This document shows positions 1-64,000 of a DNA stretch of 64,000 bases, in pieces. The stretch is from Nitrosomonas sp. (GTDB taxonomy: Bacteria; Pseudomonadota; Gammaproteobacteria; Burkholderiales; Nitrosomonadaceae): positions 62,001 to 126,000 of the forward strand of contig JAMWZY010000005.1 of the NCBI GenBank assembly GCA_024281825.1, written 5' to 3'. Each line of letters begins with the position of its first letter. Within the stretch, counting starts at the first letter, position 1. The notes under the pieces are model-generated. The model worked only from the letters and a program-made list of their open reading frames with translations. It was not told the origin of the DNA and searched no databases. A program made the position numbers and the translations under genes.

Positions 1-1
1 T

Positions 2-451
2 TCAGCGATGACAGCTCAACTAGGAGTGATGCGCGTTACTCAAGAATTAGACGCTTTGTCTGTGATGGGAATTTCGCATAGCCAGCGTTTGATATTGCCG
101 AAAATATTGGGATTAGGCATTGCCATGCCATTATTGGTAGCTTGGACGAGCGCGATGGCGCTAATTGGTGGCATTGTGGCTGCTGAGGTACAATTGGGAT
201 TAAGTTATCAATATTTTTTGTCGGCATTACCAGACTCAGTGCCCATTGCTAATTTATGGCTGGGATTAAGCAAGGGTGTGGTGTGTGGTATGACGATCGG
301 ATTAATTGCCTGTCATTTTGGTTTAAAAATTAAACCAAATACGGAAAGTTTGGGAATGGGCACAACCTCTTCGGTAGTAACAGCTATTACGATTGTTATC
401 ATCATCGATGCCATTTTTGCTGTCATGTTTTCGCATATTGGAATCCGCTAA
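2..451 (+). CDS. mlaE: MlaE-family lipid ABC transporter permease (5' partial)
   Basis: C-terminal part of an MlaE/YrbE-type permease, the inner-membrane channel of the Mla system that moves phospholipids between the membranes. The frame is open to the window edge, so the true start lies upstream. The first visible residues contain the family signature G-V-M-R-V-T-Q-E-L-D-A-L, followed by hydrophobic segments ending in a helix near the C-terminus. The ATPase gene follows directly and may overlap it, then the MCE protein and the auxiliary lipoprotein, as in other Mla operons. Family membership is confident; the exact substrate is inferred from the family. Confidence 0.9.
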   Translation, partial: SAMTAQLGVMRVTQELDALSVMGISHSQRLILPKILGLGIAMPLLVAWTSAMALIGGIVAAEVQLGLSYQYFLSALPDSVPIANLWLGLSKGVVCGMTIGLIACHFGLKIKPNTESLGMGTTSSVVTAITIVIIIDAIFAVMFSHIGIR

Positions 452-1262
452 TCCAGTGATCAAGCCGGCTGAAGTTATTATCGAAATAAAGGGGTTACAT
501 ACACGATTTGGTAAGCACTTTATTCATAAAGATGTAAACTTGACGGTTGGTCGTGGCGAAATATTGACGCTTGTAGGCGGATCGGGTAGCGGTAAAACGA
601 CACTATTACGGCAAATTCTCGGACTCGAGAAAGCTTACCTCGGTAGTGTAAAAATATTTGGTGAAATAAGAAATTCTTATGTCAACACGAGAGAAAAGAC
701 TATTCACAATCGAATGGGCGTATTGTTCCAACAAGGTGCTTTGTTCAGTTCACTCACGGTGTTTGATAATGTGGCGCTACCATTGCGGGAGCTACACATT
801 TTCGATGAAAATACCATACGTGATCTTGTTATGATGAAATTGAGCATGGTTGCAATTGGTCCCGAGCATGCCAATAAAATGCCTGCTGCTTTATCAGGCG
901 GTATGATTAAACGTGTTGCCCTGGCTCGCGCACTTGCATTAGATCCAGAATTGCTTTTTTTAGATGAACCAACAGCTGGGCTTGATCCCGAACTTAGTGA
1001 GAGTTTTGTTAACTTAATCCGATCATTACGTAGTGAAATGAATTTAACGATTGTTATGGTTACACATGATGTAGATACACTGATTGCGTTGTCTGATCGT
1101 GTTGCCGTATTGGCAGAGCAGCGCGTTATTGCTGTGGGCACATTGAATGAAATTAGTCATCTTGATCATCCTTTCATTGTTAATTTTTTTAAAAATATTC
1201 ACCACAAAATAAATTCTTACCATTATTCGGAGCAATCGTGGAAAACCGTGCTCATGCCCTAA
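438..1262 (+). CDS. mlaF: MlaF-type ABC transporter ATPase
   Basis: ATPase that powers the Mla lipid transporter at the inner membrane. Visible motifs are Walker A GGSGSGKTT (about residues 47-55), a signature loop LSGGM-IKRVALARALA in which the Met after LSGG is typical of MlaF, Walker B LLFLDEPTAGLD and the switch VTHD. The start is uncertain. TTG at 438 or GTG at 456 fit the usual short N-terminus; ATG at 408 or TTG at 393 would add residues that overlap the permease. None has a strong Shine-Dalgarno, which suggests translational coupling to the permease. The 3' end overlaps the MCE gene by about 25 nt. Confidence 0.92.
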   Translation: MESANPVIKPAEVIIEIKGLHTRFGKHFIHKDVNLTVGRGEILTLVGGSGSGKTTLLRQILGLEKAYLGSVKIFGEIRNSYVNTREKTIHNRMGVLFQQGALFSSLTVFDNVALPLRELHIFDENTIRDLVMMKLSMVAIGPEHANKMPAALSGGMIKRVALARALALDPELLFLDEPTAGLDPELSESFVNLIRSLRSEMNLTIVMVTHDVDTLIALSDRVAVLAEQRVIAVGTLNEISHLDHPFIVNFFKNIHHKINSYHYSEQSWKTVLMP

Positions 1263-2137
1263 TCGCTGGTGTTTTTGTCATTATTCTGGGTGTTGCTATC
1301 GGATTGGCTGCAATGTGGTTCAGTCGTAGTAATGTTCAACTCAATACGTATTTGATTGCTACCCATGAGTCTGTGAGCGGACTCAGTGTGCAATCTGCGG
1401 TACATTATCGTGGCGTTAATATTGGTAAAGTTGAAAATATTGAATTTGATCCCGATGATTCGCAGCAAATTCTGATTCATATTGCAATTGATGAGGATGT
1501 TATTCTTAGAAACACGGTTTATGCACAATTAGGTTATCAAGGTGTCACTGGGCTTGCCTATATTCAACTCAATGATGACGGCATCGGTGTTTCGGCTTTG
1601 CCAAGTTCTGTAATGATTCCTATGCGGCGCTCATTATTTGAAGAAGTCGCCGTTTCCGGCCAAGATCTATTAAATAATGTCAACCAATTGACCATCAAAA
1701 TGCATCAATTGCTTGATGAAGATAATCGCAAAAGTATTTCCCATACATTAAAAAACGTAGAGCATGTAACTAGTAATTTCAGTACTATTACAGGACGATT
1801 GGAGCCGGTGATGCAATCATTCCATAATCTTGCCGCACAATCGGCTACGCTAATCAAGCGGTTGGATGAGTTATTGGCAGAAATGAATGTTGCGATCATA
1901 AAAGCGAATCAGAAAGAAGGCGTTTTCGATAGTTTGTCTCAAAGTGCTCAAGAATTAATTTATGCAATACCAGAGCTGCAAAATGCAAGCAATAGCATTT
2001 TTAATAGCACGCGTAATCTTGATCGTTTTTTGCATCATCTGGAAGAGCATCCACAAAGCCTGCTGTTTGGTCGTCCTTCAGCATTGCCAGGACCCGGAGA
2101 GCAAGGTTTTACGCCACCTAAAGAGAACAATCCTTGA
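1238..2137 (+). CDS. mlaD: MlaD-type MCE-domain lipid-binding protein
   Basis: 299-residue membrane-anchored MCE protein, the periplasmic lipid-binding ring subunit of the transporter. It starts with GTG inside the end of the ATPase gene. An N-terminal membrane helix (about residues 7-28) is followed by the MCE domain (about 38-115, with H-Y-R-G-V-N-I-G-K-V typical of the family). A long helical tail rich in N, Q and L follows, ending in a proline-rich segment. It is longer than E. coli MlaD (183 aa) and closer to the longer MCE proteins of beta- and gammaproteobacteria that pair with an auxiliary lipoprotein, as here. Confidence 0.9.
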   Translation: MENRAHALIAGVFVIILGVAIGLAAMWFSRSNVQLNTYLIATHESVSGLSVQSAVHYRGVNIGKVENIEFDPDDSQQILIHIAIDEDVILRNTVYAQLGYQGVTGLAYIQLNDDGIGVSALPSSVMIPMRRSLFEEVAVSGQDLLNNVNQLTIKMHQLLDEDNRKSISHTLKNVEHVTSNFSTITGRLEPVMQSFHNLAAQSATLIKRLDELLAEMNVAIIKANQKEGVFDSLSQSAQELIYAIPELQNASNSIFNSTRNLDRFLHHLEEHPQSLLFGRPSALPGPGEQGFTPPKENNP

Positions 2138-2775
2138 TTAAAATAGTTGCATTATCGATCATATTTTCAGGCTTACTATTCGGCTGTTCGTTGTTTTACA
2201 AGCACTCGAATTCTGTCATTCTTTATGATTTGAGTTCACAGCAATCGCAGAATCTGCTTCAGCAGCCTTTGCAACAAGCTCAATTACCCAAAAGAAATAT
2301 ACTCATTTCCGATGCTTCAGCACCTCCTTGGCTGGATAACACGGCCATCTATTATCGCCTTGCTTATCATAATTCTGCGCAATTTCATCGATATGCTAAT
2401 AGTCGCTGGATTGCATCTCCTGCGGTGCTATTGTCTCAAAAAATGCGAGATCGAATTGCCAAAGAAATGGGTAGTCAGGTGATCAAAAATAACAATACAG
2501 CAAAAGCCGACCATATTTTGCACATCGAACTGGAAGAATTTTCTCAAATATTCGATTCCGCTCAACGAAGTCATGCATTGATTACATTGCGCGCAAGTTT
2601 GATCAAGCGTAATACACGGGATGTCATTGCGCAAAATTACTTTAGCGCTCAAACCGCTGCACCATCATCGGATGCGAGCGGTGCTGTGGCTGCATTAAGT
2701 GCTGCAAGCGATCAACTGATAAGCAAGCTCATTGCGTGGATGATTATTGAATTACCCAGTGACAGCTTACCTTGA
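2134..2775 (+). CDS. ABC-type transport auxiliary lipoprotein (PqiC/DUF330-like)
   Basis: 213-residue lipoprotein. The signal ends in the lipobox L-L-F-G-C at about residues 14-18. The mature N-terminus has the Y-D-L element seen in PqiC/YmbA-type auxiliary lipoproteins of MCE transporters. These proteins are thought to sit in the outer membrane and receive the lipid path from the MCE protein. The start is a TTG that overlaps the MCE stop codon by 4 nt, so translation is coupled. It takes the place that MlaC/MlaB hold in enteric operons; no mlaC or mlaB is visible in this window. Assignment is by layout and motif, so the family name is moderately certain. Confidence 0.75.
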   Translation: MIKIVALSIIFSGLLFGCSLFYKHSNSVILYDLSSQQSQNLLQQPLQQAQLPKRNILISDASAPPWLDNTAIYYRLAYHNSAQFHRYANSRWIASPAVLLSQKMRDRIAKEMGSQVIKNNNTAKADHILHIELEEFSQIFDSAQRSHALITLRASLIKRNTRDVIAQNYFSAQTAAPSSDASGAVAALSAASDQLISKLIAWMIIELPSDSLP

Positions 2776-2856
2776 TATTGCTAAATTTATTCGCCAATGC
2801 GCTGTTTCTTGTTTCATTATGTTAGTATTTCCAATTAATCGTTTAAGGTCTTTGTT

Positions 2857-2985
2857 GTGCGTTTATTATTTACTTCCGTTATCTTTGTTTATGTCTTAGC
2901 CGCCTGCGGTTTAAAAGGTCCGCTTTATCTCCCCCCAGCGGATGATACGCATCAAAAATCTGCGCAACAATCGGAAAAGAAATGA
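2857..2985 (+). CDS. lptM: LptM (YifL)-like small lipoprotein
   Basis: 42-residue lipoprotein read directly from the sequence. It starts with GTG, preceded by TAAGG about 9 nt upstream. The hydrophobic leader ends in L-A-A-C-G, followed by the family hallmark L-K-G-P-L-Y-L-P-P. LptM helps the LPS translocon LptDE mature. It almost always sits just upstream of lysA, as it does here: its TGA overlaps the lysA ATG in an ATGA junction. It is easily missed because of its length. Confidence 0.88.
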   Translation: MRLLFTSVIFVYVLAACGLKGPLYLPPADDTHQKSAQQSEKK

Positions 2986-4238
2986 GTGGTTTTGAAGCAT
3001 TCGTATACCACAATGGTGAGCTATTTGTCGAAAACGTATCCTTAAAAAAGATTGCAGAAAAATTCGGTACACCTTGTTACATTTATTCGCAATCTGTGCT
3101 GACTAATGCGTATCATCAGTTTGATACCGCTTTTGAAGATCGCGATCATTTGATTTGCTATGCTGTTAAGGCAAATTCAAATCTTGCCATCCTTAATTTA
3201 TTGGCTCGACTTGGTAGTGGTTTTGATATTGTATCCGGAGGAGAATTGCAGCGTGTCATTCGAGCGGGGGGGGATGCGCAGAAAACTATTTTTTCAGGTG
3301 TCGGAAAAAGTGTCAACGAAATGCGTATGGCACTCAATCTCAACATCCTTTGTTTCAATGTGGAATCCGAGGCTGAACTGATTACCCTGAATCATGTGGC
3401 GCAAAGCATGAATAAAGTTGCTCCGGTAAGCTTAAGAGTAAATCCGGATGTTGATGCAAAAACACATCCCTATATTTCGACTGGTCTCAAAGAAAACAAA
3501 TTTGGTATCGCTGTCGATGAAGCGGTGCGAATCTATCGGTCCGCACATTTGTATCCGTATATTCGTTTTACGGGGATTGATTGTCACATTGGTTCGCAGT
3601 TGAGTTTAATCGAGCCATTCGTTGAGGCTTCAGAAAAAATGTTACAGTTGTTTGATGATTTAAAAAAGCAGAAATTTGACATCGAGCATATAGACTTGGG
3701 AGGTGGACTCGGTATTCGATATAGCAATGAAAAACCGCCTTCCATTAAAGAGTATATTTCAAAATTATGTAGTATCACGCGCAATATCAAGCAGCGCCTT
3801 GTAATTGAGCCTGGACGAGCATTGGTAGGGAATTCGGGGATCTTGTTGACACGCGTTGAATATCTTAAACAAACACCTGTGCGTAATTTTGCCATCGTGG
3901 ACGCCGCTATGAATGATCTTATTCGGCCATCGCTTTATGATGCGTATCATGAGATTCTTCCTGTTGAGAAAAGTACAATCGAAGCAAAAAACTACGAAAT
4001 AGTTGGCCCTATTTGTGAGACTGGAGATTTTCTGGGGCATGACAGAAAGTTAAGCATCATGAATGGTGATTTGTTGGCCATAATGTCAGCGGGTGCTTAT
4101 GGCATGAGTATGAGTTCTAATTATAATACACGGCCACGAGCCGCGGAAATATTGGTAGTAGGCAGCCAAACGCACGTTATTCGTCAACGTGAAAGTATTG
4201 AACAAATCATTGCGGGCGAACAAATCATTGCCTATTAG
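2982..4238 (+). CDS. lysA: Diaminopimelate decarboxylase
   Basis: 418 residues, normal length. Catalyses the last step of lysine synthesis, meso-diaminopimelate to L-lysine plus CO2, in the cytoplasm. The PLP-binding lysine lies in Y-A-V-K-A-N-S (K63). The other fold-III decarboxylase motifs are present: H-I-G-S-Q, G-G-G-L-G-I, E-P-G-R-A-L-V-G-N and the active-site loop C-E-T-G-D-F. It overlaps lptM by 4 nt, and a squalene-synthase-type gene follows within 70 nt. Confidence 0.97.
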   Translation: MSGFEAFVYHNGELFVENVSLKKIAEKFGTPCYIYSQSVLTNAYHQFDTAFEDRDHLICYAVKANSNLAILNLLARLGSGFDIVSGGELQRVIRAGGDAQKTIFSGVGKSVNEMRMALNLNILCFNVESEAELITLNHVAQSMNKVAPVSLRVNPDVDAKTHPYISTGLKENKFGIAVDEAVRIYRSAHLYPYIRFTGIDCHIGSQLSLIEPFVEASEKMLQLFDDLKKQKFDIEHIDLGGGLGIRYSNEKPPSIKEYISKLCSITRNIKQRLVIEPGRALVGNSGILLTRVEYLKQTPVRNFAIVDAAMNDLIRPSLYDAYHEILPVEKSTIEAKNYEIVGPICETGDFLGHDRKLSIMNGDLLAIMSAGAYGMSMSSNYNTRPRAAEILVVGSQTHVIRQRESIEQIIAGEQIIAY

Positions 4239-4306
4239 CAACCATTGTGAGTGTGAATCAGCGTAGCAACCACTATAACATTGCATCATCATATAATTGG
4301 TATTCC

Positions 4307-5350
4307 ATGAATACAAGCTTGCCTTCTACTAATGACTTCCACTATCAGGATGATATCCTGCAAGGGGTATCGCGGACTTTTGCGCTCACAATTCCGCAAT
4401 TGCCCGAACCTCTGCGCCAGGTTATTGGGAATGCTTATTTGTTGTGCCGTATTACGGATACGATAGAAGATGATAACGCGCTGACTTTTGCCCAAACAAA
4501 ACAACTGTCGCAGATGTTTATCGAAGTGGTACAGGGTACCATCCCTGCGGAGGAGTTTTCACAAAAATTCTATCCTCTTCTTTCCGATTACACCATACCA
4601 GCGGAACATGATTTAATAAAAAATACTCCTGCAGTCATTCGCATTACCCATAGCTTTAATCCAGTACAGCGCAAGGCTTTGGAAAGATGTATAAAAATCA
4701 TGGGGCAGGGAATGGCGGATTACCAGGAATCTGAATCATTGGAAGGACTCGCAGATTTAGCGGCATTAAATCAATACTGCTATTATGTTGCCGGAGTGGT
4801 GGGAGAGATGTTAACAGAATTATTCTGCGATTATTCTGATGAAATAAATCACCATAGATCTGAACTTATGAAGCTTTCAGTGTCCTTCGGTCAGGGGCTA
4901 CAAATGACGAATATTCTCAAGGATATTTGGGATGATCGTAAGCGTGGAGCTTGTTGGTTACCTCGCGACATATTTTTGCGACATGGCTTTGATCTGAATC
5001 ATTTGCAGCCAGGGATTTCAGATGAAAAATTTCAGGCTGGTTTGGTTGAACTATTGGCAATCGCTAAGATGCATTTACGTAATGCTCTTACGTATACAAA
5101 CTTAATTCCCCCAAAGGAAAAAGGCATTCGGCGTTTTTGCCTATGGGCAATAGGAATGGCAATTCTAACCTTAAATAAAATTAATTCGCATCGGGATTTT
5201 TCCGAAAGCAGCCAAGTTAAAATTAGCCGTCGCAGCGTTCACTCGACGATTCTAGTTACCAATGCAACTGCTAATTATAATTGGCTATTACAATGGTTGT
5301 TCAATTTGACATCACGTAATTTACCGGATATTCAAGGTCATTCGGAATAA
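4307..5350 (+). CDS. Squalene synthase-type farnesyl-diphosphate farnesyltransferase
   Basis: 347 residues from ATG 4307; a GTG at 4247 would add 20 residues. Member of the trans-isoprenyl diphosphate synthase head-to-head family, with both Asp-rich motifs: D-T-I-E-D-D (residues 51-56) and N-I-L-K-D-I-W-D-D. The stretch Y-C-Y-Y-V-A-G-V-V-G resembles the single-enzyme squalene synthases of eukaryotes and some methanotrophs more than HpnC or HpnD. It would condense two farnesyl diphosphates to squalene, the hopanoid precursor, which fits the hpnA gene 87 nt downstream. The squalene call is by motif likeness; phytoene synthase is the main alternative. Confidence 0.82.
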   Translation: MNTSLPSTNDFHYQDDILQGVSRTFALTIPQLPEPLRQVIGNAYLLCRITDTIEDDNALTFAQTKQLSQMFIEVVQGTIPAEEFSQKFYPLLSDYTIPAEHDLIKNTPAVIRITHSFNPVQRKALERCIKIMGQGMADYQESESLEGLADLAALNQYCYYVAGVVGEMLTELFCDYSDEINHHRSELMKLSVSFGQGLQMTNILKDIWDDRKRGACWLPRDIFLRHGFDLNHLQPGISDEKFQAGLVELLAIAKMHLRNALTYTNLIPPKEKGIRRFCLWAIGMAILTLNKINSHRDFSESSQVKISRRSVHSTILVTNATANYNWLLQWLFNLTSRNLPDIQGHSE

Positions 5351-5437
5351 TGGTATGTGAATGATCAAAGAATTGTTTCTAACACTTATAATAAGAATGA
5401 TTTAGTAACAGAGTAACTTCTTACAGATTTTATAGTA

Positions 5438-6427
5438 ATGAGATCATTGGTCACCGGTGCTACCGGATTTCTAGGTTCTGCGGTTATGCGTTGTTTACTA
5501 ACAGCAGGGCATGAAGTCCGTGTATTAGTAAGAGAAAATAGTAACCTCAAGAATATTAATAATTTTCCTGTCGAAGTATGCGAAGGAGATTTACGTAACC
5601 GCATGTCATTGGAACGTGCTTTGGCTGATTGTCAGAATTTGTTTCATGTTGCAGCCGATTATCGGTTATGGGTTCCTGATCCGCATACGATGCATGCAAT
5701 TAATGTCGAGGGTACTCGATCTTTAATTACTGCGGCTTCTGATGCCGGTTTAGAGCACATTGTTTATACCAGTAGTGTTGCAACCTTAGGATTAACTGCA
5801 GATGGGACGCCTGCTAATGAAGAAACGCCCAGCAGCCTGGAGTCCGTTGTTGGAAACTATAAGCGCTCAAAATTTCTAGCCGAACAAGTAGTGAAGCAAT
5901 TAACGCAAGAGCTTTCTTTACCTTTAGTCATTGTTAATCCATCAACCCCAATCGGTCCTGGCGATGTTCGCCCGACACCTACCGGTCGCCTCGTTGTTGA
6001 CGCATTGACCGAACGTATGCCTGCTTATGTTAATACTGGATTAAATATTGCGCATGTCGATGATATCGCTTTCGGACATTTATTGGCGCTTCAATATGGC
6101 AAAGTAGGGGAACGTTATATCTTGGGTGGCGACAATATGACGCTGTTTCAGATATTGCAAGCTATCGATGAAATTAATGGATTGCCCCAAAAACGAATCA
6201 AAATACCTACCGATTTGATGCTTCCAATTGCTTGGTGTATGGAAAGAATTGCTACTCTGACCCATACAGAACCACGCGCAACACAGGATAGTATTCGCAT
6301 GGCAAAAAAACAAATGTATTTTTCTAGCGAGAAAGCTATGCAACAACTTGGCTATCAATACCGTCCGGCCTATGATGCACTTAAAGATGCCGTGAGCTGG
6401 TTTAAAGAAAACAACTATTGTCACTGA
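5438..6427 (+). CDS. hpnA: Hopanoid-associated sugar epimerase HpnA
   Basis: 329-residue extended short-chain dehydrogenase/reductase. The NAD(P)-binding motif T-G-A-T-G-F-L-G is at residues 7-14, and the catalytic Y-x-x-x-K is in N-Y-K-R-S-K. The stretch H-V-A-A-D-Y-R-L-W-V-P-D-P is characteristic of HpnA. HpnA belongs to hopanoid gene clusters and probably acts in making or attaching the polar side group; its exact reaction is not settled. Position just after the squalene-synthase gene supports the call. No further hopanoid gene follows, and the next gene is on the other strand. Confidence 0.9.
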   Translation: MRSLVTGATGFLGSAVMRCLLTAGHEVRVLVRENSNLKNINNFPVEVCEGDLRNRMSLERALADCQNLFHVAADYRLWVPDPHTMHAINVEGTRSLITAASDAGLEHIVYTSSVATLGLTADGTPANEETPSSLESVVGNYKRSKFLAEQVVKQLTQELSLPLVIVNPSTPIGPGDVRPTPTGRLVVDALTERMPAYVNTGLNIAHVDDIAFGHLLALQYGKVGERYILGGDNMTLFQILQAIDEINGLPQKRIKIPTDLMLPIAWCMERIATLTHTEPRATQDSIRMAKKQMYFSSEKAMQQLGYQYRPAYDALKDAVSWFKENNYCH

Positions 6428-6626
6428 TTCTATGGCTAGAGTATTTTGCATAGACATCAATATCTTGTAAAATATTCGGTGGGTATGGAAGAATTAAATT
6501 AGGTTACAGCTATCCACCCAGATGATAGTGAGAAAATCCATCTATCTCTGGTAGAGTCTGTTAAATAGCTGCTTGCGTATTACTATTACTTGCATCGGCG
6601 TTTTGAACATGCTTTACAGCGACTCG

Positions 6627-7361
6627 CTAGAACTTGTATCCACGGTGCAATGCCACGATACCTGCAGATAAGTTGAAATACTCCACAAGCTCAAAACCGA
6701 CACCTTCCATTAATTCTTTTAATTCTTGTTGAGAAGGATGTACCCGGATCGATTCCGCTAAATAACGATAGCTTTCAGCATCATTTGTAACTAACTTTCC
6801 CATCAATGGCAGTAGTTTAAAGGAGTAGGCATCGTATACGGGTTGTAAGGGTTTCATGACTTTAGAAAATTCCAATACGATAACAGTGCCGCCTGGTTTG
6901 ATGACTCGCAGCATTTCCTTCAAGGCAACATCTTTATGTGTCATGTTCCTGAGTCCGAAAGCGACACAAACACAGTGAAAATAGTTATCTGGATAAGGTA
7001 GTTTCTCTGCATCGCATTGTGCTACAGGCGTTGGATTACCTTCGTCGATCAACCGATCACGACCGATTGAAAGCATTGAATTGTTGATATCGGTTAGCCA
7101 AACTTCCCCTGAATCCCCCACCTTTTGTAGAAATAAAGCGCTGAGATCTCCGGTTCCTCCGGCAATATCGAGTACTTTATCGCCAGGTTTGACACCGCTA
7201 ACTTCAATTGCAAATCGTTTCCACAACCGATGCAGCCCGGCTGACATTAAATCATTCATTAAATTGTAACGGTCTGCCACAGAATGGAAGACTTCTGCAA
7301 CCTTACCCGCTTTTTCACCTTCTGAAACCGTGTTGAAACCAAAATGTGTTGTCTTCGTCAT
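6627..7361 (-). CDS. ubiE: Ubiquinone/menaquinone C-methyltransferase UbiE
   Basis: 244-residue SAM-dependent methyltransferase. Motif I is [11 protein letters not shown]. The family signatures [17 protein letters not shown] near the N-terminus and R-V-I-K-P-G-G-T are both present. It methylates the quinone ring (C-5 of demethoxyubiquinol) and so serves respiration. It lies downstream of the DUF971 gene on the same strand with a 12-nt gap, which suggests one transcript. Confidence 0.96.
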
Positions 7362-7373
7362 ATTTGTTTATAG

Positions 7374-7793
7374 TTATTCGCAAGAGGGACAGGTTGTCGA
7401 TTGTGATGGTACTGCGTCTGCGGGTTCTCGGCTTGCACCCGCTTGATTCATCCGTTGCAGATAGCGTTGCCACATTTGCTCATAATCTAATCCGTAGCGA
7501 TAGAGCAGATCCCAAGAATATAATCCAGTATTATGGCCATCGGTAAAGTATAGCTGTATTGCATAATTACCAACAGGTACGATTTTATGGATATTGATTA
7601 AGCTTTTACCTGTTTGTAACACCTCTTGTTCCGGGCCATGCCCGGAGACTTCTGCGGAAGGTGAGTAAACACGTAAAAATTCACAAGGGAAGTTAAAGAT
7701 TTTACCGTCCGAGAATGATATATCCAGTATCCTGGATTTTTGATGTAGCTTGATTTCGGTAGGACGGGGCGTTTGGTTAGTAAGTCCAGCCAT
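7374..7793 (-). CDS. DUF971 (gamma-butyrobetaine hydroxylase N-terminal-like) protein
   Basis: 139-residue single-domain protein of the DUF971 family. Recognised by the opening P-T-E-I-K-L-H and by F-P-C-E-F-L-R-V-Y-S-P-S-A-E-V, followed by G-N-Y-A-I-Q-L-Y-F-T-D-G-H-N-T-G-L-Y-S-W. The fold is the N-terminal domain of gamma-butyrobetaine hydroxylases; stand-alone copies have been linked to iron-sulfur or metal handling, but the role is unclear. It commonly neighbours ubiE in betaproteobacteria. The C-terminus ends in C-P-S-C-E, a possible metal or redox pair. Confidence 0.85.
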   Translation of the reverse strand: MAGLTNQTPRPTEIKLHQKSRILDISFSDGKIFNFPCEFLRVYSPSAEVSGHGPEQEVLQTGKSLINIHKIVPVGNYAIQLYFTDGHNTGLYSWDLLYRYGLDYEQMWQRYLQRMNQAGASREPADAVPSQSTTCPSCE

Positions 7794-7867
7794 AAAATGT
7801 TTTCGCGTGTGATTAGATTATAAAATTGCAACAAACCTTACTTGAATCAGGTTGGGTAAGTAGTTTG

Positions 7868-8191
7868 TTAAAAAGGCAGTTTAAAACCTGGTGGTAAGCC
7901 TAGACCGCTGGTTAGCTCTGCCATTTTGGTTTGCGTAGTCGATTCCACTCGGCGGACAGCATCATTAAACGCTGCTGCAACAAGGTCCTCGAGCATCTCT
8001 TTATCATCACCTATGAGACTGTTATCAATATTCACTTTTTTTACGTCATGGCGGCATGTCATGATTACTTTGACCATGCCAGCGCCGGATTGGCCTTCTA
8101 CCTCGATTGCAGCAAGTTTTTCCTGCATTTGTTTCATGTTTTCCTGAACCATTTGCGCTTGTTTCATCATATTGCCAATATTGCCACGCAT
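7868..8191 (-). CDS. ybaB: YbaB/EbfC nucleoid-associated protein
   Basis: 107-residue YbaB/EbfC DNA-binding protein. The N-terminal helix [13 protein letters not shown] and the L-P-P-G-F-K-L-P-F ending are typical. It forms dimers that bind DNA in the nucleoid. It lies 12 nt downstream of dnaX on the same strand, the conserved dnaX-ybaB arrangement. The usual third gene, recR, is absent; a DUF971 gene and ubiE follow instead. Confidence 0.95.
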
Positions 8192-8203
8192 TTTAAATCT
8201 CCT

Positions 8204-9817
8204 TTATTTTTTAATTGGTTTAATCGAAGAAATGACTAATTTCGCATCAAAATTTTCAATCAATTGCTGAACAATTGGATCTTGTTCAATATGGACAATC
8301 GATTGCGCTTGTTTTTCTTTAGCTTCGAGATTGTGTGCTTCAAGCGGTGTTATTCCTGTTAGTGTACCGATATAAAAATTGAGTGCTATGGGTTTGTTAA
8401 AATAGTTATTGAGTGCAGTTTGAATTTTATCCTGATATTTTTTTTCTAGCAGATGCTTGTGTTGTTCTGGTACGTAAGCTTCTATTTTTTCTGGTAGAGA
8501 TAATTTTGCTTCACTATGCTGAGCAAGCATTTTTGACATCCCAGACAAGTTTAGTCGAGTTACTAATAGCGTCCAATTCAAATCTGAAAAAGAAGTATCG
8601 TGTTGGTTGAGAGCTGGATGCGCTATTTTTTTTTCTGCGGTTGGGAAAGATTGCCTATCAGTCACGCTTCCAGGATTCTTTACGGCATCTTTGAGTGAAT
8701 TGGATTCTTCGCATTCATTTTTTGTAAGCTCATCCGAGTTAAAAGCCAGCATACGCATTAGCGTCATGGTAAAACCAGCATATTCATCCGGTGCTAAGCT
8801 TAAATCGCCGCGACCATATAATGCGATTTGATAAAATAACTGAATATCTTCTGCGCAAAAAGCTTTTGCTAGTTGTACGATTTCTGGATATTCAGGCGTA
8901 TCAGGATTGAGCTTGTCCGGTATCGTTTGCGCCAATGCGATACGATGCAGAAGGGCGGCAAGATCTTGCAAAACAAAATCGAATGAAAGACATTGTGCTT
9001 CAATTTCATCAGCAATCGATAACATTCCAACGCCATCGCATTGAGTTAAGGCTTTCAGTAAGTTAATGAGATAATCTTGATTCGTGATGCCTAGCATGCT
9101 TTGTATATTATCTTCAGTGATATTTCCGTCACTATATGCAATGCCTTGGTCTAGCAAACTTAATGCATCCCGCATGCTTCCTTGTGCTGCGCGAGCGATC
9201 AGTTGCAGAGCTGGAAAAGCATAGGTTATGTTTTCTTGGGTGAGAATATATTTAAGATGATCGGCGATCTGCTGCTGTGGAATATGTTTTAAATTAAACT
9301 GTAGGCATCGTGATAAAACGGTTACAGGGATTTTTTGGGGATCGGTCGTTGCAAGTACGAACTTGACATGCACCGGTGGTTCTTCCAGTGTCTTCAGCAT
9401 CGCATTGAATGCAGATTTGGAGAGCATATGTACTTCATCGATCAAGTAGATTTTAAAGCGTCCGCTGGTGGGCGCATATACTGCACTTTCGAGAAGTTCG
9501 CGCATGTTGTCGACTTGTGTATTTGAAGCGGCGTCTAGTTCTACAAGATCAATGAAACTGCCGGAATCGATCTGTGTGCAGATTGAGCAAATACCACATG
9601 GTTCCGCCGTAATGCCTGTTTCGCAGTTTAGTGATTTAGCAAGAATTCGTGCAATCGTTGTTTTTCCAACGCCGCGTGTGCCCGTCAGCAAGTAAGCATG
9701 GTGCAATCGATTTTGTTGCAGTGCATTGGACAGCGCTTTTACAATGTGCTCTTGTCCAGTAAGCTGTGAGAAGTCTTTAGGGCGCCATTTGCGCGCAAGG
9801 GCTTGAATGTGGGACAC
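8204..9817 (-). CDS. dnaX: DNA polymerase III subunit gamma/tau
   Basis: 537-residue clamp-loader ATPase. Walker A is G-T-R-G-V-G-K-T-T (residues 46-54). A zinc-binding Cys set (C-G-I-C-S-I-C), the D-E-V-H-M-L Walker B and the L-S-R-C sensor are also present. Residues 1 to about 370 are the clamp-loader core; the rest is the variable tau tail, shorter than in E. coli (643 aa). An A9 run (8626-8634 on the coding strand) at codons 395-398 could switch the frame so that a 397-residue gamma form ends at TAG (see findings). The SRP RNA gene lies upstream on the same strand. Confidence 0.96.
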   Translation of the reverse strand: MSHIQALARKWRPKDFSQLTGQEHIVKALSNALQQNRLHHAYLLTGTRGVGKTTIARILAKSLNCETGITAEPCGICSICTQIDSGSFIDLVELDAASNTQVDNMRELLESAVYAPTSGRFKIYLIDEVHMLSKSAFNAMLKTLEEPPVHVKFVLATTDPQKIPVTVLSRCLQFNLKHIPQQQIADHLKYILTQENITYAFPALQLIARAAQGSMRDALSLLDQGIAYSDGNITEDNIQSMLGITNQDYLINLLKALTQCDGVGMLSIADEIEAQCLSFDFVLQDLAALLHRIALAQTIPDKLNPDTPEYPEIVQLAKAFCAEDIQLFYQIALYGRGDLSLAPDEYAGFTMTLMRMLAFNSDELTKNECEESNSLKDAVKNPGSVTDRQSFPTAEKKIAHPALNQHDTSFSDLNWTLLVTRLNLSGMSKMLAQHSEAKLSLPEKIEAYVPEQHKHLLEKKYQDKIQTALNNYFNKPIALNFYIGTLTGITPLEAHNLEAKEKQAQSIVHIEQDPIVQQLIENFDAKLVISSIKPIKK

Positions 9818-9875
9818 GCTTCAGTGAACGGGATTTAACAATGATCAGTATGAATAACGATTAGTAAATAAATTG

Positions 9876-9974
9876 GGTGGCGAGCCAGACCCCCGGCACT
9901 CGCAATAAATAGCTGTGGCTGCTTCCTTCCGGACCTGACCAGGTTTACTACCTTGCAATGCGGGGAGGCCCGCC
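9876..9974 (-). ncRNA. ffs: Signal recognition particle RNA (4.5S, ffs)
   Basis: On the minus strand the conserved SRP domain IV is present: C-C-T-G-G-T-C-A-G-G-T-C-C-G-G-A-A-G-G-A then AGCAGCC, including the GGAA tetraloop and the asymmetric internal loop that binds Ffh. The ends pair (GGCGGGCC at 9974 with GGCTCGCC near 9880), giving an RNA of about 99 nt, the bacterial short form. Exact ends are estimated from the pairing. It sits 59 nt upstream of dnaX, a common neighbour. Confidence 0.95.
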
Positions 9975-10101
9975 ATTGATATAAACAAAGTTTAAGAGAT
10001 ATCGAAGTATATCAGGTGCAGATGAATTACGACAATTGAATATCGAGAAACATCATGCTGTGTATGTATAAGTTTGCCAAGAAAATTGAAAGGAGCTTTG
10101 T

Positions 10102-11586
10102 TTGGAAGAGAGTCGGCATGGTACGGTTAAGTCATTGATGAATCAATCATCTCATCGACAGTTTATTAAGGCCAGCGATGCAAGTGCTTGGGTGATGTGC
10201 TTTCGGCGCATATGGTTTGATAAGCACCAACCTATGGCCGAGTCGGAACCGGATGCTTTTACACAATTTCTATTTCAAGCTGGATTGGCGCATGAAACAG
10301 CTATTCTGGAAAAAATAGCACAGCAATATCCGGTTTGTCGTGCCAAATCAGTCGATCATACGGTTGATTTGATGCGACAAGGAGTACCTGTGATTTATCA
10401 AGCCCGCTTGGTGGATGCTGAAGTCGGGCTAATAGGCTATCCGGATTTCTTGATTCGCGATGACAATGGAATCTATCAAGCGGCGGATGCTAAGCTTTCG
10501 TTGAGCGAAAATAAAAAAACGACCCAAATACAGTTGGGTATCTATCGTCGCCTGCTGAAAAATGATTTGCCCGCGATGGTTTATTTAGGGGATGGCCGTG
10601 TTGCGCAGTTAAGCGGTGATGATATCGATGTTTTAGTGGATCGATTTATTCATAGCATGCAAACCATATTAGCTGATAGCCAACCGCCTATTGTTCGGTA
10701 CAGCTATAGTCGATGCGAGGTTTGTCCTTATGTGAACCGATGTTTGCCGGAGTTTATACGCAAAGAAGATCCATCGCTATTGTACGGTGTGGATGGAAAT
10801 ATGGCAGATCAATTGGCACAAATCAATATTTCAACGATTCCTCAATTGGCTCATAGTAATGTGGAATCAATACCTGATGTTCCACATTTAAAAAGTGAGA
10901 AAAAGAAAAATCGGATCATTTTGCAAGCACGGTCATATTTGACCGGGAAGCTATTTCAGCTCGATAAAATTGATTTGCCGGAGGGTACATGGATTCATTT
11001 CGATATTGAAGATGATCCGATGACGGGTAGTAGGAATCGTCATGTTTATCTCTGGGGTTTTCTGATTCCTTCGTATGCCAAATCGTGTTTTGATTATGTG
11101 TGGAGTGATGACGAAAGCGCAGATTATGTCGGATGGATAAGTTTCTTGCAGAAAATTGAGCTCTATCGCAATCACTATGCGCCTATCGTGATAGCGCATT
11201 ATTCCAATCATGAGAAATCAACCATCCAGAAATATGCAGAACGTTATTCTATGTTCAACAATAGTACTGTATCGTGGTTATTGGGCGAGGAAAGCCCCTT
11301 ATTCGATTTGCAGAGACCAATACTGAACAGCTTGGTCTTACCTTTACAAAGGTATGGATTGAAGGATATTTGTAAGCATCCCGGTCTTGTCAATTTTCAA
11401 TGGGAAAATGATGAATCGGGGTCGCAATGGTCGGTGGTTCAGTTTAAGCGTTTTCAATCAGAGAAACGTTTATCGGCTAAAGGTAGCATCAAAGAAGCAA
11501 TTTTGAACTATAACCGTGATGATGTGATTGCTACGAGAAGATTAGAGTTGTGGTTAAGAGAATTGTCTCTAAATAGCCCTAAATAA
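10102..11586 (+). CDS. TM0106 family RecB-like nuclease
   Basis: 494 residues starting at TTG 10102, chosen because AAGGAG lies 6 nt upstream. The N-terminal half is a Cas4/RecB-type nuclease: G-Y-P-D-F-L-I then A-A-D-A-K-L-S supply the metal ligands. Four cysteines (W-V-M-C near the start, and C-E-V-C-P-Y-V-N-R-C) look like the 4Fe-4S set of such nucleases. The C-terminal half is an RNase-H/3'-5' exonuclease-like domain, with H-F-D-I-E-D as the first acidic motif and Y-N-R-D-D-V near the end. The biological role is unknown. A strong terminator follows 2 nt after the stop. Confidence 0.82.
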   Translation: MEESRHGTVKSLMNQSSHRQFIKASDASAWVMCFRRIWFDKHQPMAESEPDAFTQFLFQAGLAHETAILEKIAQQYPVCRAKSVDHTVDLMRQGVPVIYQARLVDAEVGLIGYPDFLIRDDNGIYQAADAKLSLSENKKTTQIQLGIYRRLLKNDLPAMVYLGDGRVAQLSGDDIDVLVDRFIHSMQTILADSQPPIVRYSYSRCEVCPYVNRCLPEFIRKEDPSLLYGVDGNMADQLAQINISTIPQLAHSNVESIPDVPHLKSEKKKNRIILQARSYLTGKLFQLDKIDLPEGTWIHFDIEDDPMTGSRNRHVYLWGFLIPSYAKSCFDYVWSDDESADYVGWISFLQKIELYRNHYAPIVIAHYSNHEKSTIQKYAERYSMFNNSTVSWLLGEESPLFDLQRPILNSLVLPLQRYGLKDICKHPGLVNFQWENDESGSQWSVVQFKRFQSEKRLSAKGSIKEAILNYNRDDVIATRRLELWLRELSLNSPK

Positions 11587-11587
11587 A

Positions 11588-11619
11588 AAACGGCCCCTGA
11601 TAACTGATAGGGGCCGTTT
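11588..11619. terminator. Bidirectional rho-independent terminator
   Basis: Perfect 11-bp inverted repeat AAACGGCCCCT / AGGGGCCGTTT around a 10-nt loop. It lies between two convergent genes, the RecB-like nuclease (+) and the small lipoprotein (-). A and T tracts flank the stem on both sides, so it can end both transcripts. Confidence 0.9.
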
Positions 11620-11643
11620 GATAATTAATCAATCAATTATTCC

Positions 11644-11784
11644 TTAATCCTTGCCAGCAGGAGCGCCCATTCTTTCGCCTTTTTCATCTTGATACAGGCT
11701 TGGTGGTTTTGCACCAGGCTTAGGATCACCACAGGCGGTCAGGAAGAGTGCTGCTAAAATCATCGCAAATATTGAATACTTCAT
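11644..11784 (-). CDS. Small lipoprotein (46 aa), unknown function
   Basis: 46-residue gene read directly on the minus strand. AAGGAGA lies 8 nt upstream of the ATG. The leader M-K-Y-S-I-F-A-M-I-L-A-A-L ends in the lipobox L-T-A-C-G. The mature part is short and hydrophilic: D-P-K-P-G-A-K-P-P-S-L then Y-Q-D-E-K-G-E-R-M-G. It resembles the many small LptM-like or entericidin-like lipoproteins in layout, but no specific family is recognised. Convergent with the RecB-like nuclease gene and sharing its terminator. Confidence 0.75.
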   Translation of the reverse strand: MKYSIFAMILAALFLTACGDPKPGAKPPSLYQDEKGERMGAPAGKD

Positions 11785-12020
11785 TCAAAATCTCCTTTTT
11801 TATTTAGAATCAAAAACTACCTACAAACTTATTAATATTTTTTTAACTTCATTGACTACAGGATATACATCAAAATACGCAATCTATCCTAATTATTTCG
11901 ATCATTACACTAATTGAAACAACACTCTCGAATATACACTTTCGATTGTAAATTTATTGTAAATATTGTGATGCTTGCTAAGTCATTTTTCAAAATAATA
12001 AGGTAATGCCTGTAGCCATT

Positions 12021-12046
12021 GAGAAATCGGGTTAAACCGATTTCTC
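12021..12046. repeat. Perfect 10-bp inverted repeat
   Basis: GAGAAATCGG and CCGATTTCTC separated by GTTAAA. It is followed by ATTTAAGG, not a clean T-run, so it could be a weak terminator or the folded part of an untranslated RNA. It lies 316 nt before the HDOD-GAF gene. Confidence 0.6.
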
Positions 12047-12124
12047 ATTTAAGGATAGCATTAAAAAATCCTGCATGGAATTAAAAAAATACTTACTAAA
12101 TTAAAATTAACTGTAGTAACTTAA

Positions 12125-12172
12125 TTTTTCGAAATAAAAAATACACTTAAAGGATTTTTTTATTTCGAAAAA
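12125..12172. repeat. Perfect 17-bp AT-rich inverted repeat
   Basis: TTTTTCGAAATAAAAAA (12125-12141) is repeated inverted at 12156-12172 with a 14-nt loop. The arms are nearly all A/T apart from a central TTCGAA. No neighbouring gene ends here, so a simple terminator role is not obvious; it may be a miniature element remnant or a structured leader. Confidence 0.65.
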
Positions 12173-12361
12173 AAGAGGAAATATAGCCTTTATAAACATT
12201 TAAGTTAAGTATGTTCTCGCTATAATGTTAATCGCTGTTAACAGATGTGTTATTGACTTGAATATTCATACAGGTTATTCATGGTAATAGCCTATCTCCT
12301 AAAATAAATTTAATTTTTTTATAAGCGATTCAAGGTAAGAGTATTAATAAGTTCTTATAAA

Positions 12362-13894
12362 ATGACTACACAACCGACACTAAAAGTGGATGACGGCTCA
12401 GGTGATAACAAGATAGAAGAAGAGTTGTCGGTTAAAGATCGTTTATTAAACTTTATTGGCAATAACCCTGATTTACCTACGCTGGGTAACTCTATTGGTA
12501 GCATCGTACAACTTTCTTCTTCAGACGATCAGTCAACCGATCAATTGGCGAATTTAATACTTGCGGATGTGGCGTTGACGCAAAAAATTCTTCGTTTAGC
12601 TAATACGGTAACTTTTCGTGGCACATCAAATCAGGTGGTTACAAGCATTTCAAGAGCCGTTCAGTTGCTAGGTTTGGATACGGTTAAAGGGTGTGCTTTG
12701 GCGATGATTCTGGTTGATCGTATGCCGGGGAAGCACAGCCGTTTTGTTCGTAAAGAATTGATGTACGCTTTGACGGCTAGCCTTATCAGTCACAAATTGG
12801 CCAAGCAGAGTTGCTTTCCCAATGCGGAAGAGGTTGCCATTGCCGCCTTATTTAAGAATATGGGCCGTTTGTTGGTGGCTGCATTCGATCACGCCTTATA
12901 TAAAGAAGTAATGGATCTGGTTAAATCCAAGAAATATTCTCAAACACAAGCATCCCTAAAGATTCTTGGAATTAATTTTGATGCCTTAACGGAGCTTGCC
13001 ATGAAGCAATGGTCAATTCCTGAAGTCATCATCAATGCCATGAAACTCGTGCCAGCAAAAACATTGGCAGCGCCCAAGAATCGCCAGGAATGGATGAGGC
13101 AGGTTACGGAATTTAGCGATGCTTCCGCGCAATTTATTTCAGATGCGCAAGAATCTGAGAAAGAAGCCTTCAATGAAAAATTATTAAAACGCTTTGGTAA
13201 TTCTTTAAATATGGATGAGACCAAGCTAGATACGCTGGTCTCACAAATCACTGAAGAAGCCCAAGTGATTAGCAGTCAGATAGATTTGCAGCTGTCTGAA
13301 TCAACACAGGGTGAAGCAAACGGCGATTCAAAAAATTCCGATCTATCGAGTAATGAATGCTATCCCAGTGGTAAACCCACTCAAGCGCTCGAATTATTGT
13401 CCTGCGGGTTGCAAACGGTTAATACTTTGACATCCACGCCAGGCTATAAAATTAACGCGCTCATTTTACTCATTCTGGAAACCTTATACAAAAGCTTGGG
13501 ATTCAATTTTGCGACCATTTGTCTCAAAGATATTAAAACCAATCAATATCGTGCCCGTCAATGCCTCGGTGATAGAGATAGTGTAGAAGTGCAGCAACAC
13601 TTTGTTTTTTCGGATACGGCTTCCGATGTATTTAGCTTATCCATGAAAAAGAATGTTGATTTATCAATTACCGATTCCAAAGATAACAAAGTACAAAGTA
13701 TGTTACCTGCATGGCATTTAGAGCTGTTCTCTAATACACGAAGCTTTATGATACTTCCATTGATTGTCGAATCTAAACCGATTGGTCTATACTATTTTGA
13801 TCGTCAGCATGCGGCATTAGAAGGGATTACTAATGACGAAATGAAGGTTATCAAGGAAATTAAAAGAGAGATATTAACCGCTCTAAGATCCTGA
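12362..13894 (+). CDS. HDOD domain protein with C-terminal GAF-like domain
   Basis: 510 residues. Residues about 30-235 form an HDOD domain: N-N-P-D-L-P-T-L-G-N-S-I-G at its start, then V-A-L-T-Q-K-I-L-R-L-A-N and the central I-S-R-A-V-Q-L-L-G-L-D. The HD-type catalytic residues are not evident, as usual for HDOD. Residues about 345-510 look like a GAF sensor domain. Such proteins act as signalling scaffolds in second-messenger, chemotaxis or stress circuits; the partner here is unknown. Single gene with a long leader. Confidence 0.82.
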   Translation: MTTQPTLKVDDGSGDNKIEEELSVKDRLLNFIGNNPDLPTLGNSIGSIVQLSSSDDQSTDQLANLILADVALTQKILRLANTVTFRGTSNQVVTSISRAVQLLGLDTVKGCALAMILVDRMPGKHSRFVRKELMYALTASLISHKLAKQSCFPNAEEVAIAALFKNMGRLLVAAFDHALYKEVMDLVKSKKYSQTQASLKILGINFDALTELAMKQWSIPEVIINAMKLVPAKTLAAPKNRQEWMRQVTEFSDASAQFISDAQESEKEAFNEKLLKRFGNSLNMDETKLDTLVSQITEEAQVISSQIDLQLSESTQGEANGDSKNSDLSSNECYPSGKPTQALELLSCGLQTVNTLTSTPGYKINALILLILETLYKSLGFNFATICLKDIKTNQYRARQCLGDRDSVEVQQHFVFSDTASDVFSLSMKKNVDLSITDSKDNKVQSMLPAWHLELFSNTRSFMILPLIVESKPIGLYYFDRQHAALEGITNDEMKVIKEIKREILTALRS

Positions 13895-13933
13895 TCATAA
13901 AAATAGTTCAAATGAAATCTTATATAGAGATTA

Positions 13934-14848
13934 CTACATTGAGTTGACTACAATTGATCCTCCAGATTCTCCTTGTACATTCACCCATAAATGTGGCAAA
14001 CCAAGCGCCTGTAACCATGTGGAGCCTTGCGTTTCTTTTAGCATGCCAATCGTTGCAGCACTTCCGGCCACAACGCAAAAATCACCAATGACGCTGACAG
14101 CGGCCATGTAATTAACAGGCCAGCCAGTTTTCGGGCTCAATACATGCCCGTAGCGGATACCATCAAGTAGCACGCATCTTTCGTAATCACCACTGCTTGC
14201 GACAGCACCGGAATATAACTCTAAGGTGGTCAATTTTTCATTCGATTCACGTGGATGGCGAATGGCCACGAGCCATGGGCTTTGGTCGAAATGCGGGCCG
14301 ATAATTTTGATGTCGCCTCCCAGATTGATAACCCCATGACGGATGCCATCTTGCCAGCATAATGAAGCGGCGCGGTCGACAGCATATTCTTTGACAATGC
14401 CGCCAAAGTCGATTTCCATTCCGGCAATGGTAAAAGTCAACTTGGGTTTTTCCCAACGTAAGTGATGCCATCCGATCCGATTAAGCAAAATCTGTATCGC
14501 TGCAGGTTCTGGTATGTTGCCAGACTTGAAATTCCATGCCCGACGCAAAATTCCGGATGTGATATCAAACAGCCCATCGCTTTGTTGGTAACAAGTTGCA
14601 GCATAATCCAATAACCCTGCAGTTTCATCGTCCACATGAATAGATTTGCCTTGCGCAGCGATACGATTCATTTTAGACAGCAAGCTGTCTTCTCGATAGC
14701 GCGAGTATTTGGCTTCTAAGCGATATACATCATCCATAGCGATTTTTGCAGCATGTTTACCTGCTTTTGAGTTGCGAGCATAAAGCTGGATAGAGCAAGG
14801 CGACCCCATTGCTTTGAAATCATAGTGATAGTAATTTAAACATGCCAT
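13934..14848 (-). CDS. apbE: ApbE family FAD:protein FMN transferase
   Basis: 304 residues. ApbE cleaves FAD and attaches FMN to a Ser/Thr of target proteins, using Mg2+. Visible family motifs: M-G-S-P-C-S-I near the N-terminus, D-F-G-G-I-V-K-E-Y-A-V-D, V-I-N-L-G-G-D-I, G-H-V-L-S-P-K-T-G-W-P-V and the C-terminal V-V-A-G-S-A-A-T-I-G-M-L. No signal peptide or lipobox is visible, and an in-frame stop lies just upstream, so this copy appears leaderless although most ApbE proteins work outside the cytoplasm. It is the last gene of a six-gene minus-strand operon, 89 nt after the DUF3570 gene that carries a candidate target motif. Confidence 0.92.
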   Translation of the reverse strand: MACLNYYHYDFKAMGSPCSIQLYARNSKAGKHAAKIAMDDVYRLEAKYSRYREDSLLSKMNRIAAQGKSIHVDDETAGLLDYAATCYQQSDGLFDITSGILRRAWNFKSGNIPEPAAIQILLNRIGWHHLRWEKPKLTFTIAGMEIDFGGIVKEYAVDRAASLCWQDGIRHGVINLGGDIKIIGPHFDQSPWLVAIRHPRESNEKLTTLELYSGAVASSGDYERCVLLDGIRYGHVLSPKTGWPVNYMAAVSVIGDFCVVAGSAATIGMLKETQGSTWLQALGLPHLWVNVQGESGGSIVVNSM

Positions 14849-14937
14849 GATGAATTTTTCAGCTTATTGATCATTAAGCATTTTAATTGAATCAAAGCAT
14901 AGTCATGATCAATGATTAGTTTGGATTGAGTATTTTA

Positions 14938-17676
14938 TTAAAATTGATAGTTCCAAGTGGCTGCGAGAGAACCTTTGCGATCCAGCTGGAATCCATTGAA
15001 GTCATTACTCACCGGTTGTATCCACTCAAAGCCAAAACGGTTGCCTGCAAAACGACCTCGCGGAATGGTGGCATTTAATCCAAAACCGACATCCCAAAAT
15101 TGTCCGCCGTAATTTTGTGGGAAATCCATCGGGCCGATACGTGAACTGGGTGCATCGAAATCGCGTTGAATAGCTCCCTGCCAGGTATAGATACCGCGTG
15201 CCGACGCGGTTAGCCATGGTACTAGATCAATTCCTCCCCATGCGGAAGCTTGGAAAAGATCGCCTAAACGGTAACCGGATTTGTTTTTCTCTTCCATACG
15301 TTTGGTGCCGCCGATTTGGGCACCCCATGACAATCGTTTTTTTTCACCGGTATAGGTCAGGCTGGACATAAAATCCCAGGTGCCACTACCAAGTTGCATA
15401 CCAAAGTGAATCAGACCAGGATCGATGCGATGAGCGCGCCGTTGCTCGATATCAACTTTTCCAGTGGGGGCACTAAAGCCGATATTGATATGCGCACGAT
15501 GACTGGGGATTTGAAACAGTTTAACTAGAGCAGACAAGTAAGTATCGCCAATCGCACCCGTTTCATGTCCGCCAATGCCGCTGTGACTATGCGATCCAGG
15601 GGGGGCGGCTGGTGTCGTGCCATCGAGTTTAAACAGGTTGCGCAGATTCATATTCATATCCATGAATGTTGGCATTAGCATGACGTTGAGCCACTTAGTC
15701 GGGGCATACATGATATCGATCATATGCATGTGCATATTCATATGAGTCGGTGTAAACCGGCAAGGTATCGTATCGCTGCAGCCTTGATCAATGATCGCCT
15801 GGTCTATGACAGCATGCGTACCCTGTTGCATTTGACCATTGGTTTTGTTTAGCATAAATCGATAGCCCACCATGAAATCCCCTTTGTTATCGAGCATGTG
15901 GCCAAACATGATGCCAGCTGGTGGTGTTTTATGAAGTGCGTGGTCAGATGCATGAGACTTGCTATGTGGTAACGCAAGGGGTGATCCGGGTATGTCGATT
16001 CTTTCCATATCGAGCTTGATAGCTGCATTGGCGACATAGTAATCAAAATCGGCAAAACTGCTGCCACCGCTACCGATCTGCATTGAGCTGGCGCGCGTGT
16101 AATATTCAAACCCTGTTTCCAAATCGACACCTTTCCATAAACGCTTTGTTAGCGTGAATCCACCACTCAGTGCACCAAATCCTGCGAGTCGGTGATCGCT
16201 AGAGAAATTCTTGGGGAGTAAGCCAGCATCGTAGGTAACAAATTGCGGTCGTGCAGCCTGTGCGATAGCATCGTCCACTAAATTCCCATTTTGATCAAAG
16301 AAGCTAAAACCATCGGAGGAGAAATATTGCACGTTTGGATTATTGCGATCAATAAAGACTTGCCGTCCTTGTGCATCTACGAGTGGTTTGCTAAATGCTT
16401 GTCGAGAAAATAAGTAATCACTATAGAAATTTGCTGTGTCTTGCGAATAGTAGCGAATGCGGGGTGTTAGCGTCCAATCATTGCCCAATGGTTGGACCCA
16501 GCTAGCATCAAAGGTGTGCGTGTTAACGCCCCAATCGTCGACCGACAATCGGTAGCCTAGATGTAACGCGGTATTGAAGGGGTTAATATGGTGAATATAT
16601 TTGGTATTCAATGCGACTTGATTACGAATATCGGGGCGTTGTTCAATAAGTGCTCGCACTTGACCATTGATGAATCTGGTTTGCTGGTTGTTTAAGTCAT
16701 CGGGATCAACGAAAATGATCGACATCGCTTTGTAAGGATTTTCCATGAAGCCATTACTATGCGTATAGCCAATACTTGCATCGAGTAAGGAATTCTTGCT
16801 CAAGATTTGCGTGACGCCGAGATTCGCGACCCAATCATGTCGATTGCCCTGAAGCACGTCCGATCCGGCTGCACCGCCTTTTCTGACAATCTGGTCTTGA
16901 TAGGCGGTTTTGGTGATGTAAGGTAATGAATCGTGATCGAGGATTGCACCAATGTCGCTGCTGGTATAACCTCCGCTGAATTTTACCGTGGTAAGTTTTT
17001 GATTGAAGTCTAAGCGCCCACCAATGCTCCCAAAACTGGATTTATAGTCTTTCTCACGGGAGAATCCTCCCGACACATGAATGGCAGCCTCATTCCATTC
17101 GTGACTCAAGCCGAAACTGGCTTGGCGGCGGGTTTCGGGTGAAGCAGATGACATGACGTGTACAGAACGTGGATCAACAATACCCGTTGATTGTTTGGTC
17201 AGGGGATCTCGACCGATCGGATCCAGGTTTCGGTCAAGTAGTACGTTACTATTGATCAAGGGAGATGCGCCTACTACCACCTGATTAACGGTTAATGGGC
17301 GGTTGCCTCCATCAGTAGCCAATGGTGTTGTGGTGATTGGCGTGGCTCCTGACCAAGTATCTTGTGTATAGCCGAATGAGAATTTAGTACGATCGGTCAA
17401 TGAGAAAGTACCGCTACCATGTAAAACATCTGCGCTGATGGGATTGTATTTGCTAGGTACTCCATATAAATTGCGCGTACCTTCTTCGTAGCGGCCGTAT
17501 TGAAAATTGATTCGATCTCCAGGAGCGGCTTGAGCTGGAGATGGCATCAATAAGCCAGGCAATACCAATGCAGCAGAGGTCAAAGCATGTAAGATATTTT
17601 TTGATTTTGCAGGTATTGTCTGCGAACAATTCTTATTGGCTAGCTGAAGTGTGGCTTTATGAGTGTGTTGCTGCAA
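14938..17676 (-). CDS. Large DUF3570-type outer-membrane protein with Met/His-rich C-terminal barrel
   Basis: 912 residues. The signal peptide ends near residues 50-51 (P-A-Q-A-A). Alternating polar/hydrophobic strands run throughout and the chain ends in aromatic F (W-N-Y-Q-F), the outer-membrane beta-barrel signature. Residues about 52-560 fit the DUF3570 family. Residues 106-112, D-T-W-S-G-A-T, match the ApbE target consensus D-x-x-S/T-G-A-T/S. The C-terminal third (about 585-912) looks like a second domain of the transporter type found near copper genes; it is rich in Met and His (H-M-N-M-H-M-H-M, then M-L-M-P-T-F-M-D-M-N-M-N). The fusion reading is inferred from length and composition. 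Confidence 0.8.
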   Translation of the reverse strand: MQQHTHKATLQLANKNCSQTIPAKSKNILHALTSAALVLPGLLMPSPAQAAPGDRINFQYGRYEEGTRNLYGVPSKYNPISADVLHGSGTFSLTDRTKFSFGYTQDTWSGATPITTTPLATDGGNRPLTVNQVVVGASPLINSNVLLDRNLDPIGRDPLTKQSTGIVDPRSVHVMSSASPETRRQASFGLSHEWNEAAIHVSGGFSREKDYKSSFGSIGGRLDFNQKLTTVKFSGGYTSSDIGAILDHDSLPYITKTAYQDQIVRKGGAAGSDVLQGNRHDWVANLGVTQILSKNSLLDASIGYTHSNGFMENPYKAMSIIFVDPDDLNNQQTRFINGQVRALIEQRPDIRNQVALNTKYIHHINPFNTALHLGYRLSVDDWGVNTHTFDASWVQPLGNDWTLTPRIRYYSQDTANFYSDYLFSRQAFSKPLVDAQGRQVFIDRNNPNVQYFSSDGFSFFDQNGNLVDDAIAQAARPQFVTYDAGLLPKNFSSDHRLAGFGALSGGFTLTKRLWKGVDLETGFEYYTRASSMQIGSGGSSFADFDYYVANAAIKLDMERIDIPGSPLALPHSKSHASDHALHKTPPAGIMFGHMLDNKGDFMVGYRFMLNKTNGQMQQGTHAVIDQAIIDQGCSDTIPCRFTPTHMNMHMHMIDIMYAPTKWLNVMLMPTFMDMNMNLRNLFKLDGTTPAAPPGSHSHSGIGGHETGAIGDTYLSALVKLFQIPSHRAHINIGFSAPTGKVDIEQRRAHRIDPGLIHFGMQLGSGTWDFMSSLTYTGEKKRLSWGAQIGGTKRMEEKNKSGYRLGDLFQASAWGGIDLVPWLTASARGIYTWQGAIQRDFDAPSSRIGPMDFPQNYGGQFWDVGFGLNATIPRGRFAGNRFGFEWIQPVSNDFNGFQLDRKGSLAATWNYQF

Positions 17677-17737
17677 TTCTTAAAATACCTCGTAGATGAA
17701 GCATTACTACGTGCAGAGCGATTGCAAACTGATTTTG

Positions 17738-17962
17738 CTAATAGCAACCGCAACCACCTCCACCTGATGAGGATTTATGGCTCGGTGCTGCTTCACGGCT
17801 ACTGTAATTATGAGATTGGAATTCGCTTTGCAAAGGATTAGGATCAACTTCCATGGAAGGTTTGGCTAGATTGCCACGCTCCCAAGGCGATACATTAACA
17901 CAACCCATGAGCTCAATACAGATAGTAATCAACAGCAGTTTTCGGGGCAAATAGGTTTTCAT
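17738..17962 (-). CDS. DUF4266 domain lipoprotein
   Basis: 74-residue lipoprotein from ATG 17962 (a TTG codon precedes it). Lipobox L-M-G-C at about residues 17-20, then the family block V-N-V-S-P-W-E-R-G-N-L-A-K-P-S-M, a D-P-N-P-L segment, and a C-terminal tail S-S-S-G-G-G-G-C-G-C-Y. The tail cysteines could bind metal or take part in thiol chemistry. DUF4266 proteins are found beside DUF3570, a TlpA-like thioredoxin and ApbE, as here. No function is established to my knowledge. 61 nt upstream of the DUF3570 gene. Confidence 0.88.
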   Translation of the reverse strand: MKTYLPRKLLLITICIELMGCVNVSPWERGNLAKPSMEVDPNPLQSEFQSHNYSSREAAPSHKSSSGGGGCGCY

Positions 17963-18004
17963 CAAAATACGTTTGATAAATCTCTCAAGGTCAAACCACC
18001 GCTA

Positions 18005-18571
18005 TTAAGGATTTTTAATGGCGACAGAACTACTGGGGTCCTCCAGTAGCAATTCAGTCACCAAGGTACGTAACTGTTGTGTTTCATCTGGGCGGAACCC
18101 TTTATGGATGTGGCGAATGTTGCCTTTCCGGTCAATAATGTAGGAAGTTGGCATCGCCATGACATTAAAACCTTTTGCGCATTGTTTGCTAGGATCAGTC
18201 GCGATAGAAAAATTCACCGGAAATTTTGCAAGAAATTCCTGCGCATCGGTTAATTTTTCATCCAAATTGACGCCAATCACATGCAAACCCTGATTCTTTA
18301 ACTCAGCTTCCAACTGATTGAGAAAAGGAAATGATTTAATGCACGGAGGACACCAAGATGCCCAAAAATCTACATAAACTACTTTTCCTTTAAGCTCATT
18401 CAATTCCAGTATCGGTTCGCCTTCCATATTGGTCAGCGTGCAAGAAGCAGAAATTTTTTCGAGATGATCGGCAATAGCTGACTGTGCCATTGTAAAAAAA
18501 GTGGCAAAAATGACTACAATACCAATACTAGTCATTAATAGAGGGTTTGTTTTTTTTCTAGGTGCTAACAT
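18005..18571 (-). CDS. TlpA-like periplasmic thioredoxin
   Basis: 188 residues from ATG 18571; a TTG at 18613 would add 14. An N-terminal membrane or signal helix is followed by a thioredoxin fold with the active site A-S-W-C-P-P-C. Later come V-I-G-V-N-L-D-E and the cis-Pro region M-A-M-P-T-S-Y, both typical of the TlpA/ResA group. These reduce or shuffle disulfides outside the cytoplasm, often for metal-protein assembly. In this operon the DUF4266 Cys tail is an obvious candidate partner (inference). Confidence 0.88.
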   Translation of the reverse strand: MLAPRKKTNPLLMTSIGIVVIFATFFTMAQSAIADHLEKISASCTLTNMEGEPILELNELKGKVVYVDFWASWCPPCIKSFPFLNQLEAELKNQGLHVIGVNLDEKLTDAQEFLAKFPVNFSIATDPSKQCAKGFNVMAMPTSYIIDRKGNIRHIHKGFRPDETQQLRTLVTELLLEDPSSSVAIKNP

Positions 18572-18621
18572 AAAAAATGCCAGAGTGTTAAATTTTAGAA
18601 CGCCATTTTGCAAGATTCATT

Positions 18622-19083
18622 TTAATTATTCAAACTACTAAACTGCTTAACCGTTATCGCTGTTCCTGTATGCTCTCCACCTGGTAGGCCATTATCAACT
18701 TTGCAGTGGTACGAAACTTCAAAAGCGCGTGCTCCAACTGCTGTTTTAGTGACGAGAAGTTGATAAGTACCAGTACCGCCATCTACTCGAGCAGGGAGTG
18801 AAAAATCATTGTCTCCTGAGACAGGGTCGGTAGTGCTGTCTGCTTGATTACCTTTGATAATCAATAAATTAGTCTGGAGTCCCGCAACTGCACCCGAGAG
18901 GTCTTTTACGGCTGCTTCCAGATAAGAGCTTGGGGGATCACAACTGACTAATGCATATCCTAAAAAATCAGCTTGTTCCCCTGTGACGGCACTTGCTTCA
19001 TGCGCTTGGTTCATGCCGACATGTCCGACCGAAAGTGCCAATAAGAGCATGCTGGTTGATTGTTTGATTCGATATCTTTGCAT
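18622..19083 (-). CDS. Secreted protein of unknown function
   Basis: 153 residues. A signal peptide is visible (hydrophobic S-M-L-L-L-A-L-S-V-G followed by N-Q-A-H-E-A). The mature part has two cysteines (V-S-C-D-P-P and S-Y-H-C-K-V) that could form a disulfide. It looks like a small beta-sandwich. No family recognised. Position as second gene of the operon, 50 nt before the TlpA start, ties it to the copper/flavin theme only by context. Confidence 0.7.
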   Translation of the reverse strand: MQRYRIKQSTSMLLLALSVGHVGMNQAHEASAVTGEQADFLGYALVSCDPPSSYLEAAVKDLSGAVAGLQTNLLIIKGNQADSTTDPVSGDNDFSLPARVDGGTGTYQLLVTKTAVGARAFEVSYHCKVDNGLPGGEHTGTAITVKQFSSLNN

Positions 19084-19182
19084 GATGTTTTTTCCTTATA
19101 GTTCTTTTCCTGCTTAAATCCTTGCCCATTTTACAATATCTGGGCAAGGGATTCTTTGAATCGATCTACATTTTACCTTACA

Positions 19183-19938
19183 TTAAGGTGCAGGCCATAC
19201 TTGTGCGCCATTGAGTTTGATTGGCATATCACGATTAATCTGCGCTGCGGAAGGTTTCACTTCAACGACTTTTCCGGTTGTGCCACAAGAAGCCGGTAGC
19301 GCGGCACGCTTAAAGGTTAATGATGCAGGGCCGTCATCTGCAGTAGGGCTAGCAGGATCTACAGCTCTATCGTAAGGAGTGCCGAGGTTATTATGTGTCC
19401 AGAGATTGACGGTTTCTGCGCTAAATCCAGAAATCGGTGTTATTTCACAAATATCCGCAACGGATACATAAACTTTAACACTGGCTGCGCACGAATCGGC
19501 CTTGAAAGTAGCAGCACTGACTCGAAAAGGTATGAATCCAGCTAGATTATGGGGGAGCGAATCTCCGCCACCTGCCCAAAACCCTAATACATTTCCTATA
19601 TCATCCACTTTTTCGTCTTGAAATTTGAAAACAGCCGTACTGTATATTTTCTGATTGAGGTTGCCCCAGTTCTCGATAAAGTCTGTAATTTTTCCGGTGT
19701 AAGGTGCACCATCAACCGTAATGGTCGAATCAACACCATCAGGAAATACGATGCTGGTGCCAATAATATTTTTTTCTCCACAACCGTGGCCGATCACAAC
19801 GTTATTTGTGATTCTGACACCTTCGGTGACTTCTGGCACTTCCAGTCGAGTATGCGCCAATAAGCTCGTGCTCATTAGGGCGATCGTTGATGCGACGAAC
19901 GATGTCGCAATAAAATTTAGCTTGTGATTCTTACGCAT
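19183..19938 (-). CDS. YcnI/DUF1775-like secreted copper-binding protein
   Basis: 251 residues, first gene of the operon. The signal peptide is followed by L-L-A-H-T-R-L, so the mature protein would start with His; YcnI proteins bind copper through an N-terminal His. The G-H-G-C-G-E-K-N stretch followed by V-F-P-D-G matches the H-G-C block of the DUF1775 family. It is longer and more divergent than typical YcnI, so the family call is moderate. A paired Cys set further on (A-D-S-C-A-A, A-D-I-C-E-I, A-S-C-G-T) may form disulfides. A 358-nt upstream region with a perfect palindrome precedes it. Confidence 0.68.
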   Translation of the reverse strand: MRKNHKLNFIATSFVASTIALMSTSLLAHTRLEVPEVTEGVRITNNVVIGHGCGEKNIIGTSIVFPDGVDSTITVDGAPYTGKITDFIENWGNLNQKIYSTAVFKFQDEKVDDIGNVLGFWAGGGDSLPHNLAGFIPFRVSAATFKADSCAASVKVYVSVADICEITPISGFSAETVNLWTHNNLGTPYDRAVDPASPTADDGPASLTFKRAALPASCGTTGKVVEVKPSAAQINRDMPIKLNGAQVWPAP

Positions 19939-20296
19939 GATGACTTCCTGTAAATTATAGTGTTTAATGGGTCAAGAAACATTGCCATTGATTAAAAATT
20001 AATTATTGTTTTTTATGTGGAAACACTGAGTCATAGAGTCATAGCACATTAATCAGCATCCACTGTTCGATTATCTTTTTCTGATGTGAAAATAGCAATG
20101 CGACAAATTGTCGCACCCCCTATCTTGTATCGTGAGTAATCATGGTCGCTATGGGTTGGTATTAAGTTTTGATTGAAGCAATGCGTTTCATGAATTTTGT
20201 TTGGGTAAATCCGTATTGGGCAATATAGCTAGGATTGCCCGGTAACATAGTAAATAGGGGTGAGGTCATTTCTAAATTTGTTGCGGAAAGAGGAGT
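19939..20296. other. 358-nt divergent intergenic region with a GCGACA palindrome
   Basis: Lies between the copper/flavin operon (leftward) and a small conserved gene (rightward). A short minus-strand frame at 20162-20371 has no family features and overlaps the rightward gene, so it was not called. The one structured element is the palindrome at 20099-20115. Confidence 0.6.
20099..20115. repeat. Palindrome TGCGACAAATTGTCGCA
   Basis: Two 8-bp arms around one central base. A nearly identical element is at 33293-33309, and 20 of 21 bases match when flanks are included. Both lie in divergent promoter regions, so an operator for a dimeric regulator is plausible. The regulator is not identified. 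Confidence 0.6.
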
Positions 20297-20587
20297 ATGA
20301 TACTTAAAAAATCGATTAAGGAATTTAACTTGCAACTCGGTGATCGGGTGTCGCTTCTGGATACGGATCATCCTAGAATTGCGGAAAAAATTTTACTGCA
20401 TTGGGGATACAAGGAATTTTATCCACTTATTGATAAATTACTGCTAGTGGAGAAGGAACGTAGTAGGCAAGGATTTTCTTTGGAGGTGGTGGAAGAAATT
20501 TATCTATTGCAGGAAATTCACGATAAAAAATTTCCTGCAACTAGGCCATCCGATGATAAATTTAAAAATCCGTTTGCATGGAAATGA
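20297..20587 (+). CDS. Small hypothetical protein (96 aa)
   Basis: 96-residue cytoplasmic protein, charged and helical, opening M-I-L-K-K-S-I-K-E-F and containing L-L-H-W-G-Y-K-E-F-Y and a C-terminal F-K-N-P-F-A-W. Purine-rich GGAAAG lies about 6 nt before the ATG. Codon pattern and composition look like a real gene. It resembles short conserved proteins of betaproteobacteria, but I cannot name a family. Next gene is purB, 91 nt downstream. Confidence 0.65.
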   Translation: MILKKSIKEFNLQLGDRVSLLDTDHPRIAEKILLHWGYKEFYPLIDKLLLVEKERSRQGFSLEVVEEIYLLQEIHDKKFPATRPSDDKFKNPFAWK

Positions 20588-20663
20588 ATTCCAGTGTGGT
20601 TAATTTCGTTAAAAAATTGACTGCATCGTTTGTCAGGCAGCATGATAAAATACGCGGTATTAA

Positions 20664-22055
<1,392 letters not shown>

Positions 22056-22128
22056 TGTAATTTTTTGCGGGCATTGATATGTTAGGGATTACTTTTTTTA
22101 AAAAACCTCAATAATTTTTATGTGAGGT

Positions 22129-22156
22129 CTTGAAATTTACTTGATCGACCTAATAT
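22129..22156 (+). promoter_or_regulatory. Candidate sigma-32 heat-shock promoter of grpE-dnaK-dnaJ
   Basis: CTTGAAA, a 13-nt spacer and CCTAATAT. The -35 matches the E. coli heat-shock element exactly and the -10 partly (CCCCATnT). It ends 27 nt before the grpE start and fits the chaperone operon. No CIRCE repeat was noticed. Confidence 0.5.
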
Positions 22157-22183
22157 TGCCTTGATTAGATATTAGGAGATCCA

Positions 22184-22777
22184 ATGCAAAATTCAGAAAA
22201 TCCAAAAGATTCAGATAGTAGTGAAGCATCTCATAACGCTGATACTAATGAAACCAAAGTGCCAGGGATTACCAATGATGCAACTATTCCAACGGGAGAC
22301 ATTAAAACGTCTGCACCTAATTTTGAGCAATTATTAAAAGAAGCAGAAGCGAAAGCAGGAGAATATTATGATTCCTGGATACGTGCAAAAGCGGAAACGG
22401 AGAATATTCGTAAACGATCACAAAGTGATGTAGCAAACGCACATAAATATGCTGTAGAAAGTTTTTCAAGTGCTTTGTTGGATGTTATGGATAGCTTGGA
22501 CGCGGCTCTGGCAATCGATAGCGCTACTGTTGAGAGCTATAAGAATGGAATGGAGTTGACGCATAAGCAACTGCATGCTGCTTTTGATAAATTTGGCATT
22601 AATATTATTAATCCCAAAGATGAAAAGTTTGATCCTCACCAACACCAGGCGATGTGTATGGTCGACTCGGATCTTCCACCTAATACGGTGGTTCAAGTGA
22701 TGCAAAAGGGTTATAGGTTGCATGATCGTATTCTTCGCCCCGCTTTGGTGTCTGTATCCAAAGCAGCAGGAGCTTGA
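22184..22777 (+). CDS. grpE: Nucleotide exchange factor GrpE
   Basis: 197 residues. Releases ADP from DnaK. An acidic, low-complexity N-terminus is followed by the long dimerising helix (Y-D-S-W-I-R-A-K-A-E-T-E-N-I-R-K-R). A C-terminal beta-rich domain follows, with the conserved G-Y-R-L-H-D-R-I-L-R-P-A-L-V. AGGAGA lies before the ATG. First gene of grpE-dnaK-dnaJ. Confidence 0.96.
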   Translation: MQNSENPKDSDSSEASHNADTNETKVPGITNDATIPTGDIKTSAPNFEQLLKEAEAKAGEYYDSWIRAKAETENIRKRSQSDVANAHKYAVESFSSALLDVMDSLDAALAIDSATVESYKNGMELTHKQLHAAFDKFGINIINPKDEKFDPHQHQAMCMVDSDLPPNTVVQVMQKGYRLHDRILRPALVSVSKAAGA

Positions 22778-22842
22778 ATTTCTTAAAAGTAGCCTCCATT
22801 TACGCATCAGCTTATTGAATTTATTTTTATAAGGATCTAGAC

Positions 22843-24780
22843 ATGGGAAAAATTATCGGCATTGATCTGGGTACAACGAATTCGTGTGTATCCGTAATGG
22901 AAAATGGAAAACCCAAAGTAATCGAAAACTCGGAAGGCGCGAGAACCACGCCTTCCATTGTTGCTTATACTGAAGATGGTGAAATTTTAGTTGGCGCGTC
23001 GGCTAAGCGGCAAGCCATCACTAATCCTAAAAATACACTATTTGCAGTAAAACGTCTTATTGGACGCCGTTTTAACGAAGATATGGTGCAACGAGATATC
23101 AAGATGGTGCCTTATAGTATTGTCAAGGCTGACAATAATGATGCTTGGGTGGAGGTACGCGGTAAGAAAATTGCACCGCCAGAAGTTTCAGCGCAAGTGT
23201 TAGTGAAAATGAAGAAAACTGCGGAAGATTATTTGGGTGAAACAGTTACCGAGGCTGTCATTACGGTACCTGCTTATTTTAATGATTCGCAGCGCCAAGC
23301 AACGAAAGATGCTGGTCGTATTGCTGGATTGGAGGTCAAACGGATTATTAATGAACCAACAGCCGCTGCTCTTGCGTTTGGATTGGACAAAAAAGAAGGC
23401 GATCGAAAAATAGCGGTTTACGATTTGGGTGGTGGTACTTTTGATATATCGATTATTGAAATCGCTGAGGTTGATGGTGAACACCAGTTTGAGGTACTAG
23501 CCACCAATGGAGATACTTTCCTTGGTGGAGAAGACTTTGATTTGCGCGTCATCGAGTATTTGGTGGATGAATTCAAGAAGGAAACCGGTATTGATCTTAA
23601 AAAGGACATGCTAGCGCTACAACGTCTGAAAGATGCTGCAGAAAAAACTAAAATCGAACTGTCTTCCAGTCAACAAACCGAGGTGAATTTGCCTTATATC
23701 ACTGCGGATGCATCTGGGCCTAAGCACTTGGCTGTGAAAATAACTCGTGCAAAATTGGAAAGCCTCGTTGAAGACCTGATTGACCGTACCGTTGGACCGT
23801 GCCGTACAGCAATCAAAGATGCGGGGTTGGCTGCGTCCGATATTGATGACGTGATCTTGGTTGGTGGGCAAACACGTATGCCGAAGGTACAGGAAAAAGT
23901 AAAAGAGATTTTTGGTAAAGAGCCTCGTAAAGATGTTAATCCTGATGAAGCAGTTGCAGTGGGTGCTGCGATCCAAGGCGGCGTCTTACAAGGAGATGTC
24001 AAAGATGTGTTGTTACTGGACGTAACGCCATTGTCTCTGGGTATTGAGACATTGGGGGGGGTGATGACTAAACTCATTCAGAAGAACACCACGATTCCAA
24101 CCAAAGCGCAACAAGTTTTTTCTACTGCGGAAGATAATCAGACCGCGGTAACGATTCATGTTTTGCAAGGCGAACGTGAAATGGCGTCGGGCAATAAGAG
24201 TCTAGGGCAATTTAATTTAAGCGATATTCCTCCATCAGTACGAGGCATGCCGCAAATTGAAGTAACGTTTGATATTGATGCAAATGGTATTCTTCATGTT
24301 TCAGCAAAAGATAAAGCAACTGGCAAGGAAAATAAAATTAAGATTCAAGCCAGTTCTGGTTTATCAGATGCGGAAATTGACCGCATGGTTAAAGATGCAG
24401 AAGCGCATGCCGAGGAAGATCATAAAATTTTGGAATTAGTTTCTAGTCGCAATCAATGTGATGCAATGATTCATTCCGTTAAAAAGTCGCTGAAGGAATA
24501 TGGAGAGCAGTTGAGTGACGAGGAAAAATCTAAAATTGAAGTTGCATTGAAAGAAGCGGAAGACATACTTAAAACTGATAAAAAAGAAGATATTGATGCA
24601 AAAACTCAAGCTTTGGCAGAAGCCTCTCATAAATTAGCTGAGAAAATGTATCAGAAAGAGGGCGATCAGCAGGCACAAACTCAGGCAGGTGCAGGTACTT
24701 CATCCTCCAATCAGCAAGAAAAACCTGTTGAAGGTGAAGTTGTTGATGCCGAATTTGAAGAAGTAAAAGATAAGAAATAA
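22843..24780 (+). CDS. dnaK: Chaperone DnaK (Hsp70)
   Basis: 645 residues, full length. The ATPase domain has [20 protein letters not shown] and V-G-G-Q-T-R-M-P. The linker [12 protein letters not shown] leads into the peptide-binding domain, and the tail ends E-E-V-K-D-K-K. Refolds proteins with DnaJ and GrpE. 65 nt after grpE. Confidence 0.98.
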
Positions 24781-24807
24781 ATTATTTTATTGTTATTATT
24801 TTTCAAG

Positions 24808-24854
24808 GCGCAGGTGCGAAAAAGATTTTATATCTTTTCCGCGCTCTGCGTTTT
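24808..24854 (+). terminator. Long hairpin with T-run between dnaK and dnaJ
   Basis: An imperfect stem brings together CGCAG / CTGCG, GCG / CGC and AAAAGAT / ATCTTTT around TTTAT, followed by TTTT. It is terminator-shaped but lies inside the chaperone operon, so it may lower dnaJ relative to dnaK or protect the 3' end of the dnaK message. Confidence 0.6.
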
Positions 24855-24924
24855 AATTATGTAAGAAGAGTTTTATTTGAATCTATGCGGGTATTGGCAA
24901 TATAGATAATAGTTTGGAATCGAT

Positions 24925-26034
24925 ATGACTAAGCGTGATTACTACGATGTACTTGGGGTCGACCGCAATGCGGATGAAGAAACAATCAAGAAAGCTTATC
25001 GCAAGCTGGCAATGAAATATCATCCGGATCGCAATGCTGGGGATGCCAAGTCCGAAGATAAGTTTAAAGAAGCTAAGGAAGCATATGAAATATTGACTGA
25101 TATGAATAAGCGAACTGCCTATGATCAATTTGGTCACGCGGGAGTAGATCCCAGCGCTGGGGGTAGAGGTGGGCCACAGGGATTTACTGATGCATTCAGT
25201 GATATTTTTGGGGACATTTTTGGCTCTCGTGGTGGTCGATCAAACATGCATCGTGGATCTGATTTGCGCTACAACATGGAAATTAGCTTGGAGCAAGCAG
25301 CGCGTGGAGCAGAAACAAAAATTCGCATTCCTACCTTGGAGACCTGTGAAACGTGTCATGGGGATGGTTCAAAGCCAGGCTCATCTCCTAAGACTTGTTC
25401 GACGTGTAATGGTCATGGTCAGGTGAGAATGCAACAGGGTTTTTTTTCTATTCAGCAAACATGCCCCAAGTGCCAAGGTAATGGTAAGGTCATTTCTAGC
25501 CCATGTACGACGTGTCATGGTTCTGGGCGTATCAAGCAGCATAAGACCCTGAATGTAAAAATTCCATCTGGTGTTGACGATGGTGATCGTATTCGTATTT
25601 CCGGCGAAGGTGAAGCGGGTATAAATGGTGGGCCTCCAGGTGATCTATATGTAGTGGTCAATTTATCGGCGCATTCTGTTTTTCGCCGTGAGGGGGATCA
25701 TTTACACTGTGAAATCCCTATTAGTTTTAGTGTTGCAGCATTAGGTGGTGAAATTGAAGTACCCACGCTAGAAGGACACGCAAAAATTAAAGTTCCTGCT
25801 GAAACGCAAACTGGAAAAATTTTTCGTTTGCGTGGTAAAGGCATCAAAGGGGTGCGGAGTCATGATAAGGGTGACTTGCTATGTCATGTGGTAGTTGAAA
25901 CGCCAGTTAAATTGAAGCCACGTCAAAAAGAATTGTTAGAAGAATTGGAATCAATCAATCTAGAAGATGGTTCACGTCATAGCCCTCGTGCTAAATCTTG
26001 GATGGACAAGGCACGTGAGTTTTTTTCTGAATAA
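24925..26034 (+). CDS. dnaJ: Chaperone DnaJ (Hsp40)
   Basis: 369 residues. The J domain has the H-P-D triad in Y-H-P-D-R-N (needed to stimulate DnaK). A Gly/Phe-rich linker follows. Four zinc-finger repeats C-x-x-C-x-G-x-G are complete: [24 protein letters not shown] and C-T-T-C-H-G-S-G. The C-terminal substrate domain is intact. Confidence 0.98.
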
Positions 26035-26203
26035 GGTTTCTCTGCTAATTTAAGTTTTGTAGTGAATGATGGTTGTTGCCATCACATACAATGAGTAGTG
26101 TATAAGAGATTTTCATGTTGAATGCATCGGAATTTTACTTTTGTACTGCTTGCAATAAAAATTAATCTAGTATATTCATATCGCCAAAATATAAAATTAT
26201 TTA

Positions 26204-27211
26204 ATGTTTTACAATAAGATAAAAACATTAGTGCCACAAAACTTAAAGGCTTTTATAAGAAACCCATTTCTTAAGACTAAGCTAAAACGTGCTTATCGAT
26301 ATGATTATCAGAAATACTTAAAATTTGGACGCAACCGATTCGAGTCATCTCCTGTAAAACTGATTGGGCAAATTATATTGCTTTATCATGTTATCGAGAA
26401 GGGTCTTACCATGCCTGAGACCCGTTTGGGTTTTGGAAAACAGCGTATTGTTAGGTTGTGTGATTTATGCCTGAAGTATAAAGATAAATACGGTTTAGAT
26501 GATGGTCAGGTTACTCATGCTATTCAAGTGATTCTGGAATATAACGATTTTCACAAACGTAATAATTTTAAACTAGACAAGTCAGTCGTTGCATGCATTG
26601 ATCATATTTTAGATATTGCTAACCAGATAGAGCCAAGTCAGCAAATTGAAGTAACACGAGAAGATTATTTCAAATACACATTTGATTCTTTCCAATTATT
26701 TTCTAATTCACGATCCAGCATTAGAAATTTCACTCAACAAAATATTCCAATTGAAAAACTCGAGCAAGCACTAGAGTTGGCAAGAAATACGCCATCGGCG
26801 TGCAACAGACAATCATGGAGAACCTATATATTTAGTGATCATGAGCGGATTAAGAGAATATTGGATGCTCAAGGTGGCAATAATGGGTTTGGTCATCTGA
26901 CGAATAAGCTAATCGTAATTACAGGAGAAATGGGGTTGTTTGGTGGGATCGCTGAAAGGTATCAGGTATATATTGATGGCGGAATGTATGCGATGAATCT
27001 TCTGTATGCACTTCATTATAATCGGTTAGCGGCTTGTATTTTAAACTGTAGCCATACTCCCGAGAAGGATGAATTATTAAGAAATATATGCGGCATTAAA
27101 GACTCAGAAAATTTTATTGCAATGATTGCTTGTGGAATCCCACCAGAGAAATTTAAGATTGCAATTTCTCGAAGATACGAGCGAAGCGATACAAATAATC
27201 TAATCGACTAG
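26204..27211 (+). CDS. Nitroreductase-family protein of a surface-polysaccharide locus
   Basis: 335 residues. The C-terminal part (about 165-335) is a nitroreductase/FMN fold: S-R-S-S-I-R-N-F and A-R-N-T-P-S-A-C-N-R-Q-S-W-R are the flavin-binding stretches. The first about 160 residues are a helical extension not found in simple nitroreductases. Such long versions occur in polysaccharide gene clusters, often beside pyruvyl transferases, as here; the substrate is unknown. The gene is more AT-rich than the chaperone genes before it, suggesting acquired DNA. Confidence 0.78.
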   Translation: MFYNKIKTLVPQNLKAFIRNPFLKTKLKRAYRYDYQKYLKFGRNRFESSPVKLIGQIILLYHVIEKGLTMPETRLGFGKQRIVRLCDLCLKYKDKYGLDDGQVTHAIQVILEYNDFHKRNNFKLDKSVVACIDHILDIANQIEPSQQIEVTREDYFKYTFDSFQLFSNSRSSIRNFTQQNIPIEKLEQALELARNTPSACNRQSWRTYIFSDHERIKRILDAQGGNNGFGHLTNKLIVITGEMGLFGGIAERYQVYIDGGMYAMNLLYALHYNRLAACILNCSHTPEKDELLRNICGIKDSENFIAMIACGIPPEKFKIAISRRYERSDTNNLID

Positions 27212-27256
27212 ATTATTTATAATCAATAAATCTCAAATGATTTGGGCTTCACATGT

Positions 27257-28381
27257 TCAGTTTAGTGGGATTGAGTTAATGTTTTTAGAGAGAAAGGAAA
27301 TTGACTCGTTTTGTAAACGAATTAAGGAATTGTTTGCATGATTAAAGTCAACGGGCGTGTTTTCAGGTACGAAATCAGGCGGAACAAGTTGTTTTTCTAA
27401 CCCAATATTGGTTAGTAAATATGCATATCGATCATCTTGTCCATCATCGTAACAAATTGAATAAAAAGGCGTATTAAAAATCACCGAGAAAGCTGTTCCG
27501 TGGAAGGAGGACGTGATGACATACTGAGCGTATTTGATCAGGCTAACGAAATCAGAGGGTGAGTAATATTGCCTATTGAGTGGATTGTTGATATCGATAA
27601 TTTTGCAGTTTAATTTATTTGCCAGAATTCTGGCTTTTTCTTGTAATAGTTTAGGATTTCTTTTAAAGGGTCGTGCTTGGTAGATGACGATGTAACGTTC
27701 GTTTTTGTATTTGGGTGTAACAATCTTTTCCCAAATATCTCTCGGTAAAATGAGTGTTGGATCTAAAACTAGCTCTATGGATTTAGAGGTATATTGTTGT
27801 AATTCCTCCTGAATAATTTTTTCACGCACCGAAATATCGTCAAAATTATTGATGAGACGAACAAGCTGTTCTTCCGCAATATGAGTTAAATTTTGATAAG
27901 GCGTGCTGGCGGCATATGAAATTTTCTTTGAATTTTTTGGAATGGGAAAAGCACCCCAGTAAATTTCATCTAACCCTCCGGTAAGGTTACTGTTCCAAAC
28001 CTGATCACTGCCTATGATATAGGTATCATACTGTTGAGGCATTTCATCTTTTTTGTATACAATAGAATGGCTTATTTGTAGGTAATTTTGAGCAAATAAT
28101 TCAAATTGTTTTTTTCTGTGAATTGCATAAGGTAATCGCTTGAGAGAACGTACAAGGTTCCTTAGAAAAGCCAATGGTTGTGTAAGGAGAACCGAATTTA
28201 TTTTGAAAGATTGATATCTTTCCTCTATGAAGTTTTGCCTATAATCAATGATTTCAACATCATGGCCTAATTTCTTAATGGCTTCTTGTAAAGCAAAGCA
28301 TTGTAATACGGCGCCATTATTAAGTGCTCTATGGAATGTTAGTATCCCAATTTTCAGTTTTCTGTTATGGCTGGTTTGCAC
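27257..28381 (-). CDS. Polysaccharide pyruvyl transferase family protein
   Basis: 374 residues starting at GTG. Member of the CsaB/WcaK-type family that adds pyruvate ketals to cell-surface sugars from phosphoenolpyruvate. Family marks: I-G-I-L-T-F-H-R-A-L-N-N-G-A-V-L-Q-C near the N-terminus, Y-I-I-G-S-D-Q-V-W-N-S-N, and S-S-F-H-G-T-A-F-S in the C-terminal half. Lies downstream of the flippase gene on the same strand (141-nt gap), so probably one exopolysaccharide unit. Confidence 0.85.
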   Translation of the reverse strand: MQTSHNRKLKIGILTFHRALNNGAVLQCFALQEAIKKLGHDVEIIDYRQNFIEERYQSFKINSVLLTQPLAFLRNLVRSLKRLPYAIHRKKQFELFAQNYLQISHSIVYKKDEMPQQYDTYIIGSDQVWNSNLTGGLDEIYWGAFPIPKNSKKISYAASTPYQNLTHIAEEQLVRLINNFDDISVREKIIQEELQQYTSKSIELVLDPTLILPRDIWEKIVTPKYKNERYIVIYQARPFKRNPKLLQEKARILANKLNCKIIDINNPLNRQYYSPSDFVSLIKYAQYVITSSFHGTAFSVIFNTPFYSICYDDGQDDRYAYLLTNIGLEKQLVPPDFVPENTPVDFNHANNSLIRLQNESISFLSKNINSIPLN

Positions 28382-28522
28382 AGTTTATTCCAAATTGTAG
28401 AGGTAATAGTTTTTCTAAAGCTTAAGTAGATAAATACCATGACATCATATGTTATCGCGATTACTGCATTGAGTGTGAATCGATATTAAACCACGCATAA
28501 CGAAGCTACTAATAGATTGGTT

Positions 28523-30082
28523 TTACCAACTTATTTTATTCTTGAGGATGAGTAGCTTATCAAAAATAAGTTGGCGTTCCCGGCTGCTCATGCCAAAAAA
28601 GAAAATCACTGTTAGTGTAGAAATGATACTGCCTATACAGACCAGTAAAAAACGTGTCATGCCGCCGCTCTCTATTTCAAAGTAGATGATACTAGGTGGT
28701 ATGATTGCAAGGAGTGTTACAATTAAAGCATTACCATAAACAACGGTTAGATAGCTTTTAATCGAGATTCCTATCATCTCTCTAAGCAACCATAGTCTGG
28801 TGACGAGGCAGAGTTGCGAGATCATAATCGCAATAATAAGTGTAATCTCTGGGAAAAACCCGTATTCTAAAAATAGATAGGATAATGGGAAATTCATCAT
28901 TTGAAGACCACCTACTAAAATTTGATATTTTTTGATTTTTCCAGTTGCAAGCATGGCTGTGATCAATGTTTTTGATAAAACTTCGCTCATGGTAAAAATT
29001 AAAATGAGGCGGATGAAGTTTACGGTATGCTCCGGGACAGTTGTAAGCCAGAAATTAAGTATAGCCTCGGTTTCAATAATGACAGGTAAACAAAGCAATA
29101 GAAGCATATAAAAGGAGAGTCGGGTGCCTTGTTGAATAAGAGTGAACATATATTCGTGATCGCCTGAGGCGTAAGTTTTTGTTATCTGCGGATTAAGCGC
29201 GGTCATAAAGTTGGTAACAAAACTGTTAATCGCATAATTTACCTGTGATGCGATACCACGGGCGGCATTGACTGCTGGTCCAAAAAATATATTCAGTAAT
29301 ATATTGATACCCTGATTCATAAGCACGGTAGATCCAGACCCGATCATATTCCATCCTGTAAAGCTACCCATTTCTTTCAATAATGCCTTATCAAAGGTTA
29401 ATTGATGCCGGCACTCAGCAAAGTGCTTTTTGCAGTAGCTGGTATAAATCAATCGGATAATCAGAGATACCGCAAGCATCAGAACAGCATATGTGGACAA
29501 TTTGTCATAGGGAAAGATAACGAGTAAGAAAACAATCAGAAGTTTTAAGCTGACTTCGATGATGCTGACATAAGCAAAAAATTTCATACGTTCATGAGCA
29601 ATGATGGCGGCGTTATAGGGCACACTGATCAAATTAATCATGAAAACAATGATCGCAGATTGTAGTACCCAATTAGCGGCAGTCATACGATCGGAAGGAA
29701 TATTCATTTGGGTATTCAAGAACCATACACCGATCAGTTCTGCTAAGATCAATATGATAAATGCCATACCGATATGAATTGTGATTGCGGTTGAGAAGAT
29801 TAATTTTAATCGTTCAAAGTTTTCTTTTCCTAATTCAAAAGTAAGAAAGCGGCCAACTGCGGCTGAGAGCGAACCGGATAGAAGAGAAAACATTGCCACA
29901 ATACCGCCGACCACATGATAAATCCCAAAATCTTCGACACCCAAGGTACTTAGTACTATGCGACTGGTGTAAAGACTAATGGCTATAGTTAGGAGCATTC
30001 GGAAATAGAGCAGTAGTGTATTCTTGGCAATGCGTTTATTGTTTTCTTTTTGCGTCATTGGTATTTTTTTGCTATATCTCAT
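28523..30082 (-). CDS. Wzx-like oligosaccharide flippase (MATE/MVF superfamily)
   Basis: 519 residues with about 12-14 hydrophobic helices. The opening L-Y-F-R-M-L-L-T-I-A-I-S-L-Y-T-S-R-I-V-L then L-G-V-E-D-F-G-I-Y is typical of polysaccharide-export flippases. It would move lipid-linked sugar units across the inner membrane. An internal ATG 8 codons in is an alternative start. First gene of the minus-strand pair with the pyruvyl transferase; no glycosyltransferases are adjacent. Confidence 0.85.
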   Translation of the reverse strand: MRYSKKIPMTQKENNKRIAKNTLLLYFRMLLTIAISLYTSRIVLSTLGVEDFGIYHVVGGIVAMFSLLSGSLSAAVGRFLTFELGKENFERLKLIFSTAITIHIGMAFIILILAELIGVWFLNTQMNIPSDRMTAANWVLQSAIIVFMINLISVPYNAAIIAHERMKFFAYVSIIEVSLKLLIVFLLVIFPYDKLSTYAVLMLAVSLIIRLIYTSYCKKHFAECRHQLTFDKALLKEMGSFTGWNMIGSGSTVLMNQGINILLNIFFGPAVNAARGIASQVNYAINSFVTNFMTALNPQITKTYASGDHEYMFTLIQQGTRLSFYMLLLLCLPVIIETEAILNFWLTTVPEHTVNFIRLILIFTMSEVLSKTLITAMLATGKIKKYQILVGGLQMMNFPLSYLFLEYGFFPEITLIIAIMISQLCLVTRLWLLREMIGISIKSYLTVVYGNALIVTLLAIIPPSIIYFEIESGGMTRFLLVCIGSIISTLTVIFFFGMSSRERQLIFDKLLILKNKISW

Positions 30083-30455
30083 TGATTTTGAATTATTTTA
30101 TGGTATCTTATGTGCTGCTAAGATAATTTTTCTAGCTGTGTTTTTTATAGTATTTATTTAGTATAAATGTAATAGGATAAAAGTTCTTAAATGTAACGAA
30201 TAATTAAGCTATTGTGATAGCGGATAGGAAATTTACATACAGAAATTGAAATAAAAAAACGGATTCTATGAAAGAACTAGTTTATAAATTTTTTTCATTA
30301 GTCAGGAGGAACAAGTAAGTCATTTGTATACCAATCAAGTAAAATTTCGTGCGTATAATTGACAAACCCAGCTAATGAATCAACTCATTAGCTGGGTTTG
30401 GCTAGCGCAGATTTTATGAATTAATCCAATTAATAGTATTACACCGTGAATTTCA
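30083..30455. other. 373-nt intergenic region with a terminator
   Basis: Very AT-rich, with no credible reading frame. It holds the upstream region of the flippase gene and, at 30364-30399, a strong stem downstream of the secreted-protein gene. Nothing else was recognised. Confidence 0.6.
30364..30399 (-). terminator. Rho-independent-type terminator of the 30456-31322 gene
   Basis: Perfect 15-bp inverted repeat AAACCCAGCTAATGA / TCATTAGCTGGGTTT with a 6-nt loop, 57 nt beyond the stop codon of the secreted-protein gene. The T-run after the stem is short (TTT). Confidence 0.75.
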
Positions 30456-31322
30456 TTATTTGATTTTTACAAAGGCGCCGTTTTGTTTTGCCCAAGTTTC
30501 TCCGGTGACGGCATTATTGATAAATGAAGCATCTGTTTTAAAACAATCAGCAACCATTTGTGTGGCATAGGTGCCATTGACAAGGTAAGTGACGGGCGGT
30601 GTGATTGTGACTCCTGGTATGCTGCTTCCTAAGTCTTCTATTGCCGAAGTAATATCAAAGCAAAGATCCGAATTAACAATCGTGTTTTCTGATCCTACAG
30701 GAGCATGAATAGTACAGTTTTTAATGTTTGCCGCAGCATCAACTATTGCTTGGAGTGGATTTGGGCCAGCATTGACGGTAATCCCTCTTATTTCTGACGA
30801 ATTAAGATTATTTGTTCCAAGTAATGAAATATTGGTTGGGACTGGCTGCTGTGGAACTTGGCAGATATTGGTATCAGTCGGCATCGCGATACATTGATTG
30901 TTTGTTGTTACAGTTACGACATTACCACTTTGGCTCGCTGTGATTCCCGCAGGAATTTTGGTTGGATCGCATGCTGGAATACCAGTGTTTCCACCTGAAT
31001 TATCAATTTGAGTAATTAGATTGGCCAGAGAGTCGATCCGTTTTGGATTGCCCCCAAAGCTACCTCCGAGAACATAGACATCCTGATCGTTCTTGTTCAC
31101 GCCTGCATAGATACCGGTCTCTGGATAATAACGATAAAGCCAAGGCTCCAAAGTTTGTGTTGATTGGATACTTGGAAATAAATCTTTAAATGTGTTTTGA
31201 GCCCAATTTAATAACTTATTTGCGTCATCCGTTATTGCATCTGCGAAAGAGGACTGGATACTTCCAAGAAGAACAAGTGCGGTGATGGCTGATAAAAACA
31301 AATTTTTGATACATTTTCCCAT
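30456..31322 (-). CDS. Secreted protein of unknown function
   Basis: 288 residues from ATG 31322, chosen because GAGGAG lies 10 nt upstream and a clean signal peptide follows (F-L-S-A-I-T-A-L-V-L-L-G then S-S-F-A-D). The N-terminal about 80 mature residues (W-A-Q-N-T-F-K-D-L-F-P, R-Y-Y-P-E-T-G-I-Y-A-G-V, V-Y-V-L-G-G-S-F-G) match a module I recognise from many secreted betaproteobacterial proteins, of unknown role. The rest is Asn/Thr-rich with several Cys. Its promoter region borders the IS insertion. Confidence 0.75.
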   Translation of the reverse strand: MGKCIKNLFLSAITALVLLGSIQSSFADAITDDANKLLNWAQNTFKDLFPSIQSTQTLEPWLYRYYPETGIYAGVNKNDQDVYVLGGSFGGNPKRIDSLANLITQIDNSGGNTGIPACDPTKIPAGITASQSGNVVTVTTNNQCIAMPTDTNICQVPQQPVPTNISLLGTNNLNSSEIRGITVNAGPNPLQAIVDAAANIKNCTIHAPVGSENTIVNSDLCFDITSAIEDLGSSIPGVTITPPVTYLVNGTYATQMVADCFKTDASFINNAVTGETWAKQNGAFVKIK

Positions 31323-31554
31323 AGTGACATAACTCCTCTTGTTGATAATCGATCTAGTTGCATACGGAGTTTTGTTGGATAGGCTTGAGGCTTCTTGCAA
31401 TTTTTAGAGCTGTATAAGCCGAAAAGAATAGTATTTTATATACCTAACACTTAAAGAAAAAGTCGAATATCAATAGGTTTTATGGTAATCCCTCCAAAAA
31501 TTAAGGGAGTAAAGCAGTAGAATTTTCTATCGTAGACGAAGAGGAATTTTACTG

Positions 31555-31821
31555 ATGAAGAAGCAGAGATTTACGGAAAGTCAGATTATGCAGATACTGA
31601 AGCAGGCTGAGGGCGGAATACCTGTGGCAGATTTATGCCGAGAGTATGGAATGAGCAATGCAAGTTTTTATAAATGGCGAAGCAAGTATGGCGGAATGGA
31701 CGTTGCGATGGTTTCAGAAATGAAAGCAATGGCTGAGGAAAACAAGCGATTAAAGCGGATGTATGCGGAAAGCCAGATGTAGAATGAGCTGTTGAAGGAG
31801 GCGCTCGGAAAAAAGTGGTAA
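31555..31821 (+). pseudogene. IS3-family OrfA with internal amber stop
   Basis: Helix-turn-helix DNA-binding protein of the IS. Starts K-K-Q-R-F-T-E-S-Q-I-M-Q-I-L-K-Q, with V-A-D-L-C-R-E-Y-G-M-S-N-A-S-F-Y-K-W typical of the IS407/IS3 group. The frame is stopped by TAG at 31780-31782 exactly where the family has Gln (E-S-Q-M-[*][11 protein letters not shown]). It then continues open to TAA at 31819. A single C-to-T change explains the stop. The downstream A6G (31809-31815) would be the -1 frameshift site for the OrfAB fusion, which now cannot form without readthrough. Confidence 0.88.
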
Positions 31822-32669
31822 AACCCTCACAGCGTAAGGTGATGGCACAGTGGGCAGTACAGGATAAGTCCGTTAGTATCGTTTTGGCGTGTGCAACATT
31901 TTGCATTTCTGAGACCTGCTATCGTTATCGACCAATGCGCAACGATGAGAACGAGGAAATTGCCGATTGGTTACTCCGTTTGACGGCTTGCCACAAGCGC
32001 TGGGGCTTTGGTTTGTGCTTCCTTTATTTGCGTAATGTGAAGGGTTTTGGATGGAATCACAAACGGGTGTATCGTATTTACCGTGAGCTGGAATTAAATT
32101 TACGAATTAAGCCGCGCAAGCGCTTAAAGCGAGATAAGCCCGAGCCATTGGCTGTGCCAGAACGGCCCAATGACACATGGTCGATGGATTTCATGGCTGA
32201 TCAACTCGCCAATGGCAGATCTTTTCGAACTTTTAATGTGCTGGATGACTTCAATCGTGAAGGGTTGGGAATCGAAGTGGATGTATCGCTTCCATCAGAA
32301 CGCGTTACGCGGGCTCTGGATCGGATTATTGAATGGCGCGGCAAACCCAAAAAGATTCGTTGTGATAACGGGCCCGAAAATATCAGTGCCACTCTCTGTT
32401 GGGCAGAAACTCGAGGAATACAGCTTGATTACATTCAGCCAGGAAAACCACAACAGAATGCTTATATAGAACGCTATAACAGAACTGTTCGGCATGAATG
32501 GCTGGAGATGAATGACTTTGCAACCATTGAAGAGGCGCAACTCACTGCGACACAGTGGTTGTGGATTTACAATAATGAACGTCCGAGTATGGCGCTTGGA
32601 GGTATAACGCCAGCCATGAAGTTGGCAGGAACTTTTAAACTAAAATTCTCTACTGCAAACTCCTGTTAA
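31815..32669 (+). CDS. IS3-family transposase OrfB
   Basis: 284 residues, GTG start, in the -1 frame relative to OrfA. Integrase-type catalytic core with all three acidic residues visible: D in T-W-S-M-D-F-M, D in R-C-D-N-G-P-E and E in N-A-Y-I-E-R-Y-N. The N-terminal HTH_21-type region is complete. The frame is intact, but the active form in this family is the OrfAB fusion. Confidence 0.92.
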
Positions 32670-32782
32670 AAATGGGAGGATTACCTTATTTCATTTAACT
32701 GAATGAAATGATTCGGTGTGGCGTTACAGTGAAGGAAAATAATAGGGGATTGTCGTAGCAACAATCTCCAGATTGATTTTGA

Positions 32783-33223
32783 TTAGGTTTTATATTTTGT
32801 GCGTAAAGCAGAAAGCCCAATTAACCATAAAAATATAAATAATACCGTGAAATTCTCAGGCTGCGGCGTTACTGATGGATTCGATAGAGATTTAGGGGGG
32901 GTATAATGGTCAGCTAATGGTGATCTAAGATCTTCTATAGTAAATAAATACGTTGGAAAAGTTGCTAAAAAAGTGTCGGCCAATTTATGACTGTAAGAGC
33001 ATTGTTTTTTAATTAACCATTCTTGATTTTGGCTATAGGTACTTAATGGAGAAATAGTCATTAAATCAAAAATGCCCCATTCAGCACTGATTTTGGAAAT
33101 CGGATCAATACATACAGCATGATGTAATGAATTAAGTTTGTCAGTGTTAGTAAGAGCGAAAGCGGGGCTGATAAAAGCTATTGTGGTGCATAAGTATATG
33201 AATAATATAATTCTTAATGTCAT
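32783..33223 (-). CDS. Exported protein with PEP-CTERM-like tail, unknown function
   Basis: 146 residues. A signal peptide (I-I-L-F-I-Y-L-C-T-T-I-A-F-I-S-P-A-F-A) and a C-terminal Pro-rich stretch. The tail Q-P-E-N-F-T-V-L-F-I-F-L-W-L-I-G-L-S-A-L then R-T-K-Y-K has the PEP-CTERM layout (PE motif, helix, basic end) with N in place of the second P. Two Cys in the mature part. It lies one gene away from a clear PEP-CTERM protein, which supports a sorting-signal reading. Confidence 0.65.
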   Translation of the reverse strand: MTLRIILFIYLCTTIAFISPAFALTNTDKLNSLHHAVCIDPISKISAEWGIFDLMTISPLSTYSQNQEWLIKKQCSYSHKLADTFLATFPTYLFTIEDLRSPLADHYTPPKSLSNPSVTPQPENFTVLFIFLWLIGLSALRTKYKT

Positions 33224-33292
33224 TCGACTTTACTGTTTATTCTAAAATAACTTTATAAATCTAATATTATATAGCAGTCAAACTAAAATCAA

Positions 33293-33309
33293 TGCGACAA
33301 AATGTCGCA
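33293..33309. repeat. Palindrome TGCGACAAAATGTCGCA
   Basis: 7-bp arms around AAA; differs by one base from the element at 20099-20115. It lies between the divergent PEP-CTERM-like gene (leftward) and the tiny lipoprotein gene (rightward), 70 nt and 86 nt from their starts, a fit for a shared operator. Confidence 0.6.
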
Positions 33310-33395
33310 CTTCATCACTTACTAATTTATCTAAATAGATAAATTATCTGATTTATTTAATAATACAAAGAGAGAGGTTTGTCGGAGATATAGAT

Positions 33396-33512
33396 ATGAA
33401 TACTTTCCATAACAAAATCATATTGCTGAGTTTATTGTTAGTGGGGATGCCGCTACTTTCAGGTTGTTGGGTTTTGGCAGCAGCTGGTGCGGGTGCATAT
33501 GGTGGATATTAA
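33396..33512 (+). CDS. 38-residue glycine-rich lipoprotein
   Basis: Read directly from the sequence. CGGAG lies about 8 nt upstream of the ATG. The leader L-L-S-L-L-L-V-G-M-P-L ends in the lipobox L-S-G-C. The mature part W-V-L-A-A-A-G-A-G-A-Y-G-G-Y is only about 15 residues, a glycine-zipper-like membrane segment. Similar mini-lipoproteins exist in PEP-CTERM/exopolysaccharide-producing bacteria; role unknown. Confidence 0.65.
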   Translation: MNTFHNKIILLSLLLVGMPLLSGCWVLAAAGAGAYGGY

Positions 33513-33641
33513 TTGAATAAAGAGGGCTATACACTGCAAAGCCCTATAACTAAAGAAAAGAGCAGTAAGAAAAATAAAATTAATGAAACAAATCGATAAA
33601 AAGCATATTAGAAATACAAAATATGTAAAGCTGTTAAAGTT

Positions 33642-33694
33642 GAAAATTTTGAGCTAGAGAAATTCCTCCTAAGTTTCTGCTAGCTCAGATTTTC
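33642..33694 (-). terminator. Imperfect hairpin downstream of the PEP-CTERM gene
   Basis: GAAAAT...GAGCTAG and CTAGCTC...ATTTTC arms (about 21 nt each, a few mismatches) enclose about 11 nt, 16 nt past the stop of the minus-strand PEP-CTERM gene. No strong T-run follows, so the strength is uncertain. Confidence 0.45.
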
Positions 33695-33710
33695 GTTGTT
33701 GATTTCAGAT

Positions 33711-34343
33711 CTAAATTCTTATTCTTCTTTTATTGTGTTTGGTAAACCCGAAAATTAAACCTAGTCCTATTAGTAACATTGCATAGGTTTCAGGTTCCGG
33801 TACGGGACTCACGTGACTGATATTGGTAAAAAGGAAAGATTCGTCGTTATAATCAAGATCACCTCCTCCGTAGATATCTTCAAATCCAATATATGTTCCA
33901 GCCGGAATATGTTGAGCGGAATCTCCGTTATAGGAAGCCGAGTAAATGTGATTGGTATGATCAGCATTTTGGGATGTATCTGAAGACCATATGTGTCCCG
34001 TATCAGATACATTTAATTGGAACGTCAGCGTATCTCCTGCATTTACATGTCCAAAAACGACATAATCGCCAAAATTAGAAGTATGGTTATTAAGCAAGCC
34101 GGATGATGATTCCGGAGTAATAACACCGTTTACCAACAATGAGACCGTATTCGTATAAGCTGCTGAGCTTCCTAAAAAGTAAGCACCAATTTCTCCAGTG
34201 GCTGTGGCAGTAAAAGTATAGGTTTGAGTATTAACTGATCCCATGTCGGGATATGAAACAAAATCTGCTTTTGCAGTAAATATTGAGAATGGGCTAGCTA
34301 GCAAAACGAGCGTAAGTGATATAAATTTGAACAGTTTTTGCAT
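33711..34343 (-). CDS. PEP-CTERM sorting domain protein (DUF4114-like)
   Basis: 210 residues from ATG 34343 (GGAG 8 nt upstream). A signal peptide (S-L-T-L-V-L-L-A-S-P-F-S-I-F-T-A-K-A) starts it. The mature part is a beta-rich exported domain with G-F-E-D-I-Y-G-G-G-D-L-D-Y-N-D, the DUF4114-type acidic loop that may bind calcium. The C-terminus V-P-E-P-E-T-Y-A-M-L-L-I-G-L-G-L then K-R-R is a textbook PEP-CTERM signal, cleaved by an exosortase. No exosortase is in this window. These proteins go to the surface or the exopolysaccharide matrix. Confidence 0.92.
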   Translation of the reverse strand: MQKLFKFISLTLVLLASPFSIFTAKADFVSYPDMGSVNTQTYTFTATATGEIGAYFLGSSAAYTNTVSLLVNGVITPESSSGLLNNHTSNFGDYVVFGHVNAGDTLTFQLNVSDTGHIWSSDTSQNADHTNHIYSASYNGDSAQHIPAGTYIGFEDIYGGGDLDYNDESFLFTNISHVSPVPEPETYAMLLIGLGLIFGFTKHNKRRIRI

Positions 34344-34992
34344 GTTATATCTCCAGGGGGCAATTATCAATTAATATGAAAATGAAATATTTGCTTCTTG
34401 AGATATATCTTACGGATTAACGTTTTATTACCCTAGGTATGGATGTGCTAGATTTTGCTAAAAGATATCCTAGTAATGTACTAGTTGTTTAGTTCCACGA
34501 TGGAGGGTGTCCTAGATTTTGTATAAATGGTGTTTAATCGTGGTGAGGGATAGTAAACCCCCGTTTGTAACTTTCGCTGGTTTTTCGTAGACTCATATTA
34601 ACTGATTTAATCGCATTAGTTTGGAAAACACAATTATCTACAGTATTTGTCCCTTTATACCTCGCGTGAAGAACGTAATACGTATGAGCAATCTCGCTAT
34701 TTATGCTGCAAATGGCCTACTCACCAAGCTTAGTGATAAATGTTCGAGACAACGCAAAACAAAATTGTTGGCGATGTAATGCAAGTTGTTGTGTTGCAGC
34801 ACTAAATTCTTTTCTCATCATAAATCTTGTGTATAGCCAACATAAATCCAATCACTGCTTTCATCTACATTTTCTCCAACATTCTTTTTTGCCGCCAGGC
34901 AGGCGCAGCGGTCGGAAATAATGGCATGGCTCTTGACTAGCAGAAACAATCTGTTAGTCAAGAGCTTTAAAATTCCGGAAAACCAGCATTAC
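34344..34992. other. 649-nt region without a convincing gene
   Basis: A small plus-strand frame (34703-34921) has no family features, signal or good ribosome site and is rejected. CCTAG-containing repeats cluster upstream of the PEP-CTERM gene at 34430-34525: TACCCTAGGTA, then GTGCTAGATTTTG and GTCCTAGATTTTG as near direct repeats 66 nt apart. They could be regulator sites. A hairpin at 34929-34965 closes the region. Confidence 0.5.
34929..34965 (-). terminator. Hairpin downstream of rdgC
   Basis: Perfect 11-bp stem GCTCTTGACTA / TAGTCAAGAGC with an inner CAGA/TCTG stem, 27 nt past the rdgC stop. A T-rich stretch is lacking on the rdgC strand, so its terminator role is plausible but not certain. 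Confidence 0.55.
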
Positions 34993-35880
34993 TTACGATC
35001 GGCCTTCGCCACCCAGCGCTTCGATTAGATCGGAAATGAGTTGACTGGCCTCGGCTGTCATCAATATAAAATCACTGGCAAATAAATCTTCATCGCTTTC
35101 AGTAGATTCCCTAAGGATATCTTGGGGCGCTATACGGCGGATTTGTAGATTGTCGTATAACACAAATGATATTTTGTCCTGCCAGGTTAAAGCTAGCTTG
35201 ATGACTCTTTTGCCTACCCGAATGTGCCGTGATGCCTCTTCCGTGCTTAATTCGTGGTGTGTATAACGAATCGTGGCTTTTTCATCGCTCATGCTTTGTA
35301 ACTCACAGTCACGGTCGATGGTAAAAACTGATGATAAATCATCTCCTGAAAGCCACTGTGTCATTGCTGTAGCAGGGGAGATTTTGGTTTCTAAAGGCGC
35401 TAAAGCAATACTGTGCATTGCTTTTAGAAAAGCTTCGACGAATTCGTCTGCTTTATTTGGGCTGGTCGTGTCAATGATTAAGCGATTATTAACTGTATCA
35501 ATCCAAGCAAATATTTTATGTCTTTGCGCGAATGCGCGGGGTAGTAATTCGATCAGTGTTGCTTCTTTGATATCGCGAACTTGTTTTTTCCCGGGTTTGT
35601 ATCCTTGCATGTGTTGCATATTTGTAATCCGCTCTTTGGCATGCTGATTCACAATGGAGGTCGGTAACAATTTTTTCTCTGTCCCCAGTGCGATTAGCCA
35701 TTGCTGTCCCAAGGCGTAAACAAAATTACTATGTTCTTCATGCGGTTGAACCCAACCACGGCTTTGCATTTCCGTTTGCATGCAGGTTTGCAACGGGAAT
35801 TGTGAAATGGTTTCTTCGAGTTCGTTTAGCGTAATATTTCCACTGGTAATGCGATAGACTAGTAAATTACGAAACCACAT
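34993..35880 (-). CDS. rdgC: Recombination-associated protein RdgC
   Basis: 295 residues, usual length. Ring-shaped DNA-binding protein that limits RecA. Family stretches: opening M-W-F-R-N-L-L-V-Y-R, then G-W-V-Q-P near residue 43, Q-W-L-I-A-L-G-T-E-K-K-L-L-P, and L-L-P-R-A-F-A in the middle. Single gene on the minus strand. Confidence 0.95.
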   Translation of the reverse strand: MWFRNLLVYRITSGNITLNELEETISQFPLQTCMQTEMQSRGWVQPHEEHSNFVYALGQQWLIALGTEKKLLPTSIVNQHAKERITNMQHMQGYKPGKKQVRDIKEATLIELLPRAFAQRHKIFAWIDTVNNRLIIDTTSPNKADEFVEAFLKAMHSIALAPLETKISPATAMTQWLSGDDLSSVFTIDRDCELQSMSDEKATIRYTHHELSTEEASRHIRVGKRVIKLALTWQDKISFVLYDNLQIRRIAPQDILRESTESDEDLFASDFILMTAEASQLISDLIEALGGEGRS

Positions 35881-35920
35881 AGCATTCTTCTTATTGAGTT
35901 AATAATTTTATTAATTTGGG

Positions 35921-36229
35921 ATGAAAAAAATATATTCAGCCAATGATTTAATAGAGGCGCAAATAGTACTTAACTTGCTCGAGCATGCTTTTATTCCGGC
36001 AAGATTATTCAATCAATATGCGCAAGGAGCAGCAGGGGATATACCTTTTGTTCATGCTTATCCTGAGGTATGGATTATAAGAGATGAAGATTATGAACGC
36101 AGTAAACGCGTGGTGCAATCGTATGAGCAAGCAACGGCTAAAACAAGTAATATTTATTGTCAGCAATGTGGTGAAGAAAATCCCGCTAATTTTCAGTTGT
36201 GTTGGAAATGTGATGCGGGACTGGAATAA
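35921..36229 (+). CDS. DUF2007 protein with zinc ribbon
   Basis: 102 residues. The N-terminal about 70 residues fit DUF2007, a PII-like signal-transducing fold: M-K-K-I-Y-S-A-N-D-L-I-E-A-Q-I-V and the W-I-I-R-D-E-D-Y segment. It is followed by a zinc ribbon Y-C-Q-Q-C-G-E-E-N-P and C-W-K-C. Role unknown. Divergent from rdgC and 108 nt before nadB. Confidence 0.85.
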   Translation: MKKIYSANDLIEAQIVLNLLEHAFIPARLFNQYAQGAAGDIPFVHAYPEVWIIRDEDYERSKRVVQSYEQATAKTSNIYCQQCGEENPANFQLCWKCDAGLE

Positions 36230-36337
36230 TATTGCAATCCTTCGTCGTTTCCAATTAAAAACATACCGGCTTACACACCTAGTAGTTTTACAGCAGCGGT
36301 TTTAAAAATGCAGAATTTATAAATTAACCCAATCGAT

Positions 36338-37939
36338 ATGTCGAATCATTATTTTGAAACACTGATTATTGGTAGTGGATTAGCCGGACTCACACTGGCA
36401 TTACGTTTAGCAGATCATCAAAAAATCTGCATTGTTACTAAGCAAACCATCAATGCTGGCGCGAGTGGCTGGGCGCAAGGCGGCATTGCTGCAGCTTTAT
36501 CGGATGATGATTCCGCTATCAAGCACGTTCAAGATACTTTAATTGCTGGCGCTGGATTATGTGATGAAGACGCTACACGTTATGTTGCTGAAAGCGCACC
36601 GTCAGCCATTCGATGGTTGATAGAGCAGGGTGTTGATTTTACTAGAAACACTGCGCATAAAACTGGCTATCACCTGACACAGGAAGGTGGGCATAGTGTG
36701 CGACGAATCATTCATAGCGGTGATGCAACAGGCAATGCGGTACAGAAGGTTTTAATACAGAAAGTAGTGGCGCATCCCAATATCACAGTGTTTGAGCATC
36801 ATATTGCAGTAGACTTAATTACCAGCGATCGTTTGAGTATCGACATACCTAACCATGAAAGGCGTTGCTTGGGCGCTTATATTCTTGATAAGCAAAAAGA
36901 CCGAGTTGTTACTTTCACGGCGCAAAATACCGTGCTTGCTACTGGGGGCGCTAATAAGGTTTATCTGTATACGACGAATCCGGATACGGCAACCGGGGAT
37001 GGTATCGCAATGGGTTGGCGGGCGGATTGCAAAATTACTAATATGGAATTTGTGCAATTCCATCCGACTTGTCTTTATCATCCGCATGCCAAATCATTTC
37101 TGATCAGTGAAGCGGTTCGGGGCGAAGGCGGGCTTTTGAAATTACCTAATGGTGAGCGTTTCATGCCTTGGCATGATGCACGCGCTGAGTTAGCGCCACG
37201 TGACATTGTGGCACGCGCCATCGATTTTGAAATGAAAAAAAGAGGATTGGATTGCGTGTATCTGGACATTTCACATAAACCAGCGGATTTCCTCAAATCA
37301 CACTTTCCAACAATTTATGCCCGTTGCTTAGAACTTGGCATAGATCTTACCCAAGAATCCATTCCCGTTGTTCCGGCTGCGCACTATACTTGTGGTGGCG
37401 TTGCTACGGATAAACATGGCAGAACCAATTTAAACAATCTTTACGCCATCGGCGAAACTGCACATACCGGATTGCATGGCGCTAATCGACTGGCCAGTAA
37501 TTCTCTACTGGAGTGCCTGGTGTTTGGCCATTCCGCTGCAGGCGATATCATGAACCAACAAGGTAATGTGCTTCCTAAATTACCCGATTGGGATGAAAGT
37601 CGCGTAACAGATGCCGACGAAGAAATCGTCATTGCGCATAACTGGGACGAACTGCGGCGATTCATGTGGAATTACGTCGGGATAGTTCGTACTACTAAAC
37701 GCTTGCGGCGCGCCCAACGTAGGATTGAGTTATTACGTGAAGAAATCAATGAATACTATGCCAATTTTCGCGTCACCAGCGATCTTTTGGAGCTCAGGAA
37801 CCTCGTAGATGCTGCTGATTTAATCGTGCGTAGCGCAATATTGCGCCACGAAAGCCGTGGCCTGCATTTTAGCAAGGACTACCCGAATACTTTACCGCTT
37901 GCTGAGAATACAGAGTTAAACAAAAATTGCATCGACTAG
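36338..37939 (+). CDS. nadB: L-aspartate oxidase
   Basis: 533 residues. Flavoprotein that makes iminoaspartate for NAD synthesis. FAD-binding I-I-G-S-G-L-A-G-L at the start, then [13 protein letters not shown], the active-site region [10 protein letters not shown] and [17 protein letters not shown]. The C-terminal helical domain is complete. nadA and nadC are not in the window. Confidence 0.97.
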
Positions 37940-38100
37940 CAGCAGAAGTAATGTTAGCGATCAAATCTATAACAAATAATGTATAGAAGCTACTTCGTGG
38001 CCAGTCCAAAGGATTTTGCGTGACAACTGTAGAGGAGCTTTAATCGCTTGATTGAGCTTTATCAATGGAGGCTTTTCTAAAAATCGTATTATTGGATGTA

Positions 38101-38145
38101 ACATAATCAACATAATCAACATAATCAACATAATCAACGTAAGCA
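38101..38145. repeat. 9-bp tandem repeat (ACATAATCA)
   Basis: Four exact copies of ACATAATCA (38101-38136) and a fifth with two changes (ACGTAAGCA). It lies in the 271-nt gap between nadB and the broken gene. A minus-strand frame across it encodes V-D-Y repeats and is only an effect of the repeat. Copy number could vary by slippage. Confidence 0.9.
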
Positions 38146-38210
38146 AAATGAAACCCTATTGAGTGGCTGTTTATCAATCCAATAGAAATCGACTCATACT
38201 CAGGTAGGCA

Positions 38211-39965
38211 ATGGAAATGTGTGCAAATAACCCAAAACATTCTATCCGTGTGGTGGGGTCCTATGATCTCCTCACTTTCTTTACAGAAGACGTTCAAAAA
38301 GAGTTCTTCGACATCATAACTGATCCCGGGTTTGAGAAAATTTTTTCACATTCGGACTATAAGAATAATGATAGTGGTAACTTCAAATATAGTCGTGAGG
38401 AGTATGAGTTTGAATTAAATATGACAAATCACGGGCTAATCCGTGAAAGTTTCTGGAAAGATTCCTTTCCTCCCATTTTTACTATAAAGCCGTATCAGTT
38501 TAGCCAGATAGTTAATGCAGAACTTAAAAATAATGGTGGAGAAAATAATGAGTCAGTTGCTAGCTTGATTGCGAGTTCTTTAGAGTCATTATCAAATCGT
38601 TGCGGAGAATTAGATTATTCCAAGAAGCTTGAATGCTGTATTTATCGATATGCGCTTTCTAAAATAGCAGAAAAATTTAAGAATCTAGAATGCTACATTC
38701 ATCTAGGATTGAATAGCTTTGGTGTTGCCAACTTTGGGCTAACTCTTTATGTTGATTGCAGTAAGAATGACTCATTTGAAAGTTTATGTGAGCGAATATA
38801 CCAAGAAGGTAGTTGGTTTCAGGGAGATCCCTTGAAAGATTATCAGAGTAGTGAATCTAATCAATCGCACAGCATTGATAGCCCAAGAATCTTTCTGTCT
38901 TATTTTCAAGTTTTGGCGATCTTTGTGATTCATCGCTTCCTTAAAGAAAAATTAACAAAGGTGATAGGAAAGTTAGAAGAAAAATGTTATTGCTCTTGCA
39001 TATCAGAAAAATGGATACGAAAAGTGTACGCTCTATCCGAATATCAATGGAAAGGATTGCCTGGTTTATTAGCTGAACCTTGGGATATTTCCAATAAGGT
39101 TAAAAATTCCACGCGCTTTGAGCTTCCACCCCATGCGCCACGTGGTTTTTATGTATTACCTCATTAAGGATTTTCAGGAAAAGAAATCATTCTTAGGAAA
39201 TCATCAAAGAATACTGCTTGCTTTGGGCCATAATGTGGGATGGTCATCTGATTCGGACTCAGATGTACAGTATCCTCCATTTCAATCGGATGAGAAATCA
39301 TCCCTCTACTCAAGGGATACTTCCTTACTTGAAAATTCCTGTTGCTTAATTTTTCACCAGGGTTTGATCGTAGTTGCGCCATCTGGAAATAAATCGCTTC
39401 ATCTGGGTGGTAATGCGAGTAATTCTGTGCCTTATTTTGATTATTGGAGATTGATTTTTAAGCTATTTATTAGAGTGTTGGAAGCACGTTTAATGTTGGG
39501 GGTGTTAAACCAATATTTGTTCGGTTCTCACAAGGATTTTCTCGAGCAGGATAACAAGGGTATTTTATATAATACTTTTGTCGGATATCCAAACATTCTT
39601 AATAGAATCATTCGTATCGGGTGGGTTGCACAAAGAACGGCAGGCAAAGTCATTACGCCAGAAATATCTCGTTTCTCATTTGTGCGGAAGAAATTGTTGG
39701 ATTTCATGGAAGGTACTAATTTTAATCATCAGATCGAGCATATCCAATCCGAGATTCAGAAATTTGATAATTTGATAATTGGGTAAATGAAAAAATAGTC
39801 ATTCAAGCCGCTAAGGTAGCCTTATTTGTTTCTATATTTGCAGTTTTAGTGACAGTATTCCAAACGCCTATCCAGAACGTACTTTGCGAGAATCTTTCTC
39901 AGAAGAATATATTTTGTGAAACCAAGCCTGGTGACACTCCAAAATCAGTAGAACAGGAAAAATGA
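38211..39965 (+). pseudogene. Split gene for a 581-residue membrane-anchored protein of unknown function
   Basis: Three consecutive open segments read as one protein. Segment 1 is 38211-39150, segment 2 runs to about 39770, and segment 3 runs to TGA 39963-39965. One extra T in T5 (39146-39150) makes the first shift; removing it gives P-R-G-F-M-Y-Y-L-I-K-D-F. An exact 8-bp tandem duplication TTTGATAA (39763-39778) makes the second; collapsing it gives K-F-D-N-W-V-N-E-K-I-V. The restored frame is 582 codons with a C-terminal helix (V-A-L-F-V-S-I-F-A-V-L-V-T-V-F). No family is recognised. The gene may be broken, phase-variable or affected by sequence error. Confidence 0.7.
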
Positions 39966-40138
39966 TTGTTAGAATTGCTTGATTGTTTTGTGTATATTTA
40001 CGTCTACATGCTCGCAGAAAGGTGTAGGGTAGGTAATACTAATAGGCTTACACTTAATTTTTTACAAAAAAACTTGTTCGAGCATAAAATAATCACACTG
40101 AAGCATTTAAAAAGACCAATAAAAACAGGAAAATCATC

Positions 40139-40477
40139 ATGCAAACTTGCTACAAACGATTCATGCTTTCGTTATTACTATTGACTACGTTATTTATGTT
40201 AACTGGTTGTGAGAATTATGCCGAGAAAACCCATAAATCTTGGGTGCCACCGCCAACCGCTCCGGTCTATGACGATTCTACCATCTATGCCAGAATCATG
40301 GCTGCTATACAATCTGATCCCACTTTGCAAGGAAGTAATATTGAAGTTAAAGTAACCGACGGGAATGTTTCGCTGACGGGATTTGTTATTAATGAAGATC
40401 AACTGACACGTGTGAATATGCATAGTTGGATCATTGATGGTGTAAAAAAGGTTGATAACCAAATTGTGAAAAAATAA
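40139..40477 (+). CDS. BON-domain lipoprotein
   Basis: 112 residues. Signal with lipobox L-T-G-C at about residue 24, then a single BON domain (about 48-111: I-Y-A-R-I-M-A-A-I-Q-S-D-P, V-K-V-T-D-G-N-V-S-L-T-G-F-V, V-K-K-V-D-N-Q-I). BON domains bind membranes and are linked to envelope stress, as in OsmY. AGGAAAA precedes the ATG. Ends at a strong terminator shared with the convergent gene. Confidence 0.85.
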   Translation: MQTCYKRFMLSLLLLTTLFMLTGCENYAEKTHKSWVPPPTAPVYDDSTIYARIMAAIQSDPTLQGSNIEVKVTDGNVSLTGFVINEDQLTRVNMHSWIIDGVKKVDNQIVKK

Positions 40478-40503
40478 TCGGTGATCATGCCGGTAATTGC
40501 GAT

Positions 40504-40545
40504 AAAACAGGGAATATCCGGGTTGTCCGCATATTCCCTGTTTTT
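40504..40545. terminator. Bidirectional rho-independent terminator
   Basis: 13-14-bp stem AAAACAGGGAATAT / ATATTCCCTGTTTT with a 13-nt loop and a T-run on the plus side (A-run on the other). It lies between the convergent BON lipoprotein and glycosidase-like genes. Confidence 0.88.
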
Positions 40546-40565
40546 GGATTGCTAACTAGCTATTT

Positions 40566-41726
40566 CTATTGCACGCAAGAAGCATAAGTGCTTGGGCAGG
40601 TAGTGCTTAATCCGCCAGCAGGCTTGTCTTTTTGTGCGCTCCAATTGAGCATTTCGAGTACTTTTTGATAGTACTGAGGATCGCGGGTCCAGAAAACGTA
40701 GTTGGCTTTTAAATCATCTCTCAGATAATCAAGTAATTCAACTACGGTAGGTTCATACCCGGATGAATCGCTTTTAGTGTTTTGGTAATTATGGTGCATA
40801 ACTGTAGGAGCTAATGGTACGATCCCTGAGAGTTTTGGATAGTATGTATACACGCCCGGAGGAGTATATTTTGTTCCTTCCATTAATAATCCGCGTTCTT
40901 GAAGGTATGTGTCGGGATGACTAAGGCCACCCCCCATTTTCTTTAAAGTTTCCACTAATGGAGCAATAATCGGTCTCGGGTAATTTACTGATTGCATCAC
41001 CATGGTATTGGGAAACGCTTTGCGAGCTTCTTGTAATACAATGTATAGATTTTTATAGAAATCGTTAGTCTGAGTGCTCGTTACGGGATTCAATGGGGCA
41101 CCCAAAGCTGTTTCTGACATTCCGATGCCTTCAAAATAAGGATGTGAGTTGTAGCGTTTTCCTAGAGCACGAAATAACTCGGACAAACGATCACGAACCA
41201 ATGGGTTCCATAATTTTAAATTTTCACCTTTAGGTTTGCGTGGACCGGAGCCAGAGAAAGGAAAAACACCGCCATCATATTCAACACTTCTTAAATAAGT
41301 TGGAACATAGGTTGCCGAATTCGCGCTAAAAGACTTTGTTTGAATCATAATGACCAAACGTTTATGTTTATTGAGTTTCTGTAATTCCGCCAGGTGCTTA
41401 TCAATTGATGCGAAATTATATTGACCCTTTGCGGTTTCAATATCTCCCCACATATAACGAACTTGGATTCCTTGTAATGCTGGCGTATTTGCTAAATCTT
41501 TATATACTGCATCCATCATGTATTTAGGGTTGTTTTTTGCTCCGCCTAAAAGCTGATAGTAATGTCCAGGATGCCATTTAACTCCATCAGCGGCATGGAT
41601 AATTCCTGAAGAAAACAGCAATGTGAAAATAAATATTGTTATAAATGCTATCTTAAGTTTATAATTAAAACTGTAAGGGACCATCGCTAATGAGAGAGTG
41701 GATGGAGACTTGAAGTTGGTTATCAT
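40566..41726 (-). CDS. Secreted glycosidase-like protein (paralogue 1)
   Basis: 386 residues. The N-terminal export signal has a long n-region, then I-F-T-L-L-F-S-S-G-I-I-H-A-A-D. The mature protein starts D-G-V-K-W-H-P-G-H-Y-Y. Repeated beta/alpha units (Q-V-R-Y-M-W-G-D-I-E, L-V-I-M-I-Q-T-K-S-F, F-E-G-I-G-M-S-E-T-A-L-G) look like a clan-A glycoside-hydrolase barrel, with E in S-E-T-A-L-G as candidate acid/base. No named family is certain. AAGGAGG lies 9 nt before the ATG. A c-di-GMP riboswitch in the leader suggests a role in matrix or biofilm turnover. Its paralogue is divergent at 42448. Confidence 0.72.
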   Translation of the reverse strand: MITNFKSPSTLSLAMVPYSFNYKLKIAFITIFIFTLLFSSGIIHAADGVKWHPGHYYQLLGGAKNNPKYMMDAVYKDLANTPALQGIQVRYMWGDIETAKGQYNFASIDKHLAELQKLNKHKRLVIMIQTKSFSANSATYVPTYLRSVEYDGGVFPFSGSGPRKPKGENLKLWNPLVRDRLSELFRALGKRYNSHPYFEGIGMSETALGAPLNPVTSTQTNDFYKNLYIVLQEARKAFPNTMVMQSVNYPRPIIAPLVETLKKMGGGLSHPDTYLQERGLLMEGTKYTPPGVYTYYPKLSGIVPLAPTVMHHNYQNTKSDSSGYEPTVVELLDYLRDDLKANYVFWTRDPQYYQKVLEMLNWSAQKDKPAGGLSTTCPSTYASCVQ

Positions 41727-41794
41727 AGAAATAATTCCTCCTTAGGGATAAAAAAGGAAGAACTGCATTAGTACGCATCAGGATCGTTTCTTGG

Positions 41795-41818
41795 AAGCAC
41801 TAAAGCAAGATAGTGCTT
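41795..41818 (-). promoter_or_regulatory. Hairpin in the riboswitch expression platform
   Basis: Perfect 8-bp stem AAGCACTA / TAGTGCTT with an 8-nt loop, about 18 nt downstream of the c-di-GMP aptamer on the minus strand. No T-run follows, so it may act as an anti-terminator or spacer rather than a terminator. The ribosome site lies about 65 nt further on. Confidence 0.5.
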
Positions 41819-41835
41819 ATGAATCGAATGCGCTC

Positions 41836-41916
41836 TTGGCAGTCCTGCCATCATAGGGTGGTTAGCCCGTTAGATCAGTGACTTTGCGCCCTCCGCTTTC
41901 GCAGAGTTTGCCTTTT
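41836..41916 (-). promoter_or_regulatory. Cyclic di-GMP-I riboswitch (GEMM)
   Basis: On the minus strand: AAAAGGCAAA, then the stem CTCTGC-GAAA-GCGGAG with its GNRA tetraloop. G-G-C-G-C-A-A-A-G-T-C follows, including the conserved GCAAAG core. The tetraloop-receptor parts CTAA and TATG and the closing GCAGGACTGCC complete it. Order and spacing match the GEMM-I aptamer that binds c-di-GMP. It starts about 190 nt upstream of the glycosidase-like gene on the same strand. Confidence 0.85.
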
Positions 41917-42447
41917 TAATACAACATCAATATCTAATTGATAAATTTCAGTTGTATCTTAAGCAAGCATAAAATCTTAAATAGGTATTAACTCAAAAGA
42001 TCATTTAAAATCAAAATACCGCTTTGCGTTGATTAACTACGCAACACTTGATAAATTTTCTGCTATTTGTCGATACCTATCTCGGAATGCTAATGACCTG
42101 TTGCATTCTGAGCTAACATATTAGTCGATAGGATGTCGGCTCTAGGGTATGAAAAATAGGGAAAATATGGGTCATTTTGGAATGATCTTAGGAAGTTGAA
42201 GTGGATTTGGGCTGCATAATCTAAAAGCTTTAAGTGTTGAGGCATATTGTTGATTATGAATAATAATTTACTCATGCTAAGCTGCTTGAAGCGAACTCGA
42301 TTAAGTATGCTTTAACATTTGATGGGCGCTTATTAAAAAAGCGAAAAGAGTTGATAAATAGCTACCAATAAATTTATTATTACCTCGATAGATTTAGAGG
42401 TGTTTAAGTAGGGCCATTGATTACTAGGTAAATTATATTTTTCAAAC

Positions 42448-43548
42448 ATGATCGAGCACATCCGAAATCATTCCTTTTGGAAATCAATGTTGATTCTAGT
42501 CATTGTGCTTATCCCTTTTCAAACAGTTTTTGCAAGCGATGGCGTTAAATGGCATCCAGGGCACTATTATGCAACGATGGGGCACGGCAAAAATAATCCT
42601 GCCTATATGAAAAATATTTATGCGGAACTTGAACGAACGCCTGCATTACGGGGATTACAAGTTCGATATGCTTGGGCAGAATTAGAGATTTCTGAAGGGG
42701 TATATAACTTTGCGCCCATTGATACTATTCTTAATGAATTAGCAAAAAGAGGAAAACGTCTTTTTATTCTAATACAAACAAAATCGTTTAATCTGAACTT
42801 TAAATCTGTGCCGGATTATTTAAAAGCAGAGAAATATGAGAATGGCGCCTACATTTTTGTGACCTACGGGGAAAAAAAACCCAAAGGTGAAAATATTAAA
42901 TTATGGAACCCATTGGTTCGTGATCGTTTGATTGCTTTGTTTAGAGCGCTTGGGGAGCGTTACAATACACATCCTTATTTTGAAGGGATCGGGTTGCCTG
43001 AAACGGCTCTAGGAGAGCCACTGACAAAATTTACCACAACTGAAACAGATCAATTTTTTGCAAATCTTCTGACAGTGCATCAGGCAATGCGTCAATCCTT
43101 CCCCAACACTGTTACATTACAATCTGTCAATCATCCTAGATCTATTCTCAAATCATTTACAAATAGAATGAAAACAATTGGAACGGCACTCAGTGGGCCA
43201 GATATTTTCCTTGAAGATCCAGCAATGAATGCGCCAGAAACTAAAAATACCAGTAAGGGGATTTATCATTATTATCCAGAGCTTTCTGGAATTGTTCCGA
43301 TAGCACCTTCTGTGATGCAATCCAATTACGCAATGACACAACACAATAAAGAGACTAGAGAGCCTTCAATTCAAGAATTACTTTCATTTGCGAAGAATAA
43401 TTTGAAAGCTAATTATATTATTTGGACTCGAGAGCCCAAATACTTTTCTAGACTGTTGCAGGTTTTAAACGAGCCAGACCAGATAAGAGAACCTGCAGGC
43501 GGGTTAATAGCAACTTGCCCAAAAGCGTTTAGATCATGTAAAAACTAA
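42448..43548 (+). CDS. Secreted glycosidase-like protein (paralogue 2)
   Basis: 366 residues. A signal peptide (S-M-L-I-L-V-I-V-L-I-P-F-Q-T-V-F-A) leads into the same mature opening D-G-V-K-W-H-P-G-H-Y-Y as its divergent neighbour. Long shared blocks follow (R-T-P-A-L-R-G-L-Q-V-R-Y, L-K/I-K-L-W-N-P-L-V-R-D-R-L, G-E-R-Y-N-T-H-P-Y-F-E-G-I). E in P-E-T-A-L-G matches the candidate catalytic Glu of paralogue 1. Both end in A-G-G-L-x-x-T-C-P then a Cys near the end. It lacks the riboswitch leader. An inverted duplication is the simplest origin. Substrate unknown. Confidence 0.72.
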   Translation: MIEHIRNHSFWKSMLILVIVLIPFQTVFASDGVKWHPGHYYATMGHGKNNPAYMKNIYAELERTPALRGLQVRYAWAELEISEGVYNFAPIDTILNELAKRGKRLFILIQTKSFNLNFKSVPDYLKAEKYENGAYIFVTYGEKKPKGENIKLWNPLVRDRLIALFRALGERYNTHPYFEGIGLPETALGEPLTKFTTTETDQFFANLLTVHQAMRQSFPNTVTLQSVNHPRSILKSFTNRMKTIGTALSGPDIFLEDPAMNAPETKNTSKGIYHYYPELSGIVPIAPSVMQSNYAMTQHNKETREPSIQELLSFAKNNLKANYIIWTREPKYFSRLLQVLNEPDQIREPAGGLIATCPKAFRSCKN

Positions 43549-43587
43549 TCATTTTCTCTTGATTTCAATAAATATACAGAAAAGTTT

Positions 43588-44481
43588 TTAGTCACTGGTT
43601 AACAAACGCAAGGCTTCTTGATATTTTTCCATCGTTTGTTGCAGAACTTCTTCCGGTAATTCAGGTGCGGGTGCTTTTTTGTTCCAATCTTGTCGTTCTA
43701 ACCAGTCACGCACGAATTGCTTATCAAAGCTCGGTGGATTTTGCCCGGTGCGATATTGATCGGCAGGCCAGAAACGTGATGAGTCAGGTGTTAACACTTC
43801 ATCAATCAAATAAAGTTGGCCTGCATTATCAAGACCAAATTCAAATTTGGTGTCCGCAATAATAATGCCTCGTTGCATGGCATAGTTTGCTGCCTCAGAA
43901 TATAGCTGGATGGCTTTTTTACGTACTAATGCAGCCAATATATCACCTAATTTTTCTTCAACAATTTCAAAAGCAATGTTTTCATCATGCATGTTAGCGG
44001 GCGCCTTGGTGGAAGGCGTAAAAATGGCGCCATCCGGTAGCTTTTCTGCTAAATCCAACCCAGGAGGAACTGGAATGCCACAAATCGTACCGGTTTGTTG
44101 GTAGTCTTTCCATCCCGAGCCGACCACATAACCTCTTACAATGGCTTCAATCGGCAATGGTTTTAATCGGCGAATGACAAATGCACGATCATGTACTTGA
44201 TGCCGTTCGTTTCCGGCTACTACTGATTCGGGGTCAATAAGCGTTAAATGATTAGGCAATATGTGTGCAAGCTTCTTGAACCAGAAGGCCGATAATGCAG
44301 TGAGAATTTTTCCTTTGCCAGGAACGGGGGTTGGTAGAATTACATCAAATGCCGATAAACGGTCCGTTTGAACGATTAATAGATAATCGTCATTCACAAA
44401 GTAAATATCTCTAACTTTGCCACGATGCACCAGTGGTAGGCTTTGAATCGTACTTTTAAATAAAGTGTCGGAGGCTGTCAT
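43588..44481 (-). CDS. purC: Phosphoribosylaminoimidazole-succinocarboxamide synthase
   Basis: 297 residues, the long yeast-like form. Joins aspartate to CAIR in purine synthesis, using ATP. Conserved stretches: [34 protein letters not shown] and [12 protein letters not shown]. Overlaps purK by 4 nt; last gene of purE-purK-purC. Confidence 0.97.
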
Positions 44482-45632
44482 GTATTTTGGTTTAGGCTAA
44501 GGCTGTTTTTGATGGTAATAGCTTGCTGCAATGCAGTTTCTAAGGAATTATTCAGAATCGTGAAATGTCCCATTTTGCGGCCTGGCCGCGCTTCAGTTTT
44601 TCCATACAAATGCAATTTTGTCGAAGGATGCTGCAATACGTGATTCCAGTTCGGTTCACCGTTATGCCACAAATCTCCCAGCACATTAACCATAATAGCA
44701 GGTGTATGCTGTATGGTTTCGCCAAGTGAGAGGCCGCATAATGTTCGAACTTGCTGTTCAAATTGTGAAGTGATACAAGCATCTAGGGAATAATGTCCGC
44801 TGTTATGGGGGCGCGGGGCAATTTCGTTGATGAGTAATTCACCATTGGCTAAGGTTGATACAAAAAACTCCACACACAAAACACCACGATAATCAAGTTT
44901 CTCAGCAACCAGGCAAGCTGTCATTTGTGCATGATTAGCTAAGGATGTTGGAACACGCGCAGGAACAATGCTGATATCAAGAATGCCATTGACGTGTTGA
45001 TTTTCTGAGACTGGGTAAGTTTTAACTTGTCCAGTCGCGCTTCGAGCAACCACAACAGAAACCTCCAAAGTCAATGGTATAAATTTTTCTAGAACACAAA
45101 CAGAATGATTTAATGCTTCAAAAGCTAACTTAAGATCAGCTACATTTTCAACGCGTTTTTGCCCCTTGCCATCATAACCAAACTGACTGACTTTTAGTAT
45201 GCCCGGCAAGTAACTACTCACGTCTTGTGTTAATAAATCTTCGGTATGTCGAATGACACAATAGGGTACGATTGCAAAACCATTTGCTGCCAGAAACCGT
45301 TTTTCAGTAATTCGGTTTTGTGCTGTGCGGACACTTATTGCATCAGGGCTGATTAAGCAGTGAGTAGACAGTATTTCCAACACATCGGCAGAAATGTTTT
45401 CAAATTCGGTAGTTACTGCAACACATTGGTTGCTAATTTTTCTTAACGCCGATTGATCGGTATAATTTGCGCAAATAAAATCGTCTGCAATGCGCCCAGC
45501 AGGACTATCCGGTGATGGATCCAATACTGTTACGAGATAACCCATTTCTTGCGCAGCCGTTACAAACATACGGCCCAGTTGACCGCCACCCAGCACGCCG
45601 AGCATGGCACCGGGCATCATTTTACCGTGCAT
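44478..45632 (-). CDS. purK: N5-carboxyaminoimidazole ribonucleotide synthase
   Basis: 384-residue ATP-grasp enzyme that carboxylates AIR with bicarbonate. [12 protein letters not shown] at the start, V-A-T-E-F-E-N-I, Y-D-G-K-G-Q and [11 protein letters not shown] are visible family motifs. It shares one base with purE upstream and overlaps purC downstream, so the three are translationally coupled. Confidence 0.96.
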
Positions 45633-46165
45633 TATTTCAAATCAACCGTTAGCACGGACTCGGTTTGTTTTTGTCGGTATTGATTGAGCCGTGCGTTCAT
45701 CTCACTATTGTTATTCGCTAGCAATGCAACAGCAAATAATCCGGCATTAGTTGCGCCGGCTTCACCAATAGCAAATGTGGCAACAGGGACGCCTTTTGGC
45801 ATTTGTACGATCGAGAGTAATGAATCAACGCCTTGCAGGTATTTTGAATTAACTGGAACCCCCAGCACGGGGAGTGTTGTTTTTGCTGCAATCATGCCAG
45901 GTAGATGCGCTGCACCCCCTGCGCCAGCGATAATGCATTGAATGCCACGCGCTTTTGCTTGTTCAGAAAATTCAAACATTAAATTAGGCGTACGGTGTGC
46001 TGAAACAACTTTCACTTCATAATCAATACGAAATTCTTTCAAAATATCAACAGCATGATGCATGACTGGCCAATCACTTTTGCTGCCCATCACTACACTA
46101 ACTGAGGGCTTGATCACGCGTTTCTCATCTGTGGAAGAAATTAATGATAGATTCTTATGGGCCAT
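45632..46165 (-). CDS. purE: N5-carboxyaminoimidazole ribonucleotide mutase
   Basis: 177 residues from ATG 46165 (AAGGAAA just upstream); an ATG at 46192 is less likely. Class I PurE that moves the carboxyl group made by PurK. Motifs: [17 protein letters not shown], and [11 protein letters not shown]. First gene of the pur operon. Confidence 0.96.
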
Positions 46166-46367
46166 TATTTTCCTTATTAAAAATACAGCCAAATATTTGT
46201 CAGTTGGTTTATTAATGTTTGCCGTCTGGTAATTTTATTGGATTCACTTTAACCAGAAGCATAATTGGTATTATACTAGATGGATTGCAACTGATTTCTT
46301 TCAATCACTAAACTTACAACAACTCAAACTGATTTTTCTTCATTTTAACAACACTATAGATAGTTTT

Positions 46368-46799
46368 ATGAATTTTCAGCGCGGAAAACAAAATGATGAG
46401 CCGGAAATCAATTTAGTACCTATGATTGATGTTTTGTTGGTGATTTTGATTTTTCTCGTAGTGACGACAACTTATTCAAAATTTGCACAATTAGAAATCA
46501 ATTTGCCACAGGCAGGCACTGAAGAAGTCGATGAGAATACTGAAAAGCCAAATACGATCGATATCACCGTAAGTGCGGCGGGAGAATATACCATTAACTT
46601 AATACCCATTAAATTTATCAGCATCGAAAGTTTGCGCGATGCATTGCAGGTTGCCGCGCAAAACATGGCCGATCCATTCATCATCATAAATGCTGATGCA
46701 AAAGCAGCGCACCAATCCGTCATTACAGTCATGGAAGCTGCTCGCCTAGCCGGACATAGTAAAATTACTTTCACTACAGAAACAAGCCCGCAAGAATAA
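46368..46799 (+). CDS. exbD: ExbD/TolR-family biopolymer transport protein
   Basis: 143 residues. One N-terminal helix (I-N-L-V-P-M-I-D-V-L-L-V-I-L-I-F-L-V) with the conserved Asp that carries protons, then a periplasmic domain. It works with an ExbB/TolQ partner to energise TonB or Tol. No exbB or tonB gene is next to it here, so the partner must be elsewhere. ExbD and TolR are hard to separate by sequence alone. Confidence 0.88.
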   Translation: MNFQRGKQNDEPEINLVPMIDVLLVILIFLVVTTTYSKFAQLEINLPQAGTEEVDENTEKPNTIDITVSAAGEYTINLIPIKFISIESLRDALQVAAQNMADPFIIINADAKAAHQSVITVMEAARLAGHSKITFTTETSPQE

Positions 46800-46902
46800 A
46801 ATAATTCTATTTAGGTTTTTTCATCTTGTTTGACTAACGAGTGGATTACTGTTTTAACTATGAATGACATTCTAAAAATCGGTTTTTTATAAGGAGAAAA
46901 TA

Positions 46903-47544
46903 ATGTCCAATTACAATCTTGATAATTTTTCAAAGACGGCACAATCCGGCTCACAATATATTCTGGCACCATTACCCTACGCTAATAATGCGCTTGAGCC
47001 TGTCATATCTGCGAATACTTTGAGTTTTCACTACGGCAAACATCATAAAACCTATGTCGATAACTTGAATAATTTAGTTGCAAATAGCGATCTGGCAGGT
47101 AAATCTCTTGAAGAGATTATCAAAGCGTCTGTTGGACTGGCCGACAAGGCGGCGATTTTTAATAATGCCGCACAGGTTTGGAATCACATGTTTTATTGGC
47201 ATAGCTTGAAGTCTAACGGCGGTGGTGAGCCGGCAGGTGCATTGAAACAAAAAATTGAAGCTTCATTTGGTAGTGTAGATACCTGTAAAAAAGAATTTGC
47301 ACAAGCTGCTATTACTCAATTCGGTAGTGGTTGGGCTTGGTTAGTGGTTGATGACGGGAAAATTACTGTTGCTAAGACCAGTAATGCTGAATCACCAATC
47401 ACCAAAAATTTCCGCCCACTATTGACCATTGATGTATGGGAACATGCTTATTATCTTGATTATCAGAATCGTCGCGCTGACTATGTAAACACAGTATTGG
47501 ATAAGTTGATTAACTGGGATTTTGCAGCAGCTAATCTCGGGTAA
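46903..47544 (+). CDS. sodB: Superoxide dismutase (Fe type)
   Basis: 213 residues. Metal ligands visible: H in F-H-Y-G-K-H-H, H in V-W-N-H-M-F-Y-W, and D and H in [14 protein letters not shown] and the G-W-A-W-L-V stretch fit Fe-SOD more than Mn-SOD. The N-terminus is about 15 residues longer than E. coli SodB, with no signal peptide. TAAGGAGAA precedes the ATG. Confidence 0.94.
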
Positions 47545-47556
47545 GATTCTAGTTTT

Positions 47557-48216
47557 ATGACGGATATCACCATCGCCTTATCAAAAGGGCGAATTTTTGA
47601 AGATACTGCGCCGCTGCTTAAGTCGGCCGGGATTATTGCTAACGACGATCCGGAATCATCACGCAAGTTAATTCTGTCCACCAATCGTGCCAATGTTCGA
47701 TTGATCATTGTGCGAGCTACGGACGTGCCAACTTATGTGCAATATGGTGCGGCCGATCTTGGCATCGCGGGTAAGGATGTATTATTGGAACACGGCGGAG
47801 CAGGGCTATATCAACCGTTAGATTTAAATATTGCGCGATGTCGTCTAATGGTGGCAATACCCGATGGATTTGATTATGAGTCTGCAGTACGGCAAGGCGC
47901 ACGACTACGTGTGGCTACGAAATATGTTAAAACAGCACGAGAGCACTTTGCTAACAAAGGTGTTCATGTTGATTTGATCAAATTATATGGATCGATGGAG
48001 TTGGCGCCTTTGGTTGGATTAGCCGATGCGATTGTTGATTTGGTATCCAGCGGCAATACGCTAAAAGCTAACCACTTAAAAGCAGTGGAAGAGATTATGC
48101 CTATTTCGGCAAGACTGATTATTAATCAAGCGGCGCTGAAACTAAAAGCTAAATCGATTCAGCCTATTTTAGATGCATTTACTGAAACGGTTAAAAATAA
48201 CATTATTACGCAATGA
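47557..48216 (+). CDS. hisG: ATP phosphoribosyltransferase, short form
   Basis: 219 residues, the short HisG that needs HisZ as regulatory partner (hisZ is not in the window). First step of histidine synthesis. Family marks: [22 protein letters not shown] and the PRPP-binding [14 protein letters not shown]. Overlaps hisD by 4 nt and lies 12 nt after sodB. Confidence 0.96.
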
Positions 48217-49514
48217 TGGTGCAAATAGCACAACTCAATTCAGCCGATGCTGATTTCCAACAAAGCCTTGGCAAGCTATTGGCTTTTGAAAACGCACAGG
48301 ATGATACAATCGATGCTACTGTCTCTAAGATTCTCGCGGATATTCGTAGTTTAAAAAACAGTGCATTAATTGAATACACCAATCGTTTTGATCGGCTTGC
48401 GGTCAATGCTCCGCAGGATTTGGAGCTAACGCATGATGATTTGCAACGCGCTTTAACGGCTTTGCCGATTGAGCAACGTACAGCATTACAGCAAGCGGCT
48501 GACCGAATCCGCAATTATCACGAAAAGCAGCTGTTAGCTTCATGGCAGTATCAGGACGGGAATAGTCTATTAGGCCAGAAAGTGACGCCACTTGATCGGG
48601 TTGGTTTATATGTTCCTGGAGGTAAGGCTTCTTATCCTTCCTCGGTGTTGATGAACGCCATTCCAGCTAAAGTTGCCGGGGTCAAAGAGCTCATTATGGT
48701 CGTACCTACACCGGATCGGGAAAGAAACGATATGGTCTTGGCCGCTGCAGCAATCAGCCAGGTGGATCGTGTGTTTACCATTGGCGGTGCGCAAGCGATT
48801 GGTGCTTTAGCGTATGGTACGGAAACCATACCGCAAGTCGACAAAATTGTCGGTCCAGGCAATGCTTATGTGGCTGCCGCGAAACGGCGTGTTTTTGGTG
48901 TCGTCGGGATCGATATGGTAGCTGGCCCTTCTGAGATCTTAGTGATATGTGACGGTAAAACTAATCCTGACTGGATCGTGATGGATTTATTTTCTCAAGC
49001 TGAACATGATGAAATGGCGCAGTCGATTTTGCTATGTCCCGATCAAGCGTTTTTGCAGCAAGTCATGCAGGGTATTCAACGGTTACTACCGGAAATGCCT
49101 CGGCAGGAGATCATCCGTGCATCATTGGAAAATAGAGGCGCTTTGATTCAAGTACGAAACTTGGATGAAGCATGCGAAATATCCAATAAAATTGCACCGG
49201 AGCACTTAGAGTTATCGATTGATCAAGCAGAAAAGTGGCTGGATAAAATCCACCATGCAGGAGCTATTTTTATTGGCAAAAATACCTGCGAAGCTTTTGG
49301 CGATTATTGTGCGGGGCCCAATCATGTACTACCAACTTCCCGTACTGCCCGCTTTTCTTCACCACTTGGCGTGTATGATTTTCAGAAACGGAGTAGTTTG
49401 ATACAAATAGGACTGCAAGATACCGCTAAATTAGGCGGAATTGCCTCGATCCTGGCTCATGGTGAAGGCTTGCAAGCTCACGCACGATCAGCAGAATATC
49501 GCTTTAAAGATTAG
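48213..49514 (+). CDS. hisD: Histidinol dehydrogenase
   Basis: 433 residues. Oxidises histidinol to histidine in two NAD-dependent steps, with zinc. Motifs: [39 protein letters not shown] and A-E-H-D-E. ATGA overlap with hisG. Confidence 0.97.
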
Positions 49515-49562
49515 CGGTATAGTTGATTTGGTTGAATTGCATTCCAGTATTGATCGGTTGCA

Positions 49563-50348
49563 ATGATCACTTCTCGTCAGCATCCACTGATTAAACACTT
49601 AATCAAACTGGAAGAATCCACGCATTATCGCAAAGAAACGAACTTGACATTGCTCGATGGCTTGCATTTGATACAAGCGTATCAAGCAGCTTGGGGTTTC
49701 CCTGAGCAAATTGTTGTCAGCGAATCCTATCTTCAACATTGCGACAATCCAAAAAACTTACATGAACTTTTTGGTGCTGATCTGCCAAAGATTGCGGTTG
49801 TGAGTAATGCACTGATGCAGATAGTTTCCCCGGTTAAAACACCCACAGGCATATTAGCAATTATTGCTAAACCGATAGCGGAGAAAATTTATGATAACTT
49901 CGCAGAAGATTTTGTCTTGCTGCTAGAAAACATTCAAGATCCTGGCAACCTTGGTTCTATTTTACGTTCTGCTGCTTCGGCTAATGCCTGTAACATTTAT
50001 TTATCGAACAATTGTAGTGATGCTTGGTCGCCCAAAACATTACGTGCAGGCATGGGAGGACAATTTTTCTTAAATATCTATGAAAATAGTAGCTTAGCCA
50101 AAATTGCTCAAGACTTCCCGGGGCAAGTGCTTGCCACCTCGCTTACTGCAACAAAAAGCCTGTTTGATATTTCATTACGAAGTCCAGTTGCTTTTGTATT
50201 TGGCAATGAAGGTAGTGGGATATCTTCTGAATTGCTGCAGCAAGCTGATGAGATTATTAAGATTCCAATGCTAGGTAAAACCGAATCATTAAATGTAGCC
50301 GCAGCAGCTGCAGTTTGTATGTTTGAGAAATTAAGGCAGAGCAGATGA
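49563..50348 (+). CDS. TrmH/SpoU-family RNA 2'-O-methyltransferase
   Basis: 261 residues. N-terminal substrate-binding domain, then the SPOUT methyltransferase with its three motifs: E-N-I-Q-D-P-G-N-L-G-S-I-L-R-S, V-F-G-N-E-G-S-G-I, and I-P-M-L-G-K-T-E-S-L-N-V-A-A-A. Methylates a ribose of rRNA or tRNA; which site cannot be told from sequence. Confidence 0.92.
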   Translation: MITSRQHPLIKHLIKLEESTHYRKETNLTLLDGLHLIQAYQAAWGFPEQIVVSESYLQHCDNPKNLHELFGADLPKIAVVSNALMQIVSPVKTPTGILAIIAKPIAEKIYDNFAEDFVLLLENIQDPGNLGSILRSAASANACNIYLSNNCSDAWSPKTLRAGMGGQFFLNIYENSSLAKIAQDFPGQVLATSLTATKSLFDISLRSPVAFVFGNEGSGISSELLQQADEIIKIPMLGKTESLNVAAAAAVCMFEKLRQSR

Positions 50349-50420
50349 CAAGATTGGTGCTAAATAATGCCACAGTGTATGATACGTGGCTTCTATCTAT
50401 TTGTAACTTTCGGAGTGTTC

Positions 50421-50771
50421 ATGAAGATTTCTTTTTTACTAATTACTTTATTGATGTTTTGTTCATTCAATGTCATGGCCTTGCATCATGAGCCGCAAGG
50501 CGAGCAAAATACACAATTATCCAACGACAACAACAGCTCGGCAAAAAATGAAGGTGTGGTAGTTGATGTGATTGATACAACTGGTTACACCTACATGGAG
50601 TTGGAAAGTACGGGGGGGCGCTTCTGGATTGCTGCACCTACTACGCAGGTTAAGAAAGGCGATCGTATTCGCTATGTGAAAAACATGACGATGAACAACT
50701 TTACTAGCAAAACGCTGAATCGCACATTCACTACCTTGATTTTTGTGACGTCCACAGAAATCAAAAAATGA
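50421..50771 (+). CDS. NrfJ-like exported OB-fold protein
   Basis: 116 residues from ATG 50421, chosen because CGGAG is 5 nt upstream and a signal peptide begins there (F-L-L-I-T-L-L-M-F-C-S-F-N-V-M-A). The mature part has G-V-V-V-D-V-I-D-T-T-G-Y-T-Y-M and G-G-R-F-W-I-A-A-P, ending R-T-F-T-T-L-I-F-V, as in proteins annotated NrfJ-related. Those have been tied to cytochrome nitrite reductase loci, but no such gene is nearby. Role unknown. Confidence 0.65.
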   Translation: MKISFLLITLLMFCSFNVMALHHEPQGEQNTQLSNDNNSSAKNEGVVVDVIDTTGYTYMELESTGGRFWIAAPTTQVKKGDRIRYVKNMTMNNFTSKTLNRTFTTLIFVTSTEIKK

Positions 50772-50874
50772 AAAAACAGAAGTAATGAGTGTGGTTGGCT
50801 ATGAGTATCCATTATAAGAATAATATGTAATTTTTCCGACTGATCGGATACTCTTCGAATTTCTAAAAAACTGT

Positions 50875-52254
50875 TCAGCATTCAGTGATACTAACGGCTA
50901 ACCCCCCCAATGAAGTTTCTTTGTACTTTACCGACATTTCCAATCCGGTTTGTTTCATTGCTGCAATGCAGTTATCAAGTGACATGAAGTGTTGACCATC
51001 TCCACGTATGGCAAGTGACGCAGCGGTATAAGCTTTGATCGCGCCAAAACCGTTGCGCTCAATACAGGGTACTTGAACGAGGCTGCCGACCGGATCGCAA
51101 GTCATTCCCAGATGGTGCTCTAATGCGATTTCGGCGGCATTCTCGATTTGTTCTGTGGAACCGCCTTTGACAGCACATACGCCTGCAGCTGCCATTGCCG
51201 AAGCTGAACCCACTTCGCCTTGGCAACCCACTTCCGCTCCTGAAATTGAACTATTGTGCTTGATTAATCCGCCAATCGCACCCGCTACCAGCAAAAAATC
51301 ACGTACTTGCTCGAGAGTAATGCCCTCATGTTTAACTAAATAATAAATGACTGCTGGTATAACCCCTGCTGCGCCATTGGTTGGGGCAGTAACGACCATG
51401 TGGCCGGCAGCGTTTTCTTCATTTACAGCCATTGCATAAGCACAAAGCCAATCGTTCATATTGGCTTTGTCTGGCTGGTTTCGTAGTTGCTGATATAAAG
51501 CAACTGCGCGACGTTTGATGTTAAGCCCGCCCGGCAGTCTTCCTTCCGTGATCAATCCTTTTTCCAAGCAAGTACGCATGGCATCCCAGATCGCATCTAG
51601 GCCCTGATTGAGTTCTGATTCACCCATCCGTTCTTGCTCATTACTGCGCTTCATAAGGCTTACTGAGTACTTACTATCAAATGACATTTTCATCATTTGG
51701 TTGGCACTTTCGAAAGGAAAACCGCACGATTGTGCTGGTTCAATTTTAAGAGGTGCAACGATTTGACCAATTTCAGCAATGGTTGAAATAAAACCGCCAC
51801 CTATCGAGAAATAGGTTTCGCTAAGTAACGTTTTACCCGTACTATCGAGTAACTGAAAGATCATACCGTTAGGGTGTTCGGGAAGCGGGTTGCCACGATC
51901 AAAAATGATGTCTTCTGCAGGATTGAAATGGATCAATCTATCATTATCGGTACGAAAAGAGCGCTGTTGCCAAAGTTCTTGAAAAAGTGTGTTGACATCC
52001 ACTTTTGCCAAAGCTTGTGGAGTATGTCGGTACATACCTAAGGTAACAGCTCGATCCGTCGCATGACCTTTACCGGTGAAAGCAAGTGATCCTCGTAATG
52101 TGCAGCGCACGTGAAGAAAGTCGGAGACTGCATTGTTGGAAACAAATTTTTCCAGCCGATCACGGAAATTCTTGGCTGCTACCATCGGACCCATAGTATG
52201 TGAGCTGGATGGACCAATGCCAATTTTGAAAAGATCAAGCGTACTAATAAACAT
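50875..52254 (-). CDS. sdaA: L-serine ammonia-lyase (iron-sulfur type)
   Basis: 459-residue single-chain L-serine dehydratase, serine to pyruvate plus ammonia. S-S-S-H-T-M-G-P-M near the N-terminus is the family signature. The C-terminal catalytic domain has [13 protein letters not shown] and the Fe-S cysteines around E-V-G-C-Q-G-E and G-M-T-C-D-P-V. Single gene. Confidence 0.96.
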
Positions 52255-52579
52255 ACAATAGCGACCTGTGAATAAAGTAAAAAGCGTACTCAGAAAATTT
52301 ACTGCTTAATTCTGAATTATTATAAAAATGCGGATTTTACCGCAATGTAACCGAGATGTACGAAAAGGAATGGCGTTTATTCGACTTAAGCTTAACGCAA
52401 TTGCCTCAGATAAATCGGCTATTGTAACTTTGACTATGTAGTGTTAGAAGATAGTTATGATTTTTTTATGTAGTTGTTAATTAAATATATATGATGTGTT
52501 AATCTCACCTGCTGCATAGTGTTGTAATAGATATATTCGGTATAAGCTTTTAATCACATACAAGGATGAATGCTTAACG
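52255..52579. other. 325-nt divergent intergenic region
   Basis: AT-rich, separates sdaA (leftward) from the PAS-GGDEF-EAL gene (rightward). CAAGGATG lies near the rightward start. No gene, hairpin or named operator was recognised. Confidence 0.5.
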
Positions 52580-55474
52580 ATGAAACCTGATTTGGATCAT
52601 TTATTCAATCAACATTCCACAGATTTTGAGGTGCGTGATAAGCGCTTTGATGATTTTATCAAAAGTATTCCTGGTGTTGTTTTTGAGTTTTGTGTTGATG
52701 AAGCGAAACATCGATCATTACCTTTCATTAGTGAAGGTGTTGCTGATTTGATTGGTTATTCTGCGGCTGAATGCATGGCTAATGTGGAAATTATTTTTGA
52801 TAAGATTTCTCCGGAATTCATTCCAGCTTTAGAAGCTTCCATGCAAAATTCTTTAGAGAAATTAGCGCCGTGGATTTATGAGTATCCTATTGAGACATCA
52901 AGCGGGGAAAAATGGATATGGAGCTATTCTATTCCGCAACGTAATAAAAATGGAATGACCTGTTGGCGTGGTGTTATTGTTGATATCACCCAACAAAAAA
53001 ACATTGAGAAAGCTTTGCGCGACAATGAGCAGCTTTTTCGCAGTGTGGCGGAGGTAGCACCTATCGGTATCTTTCGAGCCGATGCTACGGGGGAATATGT
53101 TTATGTGAATGAACGATGGTGTGAAATTGCTGATATGCGCGATGAAATGGCGATAGGGTCCGCTTGGATTAACTGCGTTCATCCAGACGACAGAGCGCGC
53201 GTTATGTATGAATGGCATAATACCGTGCAGCAACAAAGGCAATTTGTTTCGGAATACCGATTCCAAACTCAGCAGCAAAAAATCAAATGGATTGTTGGTC
53301 GCGCGCAAATCGAGCGTGATCGCCGAGGAAATGTGTTGGGCTATGTAGGTACTATTGCGGATATTACCGACCGAAAAATGAAGGAGGTAGCGCTGGCCGA
53401 GTCTCGCAATCTTCTGGAAACGATTGTTGATACAGCTCCCGTTCGAATTTTCTGGAAAGATAATAAATTAAACTATATTGGTTGTAACTTGGCTTTTGCT
53501 AAGGATAATGGGGCGGAATCGATGCAGCAAATTATTGGTAAAAATGACTATGATTTGCATTGCAAAAAACATGCGGATGTTTATCGTAATGATGACCGTC
53601 ATGTAATTGATACAGGTCTATCAAAGTTAGCTTATGAAGAACCCCGTAATTCACCTGACGGAAGAATTCTGTGGCAAAGAACATCGAAAGTGCCGTTGCG
53701 GAATCACCACAATGAAATTATTGGCGTGCTAGGAACTTATCAGGATATCACTAAAGAAAAGCATACCTACGATTCGATGCGCTTGGCTGCAACCATTTAC
53801 CAATCTAGTAGCGAAGCGATTATGGTAGCTGATGAAAATGATTTGATTATACAAATAAATCCAGCTTTTACACGAATGACCGGGTATACCTTGACGGATG
53901 TTCAAGGTAAAAGTCCGGAGTTTTTGCGTTCTGATTGTCATGATGCCGATTTTTATCAAGAAATACGCCGAACACTTTTTAACGACGATCATTGGCAGGG
54001 TGAAATCTGGGATAAACATAAAGACGGTACGCTGCACGCAAAATGGGTCAGCATCAGTGTGATTCGCCATAAAGATAATCGTATTCATTATTATGTATCT
54101 CAATTTACCGATATCACCGAAAAGAAAAAGAAAGATGAACTACTTTTGTTTCAAGCGAATTACGATTCGTTGACTGGATTACCGAATCGTAATTTATTTA
54201 AAGATCGACTCGAGATGAAAATCCGAGAATCCCGAAAGAATGGTTTATTGATGGCATTATTGTTTTTGGATTTGGATCATTTTAAAGATATCAATGACAC
54301 CTTGGGTCATGATAAGGGCGATGAATTATTAAAGCAGGTTGCTATCCGCATTAAGAATTGTATTACAGAGCAGGATACCGTCGCTCGTTTGGGGGGAGAT
54401 GAGTTTGCCGTAATTTTATCAACAGCCGTTGATCGCGCGCGGGTCAGATTGATCACGCAAAATATTATCCAGAGTTTAAACGAGCCTTTTAACTTTAATC
54501 GTAGTCAAACGGATTATTATATTTCGACCAGTATTGGGGTTGTATTTTATCCAGATGATGGCATGCAGATGAAAACTCTAATGAAGCACGCTGATCAGGC
54601 GATGTATGCTGCGAAACACGAGGGGCGTAATCGTTTTTCGTATTTTACTCCATCCATGCAACGCCAAGCACATGAAAAAATGATATTAATTCGTGACTTG
54701 CGTCAAGCTATCGAGAAAGATGAGTTGCAAGTGTACTATCAACCGATCATCGATTTGTCGAGTGGCCGTTTTGTGAAAGGGGAAGCGTTGGTGCGCTGGA
54801 ATCATCGGCGTCGAGGGCTAGTTAGTCCAGCCGTTTTTATTCCGTTGGCGGAAGAAAGTGGTTTGATTTTAGAAGTGGGTGACGCTGTATTTAAGCATGT
54901 CATTGCATTGATTCAGCAGTGTTCTGAGAAGTGGGGATATGATGTACAAATCAGTGTCAACATGTCACCGCTACAGTTTAAGTTTATGAGCAAATTTAGC
55001 TGGCTAAAAGAGCTAGAACGACTTGGATTGCCAGGTAACTGTATCAATGTTGAAATCACCGAGAGTCTTTTGTTAAAGGATTCATCGGTCGTTCAAGAAC
55101 ATCTACTCGAGTTTCGCAATAATGGTATTGAAGTATCGATCGATGATTTTGGTACGGGTTTTTCGTCATTGTCCTATTTGAAGAAGTTTGATATTGACTA
55201 TCTAAAGATAGATCGGACCTTTATTAATCAATTGATGGAGAATGAGACCGATCGTACTTTGGTCGAGGCGATTATTGTGATGGCGCATAAGCTTAATATT
55301 AAAACTGTTGCAGAGGGAGTTGAAACAAAGGCGCAACAGGAATTATTAATGCATCTCGGGTGTGATTACGGGCAAGGTTTTTTATATTCCCAGCCCGTTA
55401 AGGCAAAGGCGTTTGAAAAATTATTGATGGGTAATAATAATTGTATATTTTTGCCGAAACACTTTGCGCATTAG
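52580..55474 (+). CDS. PAS-GGDEF-EAL c-di-GMP signalling protein
   Basis: 964 residues, no membrane segment. Four PAS/PAC repeats fill residues about 20-525 (junctions V-D-I-T-Q-Q, I-A-D-I-T-D-R, Y-Q-D-I-T-K-E and F-T-D-I-T-E-K). GGDEF domain about 535-700, motif R-L-G-G-D-E-F intact, but the inhibitory R-x-x-D site is replaced by T-E-Q-D. EAL domain about 715-955 with E-A-L-V-R-W, N in I-S-V-N-M-S, E-I-T-E-S, D-D-F-G-T-G and A-E-G-V-E-T, so probably catalytic. It could both make and break c-di-GMP, sensing through PAS. The window also has a c-di-GMP riboswitch. Confidence 0.94.
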   Translation: MKPDLDHLFNQHSTDFEVRDKRFDDFIKSIPGVVFEFCVDEAKHRSLPFISEGVADLIGYSAAECMANVEIIFDKISPEFIPALEASMQNSLEKLAPWIYEYPIETSSGEKWIWSYSIPQRNKNGMTCWRGVIVDITQQKNIEKALRDNEQLFRSVAEVAPIGIFRADATGEYVYVNERWCEIADMRDEMAIGSAWINCVHPDDRARVMYEWHNTVQQQRQFVSEYRFQTQQQKIKWIVGRAQIERDRRGNVLGYVGTIADITDRKMKEVALAESRNLLETIVDTAPVRIFWKDNKLNYIGCNLAFAKDNGAESMQQIIGKNDYDLHCKKHADVYRNDDRHVIDTGLSKLAYEEPRNSPDGRILWQRTSKVPLRNHHNEIIGVLGTYQDITKEKHTYDSMRLAATIYQSSSEAIMVADENDLIIQINPAFTRMTGYTLTDVQGKSPEFLRSDCHDADFYQEIRRTLFNDDHWQGEIWDKHKDGTLHAKWVSISVIRHKDNRIHYYVSQFTDITEKKKKDELLLFQANYDSLTGLPNRNLFKDRLEMKIRESRKNGLLMALLFLDLDHFKDINDTLGHDKGDELLKQVAIRIKNCITEQDTVARLGGDEFAVILSTAVDRARVRLITQNIIQSLNEPFNFNRSQTDYYISTSIGVVFYPDDGMQMKTLMKHADQAMYAAKHEGRNRFSYFTPSMQRQAHEKMILIRDLRQAIEKDELQVYYQPIIDLSSGRFVKGEALVRWNHRRRGLVSPAVFIPLAEESGLILEVGDAVFKHVIALIQQCSEKWGYDVQISVNMSPLQFKFMSKFSWLKELERLGLPGNCINVEITESLLLKDSSVVQEHLLEFRNNGIEVSIDDFGTGFSSLSYLKKFDIDYLKIDRTFINQLMENETDRTLVEAIIVMAHKLNIKTVAEGVETKAQQELLMHLGCDYGQGFLYSQPVKAKAFEKLLMGNNNCIFLPKHFAH

Positions 55475-55662
55475 ATTACAGTGCTATCCTAAAATATTGG
55501 TCAATGATGGTGATTGGATACCAAAGAAATATTCTTATGCAATCAACTCAAATCCCTCTCTTAAAAACTTGGATTTTGTAGCAAAATATTATGTTGCACC
55601 AAAAATTGCAAGATAACCATTGTTACCTGGAAATAGTCGGTCAATTTTTTTAGGATTTCGCT

Positions 55663-56979
55663 GTGTCCAATATTTGGAAACGTTTTATTTATATTGTTCT
55701 GGTTACGCTGCTTTTTAGTGGGATTTTTTGGGTGATTTTTGGTGCGGTGTTTGCCTTGCTGCTGTTTGGTGTGACGCTATTCTGGATCGCATTACACCAT
55801 GTTTCGCATCTGGTTGCGTTGGAGCGTTGGTTATTATTACCCAAGCAAGTTTCCGCTAATATCCCAGCCGGTAGCGGTGAATGGGATGATGTGTTTGCGT
55901 ATTTGGCTCGTTACGTGCGCCAGCATAGCCAGAGCCAAGAATTACTGAGTCTGGCGCTAGAACGCATGCGCAATGTGACGGCTGCTATGCCAGATGGTAT
56001 TGTGCTATTGACTGAAAACGATCGAATTGAATGGTGTAACCCGGTTGCGGAAGATCATCTTGGAATAAGCTCGGCGCTCGATTCAGGGCAACAAATTACG
56101 CATTTGGTGCGACAAGTTCCGTTCGTTGAGTATTTGTCGGTACGCAATTTCACCAAGCCATTAATTTTGAACCAAACACGCCGACGGCATAAAAGCGTTT
56201 TTTCTTTGCAATTTGTACCGTATGGTTTCAATCAAAAATTACTCATTAGTCGAGACATTACCCGCTTTGAGAAGCTTGAAACGATGCGTCAAGATTTTAT
56301 CGCCAATGTTTCACATGAATTGCGCACACCGCTTACGGTGATCAGTGGTTTTCTTGATACCTTGACGCACGAGGAAACCACACCAGATTTTGACAAAAGG
56401 GCTTTGGCGTTGATGTCGGAACAAGCGATCCGCATGCAATCTCTAGTAGAGGATCTGTTGGTTTTGTCGCGTTTGGAGAATGAACAAAACAAAATTAATG
56501 AAACGATCATTAATGTAGCTGATTTACTCAGTGAAATTCTGCGTGATGTAGAATCACTCAGTACCGAAAAGCATGTGATTAAATTGGATATTGCGACACA
56601 AAGCCGGTTACTGGGTAGCGAAACAGAATTACGCAGCGCGTTTAGTAACTTGATCAATAATGCTGTGCGTTATACGCCGGAGGGCGGTGAAATCAGTATT
56701 CATTGGCAGGAAAAGGATGGGCAAGGCATATTTTATGTGCAGGATAGCGGTATCGGTATTGAAGCTCAGCATATTCCTCGTTTGACTGAGCGTTTCTACC
56801 GGATTGATACCAGCCGTTCTCGGGAAACCGGAGGAACAGGGCTCGGGCTAGCAATCGTCAAACATGTCGTAAATCGGCATGATGCGCGTTTGCAAATCAC
56901 CAGTGAGATTGGTAAAGGAAGCCGCTTTACGATTATTTTTCCAGCCAAACGATTGGTTGCAGAAGCGAAAGTATCCTAA
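55663..56979 (+). CDS. phoR: Phosphate regulon sensor kinase PhoR
   Basis: 438 residues from GTG. Two N-terminal membrane helices (about 8-45), a PAS domain (about 100-200, opening A-M-P-D-G-I-V-L-L), then the kinase. The H-box is A-N-V-S-H-E-L-R-T-P-L, the N-box is N-L-I-N-N-A-V-R-Y, and the G-boxes are D-S-G-I-G-I and G-T-G-L-G-L-A-I-V. Layout and sequence fit PhoR, which senses phosphate through PstSCAB-PhoU. No phoB is adjacent in the 188 nt upstream, so the pair is split here. Confidence 0.9.
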   Translation: MSNIWKRFIYIVLVTLLFSGIFWVIFGAVFALLLFGVTLFWIALHHVSHLVALERWLLLPKQVSANIPAGSGEWDDVFAYLARYVRQHSQSQELLSLALERMRNVTAAMPDGIVLLTENDRIEWCNPVAEDHLGISSALDSGQQITHLVRQVPFVEYLSVRNFTKPLILNQTRRRHKSVFSLQFVPYGFNQKLLISRDITRFEKLETMRQDFIANVSHELRTPLTVISGFLDTLTHEETTPDFDKRALALMSEQAIRMQSLVEDLLVLSRLENEQNKINETIINVADLLSEILRDVESLSTEKHVIKLDIATQSRLLGSETELRSAFSNLINNAVRYTPEGGEISIHWQEKDGQGIFYVQDSGIGIEAQHIPRLTERFYRIDTSRSRETGGTGLGLAIVKHVVNRHDARLQITSEIGKGSRFTIIFPAKRLVAEAKVS

Positions 56980-57006
56980 CGAGTGTTTCTCAATGGGGTT
57001 GCTAGG

Positions 57007-57855
57007 TTACGATTCAGCTTTTTCGGATGCTGTTTTCATAATCTTTTGTAACGGCTTGACCAATAACGACAAGCCAAATAACAACGTGCTGAATAACACG
57101 ATGGTGGTACCTGAAGCGACATTAAAAACATAACTCAGGTACATTCCAGTAATGCCAGAGAAAGTACCAATCAGTGTGGAGTAAATCATCATTTTGCTAA
57201 AACTGTCGGTCAAAATCCGTGCGGTAATGGCGGGTGCGATCAGCGTTGCGGCGACCATCGTGACACCGGTCACGTTAAGTGAGGCGATGACTGCAAGGGT
57301 GAGTATGATTGAAAACAGCAGTTGTACCGATGCGGTTTTAATGCCCGATACGTGTGCTGCTTCATGATCGAACGTCGAGAAGAGTAGGGCGCGGTAGGAA
57401 AAAAACAGAGTAATGAAGGTGACAACGGTGACGATGCCAATGATGATCAGATCGTTGTCACTGATTCCTAAAATATTGCCGAACAAAGCTGCTTCGAAAT
57501 TTTGCTTGAAATTGCGCAATTTACTCACGATGGCAACACCCAATGCAAACATTGCGGTCGTGACAATGCCGATGGCTGCATCGAGTTTGATTTTGTTGTT
57601 TTGGGTGATTTTGTTAATGATCAATGCGGCGGCTAATCCCATGGCACATGCACCCGCATAAAAATTCATGTTCAGGGTGAATCCCACAATCGCCCCGCCG
57701 ATTGCGGCATGCGATAGTCCGTGACCCACGTAGCTCATGCCGCGCAACACCACGTATACACCAATTAACCCACCGGTTGCGCCCACTAAACTGGCAGCTA
57801 ACAGGCCACGAAGAAAAAAATCATATTGCAGCGGTTCAAGCAAAAATTCCATCAA
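57007..57855 (-). CDS. ABC-3 family metal transporter permease
   Basis: 282 residues with about 8 membrane helices, ZnuB/MntB type. G-V-Y-V-V-L-R-G-M-S-Y-V-G-H-G-L-S-H-A near the N-terminus is the family signature. Forms the channel of the metal ABC transporter encoded upstream (ATPase and binding protein) on the same strand. A NikR-like operator before the operon argues for nickel rather than zinc. Confidence 0.92.
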   Translation of the reverse strand: MMEFLLEPLQYDFFLRGLLAASLVGATGGLIGVYVVLRGMSYVGHGLSHAAIGGAIVGFTLNMNFYAGACAMGLAAALIINKITQNNKIKLDAAIGIVTTAMFALGVAIVSKLRNFKQNFEAALFGNILGISDNDLIIIGIVTVVTFITLFFSYRALLFSTFDHEAAHVSGIKTASVQLLFSIILTLAVIASLNVTGVTMVAATLIAPAITARILTDSFSKMMIYSTLIGTFSGITGMYLSYVFNVASGTTIVLFSTLLFGLSLLVKPLQKIMKTASEKAES

Positions 57856-58668
57856 TTATGGCTGTTCCATAAACTGCAAAGGGGTGGCGTGGGCAATCAA
57901 CAAGTGTCCTTCATGTTTTACGATGACAATATCTCCACCATACGTTTTGGCGAGGATTTCGTTGGTGAATATATCGTGTGGACGGCCTTGTGCAATGACG
58001 CCTTTATTGAAGCAAATCACCCAAGGTAAATGGGAGGCTACGGCATTCAGATCGTGCGTGGTTAGTAAGATGGTAATGCCTTCGCAATTTAAACTACCTA
58101 GCAGATGCAATATTTCATGTTGTGTCTTGATATCAACGCCCGAAGTAGGTTCATCAAGAATTAGAATCTTCGGATTGCTGATCAAGGCGCGCGCTAAGAA
58201 AGTACGCTGACGTTGACCGCCAGAGATTGCGAGGATGTGCTGTTTCAAGCAACTACTGACATTCAAGCGTTCGGCCAGATCGTAGATTTGCTGGCGTTCA
58301 TGTTTTGTCAACCAGGGTAAAATACGGCCATTGGTATAAAGCCCCATGGCAATGACTTCCTCAACTGTGACAGGAAAATTCCAATCGACGCTACCCAATT
58401 GTGGTACATACCCAATGATGCCCGGTTTGATTTTTTCAACGGTTTGACCATTCAGTTCGGTTTTACCGCAAGTCACCGGGTGCATGCCCATCAGGATTTT
58501 AAGCAGCGTGGTTTTTCCGCAAGCGGTAGGTCCTACGATACCGGCAAATAATCCATGCGGAATTTCTAATGAAAGGTTCTGGAATAATGGGCGCTCATAA
58601 CCTGCGGTAATATTGCAGAGGCTAACGGCTGAATGCAATGGTGTGTCAGAATCGATTATTGCTTGCAT
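57856..58668 (-). CDS. Metal ABC transporter ATPase
   Basis: 270 residues from ATG 58668; a GTG at 58698 would add 10. Walker A G-P-T-A-C-G-K-T-T, signature I-S-G-G-Q-R-Q-R-T, Walker B I-L-I-L-D-E-P-T-S-G-V-D and T-T-H-D are all present. ZnuC/MntA-like. Overlaps the binding-protein gene by about 20 nt and abuts the permease gene, so one operon. Confidence 0.92.
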   Translation of the reverse strand: MQAIIDSDTPLHSAVSLCNITAGYERPLFQNLSLEIPHGLFAGIVGPTACGKTTLLKILMGMHPVTCGKTELNGQTVEKIKPGIIGYVPQLGSVDWNFPVTVEEVIAMGLYTNGRILPWLTKHERQQIYDLAERLNVSSCLKQHILAISGGQRQRTFLARALISNPKILILDEPTSGVDIKTQHEILHLLGSLNCEGITILLTTHDLNAVASHLPWVICFNKGVIAQGRPHDIFTNEILAKTYGGDIVIVKHEGHLLIAHATPLQFMEQP

Positions 58669-59620
58669 CAATGTTCGCGGTACAAGTTGCGTTTCCACCC
58701 AGCGCTTGCGTCATGATCGCCATATTGTTCGTCATCATGCCGATGAAGGAATCGATAGGAGGCGCGGGCAATTCATCGTCTGAAAGTTGATCGATAAATT
58801 GCACATTGGCTTCACGCGCAATTTGCTTCATGATTTTGCTGGGAAAAACATCCGAGCCAAAAATAGCCGGTACACCGGCTTGCTTGATCTGTTTGATGAC
58901 ATTCATCACTTCTTGTGGTGCGGGTTCTGAGAAATCTGACGGTTGGATGGCTGCAATGACGGTCATGCCATAGCGTGGCGCGAAATAAGCAAATGAGTCA
59001 TGATAAGTTACCAGCTTACGATTCTTTTCAGGAATCGTTTTAACGCAAGCAAAAATGGCTTGATCCAATTTTGTGAGTTTAGCGAGATAGGTTTTGGTAT
59101 TTAAGAAATACTGTTCTTGATGCTTGGGATCCAATTCGCTCAGACTATCCCGGATGATTTCAGCATACTGCATCACCAATTGGATATTTAACCACAGATG
59201 CGGATTGGGATGCCCATGTTCACGCGGGAAACTGAAGTCATATTGCCAGTCTTCTTCCTTTAGCGTGCGATTGCCCAATTGCACAACGCGCGTTGCAGGT
59301 TTCTTTACTTTTTCAGCTAATTTTAAAGTCGGCAACTCAAGGTCAAGGCCGTTGGCGATGATCAAGTCAGCTGCTTGCAGTGTTTTGATGTCGGATGGAA
59401 TGGGCTCAAAAGTATGCGAATCAATGCCATCAGGAACTAAACCAATGACATCCGCATAAACTCCACCAATATTTCGCACTATGTTTGTGATGGGTGCAAC
59501 AGTTGTGATGACCGTGAGTTTCTTGGGATGCTCCGAAGCAAAAATTTGCTTTCCTAGTGCCAGTGAGATGAATACCGTGATGAAAAAAAAGAGTAATAGG
59601 TAACGATTAGGAGTTCTCAT
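58646..59620 (-). CDS. Metal ABC transporter substrate-binding protein (cluster A-I)
   Basis: 324 residues. Signal peptide (Y-L-L-L-F-F-F-I-T-V-F-I-S-L-A-L-G). Cluster A-I fold with D-G-I-D-S-H-T-F-E-P and N-P-H-L-W-L-N giving two His ligands, H in V-T-Y-H-D-S-F and D in G-S-D-V-F-P. There is no long His-rich loop as in ZnuA. The exact metal cannot be read from the sequence; the NikR-like box 52 nt upstream and nikR nearby point to nickel (or cobalt). First gene of the ABC operon. Confidence 0.88.
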   Translation of the reverse strand: MRTPNRYLLLFFFITVFISLALGKQIFASEHPKKLTVITTVAPITNIVRNIGGVYADVIGLVPDGIDSHTFEPIPSDIKTLQAADLIIANGLDLELPTLKLAEKVKKPATRVVQLGNRTLKEEDWQYDFSFPREHGHPNPHLWLNIQLVMQYAEIIRDSLSELDPKHQEQYFLNTKTYLAKLTKLDQAIFACVKTIPEKNRKLVTYHDSFAYFAPRYGMTVIAAIQPSDFSEPAPQEVMNVIKQIKQAGVPAIFGSDVFPSKIMKQIAREANVQFIDQLSDDELPAPPIDSFIGMMTNNMAIMTQALGGNATCTANIDASNNRF

Positions 59621-59671
59621 GAGTTTTTATTCTTTCTGTCGAGCCTTGTAGCAGGCTATTTTACACAAATT

Positions 59672-59700
59672 TGTATGAAGAAAAATTTATCTTTCATACA
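59672..59700. promoter_or_regulatory. NikR-like operator (GTATGA-N15-TCATAC)
   Basis: TGTATGAA (59672-59679) and TTCATACA (59693-59700) form an 8-bp dyad. The core GTATGA/TCATAC is exactly the E. coli NikR half-site; the spacer is 15 nt here and 16 in E. coli. It lies 52 nt before the ABC operon and 117 nt before the TonB receptor ATG, so it can control both divergent units. nikR is 2.3 kb away. Confidence 0.72.
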
Positions 59701-59816
59701 GAATCACGATACACTCAATGCGTGTGAAGTTTTTTATATATTTCATACTAAGAATGTTTTCACAGTATAAAAAGCCTCAGCTTATTGAATTATCAGTCAA
59801 TAGAAGATTCGTTTTA

Positions 59817-61886
59817 ATGCCAAAAACAACAAAAAAAGAATTTATAGTAAGTAGCAGTACCGTGCTTTTATCGCTGTGGATGGTAGCGATCGTTCACGCT
59901 GCAGGGGTGCCAACACTGAATGAGGTCGTCGTAAAAGCCAATTCCAAAGAATTAATCGGAACCGCTAATTCTGCAAATGAAGGAACCGTTCTCAAGCGCC
60001 AATTAGATGCACGTACCGTCTATCGTCCAGGAGAATTGCTTGAATCGGTGCCTGGATTGATTGTTACGCAGCATAGCGGTGAAGGAAAAGCGAATCAGTA
60101 TTTTTTGCGAGGATTTAACCTGGATCATGGTACGGATGTGCGCATTTCTGTTGATGGCATGTTGGTTAACCAACGTTCGCATGGACATGGCCAAGGTTGG
60201 GCGGATACTAATTTTGTTATTCCAGAGCTAATAGGCGGTTTGCAGTACATGAAAGGCCCCTATTATGCAAGCCAGGGTGATTTCTCTTCTGCGGGCGCTG
60301 TCAGCTTGAATTATCTGGATAAATTACCGCAAGGGATTGCGACCTATGGATTGGGTCAACAAGGATTCATGCGCGGATTGGTCGCCAAGTCTCATGAAAT
60401 CGGCGCAGGAAATCTTCTGTATGCACTCGAGTTGTTGACTAAAGATGGACCCTGGGTTAAACACGAGGATTATAAGAAATTCAATGGCGTATTACGTTAT
60501 AGTCAGGACAATGGGTTGACTAAATTTAATATTAGCGCGATGGGGTATGGTGCGAGATGGAATGCAACCGATCAAATACCTCAAAGAGGTGTGGAGAGTG
60601 GCTATGTTTCACGATTAGGATCAATTGATCCTAGCAGTGGTGGTGAAACGCATCGCTTTAGTCTATCGGGCGCACTGCAACATGCCAGTCGTTTCGGCAT
60701 GACGCATATCAATTTGTATACGTTGCATTCCAACTTGGCGCTATTTTCCAATTTTACCTATTTCCTGGATGATCCGATCAATCGGGACCAGTTTTCACAA
60801 GTGGATAAACGTTTTCAATCGGCCATGAATGTCAGCCATTCATGGATCAACAAGGTGGCTGGTTTCGATGTTGAAAATACTGTCGGCGTGCAATTCCAGA
60901 ATGACGTGATTGATAATGGGCTGTTAAGCACAAAAGAGCGCCTTGCTTTATCAACGACGCGAAGTGATCATATCAACCAGAACAGTGTCGGGTTGTTTTA
61001 TCAAAATAGTATTCAGTGGCTGGAAAAGCTTCGCACGGTAGCTGGTGTACGCTCAGATTATTATTGGTTTGATGTTACCAGCCGCTTGAATAAAGAAAAT
61101 TCCGGTACTAATTATGACAGTATGACCAATCCTAAGCTGGCTGTAATTTTGGGGCCATGGGCAGAAACCGAGTTTTATTTCAACTATGGCAGCGGATTTC
61201 ACAGCAACGATGCACGTGGAACTACCACCAAAGTAGATCCTAAAACTGGTGATTCGATCAGTCCGGTTCATCCTTTGGTGCGCTCAACAGGGTATGAAGT
61301 GGGTCTACGTTCTGCGATTATTCCGGGGTTGCAAGCTTCATTTGCATTATTTCGTTTGGATATGGCTTCTGAATTGCTTTTTGTCGGCGATGCAGGAACA
61401 ACTGTAGCCAGTCGTCCCAGTCAGCGTGAAGGTTTTGAGGTATCGGCGTTTTATATGCCTAAGGATTGGCTTACCATCGATGTGGATTATGCACTCGCAC
61501 GCGCACGTTTTAGCGATTTTGATCCGGCTGGCAATCATATTCCTGGCGCTATTAATGGGGTTGGTAAACTGGCAGTCTCAGTCGACAATATCGGCCGCTT
61601 ATTTGGCAGCATGCAAGTCCGTTATTTTGGTAAGCGCGCGCTCATCGAGGATAATAGTGTGCAGTCAGAGAATACCGTGACGCTCAATGGGCAAATCGGA
61701 TACAAAATCAGTAACAACGTTCGAATCATGTTACAAGGATTTAATCTATTGAACACACATGCGCACGCAATTGATTATTTTTATACCTCTAGATTACCGG
61801 GAGAGTTGGTTGCCGGTGTGGCAGACAAACATTTTCACCCGATTGAGACGCGTTCATTTCGAGTGAATATAGTAGCCAATTTTTAG
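59817..61886 (+). CDS. TonB-dependent receptor, probably for a nickel complex
   Basis: 689 residues from ATG 59817; a start at 59718 would add 33 residues without a signal. Signal (S-T-V-L-L-S-L-W-M-V-A-I-V-H-A-A), a TonB box region N-E-V-V-V-K-A, a plug domain with P-G-L-I-V-T-Q-H-S-G-E-G-K-A-N-Q-Y and L-R-G-F-N-L-D-H-G-T-D, and a beta-barrel ending in F (I-V-A-N-F). The plug loop R-S-H-G-H-G-Q-G-W could bind metal. Substrate inferred from nikR 86 nt downstream, the NikR box upstream and the divergent metal ABC operon. Confidence 0.88.
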   Translation: MPKTTKKEFIVSSSTVLLSLWMVAIVHAAGVPTLNEVVVKANSKELIGTANSANEGTVLKRQLDARTVYRPGELLESVPGLIVTQHSGEGKANQYFLRGFNLDHGTDVRISVDGMLVNQRSHGHGQGWADTNFVIPELIGGLQYMKGPYYASQGDFSSAGAVSLNYLDKLPQGIATYGLGQQGFMRGLVAKSHEIGAGNLLYALELLTKDGPWVKHEDYKKFNGVLRYSQDNGLTKFNISAMGYGARWNATDQIPQRGVESGYVSRLGSIDPSSGGETHRFSLSGALQHASRFGMTHINLYTLHSNLALFSNFTYFLDDPINRDQFSQVDKRFQSAMNVSHSWINKVAGFDVENTVGVQFQNDVIDNGLLSTKERLALSTTRSDHINQNSVGLFYQNSIQWLEKLRTVAGVRSDYYWFDVTSRLNKENSGTNYDSMTNPKLAVILGPWAETEFYFNYGSGFHSNDARGTTTKVDPKTGDSISPVHPLVRSTGYEVGLRSAIIPGLQASFALFRLDMASELLFVGDAGTTVASRPSQREGFEVSAFYMPKDWLTIDVDYALARARFSDFDPAGNHIPGAINGVGKLAVSVDNIGRLFGSMQVRYFGKRALIEDNSVQSENTVTLNGQIGYKISNNVRIMLQGFNLLNTHAHAIDYFYTSRLPGELVAGVADKHFHPIETRSFRVNIVANF

Positions 61887-61972
61887 GGTTTTCTGGGATT
61901 AACAGTTATTATTCCGTGTTAGTTAAAATAAACTTCTTTTTTTATCGCTAAGGATTAATTCAAGGAAGAGAT

Positions 61973-62440
61973 ATGGAACGATTTACCGTTTCAATGGATG
62001 AAGAGCTTTTCGAGCAGTTTGACAAAATTGTCAGTGCCAGGGGGTATGATAATCGTTCTGAGGCGATTCGTGATTTGGTGCGGGAATATCTTGAAGCTTC
62101 TCGCTTGCAAAAAGATAACAAAGGTTATTGCATTGCTACTTTGACCTATATCTATAATCATCATGAGCGCGATTTGGCAGCATTGGTGACATCTTCTCAC
62201 CATGAGCATCATGACATTACACTATCTAGCATGCATGTGCATATGGATCATGACAATTGCCTTGAGGTCGTGATTTTGCGTGGTACCATTCAAGATGTAC
62301 GGTACTTTGCTAACAAAGTGATTGCCAAAAGCGGCGTTCGCCATGGTAAATTACACATTGTGCCGATAGAAGTGTCAGAAGTTTCTCATCAGCATGCGAA
62401 TAATGCGCATAAGCATACCCATAGCAGTCCACGAACATAA
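61973..62440 (+). CDS. nikR: Nickel-responsive regulator NikR
   Basis: 155 residues. Ribbon-helix-helix N-terminus (R-F-T-V-S-M-D-E-E-L-F-E-Q-F-D) and an ACT-type metal domain. Nickel ligands line up with E. coli NikR one position later: H77, H88, H90 (M-H-V-H) and C96 (D-N-C-L-E). A His-rich tail (H-Q-H-A-N-N-A-H-K-H-T-H) is extra. Represses nickel uptake when nickel is high. AAGGAAGAG precedes the ATG. Confidence 0.95.
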   Translation: MERFTVSMDEELFEQFDKIVSARGYDNRSEAIRDLVREYLEASRLQKDNKGYCIATLTYIYNHHERDLAALVTSSHHEHHDITLSSMHVHMDHDNCLEVVILRGTIQDVRYFANKVIAKSGVRHGKLHIVPIEVSEVSHQHANNAHKHTHSSPRT

Positions 62441-62523
62441 GGGCTGTTAAAGAACTATATCCTTGCGCTAGCCTTCTTCTTCAAAAATATTTCTCAATGG
62501 CCTACAGTGAGTGGTTGGTAGTG

Positions 62524-63753
62524 CTACCATCCTGCCAAATAGGTGTTCATCAGACTGGAAGAACTTTCATAGAGCTCGGTAACGCTATGGCGGTCAAACC
62601 TCAAACTTCTCAATTTGACGGGCTTCGTAGGCAATATTTCTTTGGTTTCAAAATTAAACTGAATCAATGGCGTGACATGGTGGGCATTAATATAGAGATC
62701 GCCAGATTCATCCGCATTGGAAACTGGGTCATGAATGTCTGCAATGACGTGAATGAGTTCGGCGATTTTTTCTGCTGGCAGTGTAATCGTGTAGGTATTA
62801 AAAAAATCATCGGGAACGGGGGAGGAATTGAATGCAAAAGCTTCTAAACCTAATGTGGCTCCAACTGCTTGCGCAAGACCACCGCCAAGCGAATGACCTG
62901 CTACAATAATTTTAGCGCCTGGATATCGATTGATTACATCAAGCGCAAAGTTGAAGGCGTGTTTAAATTGATCGCTGACAATTCCCGTTGCAATAGCGCT
63001 ATCCGCTGTGACATCACGGAGGAAATTTTCAGTTTCTTTGAGTGAACAGGGAAAATCACAGGTTTCTGTGCCACGAAAAATCAGAGCGATTTCTTTGGGG
63101 TTGGTATTCTGGTTTTCATAAACACCTGCATCCATGCCGGAGCTTCTGCTCTTGGTTTCGATTAAATTCCAGGTACCCACGGTAGTATTATCAAAGTCAT
63201 AGACTGAGTCGGCCAGTTGCATATAAGGCAGGGAACGGCCAAGTAGATCCGCTGCTCGGCGCTCTTCGGAAGCTAACATGCCAAAAGGCTTCCAATCTCT
63301 ACCAGCAACATAATCTGGGTTAATGTAGATAGCGACCTGGCTAAGTTGAAAGATCGTTTCGTTATCATTGGATACGAGATTAAGATCGACACTGTAGCGT
63401 TCGGTACCAAATCGTTTTGGAATATCGATTTTGGGCATATTCAAGACGCCGGTTGCTGATGTAAATGTTGGGCTATGCGGTTCAGCAGGCATGTTATCCA
63501 GCTCAATACCAGTCAATTGGAATTGATTGCTTAGTTCTGGATTGTCACTACCTAACCATTGCAATGTGCCTTTATAAATATTGAAATCATTGGGGTCGAT
63601 CATGGCCACTTTTTGTAAACAAACCAGACCTATGGTATCCAGGTAGCTTGCAGGTGCTGTCAATTTCGAACACTCTTCTGATAGTGCGTAGGTAATAGAA
63701 GCAGTAGAAATCAGACTAACAAAGCTGGTAAATTTCGCTACAGCGAGTTTCAT
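62524..63753 (-). CDS. Secreted lipase-like alpha/beta hydrolase
   Basis: 409 residues. A signal peptide is visible (F-V-S-L-I-S-T-A-S-I-T-Y-A-L-S). The class-3 lipase nucleophile elbow A-G-H-S-L-G-G-G lies at about residues 286-293, and the oxyanion-region block L-I-F-R-G-T-E-T stands before it. A downstream Asp (D-I-H-D-P-V) and a late His (D-R-H-S-V-T) are plausible triad members. The first about 150 residues are an extra beta-rich domain. Substrate unknown (lipid or polyester). Confidence 0.8.
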   Translation of the reverse strand: MKLAVAKFTSFVSLISTASITYALSEECSKLTAPASYLDTIGLVCLQKVAMIDPNDFNIYKGTLQWLGSDNPELSNQFQLTGIELDNMPAEPHSPTFTSATGVLNMPKIDIPKRFGTERYSVDLNLVSNDNETIFQLSQVAIYINPDYVAGRDWKPFGMLASEERRAADLLGRSLPYMQLADSVYDFDNTTVGTWNLIETKSRSSGMDAGVYENQNTNPKEIALIFRGTETCDFPCSLKETENFLRDVTADSAIATGIVSDQFKHAFNFALDVINRYPGAKIIVAGHSLGGGLAQAVGATLGLEAFAFNSSPVPDDFFNTYTITLPAEKIAELIHVIADIHDPVSNADESGDLYINAHHVTPLIQFNFETKEILPTKPVKLRSLRFDRHSVTELYESSSSLMNTYLAGW

Positions 63754-63819
63754 AGTAATTGAGTATCCGTTATATAAGTAACGCTGTGTTCATCAAGCAA
63801 GTTTTATGGGTATTGATGA

Positions 63820-64000
63820 TCACCGAGGCATGCTTGGGTGATAACCTGTTTTTAAAGCCCGGATAGCGTCTTCATTGTTTCCGACTATTTGCCGGTTCGG
63901 GCAAAAGATATTTTTGGCTAGTTCTCTCTGTGCATAAAACTGCCGAACATTGGTTAGTTTTTCCCATTCCGATACGCGTGGCTCAGCCCAAGTTTTGTCA
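63820..64000 (-). CDS. C-terminal end of an unrecognised gene (partial)
   Basis: Open minus-strand frame from the window edge to TGA at 63820-63822, 59 visible residues. The stretch K-T-W-A-E-P-R-V-S-E-W-E-K-L-T-N-V-R-Q-F then N-I-F-C-P-N-R-Q-I-V-G has the look of a real protein end (mixed charged and aromatic residues, no stop in 180 nt). No family recognised. It is upstream of the lipase gene on the same strand with a gap of only 66 nt, so they may be co-transcribed. Confidence 0.55.
   Translation of the reverse strand, partial: DKTWAEPRVSEWEKLTNVRQFYAQRELAKNIFCPNRQIVGNNEDAIRALKTGYHPSMPR

What the first reader, a model, noticed from the sequence alone, without database searches (positions are those of the whole stretch)
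13934..19938. Six-gene flavin/thiol/copper envelope operon (YcnI-like, unknown, TlpA, DUF4266, DUF3570, ApbE)
Seen: six tightly spaced minus-strand genes combine a His-first YcnI-like protein, a thioredoxin, a lipoprotein with a Cys tail, a Met/His-rich outer-membrane barrel and an FMN transferase. Known: YcnI proteins bind copper, ApbE attaches FMN, TlpA proteins handle thiols. Inference: together they could form an outer-membrane redox or copper-uptake system of undescribed mechanism. I cannot cite a characterised version.
Basis: partly seen in the sequence, partly recalled or inferred. Interest (0 to 1): 0.8.

Follow-up and report, generated by a model that had tools for sequence, protein, structure and literature searches.

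The report
Methionine-lined double-barrel copper importer candidate
Ammonia-oxidising Nitrosomonas and many methane-oxidising bacteria carry a conserved gene set whose main protein is predicted to fold as two outer-membrane barrels in one chain, one with a flavin-attachment motif and one with a strictly conserved row of methionines; together the genes likely make a device that would reduce copper and bring it in for these microbes' copper enzymes.

The parts
19183..19938 (-). Secreted 251-aa protein, family here called YCN; predicted mature N terminus His29-Thr30, with Glu39, His51, Trp180 and four cysteines conserved
   Evidence: no Pfam match
18622..19083 (-). Secreted 153-aa protein, family here called U153; predicted mature N terminus His28, conserved Cys48/Cys127, His126, His138; predicted beta-sandwich
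   Evidence: no Pfam match for the window protein
18005..18613 (-). TlpA/ResA-like periplasmic thioredoxin with CPPC motif
17738..17965 (-). DUF4266 small lipoprotein with C-terminal CGC(Y) tail
   Evidence: CxC tail in 65 of 65 aligned relatives, lipobox pattern in 57
14938..17676 (-). 912-aa tandem double-barrel outer-membrane protein
16036..17589 (-). Barrel 1: DUF3570 domain (residues 30-547)
   Evidence: fold (model residues about 49-557)
17341..17352 (-). SGAT flavin-attachment motif (residues 109-112, context DTWSGATP); the second site is degenerate (VGAS, residues 135-138)
14941..15915 (-). Barrel 2: COG4313-like channel domain (residues 588-912), Met/His-rich
15649..15741 (-). Methionine ladder, residues 646-676, on two antiparallel strands
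13934..14848 (-). ApbE FAD:protein FMN transferase; no signal peptide seen by eye (no predictor run)
20099..20115 (.). Operator-like palindrome TGCGACA-N3-TGTCGCA upstream of the operon

Best explanation
The six genes form a conserved envelope unit in Nitrosomonas that likely takes up copper: His-first secreted proteins would hold Cu(II), a thioredoxin/DUF4266/flavin chain would reduce it, and a fused methionine-rich barrel is predicted to pass Cu(I) across the outer membrane towards ammonia monooxygenase. Shown by sequence and counts: the gene order, the fusion, the methionine ladder, the FMN motif, the conserved histidines, the palindrome, and the association of the fused form with copper monooxygenases. 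Established elsewhere: a DUF3570 domain is flavinylated by its ApbE (PMC8238504). Inferred: one transcription unit; electrons run from a DsbD-type donor to the thioredoxin, to the DUF4266 CxC tail, to FMN on barrel 1; copper bound by the two His-first proteins is the acceptor; methionines in barrel 2 line the lumen and relay Cu(I); the direction is inward.
For: Fused barrel: homology and fold. Methionine at residues 646, 650, 652, 656, 666, 668, 676 in 97 of 97 aligned fused proteins, at 648 and 674 in 96, at 672 in 83; they share one strand face with polar 654, 664 and 670, while the other face near the turn is L/I/V, I/L, Y and L, V/L, L, P, F. His-first: YCN 119 of 121 (residue before it: A 104, S 14 of 120), Glu39 111 and Trp180 121 of 121, the ligand types of YcnI's Cu(II) site. 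U153: His28 94 of 110, His126 and His138 107 of 110. Copper-enzyme association: 4 of 4 fused genomes have PF02461 against 7 of 365 others, Fisher p 4e-7; without the window's genus 2 of 2, p 5e-4. Of the best 80 of 530 relatives in named genomes, 57 are ammonia oxidisers by title, 17 methanotrophs, 6 unnamed proteobacteria. A CusA/CzcA-type pump cluster lies in 7 of 100 loci, some from the same or nearly the same organism; one member was identified by profile. Operator shared with TonB, TonB-dependent receptors, PepSY_TM and, in one species, copC-copD beside amoA/amoB-like genes.
Against: No protein here has been shown to bind copper. The copC link exists in one species only (1 of 35 copC upstream regions that could be scanned). 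Other operator-linked genes (ECF sigma factor, MbtH, a phosphopantetheinyl transferase downstream of it) fit siderophores and iron. 7 of 11 copper-monooxygenase genomes in the class sample lack the fusion. ApbE shows no signal peptide by eye, odd for an exported substrate. None of the six genes is a DsbD (the rest of the window was not scanned for one); two loci have a DsbD_TM-like neighbour, of which the one scanned falls below the curated cut-off. Far from the turn the non-methionine face of both ladder strands is polar too (647, 649, 651, 673, 675), so the lumen assignment rests on the turn half; it was read from alternation, not measured on coordinates. Genomes are not phylogenetically independent.
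Confidence: 0.45

Rival explanations
1. Iron, not copper: the flavin/thiol chain reduces Fe(III) at the outer membrane and the barrels admit Fe(II) or an iron chelate.
For: Meheust 2021 reports a VIT1 ferrous iron transporter in 25 gene clusters of the DUF3570 system. Operator sites precede TonB, receptors, an ECF sigma factor and an MbtH/phosphopantetheinyl-transferase unit.
Against: A ladder of invariant methionines and His-first proteins suit copper better than iron (general metal chemistry, recalled). The fusion tracks copper monooxygenases, and one operator site lies at copC-copD.
Confidence: 0.2
2. Copper defence: the unit exports, oxidises or sequesters excess copper in the envelope.
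For: A CusA/CzcA-type pump cluster in 7 of 100 loci. Met-rich proteins are common in copper resistance (recalled).
Against: A reducing thioredoxin/FMN chain is the wrong way round for detoxification. Several operator partners are uptake genes. Tracking of copper monooxygenases suits demand rather than excess.
Confidence: 0.15
3. A flavin-based electron conduit across the outer membrane for respiration or redox balance, with metal binding secondary.
For: FMN barrel plus thiol chain (PMC8238504); a Foldseek hit to chain B of the Mtr complex, rank 4 (that this chain is MtrB is recalled).
Against: That hit is one of many barrels (TM-score 0.22). Of the eight recurrent neighbours scanned none is a cytochrome. 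It does not explain the His-first proteins or the ladder.
Confidence: 0.1

Closest known systems
DsbD/thioredoxin-DUF4266-DUF3570-ApbE flavinylation clusters (Meheust et al. 2021, PMC8238504)
   Same: The same four gene families side by side; DUF3570 as ApbE substrate; CxC tail on DUF4266.
   Different: Here DUF3570 is fused to a second, methionine-rich barrel; one canonical FMN motif in place of two; two extra His-first families; an upstream palindrome; no copper link in the passages I read.
COG4313 / PF13557 outer-membrane channels (PDB 4RL8)
   Different: Only 13% identity; fused behind DUF3570; whether 4RL8 has a methionine ladder could not be checked by sequence.
YcnI / DUF1775 copper-binding protein
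   Same: Predicted N-terminal His after signal cleavage, with conserved Glu and Trp.
   Different: No profile match; four conserved cysteines; about 250 aa; tied to the DUF3570 operon.
GfcD and other multi-barrel outer-membrane proteins
   Same: Two predicted barrel domains in one chain (PMC11494523, passages of abstract and reference list seen).
   Different: GfcD is tied to capsule export; no flavin motif or methionine ladder is mentioned in the passages seen.

Membership tests
ApbE-DUF3570-DUF4266-thioredoxin flavinylation cluster (Meheust 2021) | ApbE, DUF3570, DUF4266 and a thioredoxin-like gene adjacent | tested here: met
   the thioredoxin falls in Redoxin/AhpC-TSA, not the PF13899 named in the paper
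ApbE-DUF3570-DUF4266-thioredoxin flavinylation cluster (Meheust 2021) | Two conserved [S/T]GA[S/T] motifs in DUF3570 (a conserved property in the paper, not the definition of the cluster) | tested here: not met
   Window has one (SGAT, 109); site 2 reads VGAS. Across 97 fused relatives site 1 fits in 89, site 2 in 19. Hence filed as a variant.
ApbE-DUF3570-DUF4266-thioredoxin flavinylation cluster (Meheust 2021) | Covalent FMN on DUF3570 | not testable with these tools
   needs protein
YcnI / DUF1775 (PF07987) | PF07987 profile match | tested here: not met
   0 of 30 relatives at E up to 1; the family profile returns no YcnI chain among PDB sequences at E up to 10
YcnI / DUF1775 (PF07987) | Mature N-terminal His with Glu and Trp at the copper site | tested here: inconclusive
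   His 119, Glu39 111, Trp180 121 of 121; equivalence of sites not tested on a structure
COG4313 / PF13557 channel | Fold of the COG4313 channel | tested here: inconclusive
COG4313 / PF13557 channel | PF13557 sequence match | tested here: inconclusive
   No match in the window protein at E up to 0.05; 25 of the 120 listed relatives, at 44-58% identity, carry PF13557

The most novel reading that the evidence does not exclude
A previously undescribed class of metal importer: a single outer-membrane chain that couples a covalent-flavin barrel (cupric reductase) to a methionine-ladder barrel (Cu(I) channel), fed by two new His-first copper-binding protein families, and dedicated to copper monooxygenases in ammonia oxidisers and gammaproteobacterial methanotrophs, including genomes with up to ten long DUF3570 genes.
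Probability: 0.33. Interest if true: 0.87.

Novelty: new variant of a known kind. Interest (0 to 1): 0.68.

Why it matters
Ammonia and methane oxidation depend on copper monooxygenases, yet how most of these bacteria bring copper across the outer membrane is open (methanobactin is known mainly from some methanotrophs; recalled). This gene set gives a concrete candidate with testable parts: one protein to delete, one FMN threonine and seven invariant methionines to change, two secreted proteins to titrate with copper, and one operator to follow. It would also extend covalent-flavin redox chemistry to a channel in the same polypeptide.

Full report
Observation. Pfam names four: ApbE, DUF3570, DUF4266 and a Redoxin/AhpC-TSA thioredoxin; the 153-aa and 251-aa proteins match nothing. 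The window is base 62001-126000 of contig 7 of a 2.57 Mb assembly; close relatives are named Nitrosomonas.

Known core. Three paper searches for DUF3570 and DUF4266 return one paper, Meheust et al. 2021. [quoted passage not shown] and the Chlorobium luteolum DUF3570 is flavinylated by its ApbE at two [S/T]GA[S/T] sites. So the core of this finding is published; its function was left open.

Methionine ladder. In 97 length-filtered fused proteins (of 100 in the cluster) methionine is at 646, 650, 652, 656, 666, 668 and 676 in 97, at 648 and 674 in 96, at 672 in 83. All these positions are even-numbered on strands 641-657 and 663-680 of the model, so they share one face; on that face also sit D/N654, N664 and a polar residue at 670. 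Near the turn the other face carries L/I/V, I/L, Y and L, V/L, L, P, F, as expected towards lipid; farther out it is polar too (647 N/D, 649 R/H/K, 651 H, 673 D, 675 D/E/N). I read the methionine face as the lumen, on the turn half of the strands. In the 15-sequence alignment that includes standalone relatives, residues 648, 650, 652, 656, 666, 668 and 676 are invariant and 646 and 674 at least 90% conserved.

Flavin site. DTWSGATP at 106-113 fits the motif; site 1 fits [S/T]GA[S/T] in 89 of 97, site 2 in 19 of 97, though GA(S/T)P is kept there in 97 of 97. The ten ApbE members printed show no signal peptide by eye; how an exported barrel would meet such an ApbE is unexplained.

His-first proteins. 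The 251-aa family (YCN, 121 length-filtered of 131) has His at the predicted first mature position in 119; the residue before it is A in 104 and S in 14 of 120; Glu39 in 111, His51 in 119, Trp180 in 121. YcnI binds Cu(II) through an N-terminal His and a Glu with a Trp close by (PMC8424229, passages read), so the ligand types recur, but 0 of 30 members match PF07987. The 153-aa family (U153, 110 of 114) has His28 in 94 and Asp in 13, Cys48 and Cys127 in 110, His126 and His138 in 107; it is predicted as a beta-sandwich (mean pLDDT 84) with only generic fold matches. A DUF4266 CxC tail is present in 65 of 65 (of 66 in the cluster) and the thioredoxin motif is CPPC in 74 of 90 (of 93).

Conservation. 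A scan of named genomes kept the best 80 of 530 relatives of barrel 2: by title 57 ammonia oxidisers, 17 methanotrophs, 6 unnamed proteobacteria; the 450 weaker ones were not seen. Among 100 loci (these 80 plus 20 genome stretches, some the same organisms) YCN occurs in 90 and U153 in 91, typically in the order YCN, U153, TlpA, DUF4266, DUF3570, ApbE. With enough flank, a script finds all six together in 38 of 48 Nitrosomonas-type loci and in 3 of 13 gammaproteobacterial ones, where YCN is in 11, U153 in 12, TlpA in 12, ApbE in 7 and DUF4266 in 4. These are floors: ApbE is listed downstream in L092 and L094, which the script missed, and the profiles are trained mostly on Nitrosomonas.

Distribution. 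In the family 69 of 120 genomes have DUF3570, all in one of 4 genera. In 369 genomes of the class 95 have DUF3570 and 11 have PF02461; a frame of about 900 aa with both domains occurs in G000, G003, G293 and G368, all four with PF02461. Fisher p is 4e-7, or 5e-4 without the window's genus; for DUF3570 of any kind (7 of 95 against 4 of 274) it is 0.008. Seven of 11 PF02461 genomes lack the fusion. In 151 genomes of the order of G368, 96 have DUF3570; among the 94 genomes in the listed rows 83 have a frame of 840 aa or more, and G578 has ten such frames (length only).

Operator. TGCGACA-N3-TGTCGCA lies at window 20099-20115. Exact GCGACA-N3-TGTCGC cores in the 100 loci make 72 unique sites: 43 upstream of YCN, 18 of U153, 11 elsewhere. 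In the 61 Nitrosomonas-type loci among the 80 contigs the full motif is found with at most 2 mismatches within 400 bases upstream of 74 of 83 YCN and 22 of 67 U153 genes, of 0 of 60 DUF3570, 0 of 59 TlpA and 0 of 45 ApbE genes, and in 4 of 2000 shuffled 430-mers. That pattern fits one transcription unit started at YCN, sometimes again at U153. The window's genome has five exact cores, against one for the reversed control pattern: this operon, window 33293, one YCN on contig 11, a 290-aa protein followed by a TonB-dependent receptor, and an amidohydrolase. Twelve of 14 other Nitrosomonas genomes have the core, 43 sites against 3 for the control. In G011, which lacks DUF3570, it precedes copC-copD just downstream of amoA/amoB-like genes, a TonB gene, a TonB-dependent receptor, an ECF sigma factor and an MbtH gene; in G007, also without DUF3570, PepSY_TM and, by look of the sequences, a TonB and a receptor. 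The copC site is not general (1 of 35).

Reading. I commit to copper acquisition at the outer membrane: reducing power through thioredoxin, DUF4266 and FMN; His-first proteins presenting Cu(II); a methionine-lined barrel passing Cu(I) inward. The anatomy, distribution and operator are shown; copper, electron order and direction are inferred. Iron is the main rival because the operator's partners include siderophore-type genes.

Literature. Searches on YcnI with copper, ApbE with copper and methanotroph, copper uptake with Nitrosomonas, and Nitrosomonas copper-limitation transcriptomics (listings only, except the papers named) show no description of this system; only open-licence full texts are searched, and supplements were not. 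In Methylococcus capsulatus copper-responding clusters contain TonB proteins, multihaem cytochromes, a beta-barrel and copC (PMC4831470, passages), which I did not match to this operon. A 2025 paper on discovering metalloproteins by their N-terminal histidine (PMC12537917, passages) does not mention Nitrosomonas, methanotrophs or ApbE.

Noticed in passing
window 33293-33309 and 33396-33512: A second exact copy of the palindrome, about 90 bases upstream of a 38-codon lipoprotein-like ORF (MNTFHNKI...LLSGCW...), near a gene that looks like a transposase by eye (31815-32669).
   Followed up: partly
L226 and L227 (same genome, contig 11): Paralogous cassettes: U153, a BNR-repeat protein, a thioredoxin and YCN; and YCN, c8, U153, YCN. 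An MbtH gene lies just before one U153.
   Followed up: partly
L312 and L313 (same genome, contigs 8 and 10): One amoCAB copy that looks intact, and a second copy with interrupted frames for the A and B genes beside copC-copD.
   Followed up: no
G578 and G584 (order of G368): Ten and seven long DUF3570 frames in one genome: a lineage-specific expansion.
   Followed up: no
L194, L197 (also L202, L203, L206 by look of the sequences): Standalone methionine-ladder barrels sit beside a histidine kinase with a PilS-like membrane part and a RegA-like response regulator, the same kind of pair as in the window's genome (L279).
   Followed up: partly
22 loci, e.g. L115:5326-6120: A further protein family (c8; a HEAT-repeat match in the one scanned), often between YCN and U153.
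   Followed up: no
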